Of a DNA stretch of 64,000 bases, positions 1-64,000 are shown in pieces. Numbering within the stretch: position 1 is the stretch's first letter; each line of letters opens with the position of its first letter. Origin of the DNA: Ectothiorhodospira haloalkaliphila ATCC 51935. Lineage in GTDB: Bacteria > Pseudomonadota > Gammaproteobacteria > Ectothiorhodospirales > Ectothiorhodospiraceae. The position numbers and the translations under genes were made by a program. The notes under the pieces were generated by a model that saw only the letters and a list, made by a program, of their open reading frames with translations, was not told the origin of the DNA and ran no database searches. The DNA is taken from assembly GCF_000633935.1 (NCBI RefSeq), contig NZ_KK214998.1:681844-745843 (forward strand), written 5' to 3'.

Positions 1-2
1 TC

Positions 3-995
3 GTCAAGCCCAAGATGCACGGCCCGGAAGAGGTGGCCTTCACCAACGAACTCTTCGGGCGCGTCGAGGATGCCCTGGGCATGACCCGTCACACCCTGAA
101 GGTGGGGGTGATGGACGAGGAGCGGCGCACCACCCTGAACCTCAAGGCCTGCATCCGCGAGGTGAAGGAGCGCATCGTCTTCATCAACACCGGATTCCTG
201 GATCGCACCGGGGACGAGATCCACACCTCCATGGAAGCCGGCCCCATGATCCGCAAGGCTGCCATGAAGAACTCCCGCTGGTTGCAGGCCTACGAGGACT
301 GGAACGTGGATGTGGGTCTGGCCTGTGGCCTCAAGGGGCATGCCCAGATCGGCAAGGGCATGTGGGCCATGCCGGATCTGATGGCCGACATGCTCAAGCA
401 GAAGGTGGGGCATCCCAAGGCCGGTGCCAACACCGCCTGGGTGCCGTCCCCCACGGCCGCCACCCTGCATGCCCTGCATTATCACCAGGTGAACGTGGCC
501 GACGTGCAGGCCCAACTGGCCGGTCAGCGCCGCGCGCGGCTGGAGGATATCCTCACCATCCCGGTGGAGGCCGATCCCCAGTGGAGCGCCGAGGAGATCC
601 AGCAGGAACTGGACAACAACGCCCAGGGCATCCTGGGTTACGTGGTGCGCTGGATCGACCACGGCGTGGGTTGCTCCAAGGTGCCAGACATCAATAATGT
701 GGGACTGATGGAGGACCGGGCCACCCTGCGTATCTCCAGCCAGCACATCGCCAACTGGCTGCATCACGGCATCTGCAGTGAGGCTCAGGTGGTGGAGACC
801 CTCAAGCGCATGGCCAGGGTGGTGGATGAGCAGAACGCCAGTGATCCCACCTATCACCCCATGTCGGCAGACTTCAATGCCTCGGTGGCCTTCCAGGCGG
901 CTTGTGATCTGGTCTTCAAGGGGCGCGAGCAACCCAGCGGCTATACGGAGCCGGTACTTCATCAGCGCCGGATCGAGGCCAAGGCAAGGGTCTGA
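3..995 (+). CDS. glcB: Malate synthase G, C-terminal part (5' end outside window)
   Basis: Condenses glyoxylate with acetyl-CoA to malate in the cytoplasm (glyoxylate route). The frame is open from the window edge, so only about 330 C-terminal residues of a protein normally near 720 are present. Family signatures visible are [42 protein letters not shown], and [18 protein letters not shown], the segment that in the E. coli enzyme carries the catalytic aspartate. The C-terminal HHGI and [20 protein letters not shown] blocks are also typical. It is followed by tandem repeats and a strong hairpin terminator, and converges on the MBL-fold gene. The identification is by recognition of the family sequence. 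Confidence 0.95.
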
Positions 996-1026
996 TGGAC
1001 TCAGCGCCGGCAGGCTGGATTGTGCG

Positions 1027-1068
1027 TTGACGCATCGATGTTGACGTGTCGATGTTGGCGTATCGAAA
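1027..1068. repeat. Three imperfect 14-bp tandem repeats
   Basis: Units TTGACGCATCGATG, TTGACGTGTCGATG and TTGGCGTATCGAAA lie head to tail just after the malate synthase stop codon. The third runs into the A-tract that begins the terminator. No function is assigned. Confidence 0.7.
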
Positions 1069-1098
1069 AAGGGGGCGGCCCATGGGCCGCCCCCTTTT
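1066..1098. terminator. Bidirectional intrinsic terminator
   Basis: A perfect palindrome at 1071-1094 (10-bp GC stem around CATG) has five A on the left and four T on the right. It can therefore end transcripts from malate synthase on + and from the MBL-fold gene on -. The two genes converge here. Confidence 0.9.
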
Positions 1099-1130
1099 CA
1101 ATGGTTCAATCTCTTCAATGGTTCAATTCA
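1097..1130. repeat. Two 17-bp tandem repeats and a palindrome
   Basis: TTCAATGGTTCAATCTC and TTCAATGGTTCAATTCA lie directly after the terminator. They are followed by the perfect palindrome TTGACCGGTCAA at 1132-1143. Together with the 14-bp repeats upstream this is an unusually repetitive 120-bp spacer. Confidence 0.6.
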
Positions 1131-1167
1131 GTTGACCGGTCAATTGTCCGGTTCTGGCTGTCGAGGC

Positions 1168-2118
1168 TCATTCGTGATCCAGCCAGAACTCCAGGCCCTG
1201 CACATTCAGTTCCACATCCATCCCCAGCAGCTCCCTGACCCGAGGTTCCGGCATGTCGCAGCCGTGGGTCCGCAGACGCTTCACCAGCAAGGCCATCATG
1301 CCTTCCACCAGGGCCTCGTGCCGACCCTCGCCGGCGTCCGCATGCGCACGGGCCATGTCCACGTAGGCATCGATCATCTCATGCTGTTCCGCCTGCAGGC
1401 GCGATAGATCATTCACGCGCCCGTAGTGGGTGAGGTACATGTAATCCAACCCCTGATCCACCAGGCGATCCACTGAGGCATGCAGGGCATCGGGGTCGAA
1501 TTGCACCGGGGTGGTGGTGGGCAGGGCGAAAGCACCACGGTCCGTATCGAATTCACGATAGGACAACCCGAACGTATCTCCGCTGAAGGCCCCATGCCCG
1601 GCCTCGTCCACCACGCTGAAATGGTGTTTCGCATGTCCTGGGGTGTCCAGGAAGGTGAGGGTGCGGCCATTGAGTGAGACCGTGTCACCGTCCTGGGCCT
1701 GAATGACCCGCTCTTCGGGGATGGGCAGGATCTCACCAAACATGCGCGCCATGGCCTCTTCCCCATAAACGGCCGTGGCCCCGGCGATGAGCTTGGAGGG
1801 ATCGATCATGTGCCGCGCCCCCCGTGGGTGGATCACCAGCCGGGCCTCGGGCAGGTGGCTCATGAGTGCGCCGGCACCGCCGGCGTGATCCAGGTGGACG
1901 TGGGTGGGGATCACATAGTCCACCTGATCCCGGGTGATGCCCTTGTGCTCCAGCACTTCCAGCAGCCCGGGTACGGACAGGGCAGTACCCGTCTCCACGA
2001 AGGCGGCACGATCCCCTTCCTGAATGAGATAGCAGGCGGCCAGACCGGGGCGCTGGATCTGTGCGTCTATCAGGGTGATGCCATGGCCCAGTTCCTGGTA
2101 TGTCGCTGCTGGTGGCAT
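1168..2118 (-). CDS. MBL-fold metallo-hydrolase
   Basis: A 316-residue metallo-beta-lactamase-fold hydrolase. The zinc motif THVHLDHAGG lies near residues 72-81, DTPGHAKHH near 158, GDTFG near 178, and a late THYGR supplies the last histidine. The start has a strong site, GGAGG 6 nt before ATG. It is the last gene of the minus-strand prp run, 67 nt after prpD, so it is probably cotranscribed. Substrate is not predictable from sequence; a thioester hydrolase or glyoxalase-II-like role in acyl-CoA or aldehyde metabolism would fit the neighbourhood but is only inference. Confidence 0.88.
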   Translation of the reverse strand: MPPAATYQELGHGITLIDAQIQRPGLAACYLIQEGDRAAFVETGTALSVPGLLEVLEHKGITRDQVDYVIPTHVHLDHAGGAGALMSHLPEARLVIHPRGARHMIDPSKLIAGATAVYGEEAMARMFGEILPIPEERVIQAQDGDTVSLNGRTLTFLDTPGHAKHHFSVVDEAGHGAFSGDTFGLSYREFDTDRGAFALPTTTPVQFDPDALHASVDRLVDQGLDYMYLTHYGRVNDLSRLQAEQHEMIDAYVDMARAHADAGEGRHEALVEGMMALLVKRLRTHGCDMPEPRVRELLGMDVELNVQGLEFWLDHE

Positions 2119-2185
2119 GAAAAACCTCCTGGAATGTCTTGTGGGTGGGCTTGCAGGTGGGCGTTGGGGGTAGGGTGGTCGGGGT

Positions 2186-3634
2186 TCAGATCATGAAACG
2201 GTCCATGAACTCATGTACTGGCGTGTTGTTCAGGCGATTCGCATCGGTGCACAAGGCCAGGATCTCCTGGGCCTGCCCCTTGGGGAAACGCCCACGCAGG
2301 GCGTTCTCGAACTTGCGTTCCAGTTCCGGAAGGCCCTCGTCGCGGCGGCGCCGGTGGCCGATGGGGTATTCCACCTCCACCTTGTCGGTGTGACTGCCGT
2401 CCTTGAAGAACACCTGCACTGCGTTGGCGATGGAGCGTTTTTCCGGGTCGTGGTATTCACGGGAATAGCGCTCATCCTCCACCACATGCATCTTTTCGCG
2501 CAGTACATCGATGCGTGGGTCAGCGGCCACGTCGTCCTCGTAGTGACGGGCGGTCAGCTCCCCGAAGATCAGGGGTATGGCCACCATGTACTGCAGGCAG
2601 TGATCCCGATCGGCCGGATTGTACAGGGGGCCTTGTTTGCTGATGATGCGGATGGCCGAGTCCTGGGTGGTGAGTTCCACCCGGTCGATCTCGTCCAGGC
2701 GATCTTTCACCTCATCGTGCAGCGCCAGGGCGGCCTCCACTGCCGTCTGGGCGTGGAACTCGGCCGGGAAGCTGATCTTGAACAGGATCTGCTCCATCAC
2801 GTAGCTGCCATAGGGCCGCTGGAACCGGAAGGGCTGACCCTTGAAGAGGACGTCATAAAAGCCCCAGCGCGGCGCACTGAGCACGCTGGGCAGGCCCATC
2901 TCGCCCTTCATGACCATCATGGCCAGGCGTACGGCGCGACCACAGGCATCGCCTGCAGCCCAGGACTTGCGTGAGCCGGCATTGGGGGCATGGCGATAGG
3001 TGCGCAGGGCTTGTCCGTCCACAAAGGCCTGTGAGACGGCGTCGATCACCTGATCGTGCCGGGCGCCGAGCAGATGGGCGCTGACGGCAGCAGAGGCCAC
3101 CTTCACCAGCACCACGTGGTCCAGCCCCACCTGGTTGAAGCTGTTCTCCAGGGCCAGCACGCCCTGGATCTCGTGGGCCTTGACCATGGCCTGGAGTACC
3201 TGGCTCACGGTGAGGGGAGGGTGGCCGTTGGCCACGGCCTGTCGGCTCAGGTGATCGGCCACGGCGAGGATGGCCCCCAGGTTATCCGAGGGATGTCCCC
3301 ACTCGGCCGCCAGCCAGGTGTCGTTGAAGTCCAGCCAGCGCACCATGGCGCCGACGTTGAAGGCCCCCTGGATGGGGTCCAGCTGGAACGAGGTGCCAGG
3401 GATGCGGGTGCCGTTGGGCACGATGGTGCCGGGGACAACGGGCCCCAGGTGTTTGGTGCATTCGGGATATTGCAGGGCCAGCAGGGCGCAGGCCAGGGAG
3501 TCCATGAGGCAGTGGCGTGCGGTGTCCAGGGCCTCAGGGGAGGTGATGGGGTCGCCGCAGACGTAATCGGCGATGGCGACGAGTTCCGGATCGGGTTCGG
3601 GGCGAAGGTTGGTGTCGGCGGTGCTCGCGGTCAT
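2186..3634 (-). CDS. prpD: 2-methylcitrate dehydratase PrpD
   Basis: Dehydrates 2-methylcitrate to 2-methyl-cis-aconitate in the cytoplasmic methylcitrate cycle. The protein is 482 residues, the normal MmgE/PrpD length, with the family blocks [19 protein letters not shown] near the N terminus, [33 protein letters not shown]-like sequence and the C-terminal [13 protein letters not shown]. Start chosen at ATG with GGGGG 9 nt upstream. It lies 132 nt after prpC, the gap being filled by a palindromic repeat. No acnD or prpF is present, so this is the PrpD rather than the AcnD/PrpF version of the pathway. Confidence 0.95.
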
Positions 3635-3676
3635 CGGTCATTCCCCCTGGTTTGGGTGGTCATGTGGCCGCCGGCG

Positions 3677-3760
3677 CCCTCACCCCGACCCCTCTCCCCA
3701 AGGGGAGAGGGGCTTCAGTGTCCCTTCTCCCCTCTGGGGAGAAGGGCCGGGGATGAGGGG
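3677..3760. repeat. C-rich palindromic element, full copy (prpC-prpD gap)
   Basis: Two adjacent imperfect palindromes. The first is built on CCCTCACCCC then CTCTCCCC/GGGGAGAG, the second on CCCTTCTCCCC/GGGGAGAAGGG ending in GGGGATGAGGGG. The outer ends are imperfect inverted repeats of each other. Related copies lie at 6701, 32973, 33110, 33660, 33723, 48010 and 61209. Here it separates prpC from prpD inside one operon. Confidence 0.8.
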
Positions 3761-3766
3761 AGAGCA

Positions 3767-4918
3767 TCAACCCCGCTGGTTCATCGGCGCCCAGGCCCGG
3801 TTTTCCGGGCCGATGTAGTTGGCGCTGGGACGGATGATCTTGCCGTCCTGGCGCTGCTCGATCACGTGGGCCGCCCAGCCGGCGGTGCGGGCGATCACGA
3901 AGATCGGGGTGAACAGCGGTGTGGGGATCCCCATCATGTTGTAGGAGACCGCAGAGAACCAGTCCAGGTTCGGGAACATCTTCTTGGCATCCCACATGAC
4001 CGTTTCCAGACGCTCGGCCACTTCGTACATGCGCATGTCACCCTGCTGCTCCGACAGACGGCGGGCCACTTCCTTGATCACCTTGTTACGCGGATCGGAG
4101 ATGGTGTACACGGGATGACCAAAGCCGATCACGATTTCCTTGCGGGCCATGCGCTCACGGATGTCTGCCTCGGCCTCATCCGCATCATGATAACGCTGCT
4201 GGATGTCGCAGGCCGCCTCGTTGGCGCCGCCATGCTTGGGACCACGGAGGGCACCGATGGCGCCGGTCAGGGCCGAGTAGATATCGGAGTTGGTGCCGGC
4301 GACCACGCGGGAGGTGAAGGTGGAGGCGTTGAACTCGTGCTCGGCGTACAGGTTCAGGGAGGTGTGCATTGCCCGCACCCACTCCTCGGGGGGCTTGCGA
4401 CCATGCATCAGGTGCAGGAAGTGGCCGCCCATGCTGTCATCGTCCGTTTCCACGTCAATGCGACGGCCGTGGTGGGCGAAATGGTACCAGTACAGCAGCG
4501 CCGAACTCAGGCAAGCCAGCAGGCGGTCGGCAATCAAACGGGCGCCGGCCACGTTCATGTCTTCCTTTTCCAGCTCCAGGGTGCCCAGCATGGACACGGC
4601 GGTGCGCATCACATCCATGGGGTGGGCTGAGGGCGGGATCTGCTCCAGGGTGATGCGCAGCGCGGCGGGCAGGCCGCGCATGGAGCGCAGCAGGGCCTTG
4701 TAGCGCTCAAGCTCGGCGCGGTTGGGCAGGGTGCCGTGGACCAGCAGGTAGGCAATCTCCTCGAATTCCGCCTCATCGGCGAAATCCAGGATGTCATAAC
4801 CACGGTAGTGCAGGTCGTTGCCGGTGCGGCCCACGGTACAGATGGCGGTATTGCCCGCGACCGTGCCCGACAGGGCAACGGACTTCTTCGGCTTGGGCTT
4901 GTTCTCGGTTTCACTCAT
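3767..4918 (-). CDS. prpC: 2-methylcitrate synthase PrpC
   Basis: Condenses propionyl-CoA with oxaloacetate to 2-methylcitrate. The 383-residue citrate-synthase-fold protein has [18 protein letters not shown] near the N terminus, [10 protein letters not shown], the histidine-bearing [11 protein letters not shown] and [13 protein letters not shown] blocks, and a late [13 protein letters not shown]. The frame is open upstream, but the start is placed at MSETENK because GGAGAA precedes it and the extension reads back into prpB without family similarity. It starts 19 nt after the prpB stop, so the two are cotranscribed. Confidence 0.95.
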
Positions 4919-4937
4919 TTTGCGGTTCTCCGTCTTC

Positions 4938-5822
4938 TTAGCCGCCTTTGCGGTATAGCTGGTCCAGTTTCTCTTCGTAGGCGTGATAGCCCAGATGCTC
5001 GTAAAGCTCGGCGCGGGTCTGCATGGTGTGCAGGGCGGCTTCCTGCGTGCCATCCCGGCGGATGGTCTCGTAGACATTCAGCGCCGCCTTGTTCATGGCG
5101 CGGAAGGCGGATAGCGGATACAGCACCAGGCCTACGCCCACGCTCTTGAGTTGTTCGGTGGTGAACAGCGGGGTGCTGCCAAATTCCGTGATATTGGCCA
5201 GCACGGGCACGTCCACCGCGTCCACGAACTGCTGATACTGTTCGAGGGTGGTCATGGCCTCGGGGAAAATCATGTCCGCGCCGGCCTCCACGCAGGCCTT
5301 GGCTCGCTCGATGGCCGAGTCAATGCCTTCCACGGCCAGGGCATCGGTCCGGGCCATGATGACGAAGTCCTGGTCGCGGGCGTCGGCAGCGGCCTTGATG
5401 CGGTCGACCATCTCTTCCTGGGTGACAATGGCCTTGCCGGGGCGGTGACCGCAGCGCTTGGACTGCACCTGGTCCTCGATGTGGCAGCCGGCGGCGCCGG
5501 CGCGGATGAGTTCCCTCACTGTGCGGGAGATATTGAATGCGCTGGAGCCAAATCCGGTATCGGCATCCACCAGCAGCGGCACGTCGGTCACATAGGTGAT
5601 GCGGCGCACGTCCTCCAGGACATCATGCAGGGTGCTGATGCCCAGATCGGGCAGGGCCAGGGAACCGGCGGCCACGCCGCCTCCAGAGAGGTACAGGGCC
5701 TTGTAGCCCACGTGCTCGGCCATCATGGCGTGATAGGCATTGATGGCGCCCACCACCTGCAACGGTTGCTCTTCCTGTACGGCGGCACGCAGGCGCGCCC
5801 CGGGCGTGGATGGATCGCTCAT
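4938..5822 (-). CDS. prpB: Methylisocitrate lyase PrpB
   Basis: Cleaves 2-methylisocitrate to pyruvate and succinate, the last step of the methylcitrate cycle. The 294-residue protein of the PEP mutase/isocitrate lyase superfamily shows the family core: [34 protein letters not shown] (catalytic KRCGH loop), IMARTDAL and [12 protein letters not shown]. Start at MSDPS is supported by AGGAG 6 nt upstream; a start six codons earlier lacks such a site. It is the first structural gene after the GntR regulator, with a 66-nt gap. Confidence 0.96.
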
Positions 5823-5888
5823 GTGAACTCCTGAAACCAAAGGAATGAAAAACGAAAGGTATGCGTGCAGACCCGCTCCAGTAGCGGG

Positions 5889-6614
5889 CTATCCGGTGGC
5901 ACCCAGGTCCTGACCCTGACGCCGGGTCAGCGACGCTTGAGCATCGAACAGCATCTCCACGTTCACCCGTGAACTGCGAATGTGACGGCGCATGATCAAT
6001 TCGGCCATTTCCGGGTCCCGGTCGGCGATCGCCTCGACGATGTGGCGATGCTCGCGAAAGGCAATCCTCGCCCGGGAACTGGCCATGCCGAACTGGTATC
6101 GATACATGCGCATCAGGTGGTACAGCTCGTTGCACAGAAACTGGATCAACCGGGCATTACCGCTGGCCTTGATGATCCGGTAATGAAAATCCAGATCGCC
6201 TTCCTTTTGAAAGTAGGCGATACCGTCCTTCACGTCGGCCCGTTGCTCGTGCTGCTTGAGCAACTGGCGCAGGCTGTCGATTTCCGTGGCGGGCATGCGC
6301 TCCGCCGCAAGCCGGGCCGCCATGCCCTCCAGGGCCTCCCGCAGCAAATAGAGTTCCAGCAGGTCTTCCTGGCTGAGGGAGACCACCCGGGCCCCCACGT
6401 TGGCGCGTCGTTCCACCAGATGACAGGCCTCGAGGCGGCCCATGGCATCCCGCAGTGGACCGCGGCTGATACCGTATTCAGTGGCCAGTTCCGGCTCGCT
6501 GATCTTGCTCCCGGCCGGGATCTGGCCTTCCACGATGGCCTTGCGCAAGCGGGAGAAGACCCGATCGGCAATGGTCACGCCCTGTTCGCCTGGCTGCTCG
6601 GTATACGGTGGCAT
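5889..6614 (-). CDS. GntR/FCD-family transcriptional regulator of the prp genes
   Basis: A 241-residue regulator with an N-terminal winged helix (about residues 15-80, including EPELATEYGISRGPLRDAMG) and an all-helical FCD effector domain (about 90-225, with LYLLREALEGMAARLAA and FHYRIIKASGN). It lies between prpE and prpB on the same strand, which points to control of propionate catabolism, probably with a pathway intermediate as ligand. Many gammaproteobacteria use a sigma54-type PrpR instead. Two GTTAAC boxes just upstream are candidate operators. Ribosome site is weak. Confidence 0.9.
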   Translation of the reverse strand: MPPYTEQPGEQGVTIADRVFSRLRKAIVEGQIPAGSKISEPELATEYGISRGPLRDAMGRLEACHLVERRANVGARVVSLSQEDLLELYLLREALEGMAARLAAERMPATEIDSLRQLLKQHEQRADVKDGIAYFQKEGDLDFHYRIIKASGNARLIQFLCNELYHLMRMYRYQFGMASSRARIAFREHRHIVEAIADRDPEMAELIMRRHIRSSRVNVEMLFDAQASLTRRQGQDLGATG

Positions 6615-6629
6615 GGGTGGGTCCGGATT

Positions 6630-6649
6630 GTTAACAATATTAGGTTAAC
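6630..6649. promoter_or_regulatory. Candidate GntR operator, paired GTTAAC boxes
   Basis: GTTAAC occurs at 6630-6635 and again at 6644-6649, 14 bp apart, in an AT-rich patch 16-35 nt upstream of the regulator start codon. The first sits in the palindrome TGTTAACA. Spacing and position suit autoregulation; this is inferred, no consensus was compared. Confidence 0.4.
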
Positions 6650-6700
6650 AGTATGGAAAGCAGGGGTAAAGGGAAAGGTTTGCTGACAATTTGCCTTCAC

Positions 6701-6737
6701 CCCTCACCCCAACCCCTCTCCCCTGAGGGGAGAGGGG
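6701..6737. repeat. C-rich palindromic element, half copy
   Basis: CCCTCACCCCAACCCCTCTC followed by CCCTGAGGGGAGAGGGG, matching the left half of the element at 3677. It lies between the prpE stop and the regulator, where its hairpin could end or protect the prpE transcript. Confidence 0.75.
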
Positions 6738-6761
6738 CGCGGAGGGCAGTGGGCATGCCGG

Positions 6762-8663
6762 TTACCCCTTTTTTCCCTCCGCATACCCGATGCCCGTCAG
6801 GTTCTCCCGAATTTCATCCAGTATAGCCGGGTCATCGATGGTGGCCGGGGGCTGGAAGGGCTCGTTATCGGCGATCTTGCGCATGATGGCCCGCAGGATC
6901 TTGCCCGAGCGGGTCTTGGGCAGGCGCTTGACCACTGCCACCAGCTTGAAGGCCGCCACGGGGCCGATCTGGTCGCGCACCTGGGCCACCAGTTCCTTGC
7001 GCAGGCTCTCTTCATCCTGCTCCACGCCGCTCTTGATGACCACCAGACCCATGGGTAGCGACCCCTTGAGGGTATCCTGCACGCCGATGACGGCACATTC
7101 CGCCACCGCCGGGTGGGAGGCCAGCACCTCTTCCATGGCACCGGTGGACAGGCGATGGCCGGCCACATTGATGGTGTCGTCGATACGGCCCATCACGTAC
7201 AGGAACCCTTCCTCGTCCAGGTAACCGGAGTCGCCGGTCAGATAGTAGCCGGGCTGGGCACTGAGATAGGCCTCCTGGAAGCGCTGGTCATTCTGCCACA
7301 GGGTGGGCAGGCAGGCCGGGGGCAGCGGCAGCTTGATCATGATGCGGCCCATCTGACCGGCAGGTATGGGCGCACCATGGTCGTCGAGGATTTGCACGTT
7401 GTAACCGGGCACGGGCTTGCCGGCGGTGCCGGGACGGATGGGGAACTGTTCAATACCCAGGAAGTTGGCGGCGATGGGCCAGCCCGTCTCTGTTTGCCAC
7501 CAGTGGTCGATGACCGGACGCTCCAGGATCTCCTGAGCCCAGCCCAGGGTGTCGGGATCGCAGCGTTCACCGGCCAGGAACAGGGCCCGGAACTTGCTCA
7601 TGTCGTAACGCTTGAGGTGCTCGGCCTTGCTGTCCTCTTTCTTGATGGCTCGAAACGCCGTCGGAGCGGTGAACATGACCGAGACTTCGTGCTCCTGAAT
7701 CACTCGCCAGAAGGCACCCGGGTCTGGTGTACCCACGGGCTTGCCTTCGTACACGACCGTGGTGCAGCCGTAGAGCAGGGGGGCGTAAACGATATAGGAG
7801 TGTCCGACCACCCAGCCCACATCGGAGGCGGCCCAGAAGACTTCGCCGGGCTCCATGCCATAGATGTTCTTCATGCTCCAGTTCAGGGCCACGGCGTGAC
7901 CGCCATTGTCCCGCACCACGCCCTTGGGTTTGCCGGTGGTGCCGGAGGTGTAGAGGATGTAGAGGGGGTCGGTGGCCTTGACGGGCACACAGGGGTGGGG
8001 TTCCACACCGTCGATGGACTCGTTCCATTCCAGGTCGCGACCCGCCGTCATCTCGCCCGGTCCCTGGGGGCGCTGCAGGACCACGCAATGGTCCGGCTTG
8101 TGTTCGGCCATCTCGAAGGCCTTGTCCAGCAGAGGCTTGTAGGGCACCACACGGTTGGGCTCGATGCCGCAGGAAGCCGCGACCAGCGCCTTGGGCTTGG
8201 CGTCGTTGATGCGTGTGGCCAACTCGTTGGAGGAAAAGCCGCCAAACACGACGGAATGGATGGCGCCCAATCGCGCGCAGGCCAGCATGGCCACCAGGGC
8301 CTCGGGGATCATGGGCATGTAGATGATGACCCGGTCACCCTTCTCCACCCCCAGGCGCGCCAGGCCGCCGGCAAACAGGGAAACCTGCTGCTGTAGCTGG
8401 GCATAGGTGATGGTCTGCTTGTTCTGGGTGACGGGGCTGTCGTAGATGATGGCCGCCTGCTTGCCCCGGCCGCTCTCCACATGCCGGTCCACCGCGTTGT
8501 AGCAGGTGTTCAGTTCACCACCGGCGAACCAGTGGTAAAAGGGCGCCTTGCTGTCATCCAGCACCTTGTCATACGGCTTGTACCAGTCGATCCCTTCGGC
8601 GGCTTCACCCCAGAAACCCTCCGGATCATTGACCGAGCGGTTATAAACCTCTGCGTAACCCAT
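6762..8663 (-). CDS. prpE: Propionyl-CoA synthetase PrpE
   Basis: Activates propionate to propionyl-CoA through propionyl-AMP, feeding PrpC. The 633-residue acyl-CoA synthetase has the N-terminal block MGYAEVYNRS and WYKPYDKVLDDS typical of PrpE, the P-loop YTSGTTGKPKGV near residue 238, DVGWVVGHSYIVYAPLL, WWQTETGWPI, and the C-terminal KTRSGKILR with the catalytic lysine near residue 588. Start at MGYAEV is supported by GGAG 7 nt upstream; an upstream in-frame ATG lacks a site. It is transcribed toward the regulator and prpBCD, with a probable promoter upstream. Confidence 0.95.
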   Translation of the reverse strand: MGYAEVYNRSVNDPEGFWGEAAEGIDWYKPYDKVLDDSKAPFYHWFAGGELNTCYNAVDRHVESGRGKQAAIIYDSPVTQNKQTITYAQLQQQVSLFAGGLARLGVEKGDRVIIYMPMIPEALVAMLACARLGAIHSVVFGGFSSNELATRINDAKPKALVAASCGIEPNRVVPYKPLLDKAFEMAEHKPDHCVVLQRPQGPGEMTAGRDLEWNESIDGVEPHPCVPVKATDPLYILYTSGTTGKPKGVVRDNGGHAVALNWSMKNIYGMEPGEVFWAASDVGWVVGHSYIVYAPLLYGCTTVVYEGKPVGTPDPGAFWRVIQEHEVSVMFTAPTAFRAIKKEDSKAEHLKRYDMSKFRALFLAGERCDPDTLGWAQEILERPVIDHWWQTETGWPIAANFLGIEQFPIRPGTAGKPVPGYNVQILDDHGAPIPAGQMGRIMIKLPLPPACLPTLWQNDQRFQEAYLSAQPGYYLTGDSGYLDEEGFLYVMGRIDDTINVAGHRLSTGAMEEVLASHPAVAECAVIGVQDTLKGSLPMGLVVIKSGVEQDEESLRKELVAQVRDQIGPVAAFKLVAVVKRLPKTRSGKILRAIMRKIADNEPFQPPATIDDPAILDEIRENLTGIGYAEGKKG

Positions 8664-8778
8664 GACTCGCTCCTGCTGTGCGTGTCCCCCATCAGGGGGG
8701 GTGATGGCCACGTTCTGGTGGGTGGCCTTTTCGATGGTGAGCCCGTGAAGGGCCTGGTTCGTATCTCGTCAAGGCATG

Positions 8779-8806
8779 ACCTTAGAGGATTTGGCGAATG
8801 TGTCAA
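8779..8806 (-). promoter_or_regulatory. Putative sigma70 promoter for prpE
   Basis: Read on the minus strand, a perfect TTGACA (8806-8801) is followed after 16 nt by TAAGGT (8784-8779). This would give a leader of about 105 nt before the prpE start. The -35 is strong and the -10 weak. Confidence 0.4.
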
Positions 8807-8901
8807 CAATTTCCGGGGGGTGTTGCGAGTATGGGCGCATGATGGGCCAATCCGGACCATGCATGTGGGTCATGTGTCGACTCCCGAATCCCGGTGCTTT
8901 G

Positions 8902-11844
<2,943 letters not shown>

Positions 11845-12020
11845 TTCCGCGGGTATCGCCTTCTCCTTGGCACGCGGCTCCTTCGGTTGGCTTCAGGGTG
11901 GGGGCCGGAGACTGGTGTGGCTTCGATGGGTCGTCATCGTGGGGCGTTGTGAGGAGTCTTGCCGCGGACTATTGAAGGGTGATGGTTTGCCGCACTGATG
12001 GGCATTCGAAGGAGTGGACG

Positions 12021-13064
12021 ATGAGGCATTGTTTATCGCGACATCGATTGACGCTGGCCGGATGGCTTTGCGGGCTCCTGGTGGCGTTCCTGGGCCTTGG
12101 GGCACCGGCGGTGGCGAAGGATCAGCCTCCCATTGATGACACGCCGCGCCTGATCGGTCTGCAGCATCCCCACTGGTTCGAGCTCTCCCTGCTGGATCTG
12201 CGGGAGGATCTGGAGAGGGTGCGGGAGCAGGGCAAGCGGGCCCTGGCCGTGTACGTGGGTATGGATGACTGTCCTTATTGCGAGGCCCTGTTCGAGGTCA
12301 ATTTTGCCGAGCCGGACATCGTTGAATACACGCGGCGGCATTTCAATGTGGTGGGGCTGGATGTGCTGGGCAGCCGCGAGATGACCACGCTTGAGGGTGA
12401 GTCCATGACGGAGCGGGAGTTCGCCGTGGGCAAGGGGCTGAATTTCACGCCTGCCTTCATCTTCTATGAGCCGGACGGCACACCGGTGTTTCGTCTGCGC
12501 GGGTATCACTCACCTTATCGTTTCCGCGCCGCGCTGGAATACGTGGCCGATGGTCACTACGAGAACGAGACCTTCCGCGAGTATCTGGCTCGCGCGGATC
12601 CACCGCCAAGATTCGATCCGGATGATCTGAATCACCAGGATTTCTTTGCCCCCAAGCCCTTCGCCCTGGATCGCTCACGCATCCCAGCCGACCGCCCGCT
12701 GGCGGTGTTTTTCGAGCAGGGGGAGTGTCACGCCTGCGACATTCTGCATACCGAGCCGCTGGGCGACGAGCAGGTGCTGGAGTTGCTGGATCTGTTCGAG
12801 GTGGTGCAACTGGATATGTGGTCGGAGGAAACGCCGGTACGCACGCCGGACGGCCGTTCCATGACGGCCCGCGCCTGGGCGGAGGATCTGGGCCTGTTCT
12901 ACGCACCCACGCTGATCTTCTTTGACGAGGCGGGTGAGGAGATCATCCGCATCGATTCGGTGGTGCGGCTGCACCGGCTGCGTTCGGTGCTGGAATACGT
13001 GCTCACCCGGGGGTACGAGGACTATCCCACCTACCAGCGCTGGCGGATGGAACAGGGCGGCTGA
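12021..13064 (+). CDS. Periplasmic protein with two thioredoxin-like domains
   Basis: A 347-residue exported protein. A hydrophobic signal segment fills residues 10-31, with probable cleavage after APAVA. Two thioredoxin-fold units follow, each with a CxxC site: CPYC at 84-87 (in DDCPYCEALF) and CHAC at 236-239 (in GECHACDILH). Each is followed by a FTPAFIFYEPDG or YAPTLIFFDEAG block with the cis-proline, and a repeated RFRAALEYV / RLRSVLEYV helix, which supports internal duplication. A role as periplasmic dithiol reductase, of SoxW or cytochrome-maturation type, is plausible but not proven. Start set by AAGGAG before ATG. Confidence 0.8.
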   Translation: MRHCLSRHRLTLAGWLCGLLVAFLGLGAPAVAKDQPPIDDTPRLIGLQHPHWFELSLLDLREDLERVREQGKRALAVYVGMDDCPYCEALFEVNFAEPDIVEYTRRHFNVVGLDVLGSREMTTLEGESMTEREFAVGKGLNFTPAFIFYEPDGTPVFRLRGYHSPYRFRAALEYVADGHYENETFREYLARADPPPRFDPDDLNHQDFFAPKPFALDRSRIPADRPLAVFFEQGECHACDILHTEPLGDEQVLELLDLFEVVQLDMWSEETPVRTPDGRSMTARAWAEDLGLFYAPTLIFFDEAGEEIIRIDSVVRLHRLRSVLEYVLTRGYEDYPTYQRWRMEQGG

Positions 13065-13430
13065 TCAGTCGCGGTCGTCCCGGTCCACGGGGGGATCAAT
13101 GCGAGGGGGGCCTGCCCGCTTCTGGGAGACCAGTTGCGCCACCAGGTGGGCGATGCCGGTCATGAAGGCCACCATGAAGAACAGCGCCAGCATCGGGATG
13201 CCGGCGATCACGAACAAGAAACCCAGGGGCGAGACCTGGATCAGCCAGGCTCCCAGGGCAATGAGCATCCAGCGCCCGGCAAAGGTCCCGCAGTGGTCCC
13301 GGCACCAGGCTGCTCGGACCAGCCTCTCTTCGGGCGTGGCCTTGGGCATGTCCTTGAGGTGCCATGGGGCGAGCAGGTAGGCCAGCACGGTATGGTGGAC
13401 TGGCGAATTCTTTGGGTCGGTCTGATTCAT
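13065..13430 (-). CDS. Small membrane protein, function unknown
   Basis: About 121 residues from MNQTDPK; an in-frame ATG at 13472 would add 14 residues and neither start has a clear ribosome site. The N-terminal half is soluble with LAPWHLKDMPKATPEERLVRAAWCRDHCGTF. It is followed by two hydrophobic helices (about 54-73 and 75-98) and a charged tail. It abuts the thioredoxin-like gene tail to tail with no spacer. I do not recognise a family. Confidence 0.6.
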   Translation of the reverse strand: MNQTDPKNSPVHHTVLAYLLAPWHLKDMPKATPEERLVRAAWCRDHCGTFAGRWMLIALGAWLIQVSPLGFLFVIAGIPMLALFFMVAFMTGIAHLVAQLVSQKRAGPPRIDPPVDRDDRD

Positions 13431-13520
13431 GGTGCTGCTCGCAAAGGGGCCGGTGGGCAGGTCACGGGGCATTCAGGTTATCACGCGGGCCTGTTGCGAT
13501 CCGACAGGGCAGCGCTGGAA

Positions 13521-13550
13521 CGGGCGGGCCGCGTGGAGGCGGCCCGCCCG
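13521..13550. terminator. GC-rich hairpin, 12-bp perfect stem
   Basis: Arms CGGGCGGGCCGC and GCGGCCCGCCCG around a 6-nt loop, 20 nt past the stop codon of the Spy-like gene on the minus strand. There is no U-tract, so it may be a rho-linked or RNA-stabilising hairpin rather than a classical terminator. Confidence 0.55.
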
Positions 13551-13570
13551 ATGAAGCCTGGAGGTGGTGA

Positions 13571-14218
13571 CTATCGCCCCATGCCGGGCTGGTCCAGACC
13601 GCCAGCCGGGGGTGGCTCAAGGCCGCGTCCCTGTCCAGGGGGCTGTTGGTTCAGGCCTCTACCCTGGCCCGGGGGTTGGTTGAGGCCACGGCCTTGCCCC
13701 ATGCCGGGCTGGCCCATGCCGGGTTGAGGCCGGGTCCCGTCTTGATCCTGCCAGCGCGTCCACTCCCGGGCGGTGGGTGAGTTATCGAGGATGTCCCGTT
13801 GCCCGCGGTCCAGGGATCGGTACAGTGCCCGTGCGGCATTTCGAGCCTCCCGGGCCTCTTCCAGCCGCACTTGGGCCATCGAGACGCGCGTTTCCATGCG
13901 ACTCAGGAAATCCGTCTCCTGCATGGCTTCGCGGCGCTGGGATCGATCCTCAGGGGTCTGACGAGGTCCCATGTGCTGGACGAACTCGTTCCACAGGGCC
14001 CGTTGCTCATTGTCGAGATCGAGGGACGCCTCCAGTTGCTCAATACCCCGCTGCCCCGGCGCCATGCCGGGCTGCTGCATGCCCCCCTGTCCCATTCCGG
14101 CCTGAGCCAGGGTCACGGGCTCATCGGCCTGGAGCGGAGCGGCCAGGCCAGCCATCAGCACTGCCGTGGCAACGCCCACATACAGGGCCGTCGAGCGATT
14201 GTGATTCGATCGTTTCAT
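13571..14218 (-). CDS. Exported Spy/CpxP (LTXXQ)-like protein with Gly-Gln-rich tail
   Basis: About 215 residues with a signal peptide (about 10-30, cleaved near LQA|DEP). The helical centre, with LDLDNEQRALWNEFVQHM and many charged residues, resembles the LTXXQ motif of Spy/CpxP periplasmic chaperones. The tail is low complexity: three copies of a GQGRGLNQ/E-type unit separated by PP and flanked by QPGMGQ repeats. Two adjacent ATGs are possible; the inner one has GGAGG at 7 nt. A periplasmic chaperone or metal and envelope stress function is inferred. It may be cotranscribed with the TelA gene 90 nt upstream. Confidence 0.65.
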   Translation of the reverse strand: MKRSNHNRSTALYVGVATAVLMAGLAAPLQADEPVTLAQAGMGQGGMQQPGMAPGQRGIEQLEASLDLDNEQRALWNEFVQHMGPRQTPEDRSQRREAMQETDFLSRMETRVSMAQVRLEEAREARNAARALYRSLDRGQRDILDNSPTAREWTRWQDQDGTRPQPGMGQPGMGQGRGLNQPPGQGRGLNQQPPGQGRGLEPPPAGGLDQPGMGR

Positions 14219-14308
14219 CATGCAACCTCCGAGAAAAGATCTTGAAAAGGGCCGCTCCCACCGGGACACGCCTTTGCACCATGGCCTTTGCCCCGACACG
14301 GGTCAACC

Positions 14309-15493
14309 TCAAATGGCCTGGTCCACCCGTGCGGAATCGCCCTTGTCCATGCGCTCGATGGCCTCGTTGCCCTGCTGGGCCAGGGCATCCAGGCGATCGA
14401 TCTGCGCATCCAGCTTGGGCAGGGCCTCCTGACGGTAACGGGATACCTCATCGATGGCCCCCACCACGTCCTCGAAGGCTTCCTCCAGCTTTTCCATGTC
14501 CAGCATGGTCGAGGCGGCCCGGTTCTGGATTTCCACCCCCTGGGTGCGCAGTGCGTGGGCCGTGCCGGCAATCATGTCCGAAGTGGTGGTGTTGATGGCC
14601 TCCACCCGGTCCAGTACTAGGCGCTGGTTGGCCAGGGCCATGGCCACGGTGACGGCCACATTCAAGGCGGACACGGTGACGTTGATGGCCCGGTCCACGC
14701 CGCGCATCAGCTCCCGGTTATTGCGGATCACCACCTCAAGAGACAGGATGCCCTGCTGGCTCACCGCCAGTTGCTGCTGCAGATCCACCACCCGCTGGCG
14801 CAGCGGGAAGAGCAGTTCTTCGTCCACAAACCGCTTGCGACCGTCATCCTCCGGAAGTTGCCGGGATTTTTCGCTGAGACGCCGATCAATCAGGCGCCCC
14901 AGGGCGATCTGTCGCTTGAGCTGCTCCAGGCTCTCGCGCAAGGATTTCTGGTCGTCGCTGAGGGTGAGGTTGTCCCGGTGAAGCATGTCCTTGCCTGATT
15001 CCAGATCCTTGATGATGGCATCCAGCGCCTCCTGGGCCGTCTCGAACTTGTGGAAGTACCGCTGCAGGGGCGTGCCTACCCCTGGCAGGCGGGACAGCAT
15101 GCGTTTCAGGCCGCTGGCACCGAGATTGTGTCGGCGTGGATCCAGATCCACCATCCGGTCGCGCAGATCCAGCAGCGACTTGGCCACCGGACCACCCTCG
15201 TCGCCCTGATGGGCCAGTTTGCGGATGGGGGCCTGCAGCATCTGGCTGCGATGGGCCGCCTGGCGCTGGATATTCAGCCCCATCTCATCCACCGCCTGAC
15301 GGTGGCGATGGTCTGGTGTTTCCTTCGGTTCGCCTCCCAGCACCTGATCGAGGAAACGGTCCGCCAGGGCATTCAGTTCCGGATCATCCGTCACCGTTTC
15401 CGGATCGCTCTCCTTTTTCACCTGGGACTCGATCTCCTCGGTGGTGGGCAGCGAGAGATTCAAAGGGTCGGAATCATGGCGGCTGACGTTCAT
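14309..15493 (-). CDS. TelA/KlaA family protein (toxic anion resistance)
   Basis: A 394-residue largely helical cytoplasmic protein of the TelA family, named for plasmid tellurite resistance but of unknown biochemical role. Recognisable blocks are LNALADRFLDQVLG, GVGTPLQRYFHKFE, LHRDNLTLSDDQKSL, VDLQQQLAVSQQGILSLEVVIRNNREL and ALANQRLVLDRVEAIN. It lies 64 nt downstream of a membrane coiled-coil gene, an arrangement that recalls xpaC-telA pairs in other bacteria. Function in envelope stress or anion tolerance is an inference from family naming. Confidence 0.88.
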   Translation of the reverse strand: MNVSRHDSDPLNLSLPTTEEIESQVKKESDPETVTDDPELNALADRFLDQVLGGEPKETPDHRHRQAVDEMGLNIQRQAAHRSQMLQAPIRKLAHQGDEGGPVAKSLLDLRDRMVDLDPRRHNLGASGLKRMLSRLPGVGTPLQRYFHKFETAQEALDAIIKDLESGKDMLHRDNLTLSDDQKSLRESLEQLKRQIALGRLIDRRLSEKSRQLPEDDGRKRFVDEELLFPLRQRVVDLQQQLAVSQQGILSLEVVIRNNRELMRGVDRAINVTVSALNVAVTVAMALANQRLVLDRVEAINTTTSDMIAGTAHALRTQGVEIQNRAASTMLDMEKLEEAFEDVVGAIDEVSRYRQEALPKLDAQIDRLDALAQQGNEAIERMDKGDSARVDQAI

Positions 15494-15557
15494 CTCGGGC
15501 CTCGGCTAGGGACTGCGGCGTGAATGCCCATGATACGCATGCGGCAGCCCGGGTTCA

Positions 15558-16496
15558 CTAACCCTTGCGACCGTAGTGGTGGGCCTTTTCCACGAATTGG
15601 CGCAGATCCTCCATGGCCTGTTCGGCGGCCACCGAGGCGCGGGGGCGGTCGGTGTTGACGGCGGACACAGCCACGGCGGCATCGTCCAGGGCGGTGATGG
15701 CGGCCTCGTTGCGGGCACCCAGGTCGCGCAGGCGGGTTTCGGTTTCCTGCACCAGTTCCAGGCGTCGCTCCAGGGCGCGCCGTTCCTCGTCGCTCATATG
15801 GGACTCCCGATCCAGGCGGCCCCGTACATGATTCACGTCCACCCCTCGTACGCCGCGTGCCACCGAGGCCATGGTGTTCAGGTTGTCCACTGCGGTCCAG
15901 GAGACTTCCCGGACCAGCTTGAGGGAGCGTTCGAAGGTCAGTTCACGTTCGTCGAACTTGCCCTCAAGCACCTCGTTCACGTGGGCGTAGCGGGTATAGA
16001 TGCGATCCACCTGGCTGGCCAGATCCGGCCGCCGCGCCTTCAGCAGAGCGCCCTTGGTGTCGCACAGGGCTCGCACCAGTTCATCGGCACCCACCGGCGG
16101 TTGCTCCGGATCCAGAATGGCCAACCCGGCTTCCCTTGCCTTGTGTTCCAATGCCGCCCGCTCCCGCTGCGCCGCCGCCTCCTGCTCGGCCTCCTGACGT
16201 CGCTCGGCGCGTCGCCGAAGCCACCCACGCCAGGACCGCTCCGCCGGGATGGCCACGAAGATGGCCAGCAGCCCCGCCACCCAGCCACCCAGGGTGGGAC
16301 CAAAGCCGCCAAACAGGGAAGTGACCCAGAGGATGAAGGCGATGAAGGGGAGGATGAGCCAGTAGCGCAGCATCACATGCCAGCGGGTGGGGTTCTCCAG
16401 AGGCACGGCCATGCGTGGCTCGATCAACCCAATGATCAGCCAAGGCAGGCAGGAGATGAACAGCCCGTAGGCAAAACCTTGCAGGAATCCCAGCAT
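15558..16496 (-). CDS. Membrane-anchored coiled-coil protein, partner of TelA
   Basis: A 312-residue protein with three hydrophobic N-terminal helices (about 5-25, 43-63 and 66-84). A long basic and Glu/Gln-rich coiled coil follows (about 88-130), then a helical cytoplasmic domain with YTRYAHVNEVLEGKFDE and SWTAVDNLNTMASVARGVRG. The order membrane protein then TelA matches XpaC-TelA pairs, so an XpaC-like role is suggested; I cannot confirm the family from memory of the sequence. No strong ribosome site before the ATG. Confidence 0.65.
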   Translation of the reverse strand: MLGFLQGFAYGLFISCLPWLIIGLIEPRMAVPLENPTRWHVMLRYWLILPFIAFILWVTSLFGGFGPTLGGWVAGLLAIFVAIPAERSWRGWLRRRAERRQEAEQEAAAQRERAALEHKAREAGLAILDPEQPPVGADELVRALCDTKGALLKARRPDLASQVDRIYTRYAHVNEVLEGKFDERELTFERSLKLVREVSWTAVDNLNTMASVARGVRGVDVNHVRGRLDRESHMSDEERRALERRLELVQETETRLRDLGARNEAAITALDDAAVAVSAVNTDRPRASVAAEQAMEDLRQFVEKAHHYGRKG

Positions 16497-16569
16497 GGGG
16501 TCAGTCTACTATTTCCAGCAGCCAAAACGGAGTCCCTGAACGGAAGCCGGACCCGCTGGAACATCCCGC

Positions 16570-16658
16570 GTGGGACCGGCCCCCGGCCGCGAAGCCCATG
16601 TCGGGGATGACTCCTGTGGTGATCCCGGGCCCCCATTCGCGGGCAGGCCCGCTCCCAC
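16570..16658. repeat. BIME/REP-like palindromic pair
   Basis: A GTGGGACCGGCCCCCGGCCG... unit ending in CGCGAAG and an inverted unit ending GGCCCGCTCCCAC, separated by about 40 nt. Similar pairs occur at 23331, 41024, 52031 and 58751. It occupies the first part of the 480-nt gap 16497-16977, in which I see no gene. Confidence 0.75.
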
Positions 16659-16730
16659 AAAAAAATCACCACCAACCACTGGGAGTTTCTGCCTCTTTTT
16701 TCTTTTTTCCAAGAGCCACCTGAGTGTCCG

Positions 16731-16846
16731 GGCCTCGGCGGGGTGGCATGTCTGGGAGCGGGTGTTCGCCGCATGGATGCGGCGGTCAAGCCTACAGGGA
16801 GGTATTCACGGCGTCCCGCGGACAGGCATGCCACCCCGCCGAGGCC
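16731..16846. repeat. Long-stem hairpin element, copy 1
   Basis: A 24-nt left arm (16731-16754) pairs with a 24-nt right arm (16823-16846) with a single G-T position. The 68-nt interior is nearly identical to that of the copy at 23388. The arms differ from copy 2 at several positions, yet each still matches its own opposite arm. No protein is likely, although a short frame beginning MDAAVKPT crosses it. Confidence 0.8.
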
Positions 16847-16977
16847 TTGCCCGGATGCTGAACCCAGGGAAGAGGCGAAAAGGGGTCTGTCCCCGTTTTG
16901 AGTTTTGTTAGACTCGGGTGGGGAAGAGCCATGCCCGGGGCATTCTCGCGCCGGGTTCACGCAACAGGAGGGAATCC

Positions 16978-17457
16978 ATGGGTTTTGCACTGTCCGACAT
17001 GCAACTGACCAGCCCCGCCTTTTCCCAGGGCGGCGCCATCCCCAGCCGGCATACCGGGGAGGGCGAGGATGTCTCGCCGGCGCTGGCCTGGAGTGGTGCT
17101 CCTCAGGGCACCAAGGCCTTTGCCGTCATCTGCCACGACCCCGATGCACCACTGATTTCTCCGGGTGGTACCTACGGCTTCGTCCACTGGGTGCTCTACA
17201 ACATCCCAGGATCAGTGGCCCGATTGCCCGAGGGGGTGGAGGAATACACCAGCGGCGCCACCGATTTCGGCCGTACCGGCTATGGGGGCCCCATGCCGCC
17301 CGAGGGGCACGGCGTGCATCAGTATTACTTCTGGGTGCTGGCGCTGGATCGGGAAATGGATCTGCCGGAGGGACTCACCCTGTGGCAGTTGCTGGAGAAG
17401 ATCGAGCCGGCCGTGATCGGCATGAATCGGCTGGTGGGGACGTATCAGCGCGGCTGA
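16978..17457 (+). CDS. YbhB/YbcL-type PEBP family protein
   Basis: A 159-residue phosphatidylethanolamine-binding-protein fold, the Raf-kinase-inhibitor-like bacterial family (YbhB/YbcL). Signatures are the ligand-pocket block CHDPDAP, FVHWVLYNIPGS, GRTGYGGPMPPEGHGVHQYYF and the C-terminal LDREMDLPEGLTLWQLLEKIE. No signal peptide. Physiological role in bacteria is not settled. Start supported by AGGAGG 6 nt upstream. It is a single gene, closed by a bidirectional terminator 50 nt downstream. Confidence 0.93.
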   Translation: MGFALSDMQLTSPAFSQGGAIPSRHTGEGEDVSPALAWSGAPQGTKAFAVICHDPDAPLISPGGTYGFVHWVLYNIPGSVARLPEGVEEYTSGATDFGRTGYGGPMPPEGHGVHQYYFWVLALDREMDLPEGLTLWQLLEKIEPAVIGMNRLVGTYQRG

Positions 17458-17501
17458 CCCCATCGCCTGCATTGGCATTTTCAAGCGCCAGGGATTGCCA
17501 C

Positions 17502-17538
17502 AAAAAAGGCCACCCCGGTTACGACCGGGGTGGCCTTT
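17502..17538. terminator. Bidirectional intrinsic terminator
   Basis: Stem GGCCACCCCGGT / ACCGGGGTGGCC (17508-17519 and 17524-17535) with a 4-nt loop, six A on the left and three T on the right. It ends the PEBP gene on + and serves the convergent DsrE-like gene on -. Confidence 0.9.
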
Positions 17539-17560
17539 GAGGCGGGTCCGACCTGTCGCC

Positions 17561-17989
17561 TTAGAATGTCATGAAGCGGGCGTCATCAAACATCAGTTCG
17601 CCCATTTGCGGCGGGGTGGCCACGCCAACACCGTCGATCAGGTCATCCTTGGTGTAGTCACTGTTGGGAAGGAACAGGGCGCAGACCTGCACGCTGGCAG
17701 CGCCACGCATGACGTTCTGCATGATCTGCTGGGGAGTGGCGTCGGCGCCCTTCATGGTGGGGCCTTCGTAGGAACGGGTGGCCAGTTCGCCGCCCTTGTC
17801 GCACAGCAGTACATGCAGTTCGGCACCGCGCTCTACAAGCTGCCCGGACAGGATCATGGCCATTGCCTGGGTCTGAGGCTGGTCGGTGGTGACGGTGACC
17901 ACCACGCGGTTGCTGTCAGCCGCGGCAGCCAGAGGAATCATGGCCAACAGCAGGGCCAGGGAAATGATGCCGGTCTTGAGATGCTTCAT
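17561..17989 (-). CDS. Exported DsrE-like protein
   Basis: About 142 residues: a signal peptide (MKHLKTGIISLALLLAMIPLAAAA) and a small alpha/beta domain whose VVVTVTTDQPQTQAMAMILSGQLVERGAELHVLLCDKGGEL resembles DsrE/DsrF proteins. Cysteines occur in LLCDKG and VQVCALF. DsrE-like periplasmic proteins are often linked to sulphur handling; here there is no sulphur gene next door, so the role is open. Start at ATG 17989 with AGGAG 11 nt upstream; a TTG three codons earlier is possible. Confidence 0.65.
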   Translation of the reverse strand: MKHLKTGIISLALLLAMIPLAAAADSNRVVVTVTTDQPQTQAMAMILSGQLVERGAELHVLLCDKGGELATRSYEGPTMKGADATPQQIMQNVMRGAASVQVCALFLPNSDYTKDDLIDGVGVATPPQMGELMFDDARFMTF

Positions 17990-18114
17990 GGTCAGCAATA
18001 CTCCTGTTTGCGAATGACGATGAACACCATATCATCAAATTCTAATGTTTGTCTCCCGTTGAGCGGGATGGAATTCACAGTTCCGGCATACGCAGCCGGC
18101 GGAGCCTTGTATCC

Positions 18115-18318
18115 ATGGTCAAATTTCTCACCCTGCTGATCCTGCTGGCCTTCGCCTGGTGGCGCTTCAAGCGCTGGTGGCGAGTGCGGCAACTCAAGGC
18201 GCAGGGGCAGCCGGTGCCTGAGGAGACGGGTATCCGGCCGATCACCCTGCTCAGCATCGTCCTGCTGGGCGTCTACGGCGGCTTCCTGCTCTGGCATCTG
18301 TTCGGGCAGCCCCAATGA
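18115..18318 (+). CDS. Small two-helix membrane protein
   Basis: 67 residues from MVKFLTLLILLAFAWW: a hydrophobic N-terminal helix, a strongly basic loop (RFKRWWRVRQLKAQG), then a second helix (LLSIVLLGVYGGFLLWHLF). GGAG lies about 10 nt upstream. It is divergent from the DsrE-like gene and converges on the GTPase pair with a 15-nt gap. I do not recognise a family. Confidence 0.6.
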   Translation: MVKFLTLLILLAFAWWRFKRWWRVRQLKAQGQPVPEETGIRPITLLSIVLLGVYGGFLLWHLFGQPQ

Positions 18319-18333
18319 GGTTATGACGGGACA

Positions 18334-19890
18334 TCAGCGCGAGCGCATCCAGCGCCGTGTGACCTCGGCCCCGGCGCGAGCCGTCTGCTTCAGCACCCTT
18401 TTCCATTCCCCCGGCGAGGCCTTGAGCAGGATGCGCATGGCACGGCCCCGCTGCGCCCGATCCAGCTGGCCATTGACCCGGTCCCATATGGCGTCGACGT
18501 TGTAGGCCTTCTCCCGGGTATCCAGCCGAGCCGGAATGGTGGATTCCACGGACACGCCCAGATCAGTGGAAATCACCTCCATGGCGCGGCGTATTGCCTG
18601 CGCCTTGGGGCGCGTGGGAGCCTGCAGCTCATAGGGAGGCTCCCACTCCCGCGGCGGCGACAGGCGATCCACGTGGCTCAGGATGACCAGGATCGGGGGC
18701 AGGATGCGGCGCGGGTCGGCGGCAAAGCGCTGTCGCAGGTGCTCCAGTGCCCGTCCATCCAGGGCCCGATCGGCCCGGTGGGCATCCACCACCCAGAGGA
18801 TGCAGTCGCTCTCGCAGAGTGTGTCCACCAGGGCATCAATGCCCTCCCTGTCCTTGAGTCCCGGGGTGTCCACGAGCACCGCCTCGGGCAGACCATCACG
18901 CTCCAGCAGATAGCCGTTGGCCTCATGAGTGCTGGGGAGTACATCCACACCGGCAGCCACCCGGTCAAGCAGACAATTGACCAGGCTGGATTTACCTGCG
19001 TTGGCCTGACCGGCCACCATGATGCGGATGGGCCCCCCCTGGTCCGCCAGAGCCACGCCCGGCCCCATGGCCTGCATGGCCGCGGCTTCGTCCAGTTGTT
19101 CGGTATCGATGCGCAGCCGCCCGGAATACAGTTCAATGGCGGCGCGGCCCACTTCCTCCACCCAGATGCGGGCACCGCGCCGTCGCAGATAATCCCCGGC
19201 CTCACCCATCATCATGGACACCATGCGTTCCCGGGCCTCGGCCATCACGGCGCCCAGGGGATTGACCAGTCGGGCCGCCCGGTACACCCGCGTGGCACCG
19301 CGAAACCAGCGCATGCTGGTGCTGGCAGCCGGCTGAAAGTCCCACAATCGCATCAACTGACTGGCGCGGATCATGTGGGAGCCAGGCACCTTGTCCAGCA
19401 TCACCCGGCGCAGGCGCACGCTCACCCGCTCGGTGAGCAACAGCGCCTCGGGTACGGTGAAACGCCACATGGGGTGGCGTTCCTCCGGGTGATAGTGGCG
19501 GGCCACCTGCTCGATGGTTTGCCGGCCGGCCAGCAACAGCAGGCGGTAATCGCCGACGATATGGGGGTCTGAGTCGGCCGCGATCTGTTGCACGCTTTGC
19601 CAGGCGGCCATGTCCCGGGGGGACCAGTCCGCATCCGGTGCCGAGACCGCGCCCTGATCCTTGTCATCGCTGATGGCATCCACGCGCTCGGCCCGCCGTT
19701 GCAGCCACAGGGACAAGGTGTATCCGACCAGTCCCAGCCCGGTGGCGATGCCCAGCCAGATCAGGAGCCAGCCCTGCTGCCACAGCCAGAAGGCCCCCAG
19801 GGGGATCAGGATCAGAAAGGGCAGGGTGGCGGCGGCAAAGGCTGCGGCCAGGGCGCCCCAACGGGTCCAGAGCGTGCCGGGCCGGGTCAT
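18334..19890 (-). CDS. Membrane-anchored GTPase, second gene of a pair
   Basis: 518 residues. Two hydrophobic helices near the N terminus (about 12-35 and 38-60), a 200-residue helical region, then a TRAFAC-class G domain: G1 GQANAGKSS near 293, G3 DTPG near 338, G4-like SHVD near 403. The C terminus is basic. It begins inside the stop codon of the upstream GTPase gene (ATGA overlap at 19887-19890), so the two are translationally coupled and probably act together at the membrane. Exact family not named with confidence; it resembles the YcjX/YcjF-associated and dynamin-like GTPases only in layout. Confidence 0.75.
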   Translation of the reverse strand: MTRPGTLWTRWGALAAAFAAATLPFLILIPLGAFWLWQQGWLLIWLGIATGLGLVGYTLSLWLQRRAERVDAISDDKDQGAVSAPDADWSPRDMAAWQSVQQIAADSDPHIVGDYRLLLLAGRQTIEQVARHYHPEERHPMWRFTVPEALLLTERVSVRLRRVMLDKVPGSHMIRASQLMRLWDFQPAASTSMRWFRGATRVYRAARLVNPLGAVMAEARERMVSMMMGEAGDYLRRRGARIWVEEVGRAAIELYSGRLRIDTEQLDEAAAMQAMGPGVALADQGGPIRIMVAGQANAGKSSLVNCLLDRVAAGVDVLPSTHEANGYLLERDGLPEAVLVDTPGLKDREGIDALVDTLCESDCILWVVDAHRADRALDGRALEHLRQRFAADPRRILPPILVILSHVDRLSPPREWEPPYELQAPTRPKAQAIRRAMEVISTDLGVSVESTIPARLDTREKAYNVDAIWDRVNGQLDRAQRGRAMRILLKASPGEWKRVLKQTARAGAEVTRRWMRSR

Positions 19891-21104
19891 GAGTGGGGTC
19901 CTCCCGAGGGCGGGGATGGGTTAAGCCCGTTTTGTCGCCGGAACAGGGTGTGAGCCTCCTTGAGGGCGCCATTGAAGGCCTCGGACACACCCTCGGGTGT
20001 ATTCACACCCATGCGCACCTGTTCAAGGTAATAGCAGGCGGCGCGCCCCAGCGCGTAGGTGACGGCGGCGCTGGCCGCTCCCGCCACCGCCGCCCCCGCA
20101 GCCTGACCATACACCGGGATCAGCTTGCCCAGTTGCCGGGCGGCGAACCCGGCCCCCAGGCCCAGCAGGGTGCCCGAGCCCAGGGAGGCCATGAAGGCCT
20201 TGAGCGTGGGCCGATCCCAGGTGAGGGCATAGAATTCCCCGATGCTGTGCAACATCTTGCCCTGCAGGGTGGGTACGGTGACCATGCCTACCACGGGCAC
20301 CATGTCGGTGACCCCGGCAGCGGTGGCATAGCCCAGTATGTGCGGGCGGATGCGGGCCTGGCGGCTGTCGCGAGCGTTGCGTGCCAGTTCCCGGATCAGG
20401 CCGGCGCGCCCGGCACTGCAGGCCGCCTCCAGGGCGTCCAGCAGGGCATCAAGGCCGTAGTCCGGGTCACTGAAGTCGTCCTCCGGGCGGGTGAGGTCCA
20501 CGGCCACCTGGTGGAATGGCCCGTGGCCCGGCAGTTCACGGAAGGCCCGCGCCTGGGTTTCCATGGAGCGCCGCAGATCCTCAAGGTCGGGGTCACGGGC
20601 CAGGGCTTCAGGCCCTGGATGATCCCGGTCATCCGGGTAGCCGTCATGCAGGCGGGTCTGCACCAGCACGATGGCCCAGTCCGGATGGCGGCGGCGCACC
20701 TGCCTGAGCACCCGCAGGAGGGTCTCCTGCTGTGGGTCCATGGCCCGTGCCACAGCAATCACCGCATGGGCGCCCCGTTCCACCACGGCCAGATCATCGC
20801 TGGGGTCGTAACCCGCTTCCTCCAGGCCGCGCGTATCCAGAAACCGCACCACCGGGACATCCGCCGGGAACTCATGGATGCGCGAGGCCCGGGTGCAGGG
20901 TTCAAAGGCGCTGCCGATCTCCACCTGGGGGTCGCCGGTGACACTGCGCACGATGGAGCTCTTGCCCGACTGCACCTTGCCCAGCAGCCAGAGCACGGGT
21001 GCTCGGGCGCGGGCCTGGGCACGGATGTCGGCGGCCAGGCCCGGATCCGGTTCGGGTTTGAGTACGGCGTCCATGAAGCGTCGCCATGGGGTGGTGGGTT
21101 TCAA
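19887..21104 (-). CDS. GTPase with C-terminal membrane domain, first gene of a pair
   Basis: About 405 residues. The G domain is N-terminal: G1 GKVQSGKSS near 41-49 and G3 DTRG near 88 (usual DxxG). The C-terminal half is Gly/Ala-rich and hydrophobic (LGYATAAGVTDMVPVVGMVT and LLGLGAGFAARQLGKLIPVYGQ), as in YcjF/DUF697-type membrane domains. Start is uncertain: TTG 21104 lies 10 nt after GGAGG, while ATG 21074 (MDAVLKP) has no site. It overlaps the downstream GTPase gene by four bases and is divergent from the M48 protease. Confidence 0.75.
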   Translation of the reverse strand: MKPTTPWRRFMDAVLKPEPDPGLAADIRAQARARAPVLWLLGKVQSGKSSIVRSVTGDPQVEIGSAFEPCTRASRIHEFPADVPVVRFLDTRGLEEAGYDPSDDLAVVERGAHAVIAVARAMDPQQETLLRVLRQVRRRHPDWAIVLVQTRLHDGYPDDRDHPGPEALARDPDLEDLRRSMETQARAFRELPGHGPFHQVAVDLTRPEDDFSDPDYGLDALLDALEAACSAGRAGLIRELARNARDSRQARIRPHILGYATAAGVTDMVPVVGMVTVPTLQGKMLHSIGEFYALTWDRPTLKAFMASLGSGTLLGLGAGFAARQLGKLIPVYGQAAGAAVAGAASAAVTYALGRAACYYLEQVRMGVNTPEGVSEAFNGALKEAHTLFRRQNGLNPSPPSGGPHS

Positions 21105-21180
21105 GACTTGGGAACCTCCGCATCCAGGAGTAGACTCAGATTTTACATCCCTACCCGCAAGCACCCGGAGACATTGCACC

Positions 21181-22533
21181 ATGGACGCCCACCCAGGTAA
21201 CCGTATTCTCCAGCGCCGCATGACCCGACGTGACTTCCTGTGGCTGATGTCTGCCGCTTCCGCCGGTGCGGTGGTGGTGCCCCAGTTGCAGGGCTGCGCA
21301 ACCGATCCGGTCACCGGCCAACAGCGTCTCATGCTCATGTCCGAGCAGGAAGAGATCAATATTGACAGGCAGCACTCGCCGCACCAGTTCTCCAACGACT
21401 TCGGGTTGTTGCGCGACGATCGGGTGAACCGCTACGTGAGCGAGGTGGGCACTTCCGTGGCCGAGGTCTCCCATCGTCCCCACATGCCCTACAGTCACAA
21501 TGTGGTCAATGCCAACTATATCAATGCCTACACCTTCCCCGGGGGCACCATGGCCTGCACTCGCGGCATCATGGTGGAGATGGAGGACGAGGCACAACTG
21601 GCAGCACTGCTGGGCCATGAGACCGGTCACGTCAATGCCCGGCATACGGCGCGACGCCAGACCACCGGCTTGCTGGCCTCCCTGGCGCTGGGAGGGCTTG
21701 GCATTGCTGCGGCTCAGTCCGAGCAGCTTTCCGGATACAGCAATCTCATCTACGCCGTGAGCGCGGTCGGCGCCACGGCGCTGCTGGCCCACTACAGCCG
21801 TCAGAACGAGCGTGAGGCAGACGATCTGGGGCTGCAGTACATGGCCGAGGCAGGCCAGAATCCCCAGGGGATGGTGGATCTCATGGACATGCTGCGCTCC
21901 ATGTCCGACCGTCAGCCCAATGCCCTGGAAACCATGTTCTCCACCCATCCCATGAGCCAGGAGCGCTTTGATACCGCTCAGCGTGAGGCCCGGTCCCGTC
22001 ATGGCGATGCCATGGGTCGCAACGTGCGTCGCGAGCGGTACATGGACAATACCCGTGACCTGCGCCGCATCAAGCCGGCGATCAAGGAGATGCAGGCAGG
22101 AGAGGAGCGTCTGGCCCGGGAACAGCCTCGGCAGGCCGAGGAGCACTTTGCCAAGGCCCTGCGCCAGGTACCTGACGACTATCCCGGCCTGGTGCTCATG
22201 TCCAAGGCCAAATCGGCCCAGGGGCAACATCAGGAGGCCCGGCGCTATCTGGAGCAGGCACGGGCGGCCTACCCCGAGGAGGGGCAGGCAGTCCATCTCA
22301 GTGGCATCAATCAACTGGCGCTGAACCGGCCAGACGCTGCCCTGGATCATTTCCAGCAATACGAGCGCATGCTGCCCGGCAACCCGAACACGATCTTTCT
22401 CAAGGGGGTGGCCCACGAGGGCATGCAGAACCGCCAGGCGGCTGCCCGGGAGTATCAGCGTTTCGTCCAGCAGGTGGGCACCCAGACCCCGCAGGGTCGG
22501 TTTGCAGCCCAGCGCCTGGAGGCGTGGCAATAG
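21181..22533 (+). CDS. M48 family metalloprotease with TPR tail (BepA-like), lipoprotein
   Basis: 450 residues. The N terminus combines a twin-arginine-like TRRDFLWLM with a lipobox LQGC (Cys 39), suggesting Tat export and lipidation. The M48 zinc site HETGH is at 146-150 in LLGHETGHVNARH, with the third ligand in NEREADDLG. The last 170 residues form TPR-like helices (EEHFAKALRQVPDDYPG, DAALDHFQQYERMLPGN). BepA/YfgC relatives act in outer-membrane protein quality control in the periplasm, which is the likely role. Start at ATG 21181 has CGGAG 10 nt upstream; MTRRDF at 21220 is an alternative. Confidence 0.9.
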   Translation: MDAHPGNRILQRRMTRRDFLWLMSAASAGAVVVPQLQGCATDPVTGQQRLMLMSEQEEINIDRQHSPHQFSNDFGLLRDDRVNRYVSEVGTSVAEVSHRPHMPYSHNVVNANYINAYTFPGGTMACTRGIMVEMEDEAQLAALLGHETGHVNARHTARRQTTGLLASLALGGLGIAAAQSEQLSGYSNLIYAVSAVGATALLAHYSRQNEREADDLGLQYMAEAGQNPQGMVDLMDMLRSMSDRQPNALETMFSTHPMSQERFDTAQREARSRHGDAMGRNVRRERYMDNTRDLRRIKPAIKEMQAGEERLAREQPRQAEEHFAKALRQVPDDYPGLVLMSKAKSAQGQHQEARRYLEQARAAYPEEGQAVHLSGINQLALNRPDAALDHFQQYERMLPGNPNTIFLKGVAHEGMQNRQAAAREYQRFVQQVGTQTPQGRFAAQRLEAWQ

Positions 22534-22590
22534 GTCATTGCTTGACGTGGCCCGCTTGTCGCGGAGGGGGGGAGTGGGTAGTTTTGGTGG

Positions 22591-23289
22591 ATGAACCCAT
22601 CATCCGTGACTGATCGAAAGCCGCGTCGTCACCCCCTCGCCCGTCCGCGCCTGTGGATCCTGATCATCCTGGTCGTGACCGGGCTGGTGCTGGCCGCCTG
22701 GCAGCCCATCTCCCTGGATGCCCTGCTGGACTGGGGCCACGCCATGAGTGCCAACCCCCTGGTGGCCGTGGGCATCATCCTGCTCCAGGCACTGCTGCTG
22801 GCTGCGGCCCTGCCGGGTACCCTCATGCTCTGGGTGGTGGCCCCGGTCTATGCACCGCCGGTGGCTGCCTTGATCCTCACCTGCGGCAGCGTGCTCGGTG
22901 CCCTGGGGGCCTACATGGTCGCCCGGCGCCTGCGGGGCGCCCACCCCGAAGAGGTCGACCATGGGCGGGTGCTGAATTTGTTGCGGGAGCGCGGGGATCT
23001 GCTCACGCAACTGACCCTGCGGGTGACGCCCGGATTTCCCCATTCGGTGGTCAACTACGCCGCCGGTATGCTGCATTTGCCATTGAAGACCTTTCTGGTG
23101 GCGGCGGTGATCGGCCTTGGGGTCAAGTGGATGGTGTATGCCGCGGCCGTGGATGCCTTGGTGGATGTCGGTACTGGCGCCGAACCTCTGGGCCTGGAGT
23201 CGGTGGCCCCGCTATTGGTGCTGGCCCTGTTCCTGGGCATCGGCGCAGTGGCCCGACACCTGTTCCTGCGCCACCGCGGCCGCCGGTGA
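22591..23289 (+). CDS. TVP38/TMEM64 (DedA-like) membrane protein
   Basis: 232 residues with about six hydrophobic segments. The VTT/SNARE-associated core shows LPGTLMLWVVAPVYAPPVAA, a glycine-rich LTCGSVLGALGAYMVARRL, RVTPGFPHSVVNYAAGML and a conserved LGVKWMVYAAAVDAL near the end. The family is proposed to move lipids or act in membrane homeostasis; no specific substrate can be assigned. It follows the M48 gene by 57 nt and may share its transcript. Confidence 0.87.
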   Translation: MNPSSVTDRKPRRHPLARPRLWILIILVVTGLVLAAWQPISLDALLDWGHAMSANPLVAVGIILLQALLLAAALPGTLMLWVVAPVYAPPVAALILTCGSVLGALGAYMVARRLRGAHPEEVDHGRVLNLLRERGDLLTQLTLRVTPGFPHSVVNYAAGMLHLPLKTFLVAAVIGLGVKWMVYAAAVDALVDVGTGAEPLGLESVAPLLVLALFLGIGAVARHLFLRHRGRR

Positions 23290-23330
23290 TTCAGTATCCA
23301 CATGACACTGACCATGCCCGGTCATGCCCT

Positions 23331-23580
23331 GTGGGAGCGGCCCTCGGCCGCGAAGGGATTTGCCTACCGAAAGCCACCAAAGTATCCGAGCCTCGGTGGG
23401 GTGGACTGCCTGGGAGCGGGTGTTCGCTGCATGGATGCGGCGGTCAAGCCTACAGGGATGTATTCACGGCGTCCCGCGGACAGGCAGTCCACCCCACCGA
23501 GGCTCCCGCAGATGTAAAACTCTGGGTGACGGTGTTCGTGCAACCCCGCAACCCCCTTCGCGGCCGAGGGCCGCTCCCAC
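23331..23580. repeat. Nested inverted repeat: REP pair enclosing a long-stem hairpin element (copy 2)
   Basis: Outer arms 23331-23355 and 23556-23580 are a perfect 25-bp inverted repeat of the REP type (GTGGGAGCGGCCCTCGGCCG core). Inside, arms 23388-23412 and 23481-23505 form a second perfect 25-bp inverted repeat around a 68-nt interior shared with copy 1 at 16731. The element fills most of the 392-nt gap between the TVP38 and DUF3581 genes; no gene is seen there. Confidence 0.85.
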
Positions 23581-23681
23581 GGGGGCAGGTGTCGGTCAGG
23601 GAACTGGCTTTGGACTCAACGGGCTTAGTAGAATCCACCGGCTTTGCAGCATCACAACCCACATCCCGGGAGATTGACCCC

Positions 23682-24401
23682 TTGCCTTCCTACCTTGACG
23701 AATTTCACGCCCGTGACAACGGGGCTGTCCGAGTCACGCCGGATCAGGCCAGCCGCTTTGCCAAGGAGGTGGCCGGGGACTTCAATCCGATTCACAATCC
23801 GGATGCCAAGCGCTTCTGTGTGCCGGGTGACCTGCTGTTCTGCCTCGTGCTCAACCACTACGGGGTGAGTCAGCGCATGGGCTTTCGCTTTACCAACATG
23901 GTGGGCGCCGATGTGGCCCTGAGGTTCTCGCCCTCCGATGAGTCCAGCCTTGCCATCCAGGATGAAGCGGGCAAGACCTATCTGGAAGTGGAGCGGGAGG
24001 GTGAGCCCTCCACGGACCCCCAACTGATCGAATCCCTCACCCGGGACTATGCTGCGTTTTCCGGCCAGAACTTTCCTCACATCCTGGTGCCGCTGATGAA
24101 ACAGCATGGCGTGATGGTCAACCCGCAGCGCCCGCTGGTGTTCTACGACAGCATGTCCTTTGCCTTTGATCAGTGGCCGGCACCGGCCCCGAGCCTGCGC
24201 TTTGCCAACGCCGAGCTGGTGGTGAACGGCAAGCGCGGCGACGTCGCCCTGGATTTCGATCTGCTGGCGGATGAGAAGGTGGTGGGGAGTGGTCGCAAGA
24301 AGCTGGTCATCTCCGGTCTGCGCCCCTTTGAACAGGCGGTGATGGATGACCTGGTGCGTCAGTACGATGGCTGGAAGTCGGATTATCAGTCCAGAGGGTA
24401 A
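23682..24401 (+). CDS. DUF3581 family protein
   Basis: 239 residues reading from a TTG at 23682, which has GGGAG 8 nt upstream and gives the family-like N terminus of SYLDEFHARDNG. Blocks typical of this gammaproteobacterial family are ARFAKEVAGDFNPIHNPDAKRF-like sequence, CVPGDLLF, RMGFRFTNMVGADV and PHILVPLMKQHGVMVNPQ. The NPIHN segment recalls hotdog-fold dehydratases. Function unknown. The frame is open far upstream, but that extension runs through the repeat element and is not coding. Confidence 0.82.
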   Translation: MPSYLDEFHARDNGAVRVTPDQASRFAKEVAGDFNPIHNPDAKRFCVPGDLLFCLVLNHYGVSQRMGFRFTNMVGADVALRFSPSDESSLAIQDEAGKTYLEVEREGEPSTDPQLIESLTRDYAAFSGQNFPHILVPLMKQHGVMVNPQRPLVFYDSMSFAFDQWPAPAPSLRFANAELVVNGKRGDVALDFDLLADEKVVGSGRKKLVISGLRPFEQAVMDDLVRQYDGWKSDYQSRG

Positions 24402-24524
24402 GCACTTTGCATCGCTGCTTGGTGCAGCATCGGGCGCGGGTTGCCGGCCGCCTGCGCTCTGGTTGTGCTTCCAGGCAGGCCCGAAGAGGCTGGGCCCTGA
24501 CTGCTCCAGCCTCCCCGGAAGCGG

Positions 24525-25028
24525 TCAGAACTGTTGTCGCGACCGCCACAGGGCCCAGATGGCCAGTCCAATGACCAGCAAATGGCCCACAACCGCCGCA
24601 TTGGCCAGGGTGATGCCCAGGACCTGAGGTCCCATCTCGTCACACATGCCCGTGGCCATGAACAACGTGGGTGCCTGGTCCCCCAGCCACTCCACAAGGC
24701 GTTCGATGGGTCCCGGTTCAACGCCCACGCAGGAAAACCCCAGATCCGCGGGCTGGCGTTCCAGCCAGCTCTGATAGCCAGCCGCCCCCAGCCCCGTGCC
24801 CGCTGTCGCGACCACCAGCACGCCCAGGATCATGCCGGGCAAGGCGGCCCCGAATAGAACGCCGCCCAGGGCCAGTGCCGCCAGGACCATGAAAATCAGT
24901 CTCTGGAAGATGCACAGATGACACGGGTGAAGATTGAAGAACTCGGTCAGAACAATGCTCAGGCTGGCCGCCAGGGCACAGAGCAAGGCTATCGCGAGCC
25001 AGAGGGGGCGAACCGCCGGTGTGAACAT
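24525..25028 (-). CDS. dsbB: Disulfide bond formation protein B
   Basis: 167-residue inner-membrane quinone reductase that reoxidises DsbA. Four transmembrane helices are visible. The first periplasmic pair CHLC is at 36-39 (HPCHLCIFQR), and the second pair comes from SCVGVEPG and MCDEMG. GAGAG precedes the ATG. The frame continues upstream without a site. It is divergent from the arsenic cluster; no dsbA is adjacent. Confidence 0.95.
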   Translation of the reverse strand: MFTPAVRPLWLAIALLCALAASLSIVLTEFFNLHPCHLCIFQRLIFMVLAALALGGVLFGAALPGMILGVLVVATAGTGLGAAGYQSWLERQPADLGFSCVGVEPGPIERLVEWLGDQAPTLFMATGMCDEMGPQVLGITLANAAVVGHLLVIGLAIWALWRSRQQF

Positions 25029-25063
25029 GTGGAGTCTCTCATGGTTTGCGTGAACATATGCGG

Positions 25064-25092
25064 TTGATGAGATATATCGCAGAGCGTATGCT
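25064..25092 (+). promoter_or_regulatory. Putative sigma70 promoter of the arsenic cluster
   Basis: TTGATG (25064-25069) and TATGCT (25087-25092) are separated by exactly 17 nt, in an AT-rich patch of otherwise GC-rich DNA. Imperfect dyad pieces CATATGCG (25055-25062) and CGCA...TATG (25078-25090) overlap it and could be a repressor site. No ArsR gene is in the window. Confidence 0.5.
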
Positions 25093-25127
25093 TCATGAGC
25101 AATGTCATTCTCCTGGAGGCGCTCATC

Positions 25128-25208
25128 ATGACCGAAGTGACCGGATTCGATCCACCCTTGTGCTGCTCGCGAGTGGGGGGTGGAGCTCTGGACGAGACCT
25201 GCGATTGA
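25128..25208 (+). CDS. 26-residue ArsD-like peptide
   Basis: A short frame with an excellent ribosome site, GGAGG at 25115-25119, 8 nt before ATG, downstream of the putative promoter. The peptide contains FDPPLCCSRVGGG and ends in DETCD. The first block resembles the N-terminal metal-binding site of ArsD (FDPAMCCSTGVCG in the plasmid R773 type), with the vicinal Cys pair kept and the third cysteine of that site absent. ArsD is normally about 120 residues, so this is either a relic or a free As(III)/Sb(III)-binding micropeptide. It ends 19 nt before the CBS gene in the arsB-arsC cluster, which supports relevance. Confidence 0.6.
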   Translation: MTEVTGFDPPLCCSRVGGGALDETCD

Positions 25209-25227
25209 GAATGAAGAGGCATTGCTG

Positions 25228-25761
25228 ATGCGCATACGCGATTTAATGACCGCGGATCCCCGGCAGATCCACGCGGATACACCCATCCCCGAGGTGGCTC
25301 GCCTGATGGTTGAGCATCGCATCAACGGCGTGCCAGTGGTGAGTGGGGAAGGGCATCTGGAGGGCATCGTCACCACAGGCGATCTCACCCATCGGCTGGC
25401 CGATGAGCGCATCGAACAACGGGAATCCTGGTGGAAGGAGTCCTACTATCGGTCGCCCATCGGTGGCGCCCGGGACGAGGGCCCGAATCGCGCCAGCGGT
25501 CGCACCGCCGGTGAGGTGATGACCCGCAAACTGGTCACACTGGGCCCCGATGACGACATGACCCTGGCGGCCCGCATGTTTCTGGAACATGGAGTACAGG
25601 CCCTGCCGGTGGTGGAGGGAGAACGCCTCGTGGGAATCATCTCCCGATTCGACCTGTTGGCCTGCCTCGCGGAAGACCCGGGGTGTTGCAATCCTTTCCG
25701 GGGGGGGAGGGCCGACCATGTGTCCCAGGACACAGACCCGGATGAACCAACCGAACCTTAG
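25228..25761 (+). CDS. Two-CBS-domain protein of the arsenic cluster
   Basis: 177 residues with two CBS motifs: MRIRDLMTADPRQIHADTPI through GIVTTGDLTHRL (about 1-60), and AGEVMTRKLVTLGPDDDMTL through GIISRFDLLACLA (about 92-150). CBS pairs bind adenine nucleotides and regulate partner proteins or channels. The tail CCNPF has vicinal cysteines. GAGG lies 8 nt before the ATG. It ends 9 nt before arsB, so it is surely cotranscribed and may regulate ArsB, but this is inference. Confidence 0.87.
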   Translation: MRIRDLMTADPRQIHADTPIPEVARLMVEHRINGVPVVSGEGHLEGIVTTGDLTHRLADERIEQRESWWKESYYRSPIGGARDEGPNRASGRTAGEVMTRKLVTLGPDDDMTLAARMFLEHGVQALPVVEGERLVGIISRFDLLACLAEDPGCCNPFRGGRADHVSQDTDPDEPTEP

Positions 25762-25770
25762 GACACTTTC

Positions 25771-27063
25771 ATGCTCCTCACCGCCCTGACGATTTTCATC
25801 GCCACCATCACCCTCGTCATATGGCAACCCAAGGGCCTGGGCATCGGCTGGAGTGCCATGGCCGGCGCCGCGCTGGCCCTGGCCACCGGTGTGGTGCAGT
25901 TCTCCGACGTGCCCATCGTGGTGGACATCGTCTGGAATGCCACCCTGACCTTCGTCTTCATCATCATCATCTCCCTGTTGCTGGACGAGGCCGGGTTCTT
26001 TGAATGGGCGGCCCTGCACGTGGCCCGGTGGGGCGCGGGCAGCGGGCCCAGGCTGTATGCCTTCATCATCCTCCTGGGGGCTGCCGTGGCCGCCATGTTC
26101 GCCAATGACGGCGCCGCTCTGATGCTCACACCCATCGTGCTGGAGATGCTGCTGGCGCTGGGGTTCTCCGCCGGGGCGGCCTTTGCCTTCGTGATCGCCG
26201 CCGGTTTCATCGCCGACACGGCCAGTCTGCCCCTGGTGATCTCCAATCTGGTGAACATCGTTTCTGCCGACTTCTTCGGGATCAGTTTCCGTGAATACGC
26301 CTCGGTGATGGTGGTGGTCAACCTGGTCTCGGTGGCCGCGTCCCTGGCCGTGCTCTATCTGTTCTTCCGCAAGCAGATCCCGCGCACCTATCAACTGGCC
26401 GGGCTGCGTACGCCCAAACAGGCCATCAAGGACCCGGCCGTCTTCAAGGCCGGTTGGGGTGTGCTGGCCCTGCTGCTGTTCTCCTTTCTTGTGATCGAGC
26501 CCATGGGGGTGCCCATCTCCGCCATCGTGGGTGTGGGCGCTGCGGTGTTACTGGCCGTGGCCGCCCGGGGGCGGGCCATCTCCACCCGGCGGGTGGTGGT
26601 CAGTGCCCCCTGGCAGATCGTGATCTTCTCCATTGGCATGTACCTGGTGGTCTACGGTCTGCGCAATGCCGGACTCACCGCCGATATTGCCGGGGCATTG
26701 AACTGGATCGGTCAGTACGGCGTCATGGCCTCCGCTGTGGGGACCGGGTTCATTGCCGCTTTCCTCTCCTCAATCATGAACAACATGCCGGCCGTGATGG
26801 TGGTTGCCTTGTCCATCGACGAGGCCCAGGTGACCGGTGTCATCAAGGAGGCCATGATCTATGCCAATGTGGTCGGCTCGGATCTGGGCCCCAAGATCAC
26901 GCCCATTGGTTCCTTGGCCACGCTGCTGTGGCTGCATGTGCTGGCGCGCAGGGGCATCCACATCACCTGGGGGCAGTACTTCAAGATTGGCATCATGATC
27001 ACGCCGCCGGTGCTGCTGGTGACCCTGCTGGCCCTGGCTGGCTGGCTGAGCATCATTCGCTGA
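25771..27063 (+). CDS. arsB: Arsenite efflux transporter ArsB
   Basis: 430-residue inner-membrane As(OH)3/H+ exchanger with about 12 hydrophobic segments. It is close to classical ArsB throughout: [84 protein letters not shown] and [20 protein letters not shown]. No ArsA ATPase is present, so it would work as a secondary carrier. It lies between the CBS gene and arsC. Confidence 0.96.
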
Positions 27064-27103
27064 TACCCCTGTCCCGTTCCATTGGTCACGAGAGTAACGC
27101 TCC

Positions 27104-27586
27104 ATGAACCTGCTGTTTCTGTGTACCGGGAATTCCTGCCGTTCCATCCTGGCCGAGGCCACCTTCAACGCCCTGGCCCCCGAGGGCTGGCAGGCCATGA
27201 GTGCCGGCAGTCAGCCCACCGGGGCGGTCCATCCCCGCTCCCTGGCCTTGCTGGAGCGGGAGGGCATTCCCACCCTGGGGCTTCACAGCAAATCCTGGGA
27301 AGATCTGCCTCAACCCCCGGACGTGGTGGTCACGGTCTGTGCCAGCGCGGCCGGGGAGACGTGTCCGGTGTACCTGGGATCGGCCCTGCGCACCCACTGG
27401 GGTGTGGATGATCCGGCCAAGGCCACCGGCACAGAGGAGCAAATCAACGCCTCCTTTGAACAGGCCTACCGCACCTTGAGGCATCGCATCGAGGCGTTCC
27501 TGGCGCTGGGGCGGGATCATCCGGTGTTGCAAGATCCGGACGCCCTCAAGGCGGTTCTGGATCGCATCGGGGAACAAACCCCCTGA
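27104..27586 (+). CDS. arsC: Arsenate reductase, low-molecular-weight phosphatase type
   Basis: 160-residue cytosolic enzyme reducing arsenate to arsenite for ArsB export. The active-site loop CTGNSCRS starts at Cys 7, and the redox pair Cys 79 and Cys 87 lies in VCASAAGETCPVY. This is the thioredoxin-coupled type rather than the glutaredoxin-coupled R773 type. DPAKATG near residue 108 carries the catalytic aspartate. It starts 40 nt after arsB in the same operon. Confidence 0.95.
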   Translation: MNLLFLCTGNSCRSILAEATFNALAPEGWQAMSAGSQPTGAVHPRSLALLEREGIPTLGLHSKSWEDLPQPPDVVVTVCASAAGETCPVYLGSALRTHWGVDDPAKATGTEEQINASFEQAYRTLRHRIEAFLALGRDHPVLQDPDALKAVLDRIGEQTP

Positions 27587-27657
27587 GGCAGGGGTCCATT
27601 GCACAAAGGTGCACGAAGCGATAACGTCACCAACTTGCCACCTGTGAGGCCTCATCC

Positions 27658-27972
27658 ATGCTTGACCGCATCCTTGCCAGACACTCGATCGACCGCCAGC
27701 AGTTCCAACTGGGGGCACTGGTACTGTTCACCGGGCTGGTGCTCACGCTGCAGAACCCGGATGCGCGGGACTCGGCCGCGGAGCTGATATCCCACGTGGA
27801 GATGCCTTCCCTGTCCAACATCATGGAAATGCGCCCCAGCGGCCCGCCGCCGTGGATGGACAGCGATCAGTTCCTGATGGAAGACGCCGAGGAGATCCAG
27901 CCGGCGCTGGCGACGCTGGATCGGGATCAAGCCGTTCCTGCAGGGGATCTTCGGGAGCGCCCGCAGCGTTAA
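27658..27972 (+). CDS. Small single-pass membrane protein, unknown
   Basis: 104 residues: a short basic N terminus, one hydrophobic helix (FQLGALVLFTGLVLTLQ, about 16-32), then an acidic, Pro/Met-containing tail (RPSGPPPWMDSD). Ribosome site weak. It follows arsC by 71 nt on the same strand and converges on mltF with a 13-nt gap, so it may be the last gene of the arsenic operon. No family recognised. Confidence 0.5.
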   Translation: MLDRILARHSIDRQQFQLGALVLFTGLVLTLQNPDARDSAAELISHVEMPSLSNIMEMRPSGPPPWMDSDQFLMEDAEEIQPALATLDRDQAVPAGDLRERPQR

Positions 27973-27985
27973 GGGGCGACGTGTT

Positions 27986-29353
27986 TCAGTCGAACGCCTG
28001 ACTCAATACGTCGCGGTAATTGCGAATGCGCTGCACGAAATGCACCGGCTCGTAACCCCGCGCGTAGCCATATCTCAGTTGAGGGTAATACCGCTCATCC
28101 GAGAGTAGTGGCAACACCTCCCGCATGTCGGACCAACTGTCCGGGTCCTTCCCCAGGTCCCGGGCCAGTTGGCGGGCATCCAGGAGGTGGCCGCGACCCA
28201 CGTTGTAGCTGGCCAGGGCCAGGAAGAGGCGATCAGGTTCCGGGATATGCTCTGGCAGCCGCCGGTGGCGGTCCTCCAGATAACGCGCTCCCGCCAGGAT
28301 ACTCTGCTCGGGATCCAGCCGATTGGTGACGCCCAGGGAGCGTGCGGTGTTCTGTGTAAGCATCATCATGCCGCGCACGCCGGTGGGGCTTCGGGCATTG
28401 GGGTTCCAGTGGGACTCCTGATAGGACAGGGCCGCCAGCAGGTCGGCTGGCATGTCGGTTTCCTCCTCAGCGGCCAGGAAAAGCTCCTTGTACTCAGGCA
28501 GGCGGTCCTCGATGCGCCGGTTCAGTGCTCGCAAGTCCACGAAATCGAACTCAGTGATGTAGGCGTAATGGCGCCGCTCCATGCGATCAATGGCCTCATC
28601 ACCCTCCCGGCTGTTCATCCACCCAAAGGCCTGTTCCGCCAGCTCCGTGGCTCCTCCAGCCAGGTACCAGCCCAGATTCTGCCCCTCGGTGAGATCCATG
28701 GCCACGCTCAGTGATGGCATGAATCGGCGATTGACCTTGACGATGTTGGAGTCGGCCACAGTGCATTGCAGGGCCTTTTCCGCGACTTCTCCCAGCAGTC
28801 GCTCGGTGCCCTTGTTCACTTCCTGAAAACTGAGCCCCTCGTGATCGCTCGCCAGCGTCCGCAGCCGCTCGGCATAGCTGGAATCCGCTGTCACTGCGAT
28901 TTCCACGTTGGCCAGATCCGCGTTCTGGCGGGGCTTGCTGGCAAGATCACGATGGCAGACCACCTGTTGAGTGACCTCGGTGTGAGCCGGTCCCCTTTCA
29001 AAGCGCTGGTTACGGGATTCCAGGTGCGTCAGCCCGGAAGCAGCCAGATGGGCCTTGCCGGCCTCCAGTGCGTCGATCACCTGGGCGGTGGAGTCGACCA
29101 CCATCCAGTCCACCTCCCATCCATGGGCCTTGGCAAAATCGGTCACCAGGTCATATTCAGGGCCGCTGGGGCGCTCGTGACGGTCCAGGTAGTAGGTGGT
29201 GGGACCATTTCGGGTCACCACGACCAACACCCCGGATTCGTCCGGATGGACCTGGGCGACCCCGGAACCCCGCTCACAGCCGCTGAGCAGCCAGGGGAGC
29301 AGGCACAGGAGGATCAGAGCAGTGAGCAATCGTCTAATGTGAAAGGAATCCAT
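27986..29353 (-). CDS. mltF: Membrane-bound lytic murein transglycosylase F
   Basis: 455-residue outer-membrane lipoprotein that cleaves peptidoglycan glycans with 1,6-anhydro product. The lipobox LLSGC puts the lipidated Cys at 26. An ABC-substrate-binding-like regulatory domain spans about 45-265 (VVVTRNGPTTYY, LAASGLTH). The family 23 transglycosylase domain follows, with catalytic Glu in SYQESHWNPNARSPTGVRG, then MMMLTQNTARSLGV and LASYNVGRGH. Start at MDSFHIRR; a TTG six codons upstream is less likely. Confidence 0.93.
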   Translation of the reverse strand: MDSFHIRRLLTALILLCLLPWLLSGCERGSGVAQVHPDESGVLVVVTRNGPTTYYLDRHERPSGPEYDLVTDFAKAHGWEVDWMVVDSTAQVIDALEAGKAHLAASGLTHLESRNQRFERGPAHTEVTQQVVCHRDLASKPRQNADLANVEIAVTADSSYAERLRTLASDHEGLSFQEVNKGTERLLGEVAEKALQCTVADSNIVKVNRRFMPSLSVAMDLTEGQNLGWYLAGGATELAEQAFGWMNSREGDEAIDRMERRHYAYITEFDFVDLRALNRRIEDRLPEYKELFLAAEEETDMPADLLAALSYQESHWNPNARSPTGVRGMMMLTQNTARSLGVTNRLDPEQSILAGARYLEDRHRRLPEHIPEPDRLFLALASYNVGRGHLLDARQLARDLGKDPDSWSDMREVLPLLSDERYYPQLRYGYARGYEPVHFVQRIRNYRDVLSQAFD

Positions 29354-29541
29354 CAATTCTCTTCGCTCCAATGACAGGGATCTTTCGGTCAGACACCGCG
29401 TGGGCGGAGGCTTTTCCGAGCTTAAGACTATACTTAATCTGAAGATTTTGCGCAGATCCAGGCCAGTTGATCCGGGGGATTCGAGCCTCGATCAAAGCGC
29501 CTGCCATGAGACACTCAACCCATATCCTCAGAGGGGTTTTC

Positions 29542-30177
29542 ATGCTGTCCGGATACCGTCGTGCCCCGTGGTCACTGATGCTGGTGGTGTGCCTGTTCGT
29601 GCTGGGGGCCTGCTCCCCCCGGCCGGAGCCCCTGCTGCTATTGCCGCCGGATGCCGTGATCCTGGCCTTTGGTGACAGCCTGACCTACGGCACCGGGGCT
29701 CCGGCGGGAGCCAGTTACCCGTCCCATCTGGCGCGGATGACCGGTCTTGAGGTGATCAACGCAGGCGTGCCCGGCGAGGTGACCACTCAGGGGCGGGCGC
29801 GTTTGCCCGGGTTGCTGGATCAGTATCAACCGGATCTGCTGATCCTGATCCACGGTGGCAACGACATGCTGAGGCGGGGCGACAGCGAACACAAGCGGCA
29901 GAATCTGGAGGCCATGATCTTCACGGCTCGCGAGCGGGACATCCAGGTGGTGATGGCGGCCGTGCCCACACCGGCCCTGTGGCGGCTCAGTGGTGCCCAG
30001 GTGTACCAGGATCTGGCCGATGAACTGGGCGTGACCCTGGAGGGTGACGCCCTGGCCTATATTCTTTCCCGGGATTCCCTCAAGGCGGATCCCATCCATC
30101 CCAACGCCGAGGGCTATCGCATCCTGGCGGAGCGAGTCCATGATCTGCTCCGGGAGGCAGGCGCGTTGATCAACTGA
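29542..30177 (+). CDS. SGNH/GDSL hydrolase lipoprotein, TesA-like
   Basis: 211 residues. A lipoprotein signal ends at LGAC (Cys 24). The SGNH hydrolase fold has block I FGDSLTYG (Ser 46), a block II glycine in NAGVPGEVT, block III HGGNDML and block V DPIHPNAEGY with the Asp-His pair. TesA/arylesterase-type thioesterase or lysophospholipase activity in the periplasm is likely. Start supported by AGAGGGG 5 nt upstream of the ATG; it is divergent from mltF. Confidence 0.88.
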   Translation: MLSGYRRAPWSLMLVVCLFVLGACSPRPEPLLLLPPDAVILAFGDSLTYGTGAPAGASYPSHLARMTGLEVINAGVPGEVTTQGRARLPGLLDQYQPDLLILIHGGNDMLRRGDSEHKRQNLEAMIFTARERDIQVVMAAVPTPALWRLSGAQVYQDLADELGVTLEGDALAYILSRDSLKADPIHPNAEGYRILAERVHDLLREAGALIN

Positions 30178-30249
30178 AGTATCAAACAGCTTCGGGTGCG
30201 AGGTGATAGTGTGGCACACACATCCCGGGCATGAGAGGGCAGGGAGATA

Positions 30250-30280
30250 CCCAGTGCCTCGCCGTTGCCGAGGCACTGGG
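30250..30280. terminator. Hairpin between convergent genes
   Basis: Perfect 12-bp stem CCCAGTGCCTCG / CGAGGCACTGGG around a 7-nt loop, between the TesA-like gene (+) and the DUF4282 gene (-). No U-tract on either side, so termination is inferred from position. Confidence 0.65.
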
Positions 30281-30290
30281 GGCGTGGAGT

Positions 30291-30557
30291 TCAGGTCCGG
30301 GTGTCTGGGCCTGGACTCGAGTCAGGCTTTCTGGCGATCTCCGAGAGCCGGTCGTGAATGCTGAACAGGACCAGCATCAGTTCACAGGTGATGCGCCAGA
30401 ACACCACGCCCAGCACCAGCATCAAAACCCCGGCGAAGAAGTTTTGACCGAACATGGTCCCCAAGGCGCTGACCACGATGGCGGCCACACCGATCCAGAA
30501 AATGATATGGATGAAGGGCGGGGTGATCATCTTGCGAAACAGCAGATAGTCATTCAT
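30291..30557 (-). CDS. DUF4282-like small membrane protein
   Basis: 88 residues from MNDYLLFRKMITPPFIHIIF: two hydrophobic helices (about 12-33 and 38-60), a polar ITCELMLVLFSIHDRL segment and a charged tail. The layout and the FRKMITP / ELMLVLFSIHDRL blocks match DUF4282 proteins, whose function is unknown. GGGAG lies 8 nt before the ATG. Confidence 0.75.
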   Translation of the reverse strand: MNDYLLFRKMITPPFIHIIFWIGVAAIVVSALGTMFGQNFFAGVLMLVLGVVFWRITCELMLVLFSIHDRLSEIARKPDSSPGPDTRT

Positions 30558-30761
30558 TGGTGTCACTCCCCTTAAGGTTCTTCCTGAAACGAACCGGCGC
30601 GCGCACGCCGATCCATGAAAGCGGTCGAATGCCGCGGGGCAGCCCGGCGCCCGCTCCGAACGAACGCGATCCCCCTTGAAAGTATAGTGGGTTGACAGCA
30701 AGACGCTGCCAACGCGGTGTGGAGCGTCTATCCTTGGCAAAGCCTGCCCATTCATTTCGTG

Positions 30762-31544
30762 ATGGCGACCATGACCGTGAATTCCCCCGCACAGCCCCAT
30801 GTGGCCCTGTATGCCACGTGCCTGATGGACCTGTATCGCCCCAATGTGGGGTTCTCTGCCATCCAGTTACTGGAGTCGGCGGGCTGTCGGGTGAGTGTGC
30901 CGCGAGGCCAGACCTGCTGCGGACAGCCGGCCTACAACAGCGGTGATCGCGCCACCGCCCGGGCGTTGGCGCTGCGGGTGTTGAAGGAATTTGAGGGTTT
31001 TGACTACGTGGTGCTGCCCTCGGGCACCTGCGGCGCCATGATAGGTGCGTATCCTGAGCTGCTTTCCGATGACCCCGAGTTGCAGGTCCGGGCTCGGGAC
31101 CTGGCGGACCGGACCTTTGAGCTGACGTCCTTTCTGGTGGATGTGATGGGGGTGACAGCGGTGAGTGCGCGTCTGGATGGTGTGGCCACCTATCACGATT
31201 CCTGCTCCGGGCTTCGCGAACTGGGGGTGCGGGATCAGCCGCGCCGCCTGCTGTCCACGGTGCAGGGCCTGGAGCTGAACGAGATGACCGACGCCCAGGT
31301 CTGCTGTGGGTTCGGGGGCCTGTTCAGCGTGAAATATCCTGAGATCTCCGGACGCATGGTGGCCGACAAGGGTCGGCGGGTGAGCGAGAGCGGTGCCCGG
31401 TTCCTGTTGGGCGGTGACCTGGGATGCCTGTTGAATATTGCCGGGCGGCTGCGCCATGAGGGCAGCCCGGTCCGGGTCTTTCATGTGGCGGAGGTGCTGG
31501 CCGGACGGGCAGATGGGCAGGCCATCGGGGAGGGCAGGGCATGA
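30762..31544 (+). CDS. lutA: LutA/YkgE-type Fe-S subunit of lactate utilisation
   Basis: 260-residue (Fe-S)-binding subunit of the LutABC (LldEFG) L-lactate oxidation complex. Two cysteine-rich CCG units are visible: GQTCCGQPAYNSG near residue 48 and CCGFGGLFSVKYPEIS near 185, plus HDSCSGLRELG. The start is uncertain: ATG 30762 (MATMTVN) or 30771, neither with a good ribosome site. It overlaps the next gene by four bases (ATGA), so the two are translationally coupled. Substrate lactate versus other 2-hydroxyacids is inferred from the family. Confidence 0.9.
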   Translation: MATMTVNSPAQPHVALYATCLMDLYRPNVGFSAIQLLESAGCRVSVPRGQTCCGQPAYNSGDRATARALALRVLKEFEGFDYVVLPSGTCGAMIGAYPELLSDDPELQVRARDLADRTFELTSFLVDVMGVTAVSARLDGVATYHDSCSGLRELGVRDQPRRLLSTVQGLELNEMTDAQVCCGFGGLFSVKYPEISGRMVADKGRRVSESGARFLLGGDLGCLLNIAGRLRHEGSPVRVFHVAEVLAGRADGQAIGEGRA

Positions 31545-33643
31545 ACACGTCCACGACAGATTTCAAGGCCCGGGTCCGGGTGGCACTGAACGATCGACAT
31601 CTGGAGCAGGCACTGGGCCGCGCGCGAGACGGCTTCGTGCTCAAGCGCCGCAAGGCGGTGGATGCCCGTCCTGACTTCGAGGCCCTGCGCGACCAGGGGG
31701 TGGCCATCCGGGACCACACCCTGGATCACCTGGAAGATTACCTGGATCAGTTCATTCAGGCCTTCGAGGCCCAGGGTGGTCAGGTGCATCGGGCCGCCGA
31801 CGCCGAGGAGGCTCGGCGCATTGTCCTGGATATCTGCGCGCAGGCGGGTGCCCGGCGCGTGACCAAGGGCAAGTCCATGGTGGCCGAGGAGGTGGGGCTC
31901 AACGAGGCCCTGGATGATGCCGGCTACGATCGGGTGGAGACCGACCTGGGTGAGTACATCATCCAGCTGGCCCATGAGACCCCCAGCCACATCATTGCGC
32001 CTGCGGTCCACAAGACCCGCGAGCAGATCACCGAACTCTTCCACGAACACCACCGGAAACTGGGTTTTGCCGAGCGGGTGACCAGTATCCCGGGCCTGGT
32101 GAACGAGGCCCGCAGTGTGCTGCGTGAGCGCTTCCTCACCGCCGATGTGGGCATCACCGGTGCCAACTTCCTGGTGGCCGAGAACGGCGCCAGTGTGATT
32201 GTCACCAACGAGGGCAACGGGGATCTGACCGCCACGTTGCCCCGGGTGCATGTTTCCGTGACGGGTATCGAAAGGGTAGTGCCCACGCTGGAGGACATGA
32301 CAAACCTGCTGCGCCTGCTGGGCCGCAGTGCCACGGGACAGGTGATGACGAGCTACACCACCCTGTCCACCGGCCCACGCCGCGCCGATGACACGGATGG
32401 CCCGCTGGCCCATCACGTGGTGCTGGTGGACAACGGCCGCTCCGGGATGCTGGCAGATCCGCGTTACCGGGCCATGCTGCGCTGCATTCGTTGCGGGGCC
32501 TGTCTGAATCACTGTCCCGTGTATGGCGCCATCGGCGGTCATGCCTATGGATGGGTGTACCCCGGGCCCATGGGTTCGGTGCTCACCCCCCTGACCCGCG
32601 GCCTGGGCAGTGCCCAGGATCTCCCCCAGGCCTGCACGCTGAATGGTCATTGTGCCGAGGTGTGCCCGGTGAAGATTCCGTTGCCGGAACTGCTTCGGGG
32701 GCTGAGGGAGTATCAATTCGAGCAGCGGGTGATCGGTCGACGGCCCCGCTGGGCAGTGTGGCTATGGGGTCAGGTGGCCAGGCGGCCGGGGTTGTACCGC
32801 CCGGTGGCGCGATGGTCGGCGCGGACCCTGGGCTGGCTGGGGAGGGGGCAGGGTGTGCTCCAGCGTTTGCCCATGGCGTCCGGGTGGTTCAAGGGCGGGA
32901 GATATCTGCCGGTACCGGAGGGGCGCAGTTTTCTGGAGATGTTGGGCGGAGGAGATACCGTGCCCTCCACACCCCTCACCCCAACCCCTCTCCCCGGGGG
33001 GGAGAGGGGCTCTGGATCTGAGGCTGAGGGCTCCACCCATGATCTCCCTTCTCCTCTCGGGGGAGAAGGGTCGGGGATGAGGGGCACGGGGAGCACAGTG
33101 CCTGAGTTTCCCCGCACCCCAACCTCTCTCCCGGGAGGGGAGAGAGACTTTGAAAGTGCGCTGGAGCAGGCCGCCGGCACCGTTGAATGGCTGGATCAGC
33201 CAGATGACATTCCCCGACAACTTGCCCGCGTCATGCAGCAACAGGGCCTTGATGGGCCGGTCGTCGTGGCCCCGGCGCTGGCTCACCTGGACTGGGCTGG
33301 CGCCGGACTGGCCCCCCGCTTCGGCCCCGCCCTGGGCGATGAAACCGTCGGCCTGAGTCAGGCGGTCTGTGGCGTGGCCGAGACGGGTACCCTGGTCCTT
33401 GCTTCAGGTGCAGATGACCCCACCACCATCAACTTCCTGCCTGAATACCACTTCGTGGTGCTGGCGTCAGCGAACGTGGTGGACCGCCTGGAGGATGCCT
33501 GGATGCGACTCCGGGAGCGGGATAAGCCCTGGCCACGAACCGTCAATCTCATCACCGGCCCCTCGCGCACCGCCGACGTTGAGCAGACCATCCAGCTCGG
33601 CGCCCACGGCCCCCGCAGCCTGAAGGTGTTCATGCTCAGCTAA
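31541..33643 (+). CDS. LutB-LutC fusion with a repeat-encoded linker
   Basis: A single 700-residue frame. Residues 1-470 are LutB-like: LUD domain (KGKSMVAEEVGLNEAL, GANFLVAENGASVIVTNEGN), then a ferredoxin region with CIRCGACLNHCP near 315 and CTLNGHCAEVCPVKIPLP near 370. In the second cluster an Asn stands where CxxC usually has Cys. Residues about 540-700 are LutC-like (LSQAVCGVAETGTLVLAS, FLPEYHFVVL, ITGPSRTADVEQTIQLGAHG). Between them, about residues 478-536 are translated from C-rich palindromic repeats. LutB and LutC are usually separate proteins. An internal ATG at 33077 could start a short LutC. Confidence 0.82.
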   Translation: MNTSTTDFKARVRVALNDRHLEQALGRARDGFVLKRRKAVDARPDFEALRDQGVAIRDHTLDHLEDYLDQFIQAFEAQGGQVHRAADAEEARRIVLDICAQAGARRVTKGKSMVAEEVGLNEALDDAGYDRVETDLGEYIIQLAHETPSHIIAPAVHKTREQITELFHEHHRKLGFAERVTSIPGLVNEARSVLRERFLTADVGITGANFLVAENGASVIVTNEGNGDLTATLPRVHVSVTGIERVVPTLEDMTNLLRLLGRSATGQVMTSYTTLSTGPRRADDTDGPLAHHVVLVDNGRSGMLADPRYRAMLRCIRCGACLNHCPVYGAIGGHAYGWVYPGPMGSVLTPLTRGLGSAQDLPQACTLNGHCAEVCPVKIPLPELLRGLREYQFEQRVIGRRPRWAVWLWGQVARRPGLYRPVARWSARTLGWLGRGQGVLQRLPMASGWFKGGRYLPVPEGRSFLEMLGGGDTVPSTPLTPTPLPGGERGSGSEAEGSTHDLPSPLGGEGSGMRGTGSTVPEFPRTPTSLPGGERDFESALEQAAGTVEWLDQPDDIPRQLARVMQQQGLDGPVVVAPALAHLDWAGAGLAPRFGPALGDETVGLSQAVCGVAETGTLVLASGADDPTTINFLPEYHFVVLASANVVDRLEDAWMRLRERDKPWPRTVNLITGPSRTADVEQTIQLGAHGPRSLKVFMLS
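32973..33148. repeat. C-rich palindromic element inside the lutBC frame
   Basis: A full copy of the element at 3677 spans 32973-33084 (left palindrome, right palindrome, ending GGGGATGAGGGG). A half copy follows at 33110-33148 (CACCCCAACCTCTCTCCC / GGGAGGGGAGAGAG). All of it is read in frame, giving Pro/Gly/Ser-rich segments such as TPTPLPGGERG, SPLGGEGSGMRG and TPTSLPGGERD. Confidence 0.85.
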
Positions 33644-33659
33644 GGGTTCAGCTACAGAC

Positions 33660-33760
33660 ACTCCCTCCTCCCCCACGGGTGGGAAGGGCTAGGGATGCGA
33701 TAGGCACTGTAACGGCCATCGCCCCTCACCCCAACCCCTCTCCCCCGTGGGGAGAGGGGC
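33660..33760. repeat. C-rich palindromic elements, degenerate half plus half copy
   Basis: A decayed right half (CCCTCCTCCCCCACGGGTGG then GAAGGGCTAGGGATG) is followed by a good left half at 33723-33760. They fill the gap between the convergent lutBC and P-type ATPase genes and could act as a two-way terminator. Confidence 0.7.
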
Positions 33761-33813
33761 TCGTGACGTATCTTTCTTCGTCTGGGGTGCATTACCACCT
33801 GGGTGCATGAGAG

Positions 33814-36555
33814 TTAGTCAGTGTTCACCCAGGGCAGCCGCCGCAACACCGTCTTCTCCAGTTCCACGATCACGAACACCACCAGACCAAACAGCAGGAT
33901 GCGGGCCCAGTCTTCCCAGCCGATGGCCGTGGTGCCGAACAGGGTGTTCATCACCGGGGCATAGGTGAAAGCCAGTTGCAACAGCACCAGGATGCCGATG
34001 GCCAGCCACATGGCGCGGGACTGGAAGATCGCCCAACCGCGCAGCACCGGCTGATAGATCAGGCGCAGATTCAGCAGGTAGAAGGCCTGACCGGCCACCA
34101 GGGTGTTGATGGCCACGGTGCGCGCCAGTTCCTCGGAACTGCCCACCACCTCCTGCATCCACACGAAATGCCCAAAGGTGCCCAGCCACAGGAGCACCGC
34201 CACGAAAGGGATGCGCCAGAGCAGAAAGCCCGATAGCAACGGGGCATTGGGGTTGCGCGGTGGTCGCTTCATCACCCCCGGCTCACTGGGCTCGAAGGCG
34301 AGGGCCATGGCCAGCGTCACCGAGGTGACCATGTTCACCCACAGCACCTGCACCGGGGTGAGGGGCAAGGCCAGGCCCATGAGGATGGCCATCATGATGG
34401 TCATGGACTGCCCGGCATTGGTGGGCAGCATGTGCAGGATGGCCTTGCGGATGTTGTCGTACACCGTGCGACCTTCCTCCACCGCATGGGCGATGGAGGC
34501 GAAGTTGTCATCGGCCAGCACCATCTCCGAGGCCTCCTTGGCCGCCTCGGTGCCCTTGTGGCCCATGGCCACGCCCACATCGGCGCGCTTCAGGGCAGGG
34601 GCGTCGTTGACGCCATCCCCCGTCATGGCCACGATGCTGCCGCCGTGCTGCAGGGCCTGCACCAGTCGCAGCTTGTGCTCGGGGGTGGTGCGGGCGAACA
34701 CGTCTGTCGTGCGGGCCGTCTCCCTGAGTTGTTCAGGGGTCATGTGATCAAGTTCGTGGCCGGCGATGGCGGTGGCCTTGTCCTTGCCGCCGATCCCCAG
34801 CAACCCGCCCACGGCCTGGGCCGTGATGAGATGATCGCCAGTGATCATCTTCACCCGGATGCCCGCCTCCAGGGATTGACCCACCGCCCGGATGGCTTCC
34901 TCCCGGGGCGGGTCGATGATGCCCAGGATGGCCAGCAGGGAAAATCCGCCGGCCTCCACCTGGCTGTAATTGAGGTCGTTCTGGTGCGGTCGGGCATCTC
35001 TCGCCGCCACGGCGAGCAGGCGCTCACCCCGGGCGGCCACTTCTTCCATGGCCTGCTCCCACCAGGCCCGCTCCAGTGGGCGTGCCCCATCGCGGGTCTG
35101 CTCATGCTCACACAACTCCAGCACGCGCTCCGGCGCACCCTTGAGGTAGATCACGCCCTGCCCGTCGTGATCTCGATGCAGGGTGGCCATGTACTTGTGA
35201 TCCGACTCGAAGGGGATTACATCCACCCGGGGCATCTGTCCCTGTTCGGTCTGCGGGTCCATGCCGGCCTTGCGGGCCAGAACCACCAGGGAGCCCTCCG
35301 TGGGGTCCCCCTCCATCACCCAGTGACCTTCCTTTTCGAATACCTGGGCATCGTTGCAGAGCAGGCCCACCCTCAGGGCCTGGGCCAGCACCGGGTCGTC
35401 ATCGGGATTGATGTCCTGGTCGTCCTCGGAAAACCCGCCCTGGGGCGCGTAGCCCACGCCATCCACCTCCACATGGCGTTCACGGCTGCGCAGTGAGGAG
35501 ACGGTCATCTCGTTGCGGGTGAGGGTGCCGGTCTTGTCGGAACAGATGGTGGACACCGAGCCCAGGGTCTCCACCGCCGGCAGGCGCCGGATGATGGCAT
35601 TGCGTCGGGCCATCTTCTGCACACCGATGGCCAGGGCGATGGTCAGGATGGCCGGCAGACCCTCGGGGATGGTGGAGACCGCCAGGCTGGCGGCGGCGAG
35701 GAACATCTCGTCCAGGGGGTAGCTGCGAACCCAGTAACCAAAGGCAAAGGTGGCTGCTGCGACCACGATGATGACACCCGCCAGCCAACGCCCGAACTGC
35801 TCCATCTGCCGTACCAGCGGCGTTTGCAGGCTGTCCACCTCGCCCAGCATGGTGGAGATGCGGCCCACCTCCGTGGTCTGCCCGGTGGCCACCACCAGGC
35901 CCCGCCCGCGACCAAAGGTGACCAGGGTGCCGGAGTAGGCCATGCAGAGGCGATCGCCCAGGGGGGCATCCTTCTCAACGGGTGGCACCGCCTTCTCCAC
36001 CGGTACCGACTCTCCGGTGAGCACGGCCTCGTCGATGCGCAGGTTCTTGGCATTCAGCAATCGCAGGTCCGCCGGCACCTTGTCGCCCGCCTGCAAATAG
36101 ACCACATCCCCGGGCACCAGGCTGCTGGCCTCCACCTCGCGGCGATGACCATCCCGCAGCACCAGGGCCCGGGGTGAGAGCATCTTGCGGATGGCGTCCA
36201 GAGCCTTTTCGGCCTTTCCCTCCTGCACGAAGCCAATCAGTGTATTGATCAGCACCACTGCCAGAATCACCCCGGTGTCCACCCAGTGGCCCAGCAGGGC
36301 GGTGCCCAGGGCAGCCACCATCAGGATATAGATCAGGATGTTGTGGAAGTGGCGGAAGAACCGAATCAACGGGCCGGCTTTTTCCGGCGGGCGCAGTTCG
36401 TTGGGGCCATATTGCTCCAGACGCTGTTCCGCCGCCTGTGCGGTCAAGCCATCGGCATGGGACTCCCAATGCCGGACCACCTTGTCGGGATCCTGGGCGT
36501 GCCAGGCCGGGCTCTCGTGGGTGTCATCTTCATTCTGCGGGGTGTTGGAATCCAT
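33814..36555 (-). CDS. P2-type cation-transporting ATPase
   Basis: 913-residue P-type ATPase of the inner membrane. Domain order is N-terminal cation ATPase domain (about 20-85), A domain with LTGESVPVEKA, phosphorylation motif DKTGTLT near residue 340, nucleotide domain with KGAPERVLEL, and TGDGVNDAPALK. M4 has PEGLPA. M6 reads LWVNMVTSVTLAMALAFEP, lacking the Asp of the VTDG motif in SERCA, so a classical two-site calcium pump is doubtful and ion specificity is open. Start at MDSNTPQ is 9 nt after GGAG. It is divergent from the DUF6394 and potassium channel genes. Confidence 0.9.
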   Translation of the reverse strand: MDSNTPQNEDDTHESPAWHAQDPDKVVRHWESHADGLTAQAAEQRLEQYGPNELRPPEKAGPLIRFFRHFHNILIYILMVAALGTALLGHWVDTGVILAVVLINTLIGFVQEGKAEKALDAIRKMLSPRALVLRDGHRREVEASSLVPGDVVYLQAGDKVPADLRLLNAKNLRIDEAVLTGESVPVEKAVPPVEKDAPLGDRLCMAYSGTLVTFGRGRGLVVATGQTTEVGRISTMLGEVDSLQTPLVRQMEQFGRWLAGVIIVVAAATFAFGYWVRSYPLDEMFLAAASLAVSTIPEGLPAILTIALAIGVQKMARRNAIIRRLPAVETLGSVSTICSDKTGTLTRNEMTVSSLRSRERHVEVDGVGYAPQGGFSEDDQDINPDDDPVLAQALRVGLLCNDAQVFEKEGHWVMEGDPTEGSLVVLARKAGMDPQTEQGQMPRVDVIPFESDHKYMATLHRDHDGQGVIYLKGAPERVLELCEHEQTRDGARPLERAWWEQAMEEVAARGERLLAVAARDARPHQNDLNYSQVEAGGFSLLAILGIIDPPREEAIRAVGQSLEAGIRVKMITGDHLITAQAVGGLLGIGGKDKATAIAGHELDHMTPEQLRETARTTDVFARTTPEHKLRLVQALQHGGSIVAMTGDGVNDAPALKRADVGVAMGHKGTEAAKEASEMVLADDNFASIAHAVEEGRTVYDNIRKAILHMLPTNAGQSMTIMMAILMGLALPLTPVQVLWVNMVTSVTLAMALAFEPSEPGVMKRPPRNPNAPLLSGFLLWRIPFVAVLLWLGTFGHFVWMQEVVGSSEELARTVAINTLVAGQAFYLLNLRLIYQPVLRGWAIFQSRAMWLAIGILVLLQLAFTYAPVMNTLFGTTAIGWEDWARILLFGLVVFVIVELEKTVLRRLPWVNTD

Positions 36556-36683
36556 CGGTACCGCTCCAATCTTCAAATATCCGGCAAGTGGTGATCATGC
36601 CCCTGGCATGTCGCATCTGCCGCTTGATCCCTTCAAGATTAACACCGAACATAGGGGCTCAAACCATCCCAAGGGACGCCCCG

Positions 36684-37067
36684 GTGAGCCTGGAAAAGGT
36701 CTTTTTTGGTTTCTTCATCCTGCTGGCACTGACCCTGAATTTCGGGTTCGTGCTGGGGGAGTTCGACAATCCCGATCATCACAATACCTACGAACTGCTC
36801 GCCGTGATCATCGTCAACCTGATCGCCACCGTTCTCAAGTTCGGGGACCGCACACAGACCGGGGCCCTGCTGCTGGCCAGTTCGCTGGTGGCGGACCTGC
36901 AGTTACTGGCGGCGGCCCTGGTATGGGCCTATGCCGTGCACGTGCATGCAGGGGGCATGGACGCCATGTTCATGGCCAGTATCGTCTCCCTGGCCGCTGG
37001 CGCGTTGCTGGCCAACATTGTTTCGGTGGTGCTGGTGATCATTGATACCGTGAACCTGCGGCGTTGA
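36684..37067 (+). CDS. DUF6394-like membrane protein
   Basis: 127 residues from GTG 36684, preceded by AAGGGA. Four hydrophobic segments: VFFGFFILLALTLNFGFVLG, LLAVIIVNLIATVLKFG, LLASSLVADLQLLAAALVWAYAV and LLANIVSVVLVIIDTV. The KFGDRTQTGA loop lies between helices 2 and 3. The gene stands 34 nt before a potassium channel gene on the same strand, so it may be an accessory subunit. The frame is open upstream of the chosen start but that stretch is not hydrophobic or family-like. Confidence 0.75.
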   Translation: MSLEKVFFGFFILLALTLNFGFVLGEFDNPDHHNTYELLAVIIVNLIATVLKFGDRTQTGALLLASSLVADLQLLAAALVWAYAVHVHAGGMDAMFMASIVSLAAGALLANIVSVVLVIIDTVNLRR

Positions 37068-37101
37068 TGGCCAACGGTTCCAGGCTCACGCCCACACGCC
37101 C

Positions 37102-38817
37102 ATGAACAAGGTCCTTTTCCTCTTTCTGCGGCGCATGAGAACCCCGCTGCTGGTTCTCATCGGCGCCTACACCCTGGCCGGGCTCGGGTTGTTGCTGATC
37201 CCGGGGGTGGATGAGCACGGCGAGACCTGGCGCATGGACATCCTGCATGTGCTGTATTTTCTCAGCTACACAGCCACCACCACCGGTTTTGGAGAGGTCC
37301 CCCGTGATTTCAGTGAGGCCCAGCGACTGTGGGTGATGTTCTCCATTTACCTCACGATCATTGCCTGGCTGTATGCCATCGGCAAGATCCTCGCCCTGGT
37401 GCAGGAACCCGCATTCAGGCAGGCCGTCCGATATCAGGGCTTCGAGCGCCATGTCAGGCGCATGCAGGAGCCTTTCTATATTGTCTGCGGTTACGGGGAT
37501 ACCGGGTCCATGCTGGTGAAGGCCCTGGTGCACCGGGGGCAGCGGGCAGTGGTGATCGACTTGAATCTCGATCGCATCAATGACCTGGAACTCACGGATC
37601 TGAGCAGTCATGTGCCGGCCATGGTGGGGGATGCCAGCGTGTCCAGGCATCTGCGTACTGCCGGTCTGCGTCATCCCCTGTGCCAGGGCGTGCTGGCGGT
37701 CACGGATAACGACGATGCCAATCTGAAGATCGCCATCACCGTCAAGCTGCTCAATCCCACCCTGCCGGTGGTTTGCCGCGCCCACACCCGCGCCACCCGG
37801 GACAACATGGCCTCATTCGGCACGGATCATATCGTCAATCCCTTTGATGCCTTCGGCGAGCGCCTCACCCTGGCATTGCAGTCGCCGGGGCTGTACCTGT
37901 TGAGGGAATGGCTCACCAGCGTGCCGGATACGCCCCTGCAGCGGCCCGTGGAACCGCCCCGGGGCACCTGGATCCTGGTGGGGTTCGGTCGTCTGGGAGG
38001 GGCAGTGAAACAGGGCATGAAATCCCTGGGCATGGGTACCGTGGTGATCGAGGAACTCGCCGAGCGGGCGGATCCCGATGGCCCCAGCCTGCATGGTCGT
38101 GGCACGGAGGCCGACACCCTGCAGCAGGCGGGCGTTGCCAACGCGGTGGGTCTGCTGGCCGGCACCGATGAGGACACCAACAATCTTTCCTGCCTGATGA
38201 CCGCCCGGGCCCTGAACCCCGATTTGTTCATCGTGGCCCGGCAGAACCACTACGATAACCGGGACATCTTCAGAGCCGCCAAACCGGACCTGATCATGCG
38301 CCCCAGCGAGATGATCGCCGAGGCCATTCTGGCGCACCTGAGCGCCCCCTTGCTGGCCCGCTTTCTGGAGTTGTCTCGGGAAAAGGACGACGACTGGGCC
38401 AACGAACTGCTGAGCCGGATCACCGGCGTCACCGATGAGGTGGTGCCCGAGGTCTGGCTGGTGAACGTGAACGACAAGTCAGCGCCGGCCCTGGTCCGGC
38501 TGCTCCAGGAGCAGTCCGTCACCCTGGGGGCGCTGCTGGATGCCACCCATGCATGGCGGGACTCCTTCAATTGCGTGCCCCTGATGCGGGTACGTGAGGG
38601 AGAAGCCTTGCTGACCCCCGGGCCCGAGACCGATATCCAGACGGGCGATCGGCTGCTGTTGTGCGGCCAGCCCCGGGTGGCGGATCGTTTTCATCACCTG
38701 CTGCGGGATGTTCAGGCCCTGCGCTACCTGGTGACGGGCTACAATCGGCCCGATGGCTGGGTGTGGCGCGCGGGCAGCGGGCGTGGCCGGCCCGGCACCA
38801 CGGGCAACACGAATTGA
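37102..38817 (+). CDS. Potassium channel with two RCK/TrkA-N domains
   Basis: 571 residues. Two transmembrane helices (about 14-34 and 75-95) flank a pore loop with TATTTGFGEVP near 57-67, where TTGFGE replaces the usual TVGYGD filter. Then come two Rossmann RCK domains: VCGYGDTGSMLVKAL near 128 with VIDLNLDRIND, and LVGFGRLGGAVKQGM near 292. Each is followed by a TrkA-C-like segment, the last with LLLCGQP. Likely a ligand-gated K+ channel, with the filter variant leaving selectivity uncertain. It lies downstream of the DUF6394 gene. Confidence 0.88.
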   Translation: MNKVLFLFLRRMRTPLLVLIGAYTLAGLGLLLIPGVDEHGETWRMDILHVLYFLSYTATTTGFGEVPRDFSEAQRLWVMFSIYLTIIAWLYAIGKILALVQEPAFRQAVRYQGFERHVRRMQEPFYIVCGYGDTGSMLVKALVHRGQRAVVIDLNLDRINDLELTDLSSHVPAMVGDASVSRHLRTAGLRHPLCQGVLAVTDNDDANLKIAITVKLLNPTLPVVCRAHTRATRDNMASFGTDHIVNPFDAFGERLTLALQSPGLYLLREWLTSVPDTPLQRPVEPPRGTWILVGFGRLGGAVKQGMKSLGMGTVVIEELAERADPDGPSLHGRGTEADTLQQAGVANAVGLLAGTDEDTNNLSCLMTARALNPDLFIVARQNHYDNRDIFRAAKPDLIMRPSEMIAEAILAHLSAPLLARFLELSREKDDDWANELLSRITGVTDEVVPEVWLVNVNDKSAPALVRLLQEQSVTLGALLDATHAWRDSFNCVPLMRVREGEALLTPGPETDIQTGDRLLLCGQPRVADRFHHLLRDVQALRYLVTGYNRPDGWVWRAGSGRGRPGTTGNTN

Positions 38818-38830
38818 CGAGGACAAGACC

Positions 38831-39226
38831 ATGGCAGTGAATTCATCCGGCGGTGGCCGCCTGGATCAGGTGGTCGCCAACAGCCACCGGGAACGCGAGG
38901 ATCGGGAAAAGGGCTACCGGGCCAAGGCCCTGAAGATGTACCCCTGGGTCTGCGGTCGTTGCGGGCGCACCTTTGATCACAAGAACGTGCGCGAACTGAC
39001 CGTCCACCATCGCGATCATAACCACGATAACAACCCGCCCGATGGCTCCAACTGGGAGTTGTTGTGCGTGTATTGTCACGATAACGAGCATCAGCGCCTC
39101 ACCGAGGCCATGAGTGGTCATGGTGGCGGGCAGGGGGATGGTCCTGGCCAGGGGGCCACCCATAATCCCTTCGCCGCCCTCGGGGATCTGCTCAAGGGGC
39201 AGGGTGGGGGCAATCGCGGGGATTGA
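38831..39226 (+). CDS. yajD: YajD family HNH nuclease
   Basis: 131 residues with the treble-clef HNH motif: CGRCGRTF near 41, the metal and catalytic block TVHHRDHNHDNNPPDGSNW, then LLCVYCHDNEHQR. The tail is Gly/Gln-rich. Relatives in E. coli are annotated YajD; biological role is not established. Start supported by GAGGA 7 nt upstream. It lies 13 nt after the channel gene. Confidence 0.93.
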   Translation: MAVNSSGGGRLDQVVANSHREREDREKGYRAKALKMYPWVCGRCGRTFDHKNVRELTVHHRDHNHDNNPPDGSNWELLCVYCHDNEHQRLTEAMSGHGGGQGDGPGQGATHNPFAALGDLLKGQGGGNRGD

Positions 39227-39282
39227 CCCGGCCACGGGGCGCGGCGTAGCTTCAGACCATACCAGTTGAGGAGAGACAGACC

Positions 39283-39438
39283 ATGGGTGAGGGTTCGGAC
39301 ATCAAGGCCCTTGAAGGCCTATTGATCATTGCTGTGGTCGCTGCCTTTGGTATCTGGCAGTTCATCTCCCTGCGCCGCGATCGGGAAGAGCGAGAGCGCC
39401 GCAAGGACGAGAAGGCCCGGGAGAACAAGGACAAGTAA
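39283..39438 (+). CDS. 51-residue single-pass membrane protein
   Basis: A short gene with a strong ribosome site (GAGGAGAG, 7 nt before ATG). It encodes MGEGSDIKALEG, a hydrophobic helix LLIIAVVAAFGIWQFISL, and a highly charged RRDREERERRKDEKAREN tail. Similar one-helix proteins with charged cytoplasmic tails are common in gammaproteobacteria and uncharacterised. It lies between yajD and the epimerase gene. Confidence 0.75.
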   Translation: MGEGSDIKALEGLLIIAVVAAFGIWQFISLRRDREERERRKDEKARENKDK

Positions 39439-39485
39439 CACCAGGGGGGCGCGGCCCCCCGCTGACCCAAGCACATGGAGGCTAT

Positions 39486-40403
39486 ATGAGAATACTCATC
39501 ACCGGCGGGACCGGTTTCGTCGGTTCGCGGCTGATCGCCCGCATGCAGCCCCAGGGACACGAGTTCGTGGTGCTCACCCGCAATGCCGAGAAGGCCCGGC
39601 GCAAGCTGGGCATGGATACCTTCCGCATCATCGAATGGGACACCCGTTCTCCCATTCCCCCGGATGCCTTTCAGGGCGTTGAGGCCGCCGTGAACCTGGT
39701 GGGTGAGAGCATTGCCAGCAAGCGCTGGAGCGCCCAACAGAAAAAGAAGATCATCAACTCACGCGTGGAACCCACCCGCGCCCTGGTGGAGGGCATCAAT
39801 GCGCATGCGCCCCAGTGCCGTGCCCTGGTGTCTGCTTCGGCCATTGGTTACTACCCGGTGAACCAGCCGGAGCCGCTGGAGGAGGAAAGCGAGCCCGCCG
39901 CCGGCTTCATGTCGGAGATCTGCCAGAAGTGGGAGGCGGAGGCCGAGCGTGTGAACGAGGGCACGCGGCTGGTCATCGTGCGCATCGGTGTGGTGCTGGG
40001 ACGGGGGGGTGGTGTGATCGGCCGTCTCATGCCCATCTTCAAGGCCGGGCTGGGTGGGCCGGTCTCCGATGGTTCCCAGATGATGAGCTGGATCCATGTG
40101 GATGACCTGGCCGGGATTCTCTCCCGGGCCCTCAAGGAGGATTCGATGCGCGGGGTCTACAACGCCGTGGCTCCCCATCCGGTGACCAATCGGGAGTTCT
40201 CCAAGGCTTTTGCCAAGGCCCTGGGCCGTCCGGCCCTGCTGCCTGCTCCGGCCTTCATGCTGCGGGCCACCATGGGAGAAATGGCGGATATCGTTCTGGA
40301 TTCCCAGGCCATTTCCGGGCGCAAGGTGCAGGAGGAGGGCGGTTACAGTTTCCTGTATCCGCGCATTGAACACGCCATGAATGAGATCGCCGGTCGCTCA
40401 TGA
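39486..40403 (+). CDS. TIGR01777-type NAD(P)-dependent epimerase (YfcH-like)
   Basis: 305-residue short-chain dehydrogenase/epimerase fold. Rossmann motif ITGGTGFVGSRL is at 5-16. Further blocks are EAAVNLVGESIASKRWS, SASAIGYYP (active-site Tyr), the conserved VIVRIGVVLGRGGG, MSWIHVDDLAGI and VYNAVAPHPVTNREF. This is the SulA/YfcH-like TIGR01777 family, of unknown substrate. It is preceded by TGGAGG. Confidence 0.93.
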   Translation: MRILITGGTGFVGSRLIARMQPQGHEFVVLTRNAEKARRKLGMDTFRIIEWDTRSPIPPDAFQGVEAAVNLVGESIASKRWSAQQKKKIINSRVEPTRALVEGINAHAPQCRALVSASAIGYYPVNQPEPLEEESEPAAGFMSEICQKWEAEAERVNEGTRLVIVRIGVVLGRGGGVIGRLMPIFKAGLGGPVSDGSQMMSWIHVDDLAGILSRALKEDSMRGVYNAVAPHPVTNREFSKAFAKALGRPALLPAPAFMLRATMGEMADIVLDSQAISGRKVQEEGGYSFLYPRIEHAMNEIAGRS

Positions 40404-40473
40404 TGCTGGAAGGTATCGACGTTTCGTCCCGGCCCGGCCGGGTGATCCTGATCTGTGAGGGAATTCTTCGTTC

Positions 40474-40956
40474 ATGGTAATTCGTCACCCCGACCCCATG
40501 GCCATGTTGCTGCAGGCCATGCCCATCGTGGCCATGGTGGTGTATGGCACGATCTATCTGCGCCAGTTCCTGGATGGCTACCCCCCTCCGTTGGCCAATC
40601 TCGCCATCCTGATCGCCTTGGGCGGCATGTCTTTCTATGCCCTGTGGCGCCTGTCGCCCTTCACCCTGTACCGGTTCCGGCATTCGCCGGCCCATGTGGC
40701 CATCGAGAAGCAGCGACTTGTCGGTCGTAACCCGTTGCTGGAGCATGACCTCTCCCGTGTGCAGCGCATCAGCATCGAGCGCTATCCCTTCAACCGGGGG
40801 TATCGTTACGTGGTCTGCATGCACCTGGCGGACGGTCGCCGCATTGTGGAAGGCATGCCGGACGCGCCGAGACCCGAGCCCATCTATGATTTCGCGGTGC
40901 GCGTGGCTCGGTTCTACGGCGTCGCCGAAGGGCCCGGGGGCCCCCCGGAAGAGTAG
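40474..40956 (+). CDS. Two-helix membrane protein, unknown
   Basis: 160 residues. Hydrophobic helices at about 11-27 and 41-60, then a soluble domain that alternates basic and hydrophobic residues (FTLYRFRHSPAHVAIEKQ, VQRISIERYPFNRGYRYVVCMHLADGRR), resembling PH-like membrane-associated folds. No ribosome site stands out and no family is recognised. It starts 70 nt after the epimerase. Confidence 0.6.
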   Translation: MVIRHPDPMAMLLQAMPIVAMVVYGTIYLRQFLDGYPPPLANLAILIALGGMSFYALWRLSPFTLYRFRHSPAHVAIEKQRLVGRNPLLEHDLSRVQRISIERYPFNRGYRYVVCMHLADGRRIVEGMPDAPRPEPIYDFAVRVARFYGVAEGPGGPPEE

Positions 40957-41023
40957 AGTAAAGGGCGGGCGTTTTGTTTGCCCCGGCCCAGCAGGTTCCG
41001 TTTCTCCACGGTGAGTCGTTTTT

Positions 41024-41106
41024 GCGGGAGCGGGCCTGCCCGCGAAGGGGGGATTGCCATGCGCGTTGTCTTCGGCATGGGCCTCGCGGCCGAGGGCCGC
41101 TCCCAC
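41024..41106. repeat. BIME/REP-like palindromic pair
   Basis: A GCGGGAGCGGGCCTGCCCGC unit followed by GAAG, about 35 nt of spacer, then an inverted GCCGAGGGCCGCTCCCAC unit. It lies between the convergent two-helix membrane protein and lplA genes. Same family as 16570, 23331, 52031 and 58751. Confidence 0.75.
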
Positions 41107-41145
41107 GGGCGAGCATGGTAAGCGGGGATTGGAAAACTCCCTTTG

Positions 41146-42219
41146 TCAGCTGCCCCGGAAGGCGGCGGTGATGGCGGTGGCGATATCCACGTGGGTGACG
41201 CCGGGGATGTCCAGGGCCACATCGGTCATGGCCTGCTGGGTGGCGCCCTGGAGTGAGTCCTGAGTGAGGGGTACGCCCTTGAGGGCGTCGGCCAGGCGCT
41301 GCATGCCGTCCTCCGGGAAGACTGTGAAATCCCCGCTCAGGGACAGGTCCACGATGTGGTCGTCCTTGGCCAGCAGACGGCTGCGGATCAAGCCGCCGGG
41401 GGCCTTGAAGGCGCCTTCGGCCAGGTGGGTGTCGGCGGAGATCTTTACGCCCCGCTCGATGAATCGACGCCCCTTCTGGTAGGTCCACTCGGGGTCCTGC
41501 AATTCCCTTTCCTGCCTGGCAATGGCCGCCTCCTCGTCCTGCGTGGCCTGATCCATCACCGGGTCCACCTGCAGATGGATGGCCAGTTCCTCCATGAAGG
41601 TCTTGATCACCGTCTCCCGTGAGGGGGGCGTGTCCAGTTCCCGGGTGAGGGTGGTGATGTAGTCGGACATGCCGGCCCGCAGCTTGTCGCGGAACTTCTC
41701 CGAGGGCACCTTCAGGCACCGGGACATGGTATCCACGTCGAAATCGAACATGAAACTGCCCACCATGAGGGTGGCATCCCCGATGGAGGCGGCGCCGGTG
41801 CCGCCGATCTTGCGACCGTCCACATGGATGTCGTTCACCGGGCGAAAGATCGCCTGCACGCCCAGTCGGTGATAGGTCTGGATCACCGGCTCAATGAAAT
41901 GTGAATAGATGTCGCTGACCCGCCGTGGGGCCTTCCCGGCGGGGTAGATGAAGTGGAAGAAGAGTTGATTCTGGTCCAGAAACACGGCTCCGCCGCCCAC
42001 ATGGCGACGGATGATCGGCAGTTGATGCTCCCGACAGTAGTCCTCGTCCACCTCGAGGGTCACGTCCTGATGCAGACCCACGCAGACATAGGGTGATGAG
42101 GGATTCACCAGGGTGAGCACCGGCGTGTCGCCGGGTTGCATATGGTGGGCAATGCCGTGATACACCGCTTGGGATCGCAGGGCGGGCTGGGATCCGAAGT
42201 CGAGCACTCGAAGCTGCAT
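41146..42219 (-). CDS. lplA: Lipoate-protein ligase A family protein
   Basis: 357 residues. The biotin/lipoate ligase fold shows VNPSSPYVCVGLHQDV, the substrate loop RRHVGGGAVFLDQNQLFFHF, and NDIHVDGRKIGGTGAASIGD with the adenylate-contacting lysine. A C-terminal accessory domain is present (WTYQKGRRF, GDFTVFPEDGMQRLADAL). It attaches lipoate to 2-oxoacid dehydrogenase E2 or GcvH proteins. Start supported by GGAAGGA. It follows fumA by 61 nt on the same strand, probably one transcript. Confidence 0.85.
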   Translation of the reverse strand: MQLRVLDFGSQPALRSQAVYHGIAHHMQPGDTPVLTLVNPSSPYVCVGLHQDVTLEVDEDYCREHQLPIIRRHVGGGAVFLDQNQLFFHFIYPAGKAPRRVSDIYSHFIEPVIQTYHRLGVQAIFRPVNDIHVDGRKIGGTGAASIGDATLMVGSFMFDFDVDTMSRCLKVPSEKFRDKLRAGMSDYITTLTRELDTPPSRETVIKTFMEELAIHLQVDPVMDQATQDEEAAIARQERELQDPEWTYQKGRRFIERGVKISADTHLAEGAFKAPGGLIRSRLLAKDDHIVDLSLSGDFTVFPEDGMQRLADALKGVPLTQDSLQGATQQAMTDVALDIPGVTHVDIATAITAAFRGS

Positions 42220-42280
42220 GGGGCGTGTCCTTCCGGGTTGTGATCGGTGTGCGTTGGATTTGGTGTCGGCATCCGGCCCG

Positions 42281-43780
42281 TCAGGCCTGCTCGATCCGGA
42301 TGCGCCACTCCTTGGGACCGGTTTCATGCACGGAGGTGCCCTGGCTGTCCACGGCCACGGTGACCGGCATGTCCTTGACCTCGAACTCGTAGATGGCCTC
42401 CATGCCCAGATCCTCGAAGGCCACCACCCGGGAGGCCTTGATGGCCTTGGACACCAGGTAGGCGGCACCGCCCACGGCCATCAGGTACACGGCCTTGTTG
42501 TCACGGATGGCCTCCACGGCGGTGGGGCCGCGCTCGGCCTTGCCCACCATGCCCAGAAGTCCGGTCTGCTCCAGCATCTGGCGGGTGAACTTGTCCATGC
42601 GTGTGGCGGTGGTGGGGCCGGCCGGACCCATCACCTCGTCGCGTACCGGGTCGACGGGGCCCACGTAGTAGATGAAGCGGTTGGTGAAATCCACCGGCAG
42701 GGTTTCTCCTGCATCCAGCATCTGGGTGAGACGCTTGTGGGCGGCGTCCCGTCCGGTGAGCAGGCGGCCATTGAGCAGCAGCACATCACCCGGCTGCCAG
42801 CTGGCCACCTCTTCGGGGGTGATGCTGTCCAGATCAACGCGCTTGCCTTTGCTGGGGTCGTAATCCAGTTCCGGCCAGTCTTCCAGGGCGGGTGGGGTGA
42901 GTTGTGCCGGACCGCTGCCGTCCAGGTGGAAGTGCACATGACGGGTGGCCGCGCAGTTGGGGATCATGGCCACGGGGAGGGAGGCGGCGTGGGTGGGGTA
43001 GTCCAGGATCTTCACGTCCACCACGGTGGTCAGACCCCCCAGACCCTGGGCGCCGATGCCCAGGGCGTTCACCTTCTCATAGAGCTCCAGGCGCAGCTCC
43101 TCCACCCGGTTGGCCGGCCCGCGGGCCTGAAGCTCCTGGACATCCACGGGGGCCATCAGCGATTCCTTGGCCATGAGCATGGCCTTCTCCGGCGTGCCGC
43201 CGATGCCCAGACCCAGAATCCCCGGCGGACACCAGCCGGCGCCCATGGTGGGGACGGTCTTGAGCACCCAGTCGACGATGGAGTCGGAAGGGTTGAGCAT
43301 GGCCATCTTGGCCTTGTTCTCGGAGCCGCCCCCCTTGGCAGCGCAGATCACCTCCAGGTGATCGCCGGGCACCGTCTCCATGTGCACCACGGCAGGGGTG
43401 TTGTCCTTTGAGTTGCGGCGCTCGCCGGCGGGATCCAGCAGCACCGAGGCGCGCAGGGTGTTGTCGGGATCGGTATAGGCGCGGCGCACGCCCTCATCCA
43501 CCATTTCCTGAACACTCATCGTCGCCTCCCAGCGCACGTTCATCCCGATCTTGAGGAACACCAGGGCAATGCCGGTGTCCTGACAGATGGGGCGGTGTCC
43601 CTGGGCGCACATCCGGGAGTTCACCAGGATCTGGGCCATGGCGTCTTTCGCCGCGGGGGACTGTTCACGCTCGTAGGCCTGGGTGAGGGCCTGGATGTAA
43701 TCCTTGGGGTGGTAATAGCTGATGAACTGGAAGGCGTCTGCAATGCTCTGGATCAGGTCTTCCTGGCGGATGACGGACAT
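42281..43780 (-). CDS. fumA: Fumarate hydratase class I (iron-sulphur)
   Basis: 499-residue cytosolic [4Fe-4S] fumarase of the TCA cycle. The N-terminal catalytic domain has ARMCAQGHRPICQDTG-like sequence at SRMCAQGHRPICQDTGIA, the cluster-binding GAGWCPPGILGLGIGG, and PNCAATRHVHFHLDG. The C-terminal domain has GRLLTGRDAAHKRL and GPAGPTTATRMDKF. Start at MSVIRQ is 8 nt after GGAG; an upstream extension would translate a short direct repeat and is rejected. It is divergent from dacB. Confidence 0.94.
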   Translation of the reverse strand: MSVIRQEDLIQSIADAFQFISYYHPKDYIQALTQAYEREQSPAAKDAMAQILVNSRMCAQGHRPICQDTGIALVFLKIGMNVRWEATMSVQEMVDEGVRRAYTDPDNTLRASVLLDPAGERRNSKDNTPAVVHMETVPGDHLEVICAAKGGGSENKAKMAMLNPSDSIVDWVLKTVPTMGAGWCPPGILGLGIGGTPEKAMLMAKESLMAPVDVQELQARGPANRVEELRLELYEKVNALGIGAQGLGGLTTVVDVKILDYPTHAASLPVAMIPNCAATRHVHFHLDGSGPAQLTPPALEDWPELDYDPSKGKRVDLDSITPEEVASWQPGDVLLLNGRLLTGRDAAHKRLTQMLDAGETLPVDFTNRFIYYVGPVDPVRDEVMGPAGPTTATRMDKFTRQMLEQTGLLGMVGKAERGPTAVEAIRDNKAVYLMAVGGAAYLVSKAIKASRVVAFEDLGMEAIYEFEVKDMPVTVAVDSQGTSVHETGPKEWRIRIEQA

Positions 43781-43900
43781 GCAATGGCTCCGGCGGTATG
43801 ACGATGGGCGGTATGACGACGGTTGGTAACCCACCATCTTACTGAGTTCGCGGTCGGAGTAGAATAATGACCTCAAGAACCTTCCACTTCCATTGCACCC

Positions 43901-45343
43901 ATGGCCATCATGATCCCCGCGAGATCCCATCTCCTTTTTCGACTGTCAGTGTTGCTGCTGATGATGGCCCTGGGGTCATCAACCGCCTCTGCCGGTCTGC
44001 CTCATGCCATTGTCCAGGTGCTGGAACGCCACGGCGTGCCCCAGGACGCGGTCAGCCTCTGGGTGCAGCCTCCGGGGGCATCCCCCACGATCGCCCACCG
44101 GGTGGACATGCCCCGCAATCCGGCCTCCACCATGAAGTTGGTCACCACGCTGGCGGCCCTGGACATCCTGGGCCCCGCGCATCGCTGGGAGACGCACCTG
44201 CACACCTTTGCACCGGTGGAAAACGGCGTGCTCAAGGGCGACCTTTACGTGCTTGGCGGCGGCGATCCCTTCCTGGTGACCGAGCAGGTGTGGAAGCTGG
44301 CAGGGGCCCTCAGGCGCAGCGGCATCGAGCGCATCGAAGGGGATCTGGTCTTTGATCTCAGTCATTACGATGTGGCCCCGGAAGATCCGGGTGAGTTCGA
44401 TGGCCAGGCCTTCCGGGCCTACAACCAGCCGCCTCATGCCCTGCTGATGAATTTCAATGCCGTCCGTTTCGAGTTTCGTCCTGCGGAGGATGGTCGTTCG
44501 GTGCAGGTGACCACCGACCCCCCGCTGTCGCGTTTGCAACTGGATAACCGCCTGCGCCTGGCAGCGGGGCCCTGCGAGGGGTATCAGCGCGGCGTGGCCT
44601 ATCACGTGGAGGATGCGGGTCGCGTGCGCCTGGAGGGGAGCTTCCCCCGGGGGTGCGATCAGTACAGCCTGCTGCGCACGGCCCTGGCTCCCGAGGCCTA
44701 TGCCCACGGCCTGTTCAGCGAACTCTGGGAGCAATGGGGCGGGACGCTTGATGGCAACTGGCGTGTTGGCACGCTACCGCACAAGGATGCCAAGCCCCGG
44801 GTGGTGCATGAATCCCCTCCCTTGGGTGACCTGATTCGTCTGATCAACAAGTACAGCAACAATGTCATGACCCGGCAGCTCAAGCTGGCCCTGGGGGTGG
44901 CGGTGTACGAGGGTCCGGCCACCGTGGACAAGGGGCATGCGGCCATCCGGGCCATGCTGGCCCGCAACGGGGTGGATACCCTGGGCCTGGAGCTGGACAA
45001 CGCCGCCGGTCTCTCGCGCAGCAACCGCATCACCGCCCGGCAGCTGGCTCAGGTGCTGCAAGTGGGTCGAAACAGCCCCTATATGCCCGAATATCTGTCC
45101 TCCCTGGCCGTTTCCGGCGAGGATGGCACCTTGCGCCGGCGCTTCGTGGATGCCCCAGGGGCGGGGGACATGCGCATGAAGACCGGGTATCTCAATGGGG
45201 TCTCGGCGGTGGCCGGTTACCTGCGCACCGCCCGGGGAGAGGACCGCATCGTGGTGCTCATGATCAATCACCCCGGGTTGCAGCACTGGCGGGGCACCCG
45301 GATACAGGATGGGATTCTCGACTGGCTGCATGCCAACGGATGA
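43901..45343 (+). CDS. dacB: D-alanyl-D-alanine carboxypeptidase/endopeptidase (PBP4)
   Basis: 480 residues. A signal peptide ends near TASA (about residue 31). The peptidase S13 domain has SxxK as STMK (Ser 76, Lys 79), SxN as SNN near 319 (NKYSNNVMTRQ) and KTG at 427 (MKTGYLNGVSAVAGY). The insert between SxxK and SxN is typical of class C PBP4. It cleaves D-Ala-D-Ala and peptide crosslinks in the periplasm. No convincing ribosome site; ATG 43910 is an alternative start. Confidence 0.93.
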   Translation: MAIMIPARSHLLFRLSVLLLMMALGSSTASAGLPHAIVQVLERHGVPQDAVSLWVQPPGASPTIAHRVDMPRNPASTMKLVTTLAALDILGPAHRWETHLHTFAPVENGVLKGDLYVLGGGDPFLVTEQVWKLAGALRRSGIERIEGDLVFDLSHYDVAPEDPGEFDGQAFRAYNQPPHALLMNFNAVRFEFRPAEDGRSVQVTTDPPLSRLQLDNRLRLAAGPCEGYQRGVAYHVEDAGRVRLEGSFPRGCDQYSLLRTALAPEAYAHGLFSELWEQWGGTLDGNWRVGTLPHKDAKPRVVHESPPLGDLIRLINKYSNNVMTRQLKLALGVAVYEGPATVDKGHAAIRAMLARNGVDTLGLELDNAAGLSRSNRITARQLAQVLQVGRNSPYMPEYLSSLAVSGEDGTLRRRFVDAPGAGDMRMKTGYLNGVSAVAGYLRTARGEDRIVVLMINHPGLQHWRGTRIQDGILDWLHANG

Positions 45344-45490
45344 CGATTGGCCCCGCATCGTGCAGTCAAACGGCTCAAGTCCTGTCAGAATACAAGACAG
45401 GTACCGCTGGGTTTTGAGAGATGGATGGGCCAAGAGACTCGATGTCTCGACAGAGACCGTGGCTTGAACGACGTTTCGAGGAGCGAACGC

Positions 45491-45775
45491 ATGATCGGCA
45501 ACATACAGAACTACTACGAACACCTGGTTTACGACCGGATTCGCCATGTGCTGCTGGAGCTTGGGGATGCCCTGGACACCACCCACATGGACGATCTGGC
45601 CTGCGTGGCCCTCAACCGGCTGCCGCCGCGGTATGTGCGTTTTTCCGTGGATCTGACCACGCGGCTCACCGACGAGGACTGGGAGCTGATCAGCTCCCAG
45701 GTGAACGAGGCGGTGGATTACGCCATGCGCACCACCGGGCGGCGCCAGGAGATCCGTCTGGGCGAGGACGAGTGA
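45491..45775 (+). CDS. ComFB-like protein
   Basis: 94 residues matching the late-competence ComFB family: [17 protein letters not shown] at the N terminus, [17 protein letters not shown] in the centre, then a helical end. Related proteins occur in non-competent bacteria and some cyanobacterial members bind cyclic dinucleotides; function here is unknown. Start supported by GAGGAG 6 nt upstream. It is followed 13 nt later by ygiQ. Confidence 0.85.
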
Positions 45776-45788
45776 AGCCCATTTGTCC

Positions 45789-47981
45789 ATGATGTCGCTG
45801 ACCGCACCGCCCAAACCGCTGTTCTCCTATCGGCCCTACTGGGCTGCGCGTTTCGGCGTGGCCCCCTTTCTGCCCATGTCCCGTGCCGAAATGGACGAAC
45901 TGGGCTGGGATAGCTGCGACGTGATCCTGGTCACCGGCGATGCCTATGTGGATCATCCCAGCTTCGGCGTGGCCATCATCGGTCGGCTGCTGGAGGCCCA
46001 GGGGTTTCGGGTGGGCGTGATCGCCCAGCCCGACTGGCGCTCCGCCGACCCTTTCAAGGCCCTGGGACCGCCGAACCTGTTCTTTGGCATCACCGCGGGC
46101 AACATGGATTCCATGGTGAACCGCTACACCGCCGACCGCCGCATTCGCCGCAACGATGCCTACAGCCCCGATGACGAGGGCGGGCGACGCCCGGACCGGG
46201 CGGTGATCGTCTACAGCCAGCGGGTACGCGAGGCCCATCGGGATGTGCCCATCATCATCGGCGGCATCGAGGCCAGCCTGCGGCGGGTGGCCCATTACGA
46301 TTACTGGTCCGACAAGGTGCGTCGCTCGGTGCTGCTGGACTCCAAGGCGGATCTGCTGCTGTATGGCAATGCCGAGCGGGCCCTGGTGGAGGCGGCGCAT
46401 CGCATTGCCGGCGGCGAACATCCGCGCAGCCTCCGGGATCTGCGGGGTACTGCGTTTCTCAGTGATGGCCTGCTGGATGGGTGGCAGGAACTGGATTCCA
46501 CCCTGCTGGACCGACCCGGCCCGGTGGACCGACACCGCGATCCCTACTGCGAGGACATCCCGGAACATTGTGGCCCTGGACAGGCCGTGGCCTGGCGGGC
46601 GGGCACCGGTGCCCAGGTGGTGCGGGTGCAGCGTCGGGCGGTGGCCGCCCATCCACGGGAGAGCACCGTCATCCGTCTGCCCCAGTGGGATGCCGTCACG
46701 GGCGATCCGGCCCTGTACGCCCATGCGGCCCGCCTGCTGCACCTGGAGACCAATCCGGGCAACGCCCGCGCCCTGGTCCAGGGACATGGGGATCGGGATC
46801 TGTGGGTCAATCCGCCCCCCATTCCGCTGACCACGGCGGAGCTGGATACCCTGTTCGATCTGCCCTTCGCCCGGGCTCCGCATCCCGCCTACCGGGGGGC
46901 GCGCATCCCCGCCTGGGAGATGATCCGCTTCTCCGTCAACATCATGCGGGGTTGCTTTGGCGGCTGCACCTTCTGCTCCATCACCGAGCACGAGGGGCGC
47001 ATCATCCAGTCCCGCTCCGAGGACTCCATCGTCCGCGAGGTGGACGAGATCCGTGACCGGGTGGAGGGATTCACCGGCATCATCTCCGACCTGGGTGGAC
47101 CCACGGCCAACATGTATCAGCTGGGCTGCAAGGACAAGGCCATCGAGGCCCGCTGCCGGCGCCTGTCCTGCGTCTACCCGCGCATCTGCTCCAATCTGAA
47201 CACGGATCACGGTCCCCTGATCAGCCTGTATCGCCGCATTCGTCAGCGCCCTGGCGTGAAGAAGGTCCTGGTGGCCTCGGGGGTGCGATACGACCTGGCG
47301 GTGCTTTCCAAGGAGTACGTGAAGGAACTGGTCACCCATCACGTGGGCGGTTATCTCAAGATTGCCCCGGAACACACCGAGAGTGGCCCCCTGTCCAAGA
47401 TGATGAAACCGGGCATGGATGTCTACGAGCGTTTCAAGGCCCTGTTCGATCACTACACCCGGGAGGCGGGCAAGGAGCAGTACCTGGTGCCGTACTTCAT
47501 TGCCGCCCACCCGGGCACCACGGACCAGGACATGCTGCACCTGGCTGTGTGGCTCAAGCGCAACGGCTTTCGTCCGGACCAGGTGCAGGGCTTTCTCCCT
47601 GGCCCCATGGCCCTGGCCACCACCATGTATCACACGGGCAAAAATCCCCTCAAGCCCATTCGGCGCGAGGGGGGCGAGGTGGTCAGCAATGCCCGTGGCC
47701 TGCGCCAGCGACGGCTGCACAAGGCCTTTTTGCGATACCACGACCCGGAAAACTGGCCGCTTTTGCGCAAGGCCCTGCAGGACATGGGTCGAGCGGACCT
47801 CATCGGCAATGGCAAGCGTCACCTGGTGCCCCGCTATCAGCCGGAGGGGACGGGACAGTCGGGGGAGGGTAGGCGTCGTGGCAGGGGTGTGACGCCCGCT
47901 CGGAAGGGCCAGCCCAAGGCCTCAGGGCGCCCTGCAGCAGGCAGAGGTCGCGGGCAGGCTGGACGAACAAGGCGCCGGTAG
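45789..47981 (+). CDS. ygiQ: YgiQ family radical SAM protein
   Basis: 730 residues. The N-terminal domain starts with [17 protein letters not shown] and includes [20 protein letters not shown]. The radical SAM core carries the cluster motif [17 protein letters not shown] near 388, preceded by [10 protein letters not shown], and then [13 protein letters not shown] and [17 protein letters not shown]. The C terminus is basic and Gly/Arg-rich. The reaction is not established. ATG 45789 or 45792 may be used; ribosome site weak. Confidence 0.93.
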
Positions 47982-48009
47982 GGGATGAAACTCCCTCCTC
48001 CCTGGACGG

Positions 48010-48117
48010 CCCTCACCCCAATCCCTCTCCCGCCAGCGGGAGAGGGGCTCAATGCTCCTTTCTACCCTCCAGACTCCACCATGCGGTGGGAAGAAGGGTC
48101 GGGCATAGGGCCAGGTG
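48010..48117. repeat. C-rich palindromic element, diverged full copy
   Basis: Left half CCCTCACCCCAATCCCTCTC then CCGCCAGCGGGAGAGGGG; the right half is diverged (CTCCACCATGCGGTGGGAAG then AAGGGTCGGGCATAGGG). It lies between the convergent ygiQ and PLDc_N genes, another copy at a gene end. Confidence 0.7.
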
Positions 48118-48134
48118 AGGGATGACTCAGGCGG

Positions 48135-48320
48135 TCAGCGCCCCGCCTTCGGCCCCAGCAGCAGCCAGAGGATGAAGCCGATCAGCGGCAGCAGGACAAT
48201 CAACACGATCCACAGGACCTTGGTTCCGGTTCCTGCGCGGCTTTGAACGGTACTCACGATTGCCCAGATCACCGCGATCAGCAGTACGAGACCCAGCAGG
48301 CCACCCACTTCGATGCCCAT
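48135..48320 (-). CDS. Small PLDc_N-type membrane protein
   Basis: 61 residues from MGIEVGGLLG: two hydrophobic helices (LLGLVLLIAVIWAIVSTV and VLWIVLIVLLPLIGFILWLLLGP) with a short polar loop SRAGTGTK. The second helix with LPLIGFILWLLLGPK matches the phospholipase-D N-terminal (PLDc_N) module found alone in many small proteins. GGAGT precedes ATG. Function unknown. Confidence 0.8.
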   Translation of the reverse strand: MGIEVGGLLGLVLLIAVIWAIVSTVQSRAGTGTKVLWIVLIVLLPLIGFILWLLLGPKAGR

Positions 48321-48469
48321 GATGTCACTCCTTGTTGTGTTCAGGTAGGTTCGGTTTGGTACTCTCTCAACACGCTCAACATACAGGCAGAGCACCGAAC
48401 GTGACCACCCCCGAGCGCCGGGGGCGACACGGAGGCTTTCCCATCATGCCCACCCTGGAGTCCTGATTC

Positions 48470-48670
48470 ATGCCCTATGTCAACATCAAGATCACCCGCG
48501 AAGGAGCGACCCCCGAGCAGAAGGCGGAACTCATCCGCGGCGCCACGCAGTTGCTGGTGGATGTGCTGGACAAGAACCCCAACACCACCGTGGTGGTGAT
48601 CGACGAGGTGGAGACGGACAACTGGGGCGTGGGGGGTGAGACCATCACCGTGCGCCGCCAACGGGAATAA
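48470..48670 (+). CDS. 4-oxalocrotonate tautomerase family protein
   Basis: 66 residues, the size of a 4-OT monomer. The catalytic Pro-2 follows the initiator Met (MPYVNIKITREG), and the family pattern EQKAELIRGATQLLVDVLDKNP and VVVIDEVETDNWGVGG is intact. Such enzymes tautomerise 2-hydroxy-dienoates, but no aromatic-degradation genes adjoin it, so the substrate is unknown. Confidence 0.93.
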   Translation: MPYVNIKITREGATPEQKAELIRGATQLLVDVLDKNPNTTVVVIDEVETDNWGVGGETITVRRQRE

Positions 48671-48685
48671 GGGGGAAGAACACCG

Positions 48686-48895
48686 ATGACACGACGCAAG
48701 AAGACCGACACGGGCCTGGTGGTGATCGGCCTGCTGCTCCTGGGCGTGGGCGGCTTCGCCCTGTTTGGCGGCGAGATCTGGATCAGTCGTCTCACGGTGG
48801 GTGAGGGGCAGGGGATCGGCGGTACGGCGGCCCTGGTGATCGGCGGGATCTTCATCGGCCTGGGGCTTTACTTCCTCAAGGAGTCCCGCAAATAG
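48686..48895 (+). CDS. Small two-helix membrane protein
   Basis: 69 residues: a basic start (MTRRKKTDTG), a helix LVVIGLLLLGVGGFALFGG, a polar loop, then helix TAALVIGGIFIGLGLYFL and a KESRK end. It begins 15 nt after the tautomerase gene with GGGGGAAGAA upstream, so it is likely cotranscribed. No family recognised. Confidence 0.65.
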   Translation: MTRRKKTDTGLVVIGLLLLGVGGFALFGGEIWISRLTVGEGQGIGGTAALVIGGIFIGLGLYFLKESRK

Positions 48896-48917
48896 GGCAG
48901 GGCCCCTGGCGCCCGCC

Positions 48918-49712
48918 TCAGGCGGGCTCCACGGCCTCGCCGTTCAGTAGCCGATAGAGGGCCACGTATTCCCCGGTAAGCTTGTGATTGGGGGCCATGT
49001 GGATCAGCGGCTGGGCCGCCTGATGGGATTCACGTACCTTCACCGAGGCGGAGAGATAACTGCCCAGCACCGGCAGGTTCTCGGTGATGAGTTCGTCCAC
49101 CACCGCCCGGGGAAGGTTCGCGTTGGACTGGAACTGGTTGACGATGATCCCTTCCACCATCAGTTGCTCGTTGTGATCCTCCTGGATCTCGCGCACGTTA
49201 TCCAACAGTTCATACAGGGCGCGCCGGGAAAAATCGTCGCAATCGAAGGGGATCAGGCAGCGATCCGCTGCAATCAGGGCAGATCGCGTAAAGAAGTTCA
49301 GGGCCGGTGGGGTGTCGATGAAGACCGCGTCGTAGCGATCGGCAATCCCCTGCAGGGCATCGCGCAGCTTGTAGATCTTGTAGCGGGATTCCAGCTTGCC
49401 CTGGAGGTTCTCCAGTTCCCGGTTGGCCGGTACGATGTGCAGTTCCTCAAAGGGGGTCTGCAAGGGGATCAGGTCCACCGGCTTGCGTGACTTGAAGCTG
49501 AAACCGCCACCGAGGGTGCCGGCGAAGAAGTCCACTACCGTGTGTTCGCATTCGGTAAAGGCAGGCCCCAGCAGATACTGGCTGGAGTTGCCCTGGGGGT
49601 CCAGGTCCACCACCAGGGTGCGCAGGCCGTAAGCGGCGCTGATGGCCGCCAGGTTGCAGGTGATGGTGGACTTACCCACCCCGCCTTTTTGGTTGAATAT
49701 GACGCGTCTCAT
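48918..49712 (-). CDS. ParA/Soj family ATPase, orphan
   Basis: 264 residues with a deviant Walker A KGGVGKST at 9-16, VVDLDPQGNSSQYL and the Walker B IDTPPALNFFT. These place it in the ParA/MinD family of dynamic ATPases. No ParB and no parS-like site are adjacent, so it is probably not the chromosomal partitioning ATPase; positioning of another cargo is possible. It is divergent from phoB with a 196-nt gap. Confidence 0.92.
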   Translation of the reverse strand: MRRVIFNQKGGVGKSTITCNLAAISAAYGLRTLVVDLDPQGNSSQYLLGPAFTECEHTVVDFFAGTLGGGFSFKSRKPVDLIPLQTPFEELHIVPANRELENLQGKLESRYKIYKLRDALQGIADRYDAVFIDTPPALNFFTRSALIAADRCLIPFDCDDFSRRALYELLDNVREIQEDHNEQLMVEGIIVNQFQSNANLPRAVVDELITENLPVLGSYLSASVKVRESHQAAQPLIHMAPNHKLTGEYVALYRLLNGEAVEPA

Positions 49713-49841
49713 GACCTACTCCAAAGCCGGATACCCGGGCCGCAGGTGTGCGGCAGCCTGATAGTGTATTCAATGCAGGCGGGGCAGGTCGAGTCAGGGC
49801 GTGAACTTGCACTGAAACCGGATCTTCATCGGTCCGTCATC

Positions 49842-49875
49842 TTGTCACCAACATGTAACAAAGATCCGCTCTAAT
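49842..49875 (+). promoter_or_regulatory. Pho box and promoter of phoB
   Basis: TTGTCAC-CAAC-ATGTAAC at 49842-49859 is two PhoB half-sites 11 bp apart, as in the Pho box consensus. A -10-like TCTAAT (49870-49875) follows 10 nt later, the geometry expected when the Pho box replaces the -35. This predicts autoactivation of phoB. Confidence 0.65.
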
Positions 49876-49908
49876 GGCGCTCATCAAGTTGACCGTGGAT
49901 CGCAGACC

Positions 49909-50601
49909 ATGAATGAAAAGACCATCCTGGTCGTGGAAGATGAGCCGGCCATCCGTGAAATGGTCGGCTTCGCGCTGACCCGTGCCGGATTCCAGATGGA
50001 CGAGGCCGGTGATGCGCACGAGGCGCATGCCCGTCTGGCGGATCGGGTGCCGGATCTGATCGTGGTGGATTGGATGCTCCCCGGTGTGAGCGGCATCGAA
50101 CTGGCCCGCCGCCTCAAGCGAGAGGACTACACCCGCGAGGTGCCCATCATCATGCTCACCGCCCGTGGCGAGGAGGACGACAAGGTGGGTGCACTGGATG
50201 CGGGTATCGATGACTACATCACCAAACCCTTTTCGCCCCGGGAGCTGGTGGCCCGGATCAAGGCGGTGCTGCGTCGCAGTCTGCCGGAAGAGCAGGCCAA
50301 GCCCCTGAGCGTTGACGGGCTCACGCTGGACCCCGCCAGTCACCGGGTGATGGCAAACGACAAGCCCCTGGAGATTGGTCCCACCGAGTTCCGCCTGCTG
50401 CATTTCTTCATGACGCACCCCGAGCGGGTCTATTCGCGCTCGCAACTTCTGGATCGGGTGTGGGGCCGCAATACCTACGTGGAGGAGCGTACCGTGGATG
50501 TTCACATCCTTCGGTTGCGAAAGGCCCTGAGCCCACATGGCTGTGATCGCTATGTGCAAACGGTGCGCGGCGCCGGTTACCGCTTCTCCCAGCAGGGGTG
50601 A
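49909..50601 (+). CDS. phoB: Phosphate regulon response regulator PhoB
   Basis: 230 residues of OmpR/PhoB type. Receiver domain 1-120 has the acidic pair DE at 11-12, phosphoacceptor Asp 54 in VVDWMLPG, and Lys 105 in [10 protein letters not shown]. The winged-helix domain (about 135-228) has [27 protein letters not shown] and [12 protein letters not shown], plus the PhoB-typical end VRGAGYRFS. It activates phosphate-starvation genes and is followed 33 nt later by phoR. Confidence 0.96.
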
Positions 50602-50634
50602 CGGTTTAGTGCCCGTGATGCATGGAGCGATGTC

Positions 50635-51963
50635 ATGATCCGCGATCCCCATCCATGGAAACTGGAGGCGTGGCGGTTTGGCGCCGTGCTGACGGCCGGG
50701 GCGATGATTGGTTGGTGGGTCGGCCATGTGTTTGCCACCCTGTTCCTGGCAGTGCTTGGTTTCCTGGGCTGGCATGTCTTCCAGTTGTGGCGGTTCCACC
50801 GCTGGGTGCGCCTGGGCAAGCGCAGTGATCCACCGGATACCTCCGGGATCTGGCATGACCTCACCTATGATCTTTACCGCCTGCACCAGCGCAGCCGCAA
50901 GCGCAAGAAGAAGATCGCCAGGCTGCTCAATCGTTTCCATGAGTCCAGCGCGGCCGTGCCCGATGCCACCGTGATCCTGGGCAAGCGCTATGAGATCGAA
51001 TGGTTCAACGAGGCTGCCGGAGAGTTGCTGAGGCTGCAGCAACCCGGGGACGTGGGACGACCCATCACGCATCTGCTGCGGGAGCCCCGTTTCATTGCCT
51101 ATCTGGAAGGGGGCGTTTACACCCAGTCCCTGGAGATGCCGCGCCTGCCTGACCGGCAGGTACAGCTTTCGGCTCGCGTCGTGGCCTATGGTGATGGGCA
51201 GTTACTGTTGACAGTGCGGGATGTCACGCGCATCCATCGCCTGGAGTCCATGCGCCGGGACTTCGTGGCCAACGTCTCCCATGAGTTGCGCACGCCGCTC
51301 ACGGTGATCGCCGGGTATGTGGAAACCCTGGTGGACGACCCGACGCTGGCCCCGGAGGTGCATCGCACCCTGCAATCCGTGGAAACCCAGGCGGAGCGGA
51401 TGCGCCGGATCATCGACGATCTGCTCACGCTTTCACACCTGGAGACCCGGGAGGATACCGTGGCCGAGCAGACGGCGGTGCCGGTGCCGGCCTTGATCGG
51501 GGCCATCGAGGAAGATGCCCACATGCTGGTGGCGGAGCGGGATCTGACCGTCCATGTGGAGGTCGAGGCCGGGCTGTGGCTGCGCGGTGCCCGCAGTGAG
51601 TTGCAGAGTGCCTTTTCCAATCTGGTGACCAATGCCATCCGCTACACTCCCGATGGCGGCACCATCACCCTGCGCTGGTTTGCCGACGCCGAGGGCGCCC
51701 GCTTCCAGGTGGAAGACACCGGCATCGGCATCCCCCAAGGGCAGATTTCCCGTGTCACCGAGCGTTTCTACCGCGTGGAGTCGGATCGCAGCCGAGCCAG
51801 CGGCGGTACGGGCCTGGGACTGGCCATCGTCAAGCACGTGCTGCAAAGGCACGGCGCCACCCTCCACATCCAGAGCATCCCCGACCAGGGCAGCACCTTC
51901 ACCTGCCACTTCCCCCTCAACCGCACGCTCCAAAAACCCCCATCCAGCAACACCCTGTCATGA
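50635..51963 (+). CDS. phoR: Phosphate regulon sensor kinase PhoR
   Basis: 442 residues. An N-terminal hydrophobic region (about 15-45) anchors it. A PAS domain (about 95-205, RYEIEWFNEAAGELLRL) follows, then the HisKA box NVSHELRTPLTVIAGY with the phospho-His near 215. The HATPase domain contains NLVTNAIRYTPDGG, VEDTGIGIPQ and GGTGLGLAIVKHVLQRHG. It phosphorylates PhoB, with input expected through PhoU and the phosphate transporter. No pst genes adjoin it. Confidence 0.96.
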   Translation: MIRDPHPWKLEAWRFGAVLTAGAMIGWWVGHVFATLFLAVLGFLGWHVFQLWRFHRWVRLGKRSDPPDTSGIWHDLTYDLYRLHQRSRKRKKKIARLLNRFHESSAAVPDATVILGKRYEIEWFNEAAGELLRLQQPGDVGRPITHLLREPRFIAYLEGGVYTQSLEMPRLPDRQVQLSARVVAYGDGQLLLTVRDVTRIHRLESMRRDFVANVSHELRTPLTVIAGYVETLVDDPTLAPEVHRTLQSVETQAERMRRIIDDLLTLSHLETREDTVAEQTAVPVPALIGAIEEDAHMLVAERDLTVHVEVEAGLWLRGARSELQSAFSNLVTNAIRYTPDGGTITLRWFADAEGARFQVEDTGIGIPQGQISRVTERFYRVESDRSRASGGTGLGLAIVKHVLQRHGATLHIQSIPDQGSTFTCHFPLNRTLQKPPSSNTLS

Positions 51964-51985
51964 GTGCAGCCCTTCCCTTGTAACT

Positions 51986-52039
51986 GGCCTCCCTGTGGGA
52001 TGAGGCCTCTCTGTGGGATGAGGCCTCTCTGTGGGAGCG
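51986..52039. repeat. Three 18-bp tandem repeats running into a REP unit
   Basis: GGCCTCCCTGTGGGATGA, GGCCTCTCTGTGGGATGA and GGCCTCTCTGTGGGAGCG. The last copy is the start of the REP unit at 52031, so the array looks like slippage of a REP end. It lies in the 511-nt gap between phoR and the Na/Pi symporter, where no gene is seen. Confidence 0.75.
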
Positions 52040-52130
52040 GGCCTTGCCCGCGAAAGCGGCAGCCACATGGCAGGGCGCTGCTACCGCAGCGCTTCGCCGG
52101 CAAGGCCGGCCCCCACAGGCCGGCTCCCAC
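52031..52130. repeat. BIME/REP-like palindromic cluster
   Basis: GTGGGAGCGGGCCTTGCCCG unit, then GCAGCGCTTCGCCGGCAAGG and GGCCGGCTCCCAC in the inverted sense. It belongs to the same family as 16570 and 58751. It interrupts the Pho cluster between phoR and the symporter, suggesting that the symporter has its own promoter. Confidence 0.7.
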
Positions 52131-52474
52131 CGTGCCCGGCCTGACCTCACAGTTCGGCACAAAAACCACACTCGACTCCCTCCCGCCGTGACACTTCCGT
52201 TACAATGCCGGCCAGATCCGGATTCAGACGCCAGGCTGCCTAAAACATGCACCTTCCCGACGCCTCGGAGACCCTTTCATGCCGCGAGTTCCAGCATCTG
52301 CGGGCCTTGATTCCCACCTCATCCAGGATCCACATCATCAGTCCATGACATGACGCCGGCATCGTCCGACAGTCATCGCGTGTCAGGCCCTCGCCATTCG
52401 CCGCCGCCTCAGCGCCCGCAGCGTTTCGCATGCCTTTCCGACCCTACGGAAATCGTGGATTTAGGAAACTCCAG

Positions 52475-53677
52475 ATGTTCAAGAAACACACTCCCTTTCC
52501 GGATACGCCTGCCTTGACCCGCACGCCACAACGGGAAGTTCCCGCCTGGATGCGCGGGATCTATGCCGGGATCTGCCTTTATCTGTTCCTGGCGGCGTTG
52601 AACGTCCTGGGAAGCGGCATGGGCACCTTCGGCGGCGAGAGCGACTTCCTCGAGCGGGCCTTTGCCTACGGGGAAAACCCTTTCATCGCCCTGCTGGCCG
52701 GGGTGCTGGTCACCATGATCGTGCAGAGCTCCTCGTTCACCTCGGCGCTCATCGTGACCCTGGTGGCTACCGGCGAGATGTCGCTGGGCACCGGGGTCTT
52801 TGCCATCATGGGGGCCAATATCGGCACCGCCGTCACCGGCGTGATCGTGGCCCTGGCCAACATTCGCATCCGCCGGAATTTTCGCCGCTCCTTCACTGCC
52901 GCGCTGCTCCATGACTTCTTCAACATCCTCACCGTCATGGTCATCTTCCCCGTGGAATGGATCACCGGCTGGTTCCATGAAACCGGCCGTGGCATCTTCA
53001 CTCAGGCGGCGGCCTGGCTGAGCGGTGTGATCGGTCTGGAAGAGGTGGCCCGCCCCGATAGTCCGGTCAAGGTGATCACCGCGCCGGTGGTCAACACCGT
53101 GGATTTCATTGGCGCGAGCATGACTTCCACCGCCACCAGCGAGGGACTGGTGGTGGCGGCACTGGGGCTGGTCTTGATGTTCATCGCCCTGATCCTTATG
53201 GTCAAGAATCTGCGGGGTGCCCTGCTGCGCCACGTGGACGGGCTGTTCCGCAATTATTTCTTCCGCACCGATCCACGGGCCTACAGCGTCGGGCTGGTGT
53301 CCACCGTGCTGGTGCAGTCCAGTACCATCACCAGCAGTCTGATGGTGCCTCTGGCGGGGGCCGGGGTGGTGCGCATCCGCCGCGTGCTGCCATTCATGAT
53401 GGGCGCCAACCTGGGCACCACGGTCACCAGTGTGCTGGCGGCCACCGCCAACCCCATGGCCGCAGCCATGACGGTGGCCCTGTTCCATGTGATGTTCAAT
53501 CTCACGGGCACCGCCATCTGGTATCCGCTGCGACGCATCCCCTTGCGGGTGGCCATCTGGTACGGTGGATTGGCCGGTCGTAAACCCAGTTACGCGTTCC
53601 TGTTCCTTTTTGGCGTATTCTTGATCATTCCCCTGGTGGGTATCGGTGCCACGGAATTGTTCCTGAGCTTGCGCTGA
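52475..53677 (+). CDS. Na+/phosphate symporter (NptA/PNaS family)
   Basis: 400-residue inner-membrane transporter with about eight hydrophobic segments. The family's inverted repeat is marked by two QSS motifs, MIVQSSSFTSALIVTLVA near 82 and VLVQSSTITSSLMVPLA near 285. Each is followed by a glycine-rich IMGANIGTAVTG or MMGANLGTTVTS segment. It imports phosphate with sodium, which suits a saline habitat. AGGA precedes ATG 52475; an upstream in-frame ATG lacks support. PhoU follows 22 nt later. Confidence 0.92.
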   Translation: MFKKHTPFPDTPALTRTPQREVPAWMRGIYAGICLYLFLAALNVLGSGMGTFGGESDFLERAFAYGENPFIALLAGVLVTMIVQSSSFTSALIVTLVATGEMSLGTGVFAIMGANIGTAVTGVIVALANIRIRRNFRRSFTAALLHDFFNILTVMVIFPVEWITGWFHETGRGIFTQAAAWLSGVIGLEEVARPDSPVKVITAPVVNTVDFIGASMTSTATSEGLVVAALGLVLMFIALILMVKNLRGALLRHVDGLFRNYFFRTDPRAYSVGLVSTVLVQSSTITSSLMVPLAGAGVVRIRRVLPFMMGANLGTTVTSVLAATANPMAAAMTVALFHVMFNLTGTAIWYPLRRIPLRVAIWYGGLAGRKPSYAFLFLFGVFLIIPLVGIGATELFLSLR

Positions 53678-53699
53678 TCCCTGTTGAGGTTCTCATTCG

Positions 53700-54374
53700 A
53701 TGTTTCGACAGCTCTACACCGCCCTGGTCTCCGAAAACACGGTCAACCGGGCCTTTGAAAACCTCACGGACATGCTGGAGCATGGCTGCTGGATGTTCGA
53801 GCAGGCCAATGATGTGCTGCATGGCCGCACGCCCTCCGATCAGGTGGGCGACAGCCTCTATGAGCGGGACCAGGCCATCAACGCCCTGGAGCGCTCCATC
53901 CGTCGCAAGGTGTTGCGGCACCTGACGGTGAATCCGGGCTACGACGTGGCCATCTGCCTGGCCCTGATGAGCGTGGCCAAGGACGCCGAGCGCATTGGTG
54001 ACTACTGCAAGAGCGTGTTCGAGGTGGGCTGTCTCTATACCGAGGGCTTCCATGTGGAGAAATACCAGAAGCCCCTGGACGAGATGGCCGAGCAGATGCT
54101 GGTCATGTTCTCCGCGGTCATCGAGGCCACCCGCAACTCGGACGAAGGCCATGCCGGCAAGGCCCTGATGCAGGCCGCCGAGATGCGCCGCCGTTGCGAT
54201 GAGATCATCCGGGAACTATTCCGCGACGAGGGCCAGATCGAGTTCCATGAGGCCGTGGCCTATTCCCTGCTGGCCCGTCATTACAAGCGCGTGGCCGGTC
54301 ACCTGGCCAACATCGCCACCGCCGTGCTCGGGCGGCTGGAGGATCTGGATTTCTACCCGGGCAAGGATGCCTGA
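53700..54374 (+). CDS. PhoU domain protein
   Basis: 224 residues of helical bundles. Metal-binding-like PhoU motifs are SVAKDAERIGDYCKS near 94-108 and LLARHYKRVAGHLANIATAV near the end. PhoU proteins restrain PhoR signalling and phosphate uptake. Placed directly after the Na/Pi symporter, this one probably regulates the symporter rather than a Pst system. It may be a diverged PhoU, so no symbol is assigned. Confidence 0.85.
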   Translation: MFRQLYTALVSENTVNRAFENLTDMLEHGCWMFEQANDVLHGRTPSDQVGDSLYERDQAINALERSIRRKVLRHLTVNPGYDVAICLALMSVAKDAERIGDYCKSVFEVGCLYTEGFHVEKYQKPLDEMAEQMLVMFSAVIEATRNSDEGHAGKALMQAAEMRRRCDEIIRELFRDEGQIEFHEAVAYSLLARHYKRVAGHLANIATAVLGRLEDLDFYPGKDA

Positions 54375-54467
54375 TCGGGGCCTTCATCTCATTGCAACAA
54401 GGCGAAGGCATACTGAGGGATGCGGGACCGTGTGAATGGCCACCATCGGGGGGAGACGCCAAGCACC

Positions 54468-54983
54468 ATGGAACAGACCTTCGGACTCATTCTCGTGCGC
54501 CACGCACAGGCCGGTGATGCGGTGGAGTTCGCCCGCACCGGCCAACCCGATGATTTGCGCCCGCTCACCGAACAGGGCGTGGAACGCATGCATCGGGCCG
54601 CCCAGGGTCTGGCCAGGTTGCTCAAGGGGCCGACCACCCTGTTGAGCAGCCCCTACACGCGGGCCCGCCAGACCGCGAACATCCTCGCCGAATACCTGCC
54701 CACCACCGGCCCGCTGGAGATCCATCAATCCCTGGTGCCCGAGGCCCATCCCGGCAGCCTGGATGACGCGCTCCAGCGCAAGCGGGCAGGGCGCACCCTC
54801 ACCCTGGTGGGGCACGAGCCCCATCTGTCCTGCCTGGTGGGCTGGCTGGTGGCCGGGCGACCCGTTTCCCTGGTGCGAATGAAGAAGGGAGGCGCCTGTT
54901 ACCTGCATTTTGATGGCCCGCCACAGGCGGGTCGTGCCATCCTGCACTGGCTGCTCACCCAGCGGCACCTGCGCCTGATCTGA
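54468..54983 (+). CDS. sixA: Phosphohistidine phosphatase SixA-like
   Basis: 171-residue histidine-phosphatase-superfamily protein. The RHG-type motif is RHAQAGD near residue 11, SSPYTRARQTA near 65-75 and the second histidine in LVGHEPHLS near 115, with a proton donor in VPEAHPG. In E. coli SixA acts on phosphohistidine of the PTS-Ntr system. Start uses GGGGGGAG about 12 nt upstream. It sits between phoU and ppx, 25 nt before ppx. Confidence 0.85.
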   Translation: MEQTFGLILVRHAQAGDAVEFARTGQPDDLRPLTEQGVERMHRAAQGLARLLKGPTTLLSSPYTRARQTANILAEYLPTTGPLEIHQSLVPEAHPGSLDDALQRKRAGRTLTLVGHEPHLSCLVGWLVAGRPVSLVRMKKGGACYLHFDGPPQAGRAILHWLLTQRHLRLI

Positions 54984-55008
54984 AGCCGTCCGCCACAGGG
55001 ATTCCGCC

Positions 55009-56508
55009 ATGTTTCGACGTCGCCAGCCTTTCGACACCATCGCCGCCGTGGATCTGGGATCCAACAGCTTTCACATGATCGTGGCACGCGTGCGTGATGG
55101 CCAGGTCCACGTGCTGGACCGCCTGCGCGAGACCGTACGCCTGGCCAGCGGTCTGGATCATCGGGGCAATATCAGCGATGAGGCCATGGAGCGGGGCCTG
55201 GCCTGCCTGGAGCGCTTCGGCCAGCGGGTGCGGGAATTGCCCCTGGGCAGCGTGCGCGCAGTGGGGACCAACACCCTGCGCAAGGCCCGGGATGCGGGCG
55301 ACTTTCAGGAGCGCGCCCGCGAGGCCCTGGGGCATCCCATCGAGATCATCGGCGGACGTGAGGAGGCCCGCCTGATCTACCTGGGTGTGGCCCATTCCCT
55401 GGCGGATGATGGTGGACGTCGCCTGGTGGTGGATATCGGCGGGGGCAGTACCGAACTCATCATCGGCGAGCGCTTCGAACCCATTCACATGGAGAGCCTG
55501 CACATGGGCTGCGTGAGCATGGGGCGCTGGTACTTCCCCAACGGGGAGATCAAGACCACCGCCTGGCGCGCCGCCGAGATCGCGGCCCGGCTGGAGTTGC
55601 AGCCCATTGAGGGCCATTACAAGCGGGTGGGCTGGCAGGACTCCCTGGGCGCCTCTGGAACCCTCCTGGCAGTCGCCAGGATCCTGCGTGAGCAGGGTTG
55701 GTGCGAGAACGGGATTTCCATGGATGGGTTACGCAAGCTGCGTGAGGCGTTGTTGAAAGCGGGGCATGTGGATCGTGTCGACCTCAAGGGCCTGAGCGAG
55801 GATCGACGCCCGGTACTGCCGGGCGGGGTGGTGGTGCTCGTATCCATTTTCGAGGCCCTTCAGATCGAGCACATGCGGGTGTCCGACGGGGCCCTGCGGG
55901 AAGGGCTGGTCTATGACCTGCTGGGCCGCAACGGCCACGAGGATGTGCGCAGCCGCACCATCAATGGTCTGATGAAGCGTTTTCAGGTGGACGAGGCCCA
56001 CGCCCTGCGGGTGGAGCACACCAGCCTGCAACTGGTGGAACGCGTGGGCGAGGAGTGGGAGCTGGATCAGGACGATGCCGAGAGCCTGGCCTGGGCGGCC
56101 CGGCTGCATGAGGTGGGCCTGAGCATCTCCCATAGCCAGTACCACAAGCACGGTGCGTATCTGGTGGAGAACGCGGATCTGGCCGGCTTCACCCTGCAGG
56201 GGCAGCAGCGCATGGCCTTGCTGGTGCGTGCCCATCGCCGCAAGTTTCCCACCAAGCCCTTTGAGGCCCTGCCTGCTCGGGAACGCCGCGTGCTGCAGCG
56301 ATTGGCGATCCTGTTGCGTATGGCGGTACTGCTGCACCGGGCCCGTACCGATATTGAAGTGCCCATCCAGGAGATCAGGGTCAAGGATCGGAGTCTCAAG
56401 CTGCGCCTGGCAGAAGGCTGGCTGGAGGCGCATCCTCTGACGCGGGCAGATCTGGAACGTGAGGCTGAACACCTGCGCAATGCGCAGTTCAAGCTCAAGT
56501 TCGAGTAA
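55009..56508 (+). CDS. ppx: Exopolyphosphatase / guanosine pentaphosphatase
   Basis: 499 residues of the Ppx/GppA family. ASKHA phosphate-1 motif DLGSNSFHMIVARV is at 16-29, with RAVGTNTLRKARD and EEARLIYLGVAHS following. Phosphate-2 motif is DIGGGSTELIIG near 143-154, and an HD-like C-terminal domain has ARLHEVGLSISHSQYHKH. It degrades polyphosphate from the end, or hydrolyses pppGpp. It faces ppk1 tail to tail with a 30-nt gap, giving opposed polyphosphate synthesis and breakdown at one site. Confidence 0.94.
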   Translation: MFRRRQPFDTIAAVDLGSNSFHMIVARVRDGQVHVLDRLRETVRLASGLDHRGNISDEAMERGLACLERFGQRVRELPLGSVRAVGTNTLRKARDAGDFQERAREALGHPIEIIGGREEARLIYLGVAHSLADDGGRRLVVDIGGGSTELIIGERFEPIHMESLHMGCVSMGRWYFPNGEIKTTAWRAAEIAARLELQPIEGHYKRVGWQDSLGASGTLLAVARILREQGWCENGISMDGLRKLREALLKAGHVDRVDLKGLSEDRRPVLPGGVVVLVSIFEALQIEHMRVSDGALREGLVYDLLGRNGHEDVRSRTINGLMKRFQVDEAHALRVEHTSLQLVERVGEEWELDQDDAESLAWAARLHEVGLSISHSQYHKHGAYLVENADLAGFTLQGQQRMALLVRAHRRKFPTKPFEALPARERRVLQRLAILLRMAVLLHRARTDIEVPIQEIRVKDRSLKLRLAEGWLEAHPLTRADLEREAEHLRNAQFKLKFE

Positions 56509-56538
56509 GGAAGGGCCGCGCCTGGAAGCGGACCTCCG

Positions 56539-58623
56539 TCAGGGCCCGGTGAGCAGTTCCAGCAGTTCCTGTTGTGCCGACCGGGGCTTCTGGTTGCCGG
56601 TGGGTTTCAGGCGCTGGTAGGTGCCGTCACTCTGCAGCACCCAGGTCTGGGTGTTATCGGCCACATAGGCCAGCAGGGACTCGTTCAGCACCCGCTCACG
56701 AAGATCCGGATGATCCACCGGGAAGGCGGTCTCCACCCGGCGGAAGAAGTTGCGTTGCATCCAGTCCGCGCTGGAGAGGAACACCTCCGGGGTATCGCCG
56801 TTCTTGAAGTAGAACACCCGGGAGTGCTCCAGGAAACGACCCATCACCGAGCGCACCTGGATGTTCTCGGAGACGCCAGGGACCCCGGGGCGCAGGGAGC
56901 AGATGCCCCGGACCACCAGATCGATCTTCACACCCCCCTGGGAGGCCCGATACAGGGCCTGCACCAGACGTGGCTCGATCAGGGAGTTCATGCGGGCGAT
57001 GATGCGTCCGCCACGGTTGGCCTTGGCATGCTCGATCTCACGGTCGATGCGCTCGATCATGCCCGAATGCAGGGTAAAGGGTGATTGCAGGAGCTTGCGC
57101 AGCTTGGATACCTTGCCCAGGCCCGTGAGTTGCTGGAAGATCTTGTGCACGTCCTCGCCCACCACCTTGTCGGCGGTCAGCAGACCCAGGTCGGTATAGG
57201 CCCTGGCGGTGCCGGCGTGGTAGTTGCCGGTGCCCAGATGCACGTAACGCTTGATCTGGCTCTTCTCCCGGCGCACCACCATCAGCAGCTTGGCGTGGGT
57301 CTTGTAACCCACCACCCCATAGGTGACGTGGGCTCCCGCGTCCTGCAGGCGGTTGGCCAGCTGGATATTGGCCTCTTCATCAAAGCGGGCCCGCAGTTCG
57401 ATCACCACGGTCACTTCCTTGCCTGCCTGGGCCGCCTCCACCAGGATATCCACCAGTTGGGAACGCACACCGGTGCGGTACAAGGTCTGCTTGATGGCCA
57501 GCACGTTGGGGTCACGGGCGGCCTGGCGGATGAACTCCACCACCGGCACGAAGGACTGATAGGGATGGTGCAGCAGCACATCGCCGCGGCGGATGGTGTG
57601 GAAGATGTCCGAGGCAGAGGTGAGCGACGGGGGCAGGGCGGGCACGAACGGGGGGAATTTCAGATCCGGGCGGTCCACCAGTTCATGCACGGCCATGAGC
57701 CGGTTCAGATTCACCAGACCGTTCACCTGATACAGGTCCTCCCGGCCCAGCTTGAACTGGCGCAGCAGGAAGTCGGCCACCTTATCGGGGCAGTTGTCGG
57801 CCACCTCCAGACGCACGGCCTCGCCATAATTGCGCTGGGGCAGTTCCCCTTCCAGGGCCATGAGCAGGTCGTCGATCTCCTCCTCATGGACGAACAGATC
57901 CGAGTTGCGGGTGAGGCGAAACTGGTAACAGCCGGTCACCTTCATGCCCTGGAACAGCTCGCCCACATGGGCATGCAGGATGGAGGACAGGAATACAAAG
58001 TCGTGGTCGCCCTTGGCCAGTTCCCGGGGCAGGCGGGCCAGGCGGGGCAGGGAGCGCGGCGCCTGTACCACGGCCATGCGGCTCTCGCGACCGAAGGCAT
58101 CCTTGCCCTCCAGGGTGACAATGAAGTTCAGGCTCTTGTTGAGGATGCGCGGGAAGGGATGTGCCGGGTCCAGCCCCAGCGGGGAGAGCACCGGCAACAG
58201 TTCCATGTTGAAGAATTCCTTGACCCACGCGGCCTGGTCTGACGTCCACTGGGTGCGGCGCACGAAGCGGATGTTGGCCTCGGCCAGGGCGGGGATGAGG
58301 ATGTCATTGAGGGTGCTGTACTGGTCGTCCACCAGATCGTGGGCGCACTGACCGACCCGGGCGAGCTGTTCGCCAGCGCTCAAGCCGTCGGCGCCCGGAT
58401 TGCTCACCCCCAGGGCGAGTTGCTGCTTGAGCCCGGCCACCCGGATCTCGAAGAACTCATCCAGGTTGGTGGACGAGATGCACAGATAGCGCAGCCGCTC
58501 CAGCAGGGGCATGTTCTCCTGCTTGGCCAGCTCCAGCACCCGCTGATTGAAGCCCAGCAGGCTCAGCTCACGGTTGAGATAAAGCTCCGGGTTGGTCAGG
58601 TCTATATCGTTCACGCTTATCAT
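56539..58623 (-). CDS. ppk1: Polyphosphate kinase 1
   Basis: 694 residues, the standard Ppk1 length. N domain begins NPELYLNRELSLLGFNQRVL. Head domain follows. The PLD-like catalytic domains hold VIELRARFDEEANIQLANRL, YKTHAKLLMVVRRE, VHLGTGNYHAGTARAYTDLG (with the phosphorylated His near residue 460), and GRFLEHSRVFYFKNG. It makes polyphosphate from ATP at the membrane face. It is convergent with ppx; no Pho box was found upstream. Confidence 0.96.
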   Translation of the reverse strand: MISVNDIDLTNPELYLNRELSLLGFNQRVLELAKQENMPLLERLRYLCISSTNLDEFFEIRVAGLKQQLALGVSNPGADGLSAGEQLARVGQCAHDLVDDQYSTLNDILIPALAEANIRFVRRTQWTSDQAAWVKEFFNMELLPVLSPLGLDPAHPFPRILNKSLNFIVTLEGKDAFGRESRMAVVQAPRSLPRLARLPRELAKGDHDFVFLSSILHAHVGELFQGMKVTGCYQFRLTRNSDLFVHEEEIDDLLMALEGELPQRNYGEAVRLEVADNCPDKVADFLLRQFKLGREDLYQVNGLVNLNRLMAVHELVDRPDLKFPPFVPALPPSLTSASDIFHTIRRGDVLLHHPYQSFVPVVEFIRQAARDPNVLAIKQTLYRTGVRSQLVDILVEAAQAGKEVTVVIELRARFDEEANIQLANRLQDAGAHVTYGVVGYKTHAKLLMVVRREKSQIKRYVHLGTGNYHAGTARAYTDLGLLTADKVVGEDVHKIFQQLTGLGKVSKLRKLLQSPFTLHSGMIERIDREIEHAKANRGGRIIARMNSLIEPRLVQALYRASQGGVKIDLVVRGICSLRPGVPGVSENIQVRSVMGRFLEHSRVFYFKNGDTPEVFLSSADWMQRNFFRRVETAFPVDHPDLRERVLNESLLAYVADNTQTWVLQSDGTYQRLKPTGNQKPRSAQQELLELLTGP

Positions 58624-58750
58624 CCCCAGCTGTTGCCCGGCAGGAGGCAGCCCCTGGCACCCGCCCCTGTTCTGCCCGGTAGACTTGTCCTGTCAATTGG
58701 CCTTGTTCCGCCAAGCGCCTGTGTTGTCCAGGCGCCTTATTCCGCCCCCC

Positions 58751-58838
58751 GCGGGAGCGGCCCTTGGCCGCGAAGCCCATGCCGGGAAGAACTCCGGTGA
58801 ATATCCCGGCTCCCATTCGCGGGCAGGCCCGCTCCCAC
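58751..58838. repeat. BIME/REP-like palindromic pair
   Basis: GCGGGAGCGGCCCTTGGCCG then CGAAGCCCATGCCGGGAAG, and the inverted CATTCGCGGGCAGGCCCGCT then CCCAC. The inner part closely matches the copy at 16570. It fills the 303-nt gap between the ppk1 start and the argF end, where no gene is seen. Confidence 0.75.
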
Positions 58839-58926
58839 AGGGGCGAGGTCCGGTGGTTCTGGTTGCCGGCACCCTAGCTTACAAATGTGAACATTCCATG
58901 ACAGGGTTGCGGGCAACCTCGCAGGC

Positions 58927-59856
58927 TCAGGACTCAGGCAGTCTCTGGGTGTCCCAGGCCAGCAGGAACTCCAGCAGGGCCTTCTGGGCATGCAGGCGGT
59001 TTTCGGCCTCGTCCCAGACCACGCTCTGCGGTCCTTCCAGTACCTCGGTGCTCACCTCTTCTTCCCGGTGTGCCGGCAGGCAGTGCATGAACAGGGCATC
59101 CGGGGCGGCACGGGCCATGAGTTCGCTGGTGACCACGTAATCCCCGAAGGCCCGACGGCGCGCCGATTGTTCCTGCTCCTGACCCATGCTGGCCCATACG
59201 TCGGTGACGATGAGATGCGCTCCTTCGGCTGCCTCCATGGGGTCGCGCACCATGTGCACCGACCGTCCACCCGAGGCCAGGATCAGCGGGTCCGGGTCGT
59301 AACCCTCGGGGCAGGTGATGCGCAATTCAAACCCCAGGCGTTCGGCGGCATGGATGTAACTGTGGCACATGTTGTTGCCATCCCCCACCCAGACCACCGT
59401 ACGACCGGCGATATCGCCGCGCAGCTCGAACCAGGTCTGCATGTCCGCCAGCAACTGGCAGGGATGCTCAAGATCGGTGAGGCCGTTGATCACCGGCACC
59501 CGGGAGTAGGCGGCAAAACGTTCCACCTTCTCATGCTCATAGGTGCGGATCATCACCGCATCCACCATGCGCGACAGCACCCGGGCCGAGTCCTCTATGG
59601 GTTCGCCGCGACCCAGTTGGGTGTCCTTGGGGGACAGGAACAGGGCATGGCCGCCCAGTTGCTGCATGCCCACCTCGAAGGATACCCGGGTGCGGGTGGA
59701 GGATTTCTCGAAGATCATGGCCAGGGTCTTGCCGGCCAGGGAGGCGTGGGGGATGCCCTCGCGCTGCTGCACCTTCATCTGCATGGCGCGCTGGATCAGG
59801 TGACGCAGCTCCTCGGTGGACAGGTCCAGCAGGGACAGGAAATGACGAACAGCCAT
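58927..59856 (-). CDS. argF: Ornithine carbamoyltransferase
   Basis: 309 residues. Carbamoyl phosphate motif [10 protein letters not shown] near 51, HPCQLLAD near 133 and MHCLPAHR near 262 are all intact, as are [13 protein letters not shown] and [13 protein letters not shown]. It makes citrulline from ornithine in arginine biosynthesis. GGAG lies 6 nt upstream, inside the end of argD; the 9-nt gap shows an argD-argF operon. Confidence 0.97.
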
Positions 59857-59865
59857 GGGTACTCC

Positions 59866-61044
59866 TCAGGCGGCCTGGGCCGCGAAGCGTTCCACCAGGG
59901 TGGCGACGGTGTCGATGATTTCGTCGGCCTGGGCCTGGTCAATGATCAAGGGGGGCAGCAGGCGGATCACGCGTTCTGCGGTGACGTTGATCAGCAGGCC
60001 GGCCTCCAGGGCCTGGCCCACCAGTTCGGCGCAGGGACGGTCCAGTTCGATGCCGATCATCAGGCCCTTGCCACGGATCTGGCGAACGGCAGGGTGCCCG
60101 TCCAGGCGCCTGGCGAAACCCTCGGTCAGATACTCACCCATGCGCCGCGCGTGGTTGGGAAGATCCTGCTGTTCCAGGGTGTCGAGCACCGCCAGCGCGG
60201 CGGCGCAAACCAGCGGATTGCCGCCAAAGGTGGTGCCGTGGGTGCCGGGTGTGAACAGACCCGTGGCCGGGCCGGCCACCAGGGTGGCGCCGATGGGCAC
60301 GCCATTGCCCAGACCCTTGGCCAGGCTGAGCACGTCCGGCGTCACATCTTCGTGCTGGTAGGCGAACAGTTGCCCCGTGCGGCCGATACCCGCCTGAATC
60401 TCGTCCAGCATGAGCAGCCAGCCGGCCTGGTCGCAGAGTGCCCGCAGGCCCTTGAGATAGCCCGCCGGCGGGATGCGGATGCCGCCCTCGCCGGTAATGG
60501 GTTCCACCAGTATGGCCACTACATCGGGATGCTCGCTCAGGGCCCGGACCGCTTCCAGGTCACCGTGAGGGACGCGCACAAATCCTTCCACCAGGGGGGC
60601 GAAGCCCTTCTGGATGGCGGCGTTGCCGGTGGCGGTGAGGGTGGCCAGGGTGCGGCCATGGAAGCTGCCTTCCATGACGATGACGGTGGGGCGTTCCACG
60701 CCCTTGCGATGCCCGTGCAGACGCGCCAGCTTGAGTGCTGCTTCGTTGGCCTCGGCCCCGGAGTTGCAGAAAAAAGCCTGCTGCATCCCCGCGGCCCGGG
60801 TGAGTCGCTCGGCCAGACGGGTCTGCAGGGGGATTTCATACAGGTTGGAGGTATGCACCAGGGTGCGCGCCTGCTCACACAGCGCTTCGGCCACTGCCGG
60901 GTGTGCATGGCCCAGGCCGCACACGGCGATGCCCGAGAGTGCGTCCAGATAACGGCGGCCCTGGCTGTCCCACAGCCAGGCACCTTCACCGCGCTCAAAG
61001 GCCACCGGTTGGCGCTTGTAGTTTTGCACCAGGGCGTCTGACAT
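59866..61044 (-). CDS. argD: Acetylornithine aminotransferase
   Basis: 392-residue class III PLP aminotransferase for acetylornithine, possibly also succinyldiaminopimelate. Blocks: GEGAWLWDSQGRRYLDALSG, CNSGAEANEAALKLARLH, LDEIQAGIGRTGQLFAYQ, PLP lysine in LSLAKGLGNGVPIGA, and THGTTFGGNPLVCAAAL. Start at MSDALVQ is set by GGAGG 11 nt upstream and matches the family N terminus. A terminator hairpin lies just ahead of the ribosome site. Confidence 0.96.
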   Translation of the reverse strand: MSDALVQNYKRQPVAFERGEGAWLWDSQGRRYLDALSGIAVCGLGHAHPAVAEALCEQARTLVHTSNLYEIPLQTRLAERLTRAAGMQQAFFCNSGAEANEAALKLARLHGHRKGVERPTVIVMEGSFHGRTLATLTATGNAAIQKGFAPLVEGFVRVPHGDLEAVRALSEHPDVVAILVEPITGEGGIRIPPAGYLKGLRALCDQAGWLLMLDEIQAGIGRTGQLFAYQHEDVTPDVLSLAKGLGNGVPIGATLVAGPATGLFTPGTHGTTFGGNPLVCAAALAVLDTLEQQDLPNHARRMGEYLTEGFARRLDGHPAVRQIRGKGLMIGIELDRPCAELVGQALEAGLLINVTAERVIRLLPPLIIDQAQADEIIDTVATLVERFAAQAA

Positions 61045-61068
61045 CGGGTGAATTCCCTCCATAAAACG

Positions 61069-61091
61069 AAAAAAGGCAGCCCATGGCTGCC
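61069..61091 (-). terminator. Intrinsic terminator / candidate attenuator before argD
   Basis: Minus-strand stem GGCAGCC / GGCTGCC with a 3-nt loop, followed immediately by six T. It ends 24 nt before the argD start codon and 170 nt after the sodB stop. It can stop sodB transcripts. If the argD promoter lies upstream, it is positioned as an attenuator. Confidence 0.7.
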
Positions 61092-61208
61092 GGCATGAAT
61101 CGCGCTCCGTGCGCCGGATGATCGTCACGGAACGATCGACGGTTCCCTGTTCCTGCCCGGAATCATACGATGCCCCACGCCTGCACGCAAAGTCACCGAT
61201 GGAGCCTG

Positions 61209-61246
61209 TAGCCCCTCTCCCCCCAGGGGAGAGGGGTTGGGGTGAG
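61209..61246. repeat. C-rich palindromic element, half copy, inverted
   Basis: GTAGCCCCTCTCCCCCCAGG then GGAGAGGGGTTGGGGTGAGG, the reverse complement of the left half of the element at 3677. It directly follows the sodB stop codon on the minus strand. Confidence 0.75.
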
Positions 61247-61260
61247 GGGAGCGAGCCCCT

Positions 61261-61845
61261 TCACCCAAAGTTTTTCGCCACAAACTCCCAGTTCACCACA
61301 TTGAAGAAGTTCTCAATGTACTTGGGGCGCGCATTCCGGTAGTCGATGTAGTAGGCATGCTCCCACACATCCATGGTCAGCAGGGGCGTCATGCTGCCGT
61401 CGGTGAGCGGGGTCTGGGCATTGCTGGTGTTGACGATCTCCACCTGACCGCTGGGGTTCTTCACCAGCCAGGTCCAGCCGGAACCAAAGTTGCCGGCACC
61501 CGAGGCGGCGAACTTTTCCTTGAACTCGGCGAACGAACCAAAGGCCTGGTTGATGGCGTCCGCCAGGGCGCCCGTGGGTTCACCGCCGCCGTTGGGGCTC
61601 AGGCAGTTGAAGTAGAAGGTGTGGTTCCACACCTGCGCCGCATTGTTGAACACGCCGCCGGCCGGGGCCTTCTTGATGATGTCCTCCAGCGACAGGTTCT
61701 CGAATTCGGTCCCCGCGATCAGCTTGTTGAGGTTCGTCACATAGGTGGCGTGGTGCTTGTCGTGGTGATACTCCAGCGTCTCGGCGGAGATGTGTGGTTC
61801 CAGGGCCTTTTTGTCGTAAGGCAGGGGAGGCAGTTCGTGGTTCAT
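61261..61845 (-). CDS. sodB: Iron superoxide dismutase
   Basis: 194 residues. Metal ligands are in [13 protein letters not shown] (first His), [16 protein letters not shown] (second), and [13 protein letters not shown] (Asp and His). The block [16 protein letters not shown] favours the iron form over manganese. It is a cytosolic enzyme removing superoxide. Start set by AAGGAG 7 nt before ATG 61845. It is transcribed toward argD, separated by a repeat and a terminator. Confidence 0.95.
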
Positions 61846-62037
61846 GCATCGTCTCCTTGCTGGCCGCGCTGAGCGCGACATTGAAAGTCTGGACTCAGTC
61901 TAAAAGATGGCCGGCGCTATTGGAATAGTTTCACGTTAACGACAGCCCTGAATGATGCTGCCGAAAATGCGTTTTGGCAATGAACTCATGATAATCTCGA
62001 GCCGTCCATCACTGCCGTCAGGATACCCATGCCACAA

Positions 62038-62060
62038 CCCCGCGGTCCACGGACCGGGGC
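62038..62060. terminator. Hairpin after the cytochrome b gene
   Basis: Imperfect GC-rich inverted repeat CCCCGCGGTCC A CGGACCGGGG directly at the end of the b-type cytochrome gene on the minus strand. No U-tract. Confidence 0.45.
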
Positions 62061-62669
62061 CTACTTGGCGCTTTCGTGTTCCTTCTCCCAGCCGGTGATC
62101 ATGACCTTGATCTTTTCCAGCGGGGTGTGGCCCGTCGTGGTCAGGTAGACATGTACGATCACGAAGGCCAGCATGAGAAAGGCCCCCAGAGTGTGCGCCA
62201 CAGCCACCTGCTGCAACCCAATGAACTCCGGCATGAAGCCCTTCAAGCTGCCCCAGAAAAGATAGATCAGTCCGGAGATCCAGATCAGGGGATTGATCAA
62301 CAGCTTGACCCCCAGATAGGCAAGGCGCTGCAGGGGGTTGTGCTTGCGTTCCACCGTGATGTGGTAGGGATGGTTGGCGCCGATGAAGATACCGTAGGCG
62401 TAATAGCGCACCATCCGGTCAATATTGCGCAGCGTCGGGATGTAGTGCTTCCATTGTCCGGTGGTGAAGTGCCAGAAGATGGCGAAGATCCATAGCCCGA
62501 TCAGCAGCCAGGCGGCGATTTCGTGAACTTCCACCGCTGTCTGAAAATCCAGAAGGCTGTGGGTACCGTGGATGGCCAGCCCCGAAAACAGCAGCGTGAG
62601 GATCAGGGCTGCCTGAGACCAGTGCCAAAAACGCTCAAAACGGGTGAACAGGTAGATTCGCTTACTCAT
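62061..62669 (-). CDS. Di-heme cytochrome b561-type membrane subunit
   Basis: 202 residues with four main hydrophobic helices. Candidate heme-b histidines lie in RFERFWHWSQA, AVEVHEIAAW and VAHTLGAFLMLAFVIVHVYL, as in the cytochrome b subunits of formate dehydrogenase or thiosulfate reductase. It would pass electrons between quinol and the multiheme cytochrome. It overlaps the end of the upstream cytochrome gene by 8 nt, so the two are coupled. Confidence 0.88.
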   Translation of the reverse strand: MSKRIYLFTRFERFWHWSQAALILTLLFSGLAIHGTHSLLDFQTAVEVHEIAAWLLIGLWIFAIFWHFTTGQWKHYIPTLRNIDRMVRYYAYGIFIGANHPYHITVERKHNPLQRLAYLGVKLLINPLIWISGLIYLFWGSLKGFMPEFIGLQQVAVAHTLGAFLMLAFVIVHVYLTTTGHTPLEKIKVMITGWEKEHESAK

Positions 62670-64000
62670 GGGGAGCGCCTCTCTTGCGCATGCGGCTGAC
62701 CAGACGGGTACCACTATGGGCGGCAACCCCCAACAGCATCAGACCCGCCAAGCCGAATCCGATCCCATCCACCCAGGGATGACTGTCTCGGCCCGGTAGC
62801 CAGATGCCGGGGACATCATCCAGACGCCCGCCCGGCCGGTGGCAGTCTGCACAGGCCAGGGCGTCTTCGGCGGGAGCCACCATGTGGGTAATGGGCCAGG
62901 TCATGCGAGTGTCAACAAAATCGAATTCGCCGCTGAAGGGACGCCCCGTGGCAGCCATGCCGGCTTCGATGGCCTTGGTGAAGTCGAAATTGAACCAAAG
63001 GGAAGTGTCATTGGGGATGGCCACCTGCATGACTGTCAGCTGGCGGTGTTCCGTGTCATAGGGTTGGCGGCCGCTGAATTTTTTCACGGGCCAGATGCGA
63101 GCCTCCTCGGCACCGGGAGTGCCGCGGAAACGGTTGACGTGGAAAACCTGCCCCGGTTCCACCGGGGCGTCGGGCTGGATGTAGTCCACGCTGCCATCAA
63201 ACCACAGGTATTCAGGAACCACGTTTTCCTTGGGGACGAAGCTGCCCTTGCGGCTGTCGTAGACCAGGTGGCCCTGTTCGTTCCTCAGCATGAAGGGCTT
63301 GCCGTCCCCATCCATCCGCGTGGCCTCGGACCAGTCCCAGGCCATCCTCGTGGGAACACCGCCACGCGCATAGGTCGGGATATGGCAGGTCTGGCAGGCG
63401 AGGATGTGGGCGTGATTGTTCAGGCGCTCGGCGTGCAGAAGGTCGCCGCTGTGGGGTCGTTCCCCATGGCAGGCCTGGCATGAGGCTGGATTCCGATCGT
63501 CCTTGCGGCCTCGCATGATGGGCCCCTGGGCGTCACTGGCGGTCATGGACAAGCGACTGCCAGGTACCTTGTGGTCACGGGTTTCATGGCACTGGGCGCA
63601 ACTGAAGTTCAGCCCGTCGCTGGCCATGTGCACGTCCAGTTCCCGACCGGGGTCGACCAGGGAGGAATCCAGGTCGCCGTGTTTCACGCCATCGCCGCCC
63701 CCTCCATAAAAGTGGCAGCTGCCGCAAGCCTCCCGACTGCTGACCCCCACGCTTCGGGCAGCCGCCACCAGGTCCGTGGGTTCGTAAAACTTGCCCGAAT
63801 CGGGTGGATATTCCGTGCGTTCGTAGGCCGGGTGACCGGCCAGACCGAAGGGTTTGACGTACTCTTCTGCGGAATGGCAAACGAGGCAGTCAACGTTGCG
63901 CTCCGCCGTGAAGTCGAACTGATCGTCCTCCCAGCCATAGCCGGCATGGCAGGCTGCGCAAAAGGCTTCGTTGGATTGATGGCCGATGCAGAAGGCGTTG
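62662..64000 (-). CDS. Multiheme c-type cytochrome, octaheme tetrathionate reductase (Otr) family; 5' end outside window
   Basis: The frame is open from the window edge. Seven CxxCH heme sites are visible in order: CAACH, CLVCH, CGSCH, CAQCH, CQACH, CQTCH and CADCH, with more expected upstream. KPFGLAGHPAYERTEYPPDS and HIPTYARGGVPTRMAWDWSE match my recollection of the Otr-like octaheme family. A single C-terminal membrane helix (VDGIGFGLAGLMLLGVAAHS) anchors it. Periplasmic reduction of tetrathionate, nitrite or hydroxylamine, or the reverse, is possible. It is paired with the b561-type gene. Confidence 0.85.
   Translation of the reverse strand, partial: NAFCIGHQSNEAFCAACHAGYGWEDDQFDFTAERNVDCLVCHSAEEYVKPFGLAGHPAYERTEYPPDSGKFYEPTDLVAAARSVGVSSREACGSCHFYGGGGDGVKHGDLDSSLVDPGRELDVHMASDGLNFSCAQCHETRDHKVPGSRLSMTASDAQGPIMRGRKDDRNPASCQACHGERPHSGDLLHAERLNNHAHILACQTCHIPTYARGGVPTRMAWDWSEATRMDGDGKPFMLRNEQGHLVYDSRKGSFVPKENVVPEYLWFDGSVDYIQPDAPVEPGQVFHVNRFRGTPGAEEARIWPVKKFSGRQPYDTEHRQLTVMQVAIPNDTSLWFNFDFTKAIEAGMAATGRPFSGEFDFVDTRMTWPITHMVAPAEDALACADCHRPGGRLDDVPGIWLPGRDSHPWVDGIGFGLAGLMLLGVAAHSGTRLVSRMRKRGAPHE

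Follow-up and report, generated by a model that had tools for sequence, protein, structure and literature searches.

The lutBC locus

The window, by which we mean the whole 64,000-nucleotide stretch of the Ectothiorhodospira haloalkaliphila ATCC 51935 genome that was analyzed, contains a lut locus near its middle. The genome of the window is called G000; other G-numbers denote the genomes compared, and L-numbers denote fetched stretches or loci. All features given with coordinates lie on the + strand. A lutA-like gene with a CCG cysteine-rich domain (30717..31544; PF02754, E = 4.4e-28 on 30780-31544) was recognized as an open reading frame with an uncertain start codon. Its stop shares an ATGA overlap with the start of lutB. 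The frame that follows (31541..33643) runs through 700 codons without any stop in the ORF listing. In its product, the profile search identified a 4Fe-4S dicluster domain and LUD-domain matches in two places. We describe this product, from the ORF scan and the domain matches, as a LutB-linker-LutC fusion of 700 residues. The architecture was identical in G007 and G009.

The LutB part (residues 1-468; 31541..32944) carries LUD and 4Fe-4S dicluster domains and was matched by TIGR00273, PF02589 and PF13183. The match to TIGR00273 (LutB/LldF) extended over residues 17-426 and scored 442.2 bits, just under the cut-off of 444.8. It covered positions 2-406 of the 432 in the profile, so that the C-terminal end of the profile was unmatched in the fusion. 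The linker (residues 469-536, 204 nt; 32945..33148) was delimited by species alignment and is predicted to lack secondary structure. Alignments and models placed the LutC core at residues 537-700 (33149..33643), without the N-terminal helices of separate LutC proteins. This part was assigned to LutC by a LUD domain with the GPSRTADVEQTIQLGAHGP core in an alignment with 27 separate LutCs, and the fusion sequence matched 2G40 (Deinococcus LutC) over residues 575-698 (E = 4e-6). A second, separate LutC in the genome of the window was considered and dropped, since at E <= 0.001 the LutC search of G000 gave the fusion alone; three further matches of the LutC search fell inside the repeat peptide.

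Palindromic units inside the linker

An earlier note on this DNA, made from the sequence alone, had proposed that a C-rich palindromic repeat lies in frame between LutB and LutC and encodes about 59 residues. This proposal was borne out: the frame is open throughout, and the repeat (32972-33148) encodes residues 478-536, exactly 59 amino acids. The note's description of one full copy plus a half copy had to be revised, because the element consists of three hairpin units in the arrangement A+ B- A+. The A unit reads CCCTCACCCCAACCCCTCTCCC and the B unit is close to CCCTCATCCCCGACCCTTCTCCC. The first A unit (32972..33010; peptide PLTPTPLPGGERG) varies among the three species in only 1 of 39 nucleotides, at a position in the loop. 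The inverted B unit (33044..33085; peptide LPSPLGGEGSGMRG) is variable at 5 of 42 nucleotides and includes an in-frame ATG (residue 513) after a GGAGAAGG-like stretch. The second A unit (33110..33148; peptide PRTPTSLPGGERD) is missing in G007, where there is an in-frame gap of 63 nt. With up to 3 mismatches, the 22-mer CCCTCACCCCAACCCCTCTCCC was found 7 times in the window, two of these matches being in lutBC (32973 and 33111), as opposed to 0 times in 100 dinucleotide shuffles.

Linker lengths were 204 nt in G000, 141 nt in G007 (63 nt less) and 225 nt in G009 (21 nt more), with the frame kept in each case. The linkers of G000 and G009 have the form A-B-A, and G007, the nearer relative of G000, is without the last A unit; the edges of its gap, GAGGGGC and GAGAGAC, suggest a loss by slippage. 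Together, the cores of the first A and the B unit were variable at 6 of 81 nucleotides, compared with 11 of 33 in the spacer between them. In the third hairpin, G009 and G000 differ in both bases of one stem pair (C-G, T-A), and two pairs of G009 are broken in G000. RNA of the region 32950-33170 was predicted to fold with -126.7 kcal/mol (z = -4.2 versus shuffles); such hairpins could, as the earlier note suggested, influence translation. No Rfam family reached its gathering score within the window.

The repeat family across genomes

The A unit was searched in 16 genomes at up to 2 mismatches. Within the genus, there were 88 copies in G000, 137 in G009, 43 in G007, 32 in G005, 18 in G003, 17 in G002 and 6 in G004, and none in G001, G006 and G008; six other-genus genomes of the family also had none. 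At up to 1 mismatch, the unit was present in 21 of 274 genomes drawn from the class, with 123 copies in G200. The pattern read backwards proved useless as a control, with 67 matches in G000, as it is nearly its own mirror image; at 1 mismatch it gave 0 matches in G000 but 39 in G200.

The window and 55 fetched stretches of G000 contained 86 elements: 58 single A units, 12 A+B-, 9 B-A+, 2 A+B-A+ and 5 others. REPIN-type inverted pairs (A+B- or B-A+) thus accounted for 21 of the 86, and the two A+B-A+ elements were the one in lutBC and one in L159. Of the 88 A units, 80-85 were free of stops, depending on which forward frame was read.

A subfamily of about 199 bp has ends like TTAACGTGAAAG..GCATGAGAGTTAA (short inverted ends TTAACG..CGTTAA) around a B-A core. 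Full-length copies with TTAAC..GTTAA-like ends were found in G000 (L141, L143, L163, L177) and in an ATPase gene of G009 described below. A TTAA target duplication of the 199-bp form is possible. The lutBC copy is without such MITE ends; a relative of the 199-bp form lies in the intergenic region directly after lutBC (33645..33816) and is 75% identical, over 181 nt, to the insert in the G009 ATPase gene.

All 16 genomes had matches to Y1_Tnp (PF01797), 58 in total. No RAYT gene flanked by the lutBC repeat family was found around 26 of these 58 matches. Strict family copies occurred in 2 of the 26 fetched surroundings (L133, L134), with over 1 kb between copy and gene, and the RAYT-like gene of G000 (L131) lies among arrayed copies of another repeat, GTGGGAGCGGGCCTTGCCCGCGAA. 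A GTAG or CGTC tag was absent from the ends of the units read individually, those of lutBC among them.

Other in-frame copies

The earlier note had considered the element to be intergenic elsewhere in the window. This largely holds for the G000 set, in which, by our judgement, lutBC was the only gene-internal element recognized among the 86. The tally covered 65 ORF-by-unit rows, taken from the window, from the stretches of G000 and from 9 that belong to other genomes; 26 translations were read, and two non-lut ORFs with units were put to a family search. Codon-score filters were insensitive, and at lutBC one of them flagged the antisense strand only.

Outside the lut genes, a heavy-metal P-type ATPase of G009 (HMA, E1-E2 ATPase and HAD domains) carries an in-frame copy of the 199-bp form, 195 nt long, between GLGVEGW and GKRVRLGSP. 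The orthologues in G000 and G007 have an empty site and are 92% identical before and 89-90% identical after it. In L169 of G000, a calcineurin-like phosphoesterase has a C-terminus that is partly encoded, in frame, by the family. In-frame use of the repeat family is real. It looks rare, and more cases may exist.

Fused and separate genes in relatives

LutB and LutC were found in one stop-free frame in 4 of 58 genomes: G000, G007, G009 and G031. The fusions of G007 and G009, which belong to the same genus, are full-length, stop-free and repeat-containing (93% and 86%); that of G031 comes from another genus and has no repeat. Reading both domains at 18 loci, among them that of the window, gave 4 single frames and 14 pairs of separate genes. 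The congener G006, without any copy of the repeat, has separate lutB and lutC. Among 80 loci from the genome_contigs set, which may miss the closest records of the window's species, 74 had separate genes and none was fused; the remaining 6 (L071, L081, L085, L086, L090, L095) had no LutC match downstream of LutB and were left unclassified. Named matches included Thioalkalivibrio sp. and Methylonatrum kenyense (63% in the best segment).

With the lutC start set where the conserved N-terminus begins, lutC overlaps the lutB stop in G006, G015 and G023, the three relatives examined base by base, and because of this overlap there was no spacer between the two genes before the repeat. The repeat occupies the place of about five lutB codons and about 50 lutC codons. 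The earlier note had suggested that a repeat between two adjacent genes produced the fusion. The separate-gene state that this presupposes was found in the repeat-free congener and at all 74 classifiable outside loci; insertion between the genes, in the note's wording, is unsupported, as coding sequence of both was replaced.

Where lutB and lutC overlap, a run of G is longer by one base in G031 than in its relative G023, and the repeat-free fusion of G031 may for this reason be a sequencing error. No repeat-free fusion was found in the window's genus, among 4 genomes with lut genes. The three repeat fusions probably go back to one event in a common ancestor. If so, simple descent may be enough to account for its conservation.

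Loss of the LutC N-terminus

The LutC part had also been suspected to lack its usual N-terminal segment, and comparison with separate LutCs confirmed this. A strict R..[ILMVF][LFM]..[ILVMA][RA] motif was present in the N-terminal segment of 67 of 79 separate LutCs (79 of 80 references; L077 was left out because of unknown residues), and the other 12 had looser versions by eye. The N-terminal helical segment (R..IL..IR..LGR) was found in none of the three repeat-linked fusions and was present in G031. In agreement, a profile of the LutC N-terminal region scored 71.9 bits on G031 and 15-19 bits on the three repeat fusions.

Structure predictions were made with alignments of hand-chosen sequences that included 27 separate LutCs. 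For the separate LutC of G015, helices 3-16 and 23-36 were predicted before the core (mean pLDDT 88; 27-row alignment), and a fold search with this separate-LutC model matched 2G40 as well as chain B of 9a6l, a LutA-LutB model. In the model of the window's linker and LutC (30-row alignment), the stretch ending at piece residue 77, which is protein residue 530, lacked secondary structure and had pLDDT values that were mostly under 50. In the LutC core pLDDT was mostly above 90, with dips to 66-74. The segment lost in the fusions would correspond to the two helices predicted for G015. The accessible part of a crosslinking study of B. subtilis describes a predicted LutA-LutB-LutC complex in which the LutC N-terminal region packs on the alpha2 helix of LutB (PMC10090944). 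The docking role of the LutC N-terminus comes from this published prediction in another phylum and is putative in our species.

Selection on the fused gene

Among the three fused species, dN/dS was 0.09-0.11 for LutB, 0.15-0.18 for LutC and 0.49-0.75 for the linker. The LutB and LutC domains are under purifying selection, and the linker only weakly so. When the observed linker substitutions were placed at random, 79-83% of the placements remained stop-free, and we therefore set aside the open linker frame as strong evidence.

Synonymous change was slower in the hairpin cores (pS 0.08-0.17) than in LutB and LutC (0.17-0.46). Fisher p values were 0.09, 0.05 and 0.005 for three non-independent pairs, significant in one, and 16, 32 and 0 of 578 windows of 27 codons elsewhere were as slow as the cores or slower. 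We regard this slow synonymous change as a hint. The same applies to LutB residues 45-84. Of 202 LutB columns conserved in 50 other LutBs (49 of the 80 separate LutB references, and G031), 14 were altered in all three fused species, and 6 of these 14 fell within residues 45-84. The clustering gave a hypergeometric p of 0.0006 and a background-adjusted p of 0.025, for a region picked after looking and in one lineage, and is a hint only.

Candidate internal starts

Just before the repeat, a GTG codon (residue 474; 32960..32962) follows a stretch resembling a Shine-Dalgarno (SD) sequence and is a candidate internal start. Its predicted anti-SD pairing was -9.5 kcal/mol in G000, -9.3 in G007 and -11.3 in G009. 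Only 1 of 57 (G000), 2 of 58 (G007) and 0 of 63 (G009) other in-frame ATG, GTG or TTG codons were at least as strong, placing GTG474 among the three strongest starts of the whole frame in each fused species. It also exceeds the lutC starts of G006, G015 and G023 (-3.3, -7.4 and -8.4 kcal/mol), while the own start of lutB reached -11.5 kcal/mol. GTG474 may be what is left of the former start of lutC; its surroundings change faster than every other part compared. The ATG513 in the B unit had -8.4 kcal/mol in all three species, its upstream bases being the same save one in G007, and G009 additionally has an ATG538 at -9.8 kcal/mol. Because of such strong SD-like in-frame starts, GTG474 above all, much of the LutC may be produced as a separate protein, which makes us slightly less confident in the one-chain reading given below. 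GTG439 within LutB scores as high (-9.4 to -11.8 kcal/mol), so that SD-like values also arise here where no start is expected.

Origin of the fusion

One open LutB-LutC frame in three species is well supported. As its origin, we consider it probable that replacement by the repeat gave a fused LutBC in which a disordered covalent tether stands in for the docking segment. According to this proposal, an A+ B- A+ copy would have taken the place of the end of lutB and of some 50 codons at the beginning of lutC, leaving one open frame. This probably happened in an ancestor common to the three species with the repeat fusion. Ribosomes finishing LutB would then run on into LutC and produce LutBC as one chain. 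We infer that the repeat peptide, disordered and rich in Pro, Gly and Ser, serves as a flexible tether, so that LutC could do without the docking segment lost from its N-terminus; in addition, an internal start may yield a separate LutC. Most likely the repeat was tolerated, owing to its mostly stop-free forward frames and a site at a domain boundary, and was not selected as a linker sequence. A further-reaching version, in which a selfish repeat turned a two-subunit enzyme into one chain by exchanging the docking of LutC helices on LutB alpha2 for a tether, the LutB surface then drifted, and the cores stayed nearly frozen by homogenization or selection with dozens of genomic copies, strikes us as speculative and on the whole unlikely.

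The most serious competitor is a neutral history, to which we give somewhat less than an even chance: a selfish insertion that was merely tolerated, with a frame open by chance, a linker without any role, and a protein that works despite the repeat. The linker dN/dS of 0.49-0.75, nearer to neutrality than that of the domains, argues for this, as does the loss of the third unit in G007 with retention of the frame. A similar in-frame insert is present in the G009 heavy-metal ATPase and lacking in two orthologues, and insertions of RPE in Rickettsia are read in this way in the accessible part of one review (PMC2229807). However, a neutral insertion leaves unexplained why LutC lost a segment that separate LutCs keep while its core is under purifying selection. 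It is also possible, if rather doubtful, that LutC is translated separately, either from GTG474, with the repeat as the new LutC N-terminus, or from ATG513 in the B unit. The strong anti-SD pairing of both codons in three species, and ATG538 in G009, speak for such starts. Yet GA-rich stretches are common here, as GTG439 illustrates, ATG513 is preceded by a stretch that forms the 3' arm of a hairpin, and with the LutB stop missing in all three species, run-on into LutC is expected even with an internal start.

The replacement that we prefer could, in principle, have been preceded by fusion through loss of the lutB stop, the repeat having entered an already fused gene. The repeat-free LutB-LutC frame of G031 is consistent with this order, but its extra G relative to G023 points to a possible sequencing error and the 4 genomes with lut genes in the window's genus include no repeat-free fusion, and we find a fusion-first history improbable. 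The species at hand fit either order of repeat arrival and fusion. C-rich hairpins are prone to errors, which would speak for an artefact of assembly or sequencing; the earlier note had named an error or frameshift as what would overturn the fusion. We reject this explanation and consider it extremely improbable: the assemblies of three species, one of them a single contig, agree, and the species share the frame with linkers that differ by multiples of three.

Relation to known systems

Gene fusion is a route from multi-subunit enzymes to single chains, and the joining step is rarely caught. In lutBC, the joint is a recognizable repeat of mobile type, and the unfused state is at hand together with three fused variants, which makes the idea that a tether replaces a docking interface directly testable. 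The locus resembles LutABC/LldEFG in its upstream LutA-like gene and its conserved LutB and LutC domains, and differs in that LutB and LutC are joined and the LutC N-terminal helices are gone. In the accessible part of the LUD-domain paper, the words "fusion" and "fused" occur 0 times (PMC3924224).

In-frame palindromic repeats as such are already known; what appears to be new is a repeat that joins two neighboring genes with loss of an interface segment. As far as the accessible parts of two reviews go, RPE are palindromic mobile repeats that add peptides in frame to conserved proteins of Rickettsia, and the gmk product with its insert is active (PMC10969869, PMC2229807). Both RPE and the lutBC repeat are palindromic and inserted in frame. 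As described there, RPE decorate single genes, whereas the lutBC repeat joins two subunits and replaces the ends of both; the bacteria are different and the likeness is one of description only. GTAG/CGTC REPs are likewise intragenic. The available text of a survey reports dimers and clusters of these REPs inside ORFs, adding 20-30 residues (43-82 for clusters), with uvrA of Thioalkalivibrio as one case, and within that text no two-gene fusion is described (PMC3733652). Unlike these REPs, the lutBC-family units examined have no GTAG/CGTC end tag. REPINs and RAYT-associated REPs share with the lutBC family the opposed hairpin units (A+B-, B-A+) and dozens of copies per genome, but no RAYT gene was flanked by the family in the 26 of 58 Y1_Tnp surroundings. 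Bacterial MITEs with in-frame fusions (ERIC, YPAL, Correia) resemble the 199-bp subfamily, with its short inverted ends and one in-frame coding insertion, and differ from the lutBC copy, which has no MITE ends. Among the literature matches listed, which comprised titles and abstract starts of mainly open-access papers, none described a palindromic repeat that links two fused neighboring genes.

The lutBC locus shows that protein linkers can come from repeats whose copies are for the most part intergenic, and the heavy-metal ATPase insert within the same genus points the same way.

Sequences at and behind the lutB/lutC junction

Just 5' of the palindromic repeat that encodes the LutB-LutC linker, a strong SD-like stretch with a GTG codon (residue 474; window 32942-32962) is common to three species, and its surroundings are otherwise fast-changing. 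This SD-like stretch with GTG474 is possibly a relic of the lutC start. The intergenic DNA directly 3' of lutBC holds a relative of the repeat's ~199-bp MITE form (window 33645-33816), which faces a convergent ORF (33814-36576) that looks like a cation P-type ATPase.

A LutB-LutC frame open without the repeat was seen in G031, a genome of another genus (stretch L004, 2854-3003). Compared with its relative G023, where lutB and lutC are separate, G031 carries one additional G where lutB and lutC overlap, within a run of G residues. The open frame may reflect a true fusion, a programmed frameshift or a sequencing error.

Repeats in and around other genes

The only A+B-A+ element besides that of lutBC among the stretches seen from the window's genome, G000, lies in L159 (1316-1480; G000:C4:109515-109679). 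The two are 74% identical across 180 nt, and the L159 copy is possibly the compound element of lutBC, here outside any gene.

In the congener G009, the gene of a heavy-metal P-type ATPase contains an in-frame, 195-nt insertion of the MITE form (L194, G009:C40, about 2969-3168, minus strand; also L203). The orthologues of G000 and of G007, another congener, have an empty site at this point, and the insertion may be flanked by a duplicated TTAA.

Repeat units were also found at the ends of coding frames. The C-terminus of a calcineurin-like phosphoesterase enters a C-rich unit, ALTPTPLPQAGEG, in frame (L169, G000:C4:1009700-1012200, 368-1351), and two tandem A units lie directly at the N-terminal end of an ORF, called ADP-ribosylglycohydrolase-like by look alone, in G000 and G009 (L168, 11424-12681; L133, near 3700-3800).

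A second repeat, GTGGGAGCGGGCCTTGCCCGCGAA, which differs from the C-rich one, forms an array that encloses a RAYT-like transposase gene (L131, G000:C4:265500-269500, 1300-2800). Contigs C1 and C3 of G000 are of near-equal length (386,956 and 386,950), yet differ in repeat positions, which is an assembly oddity.
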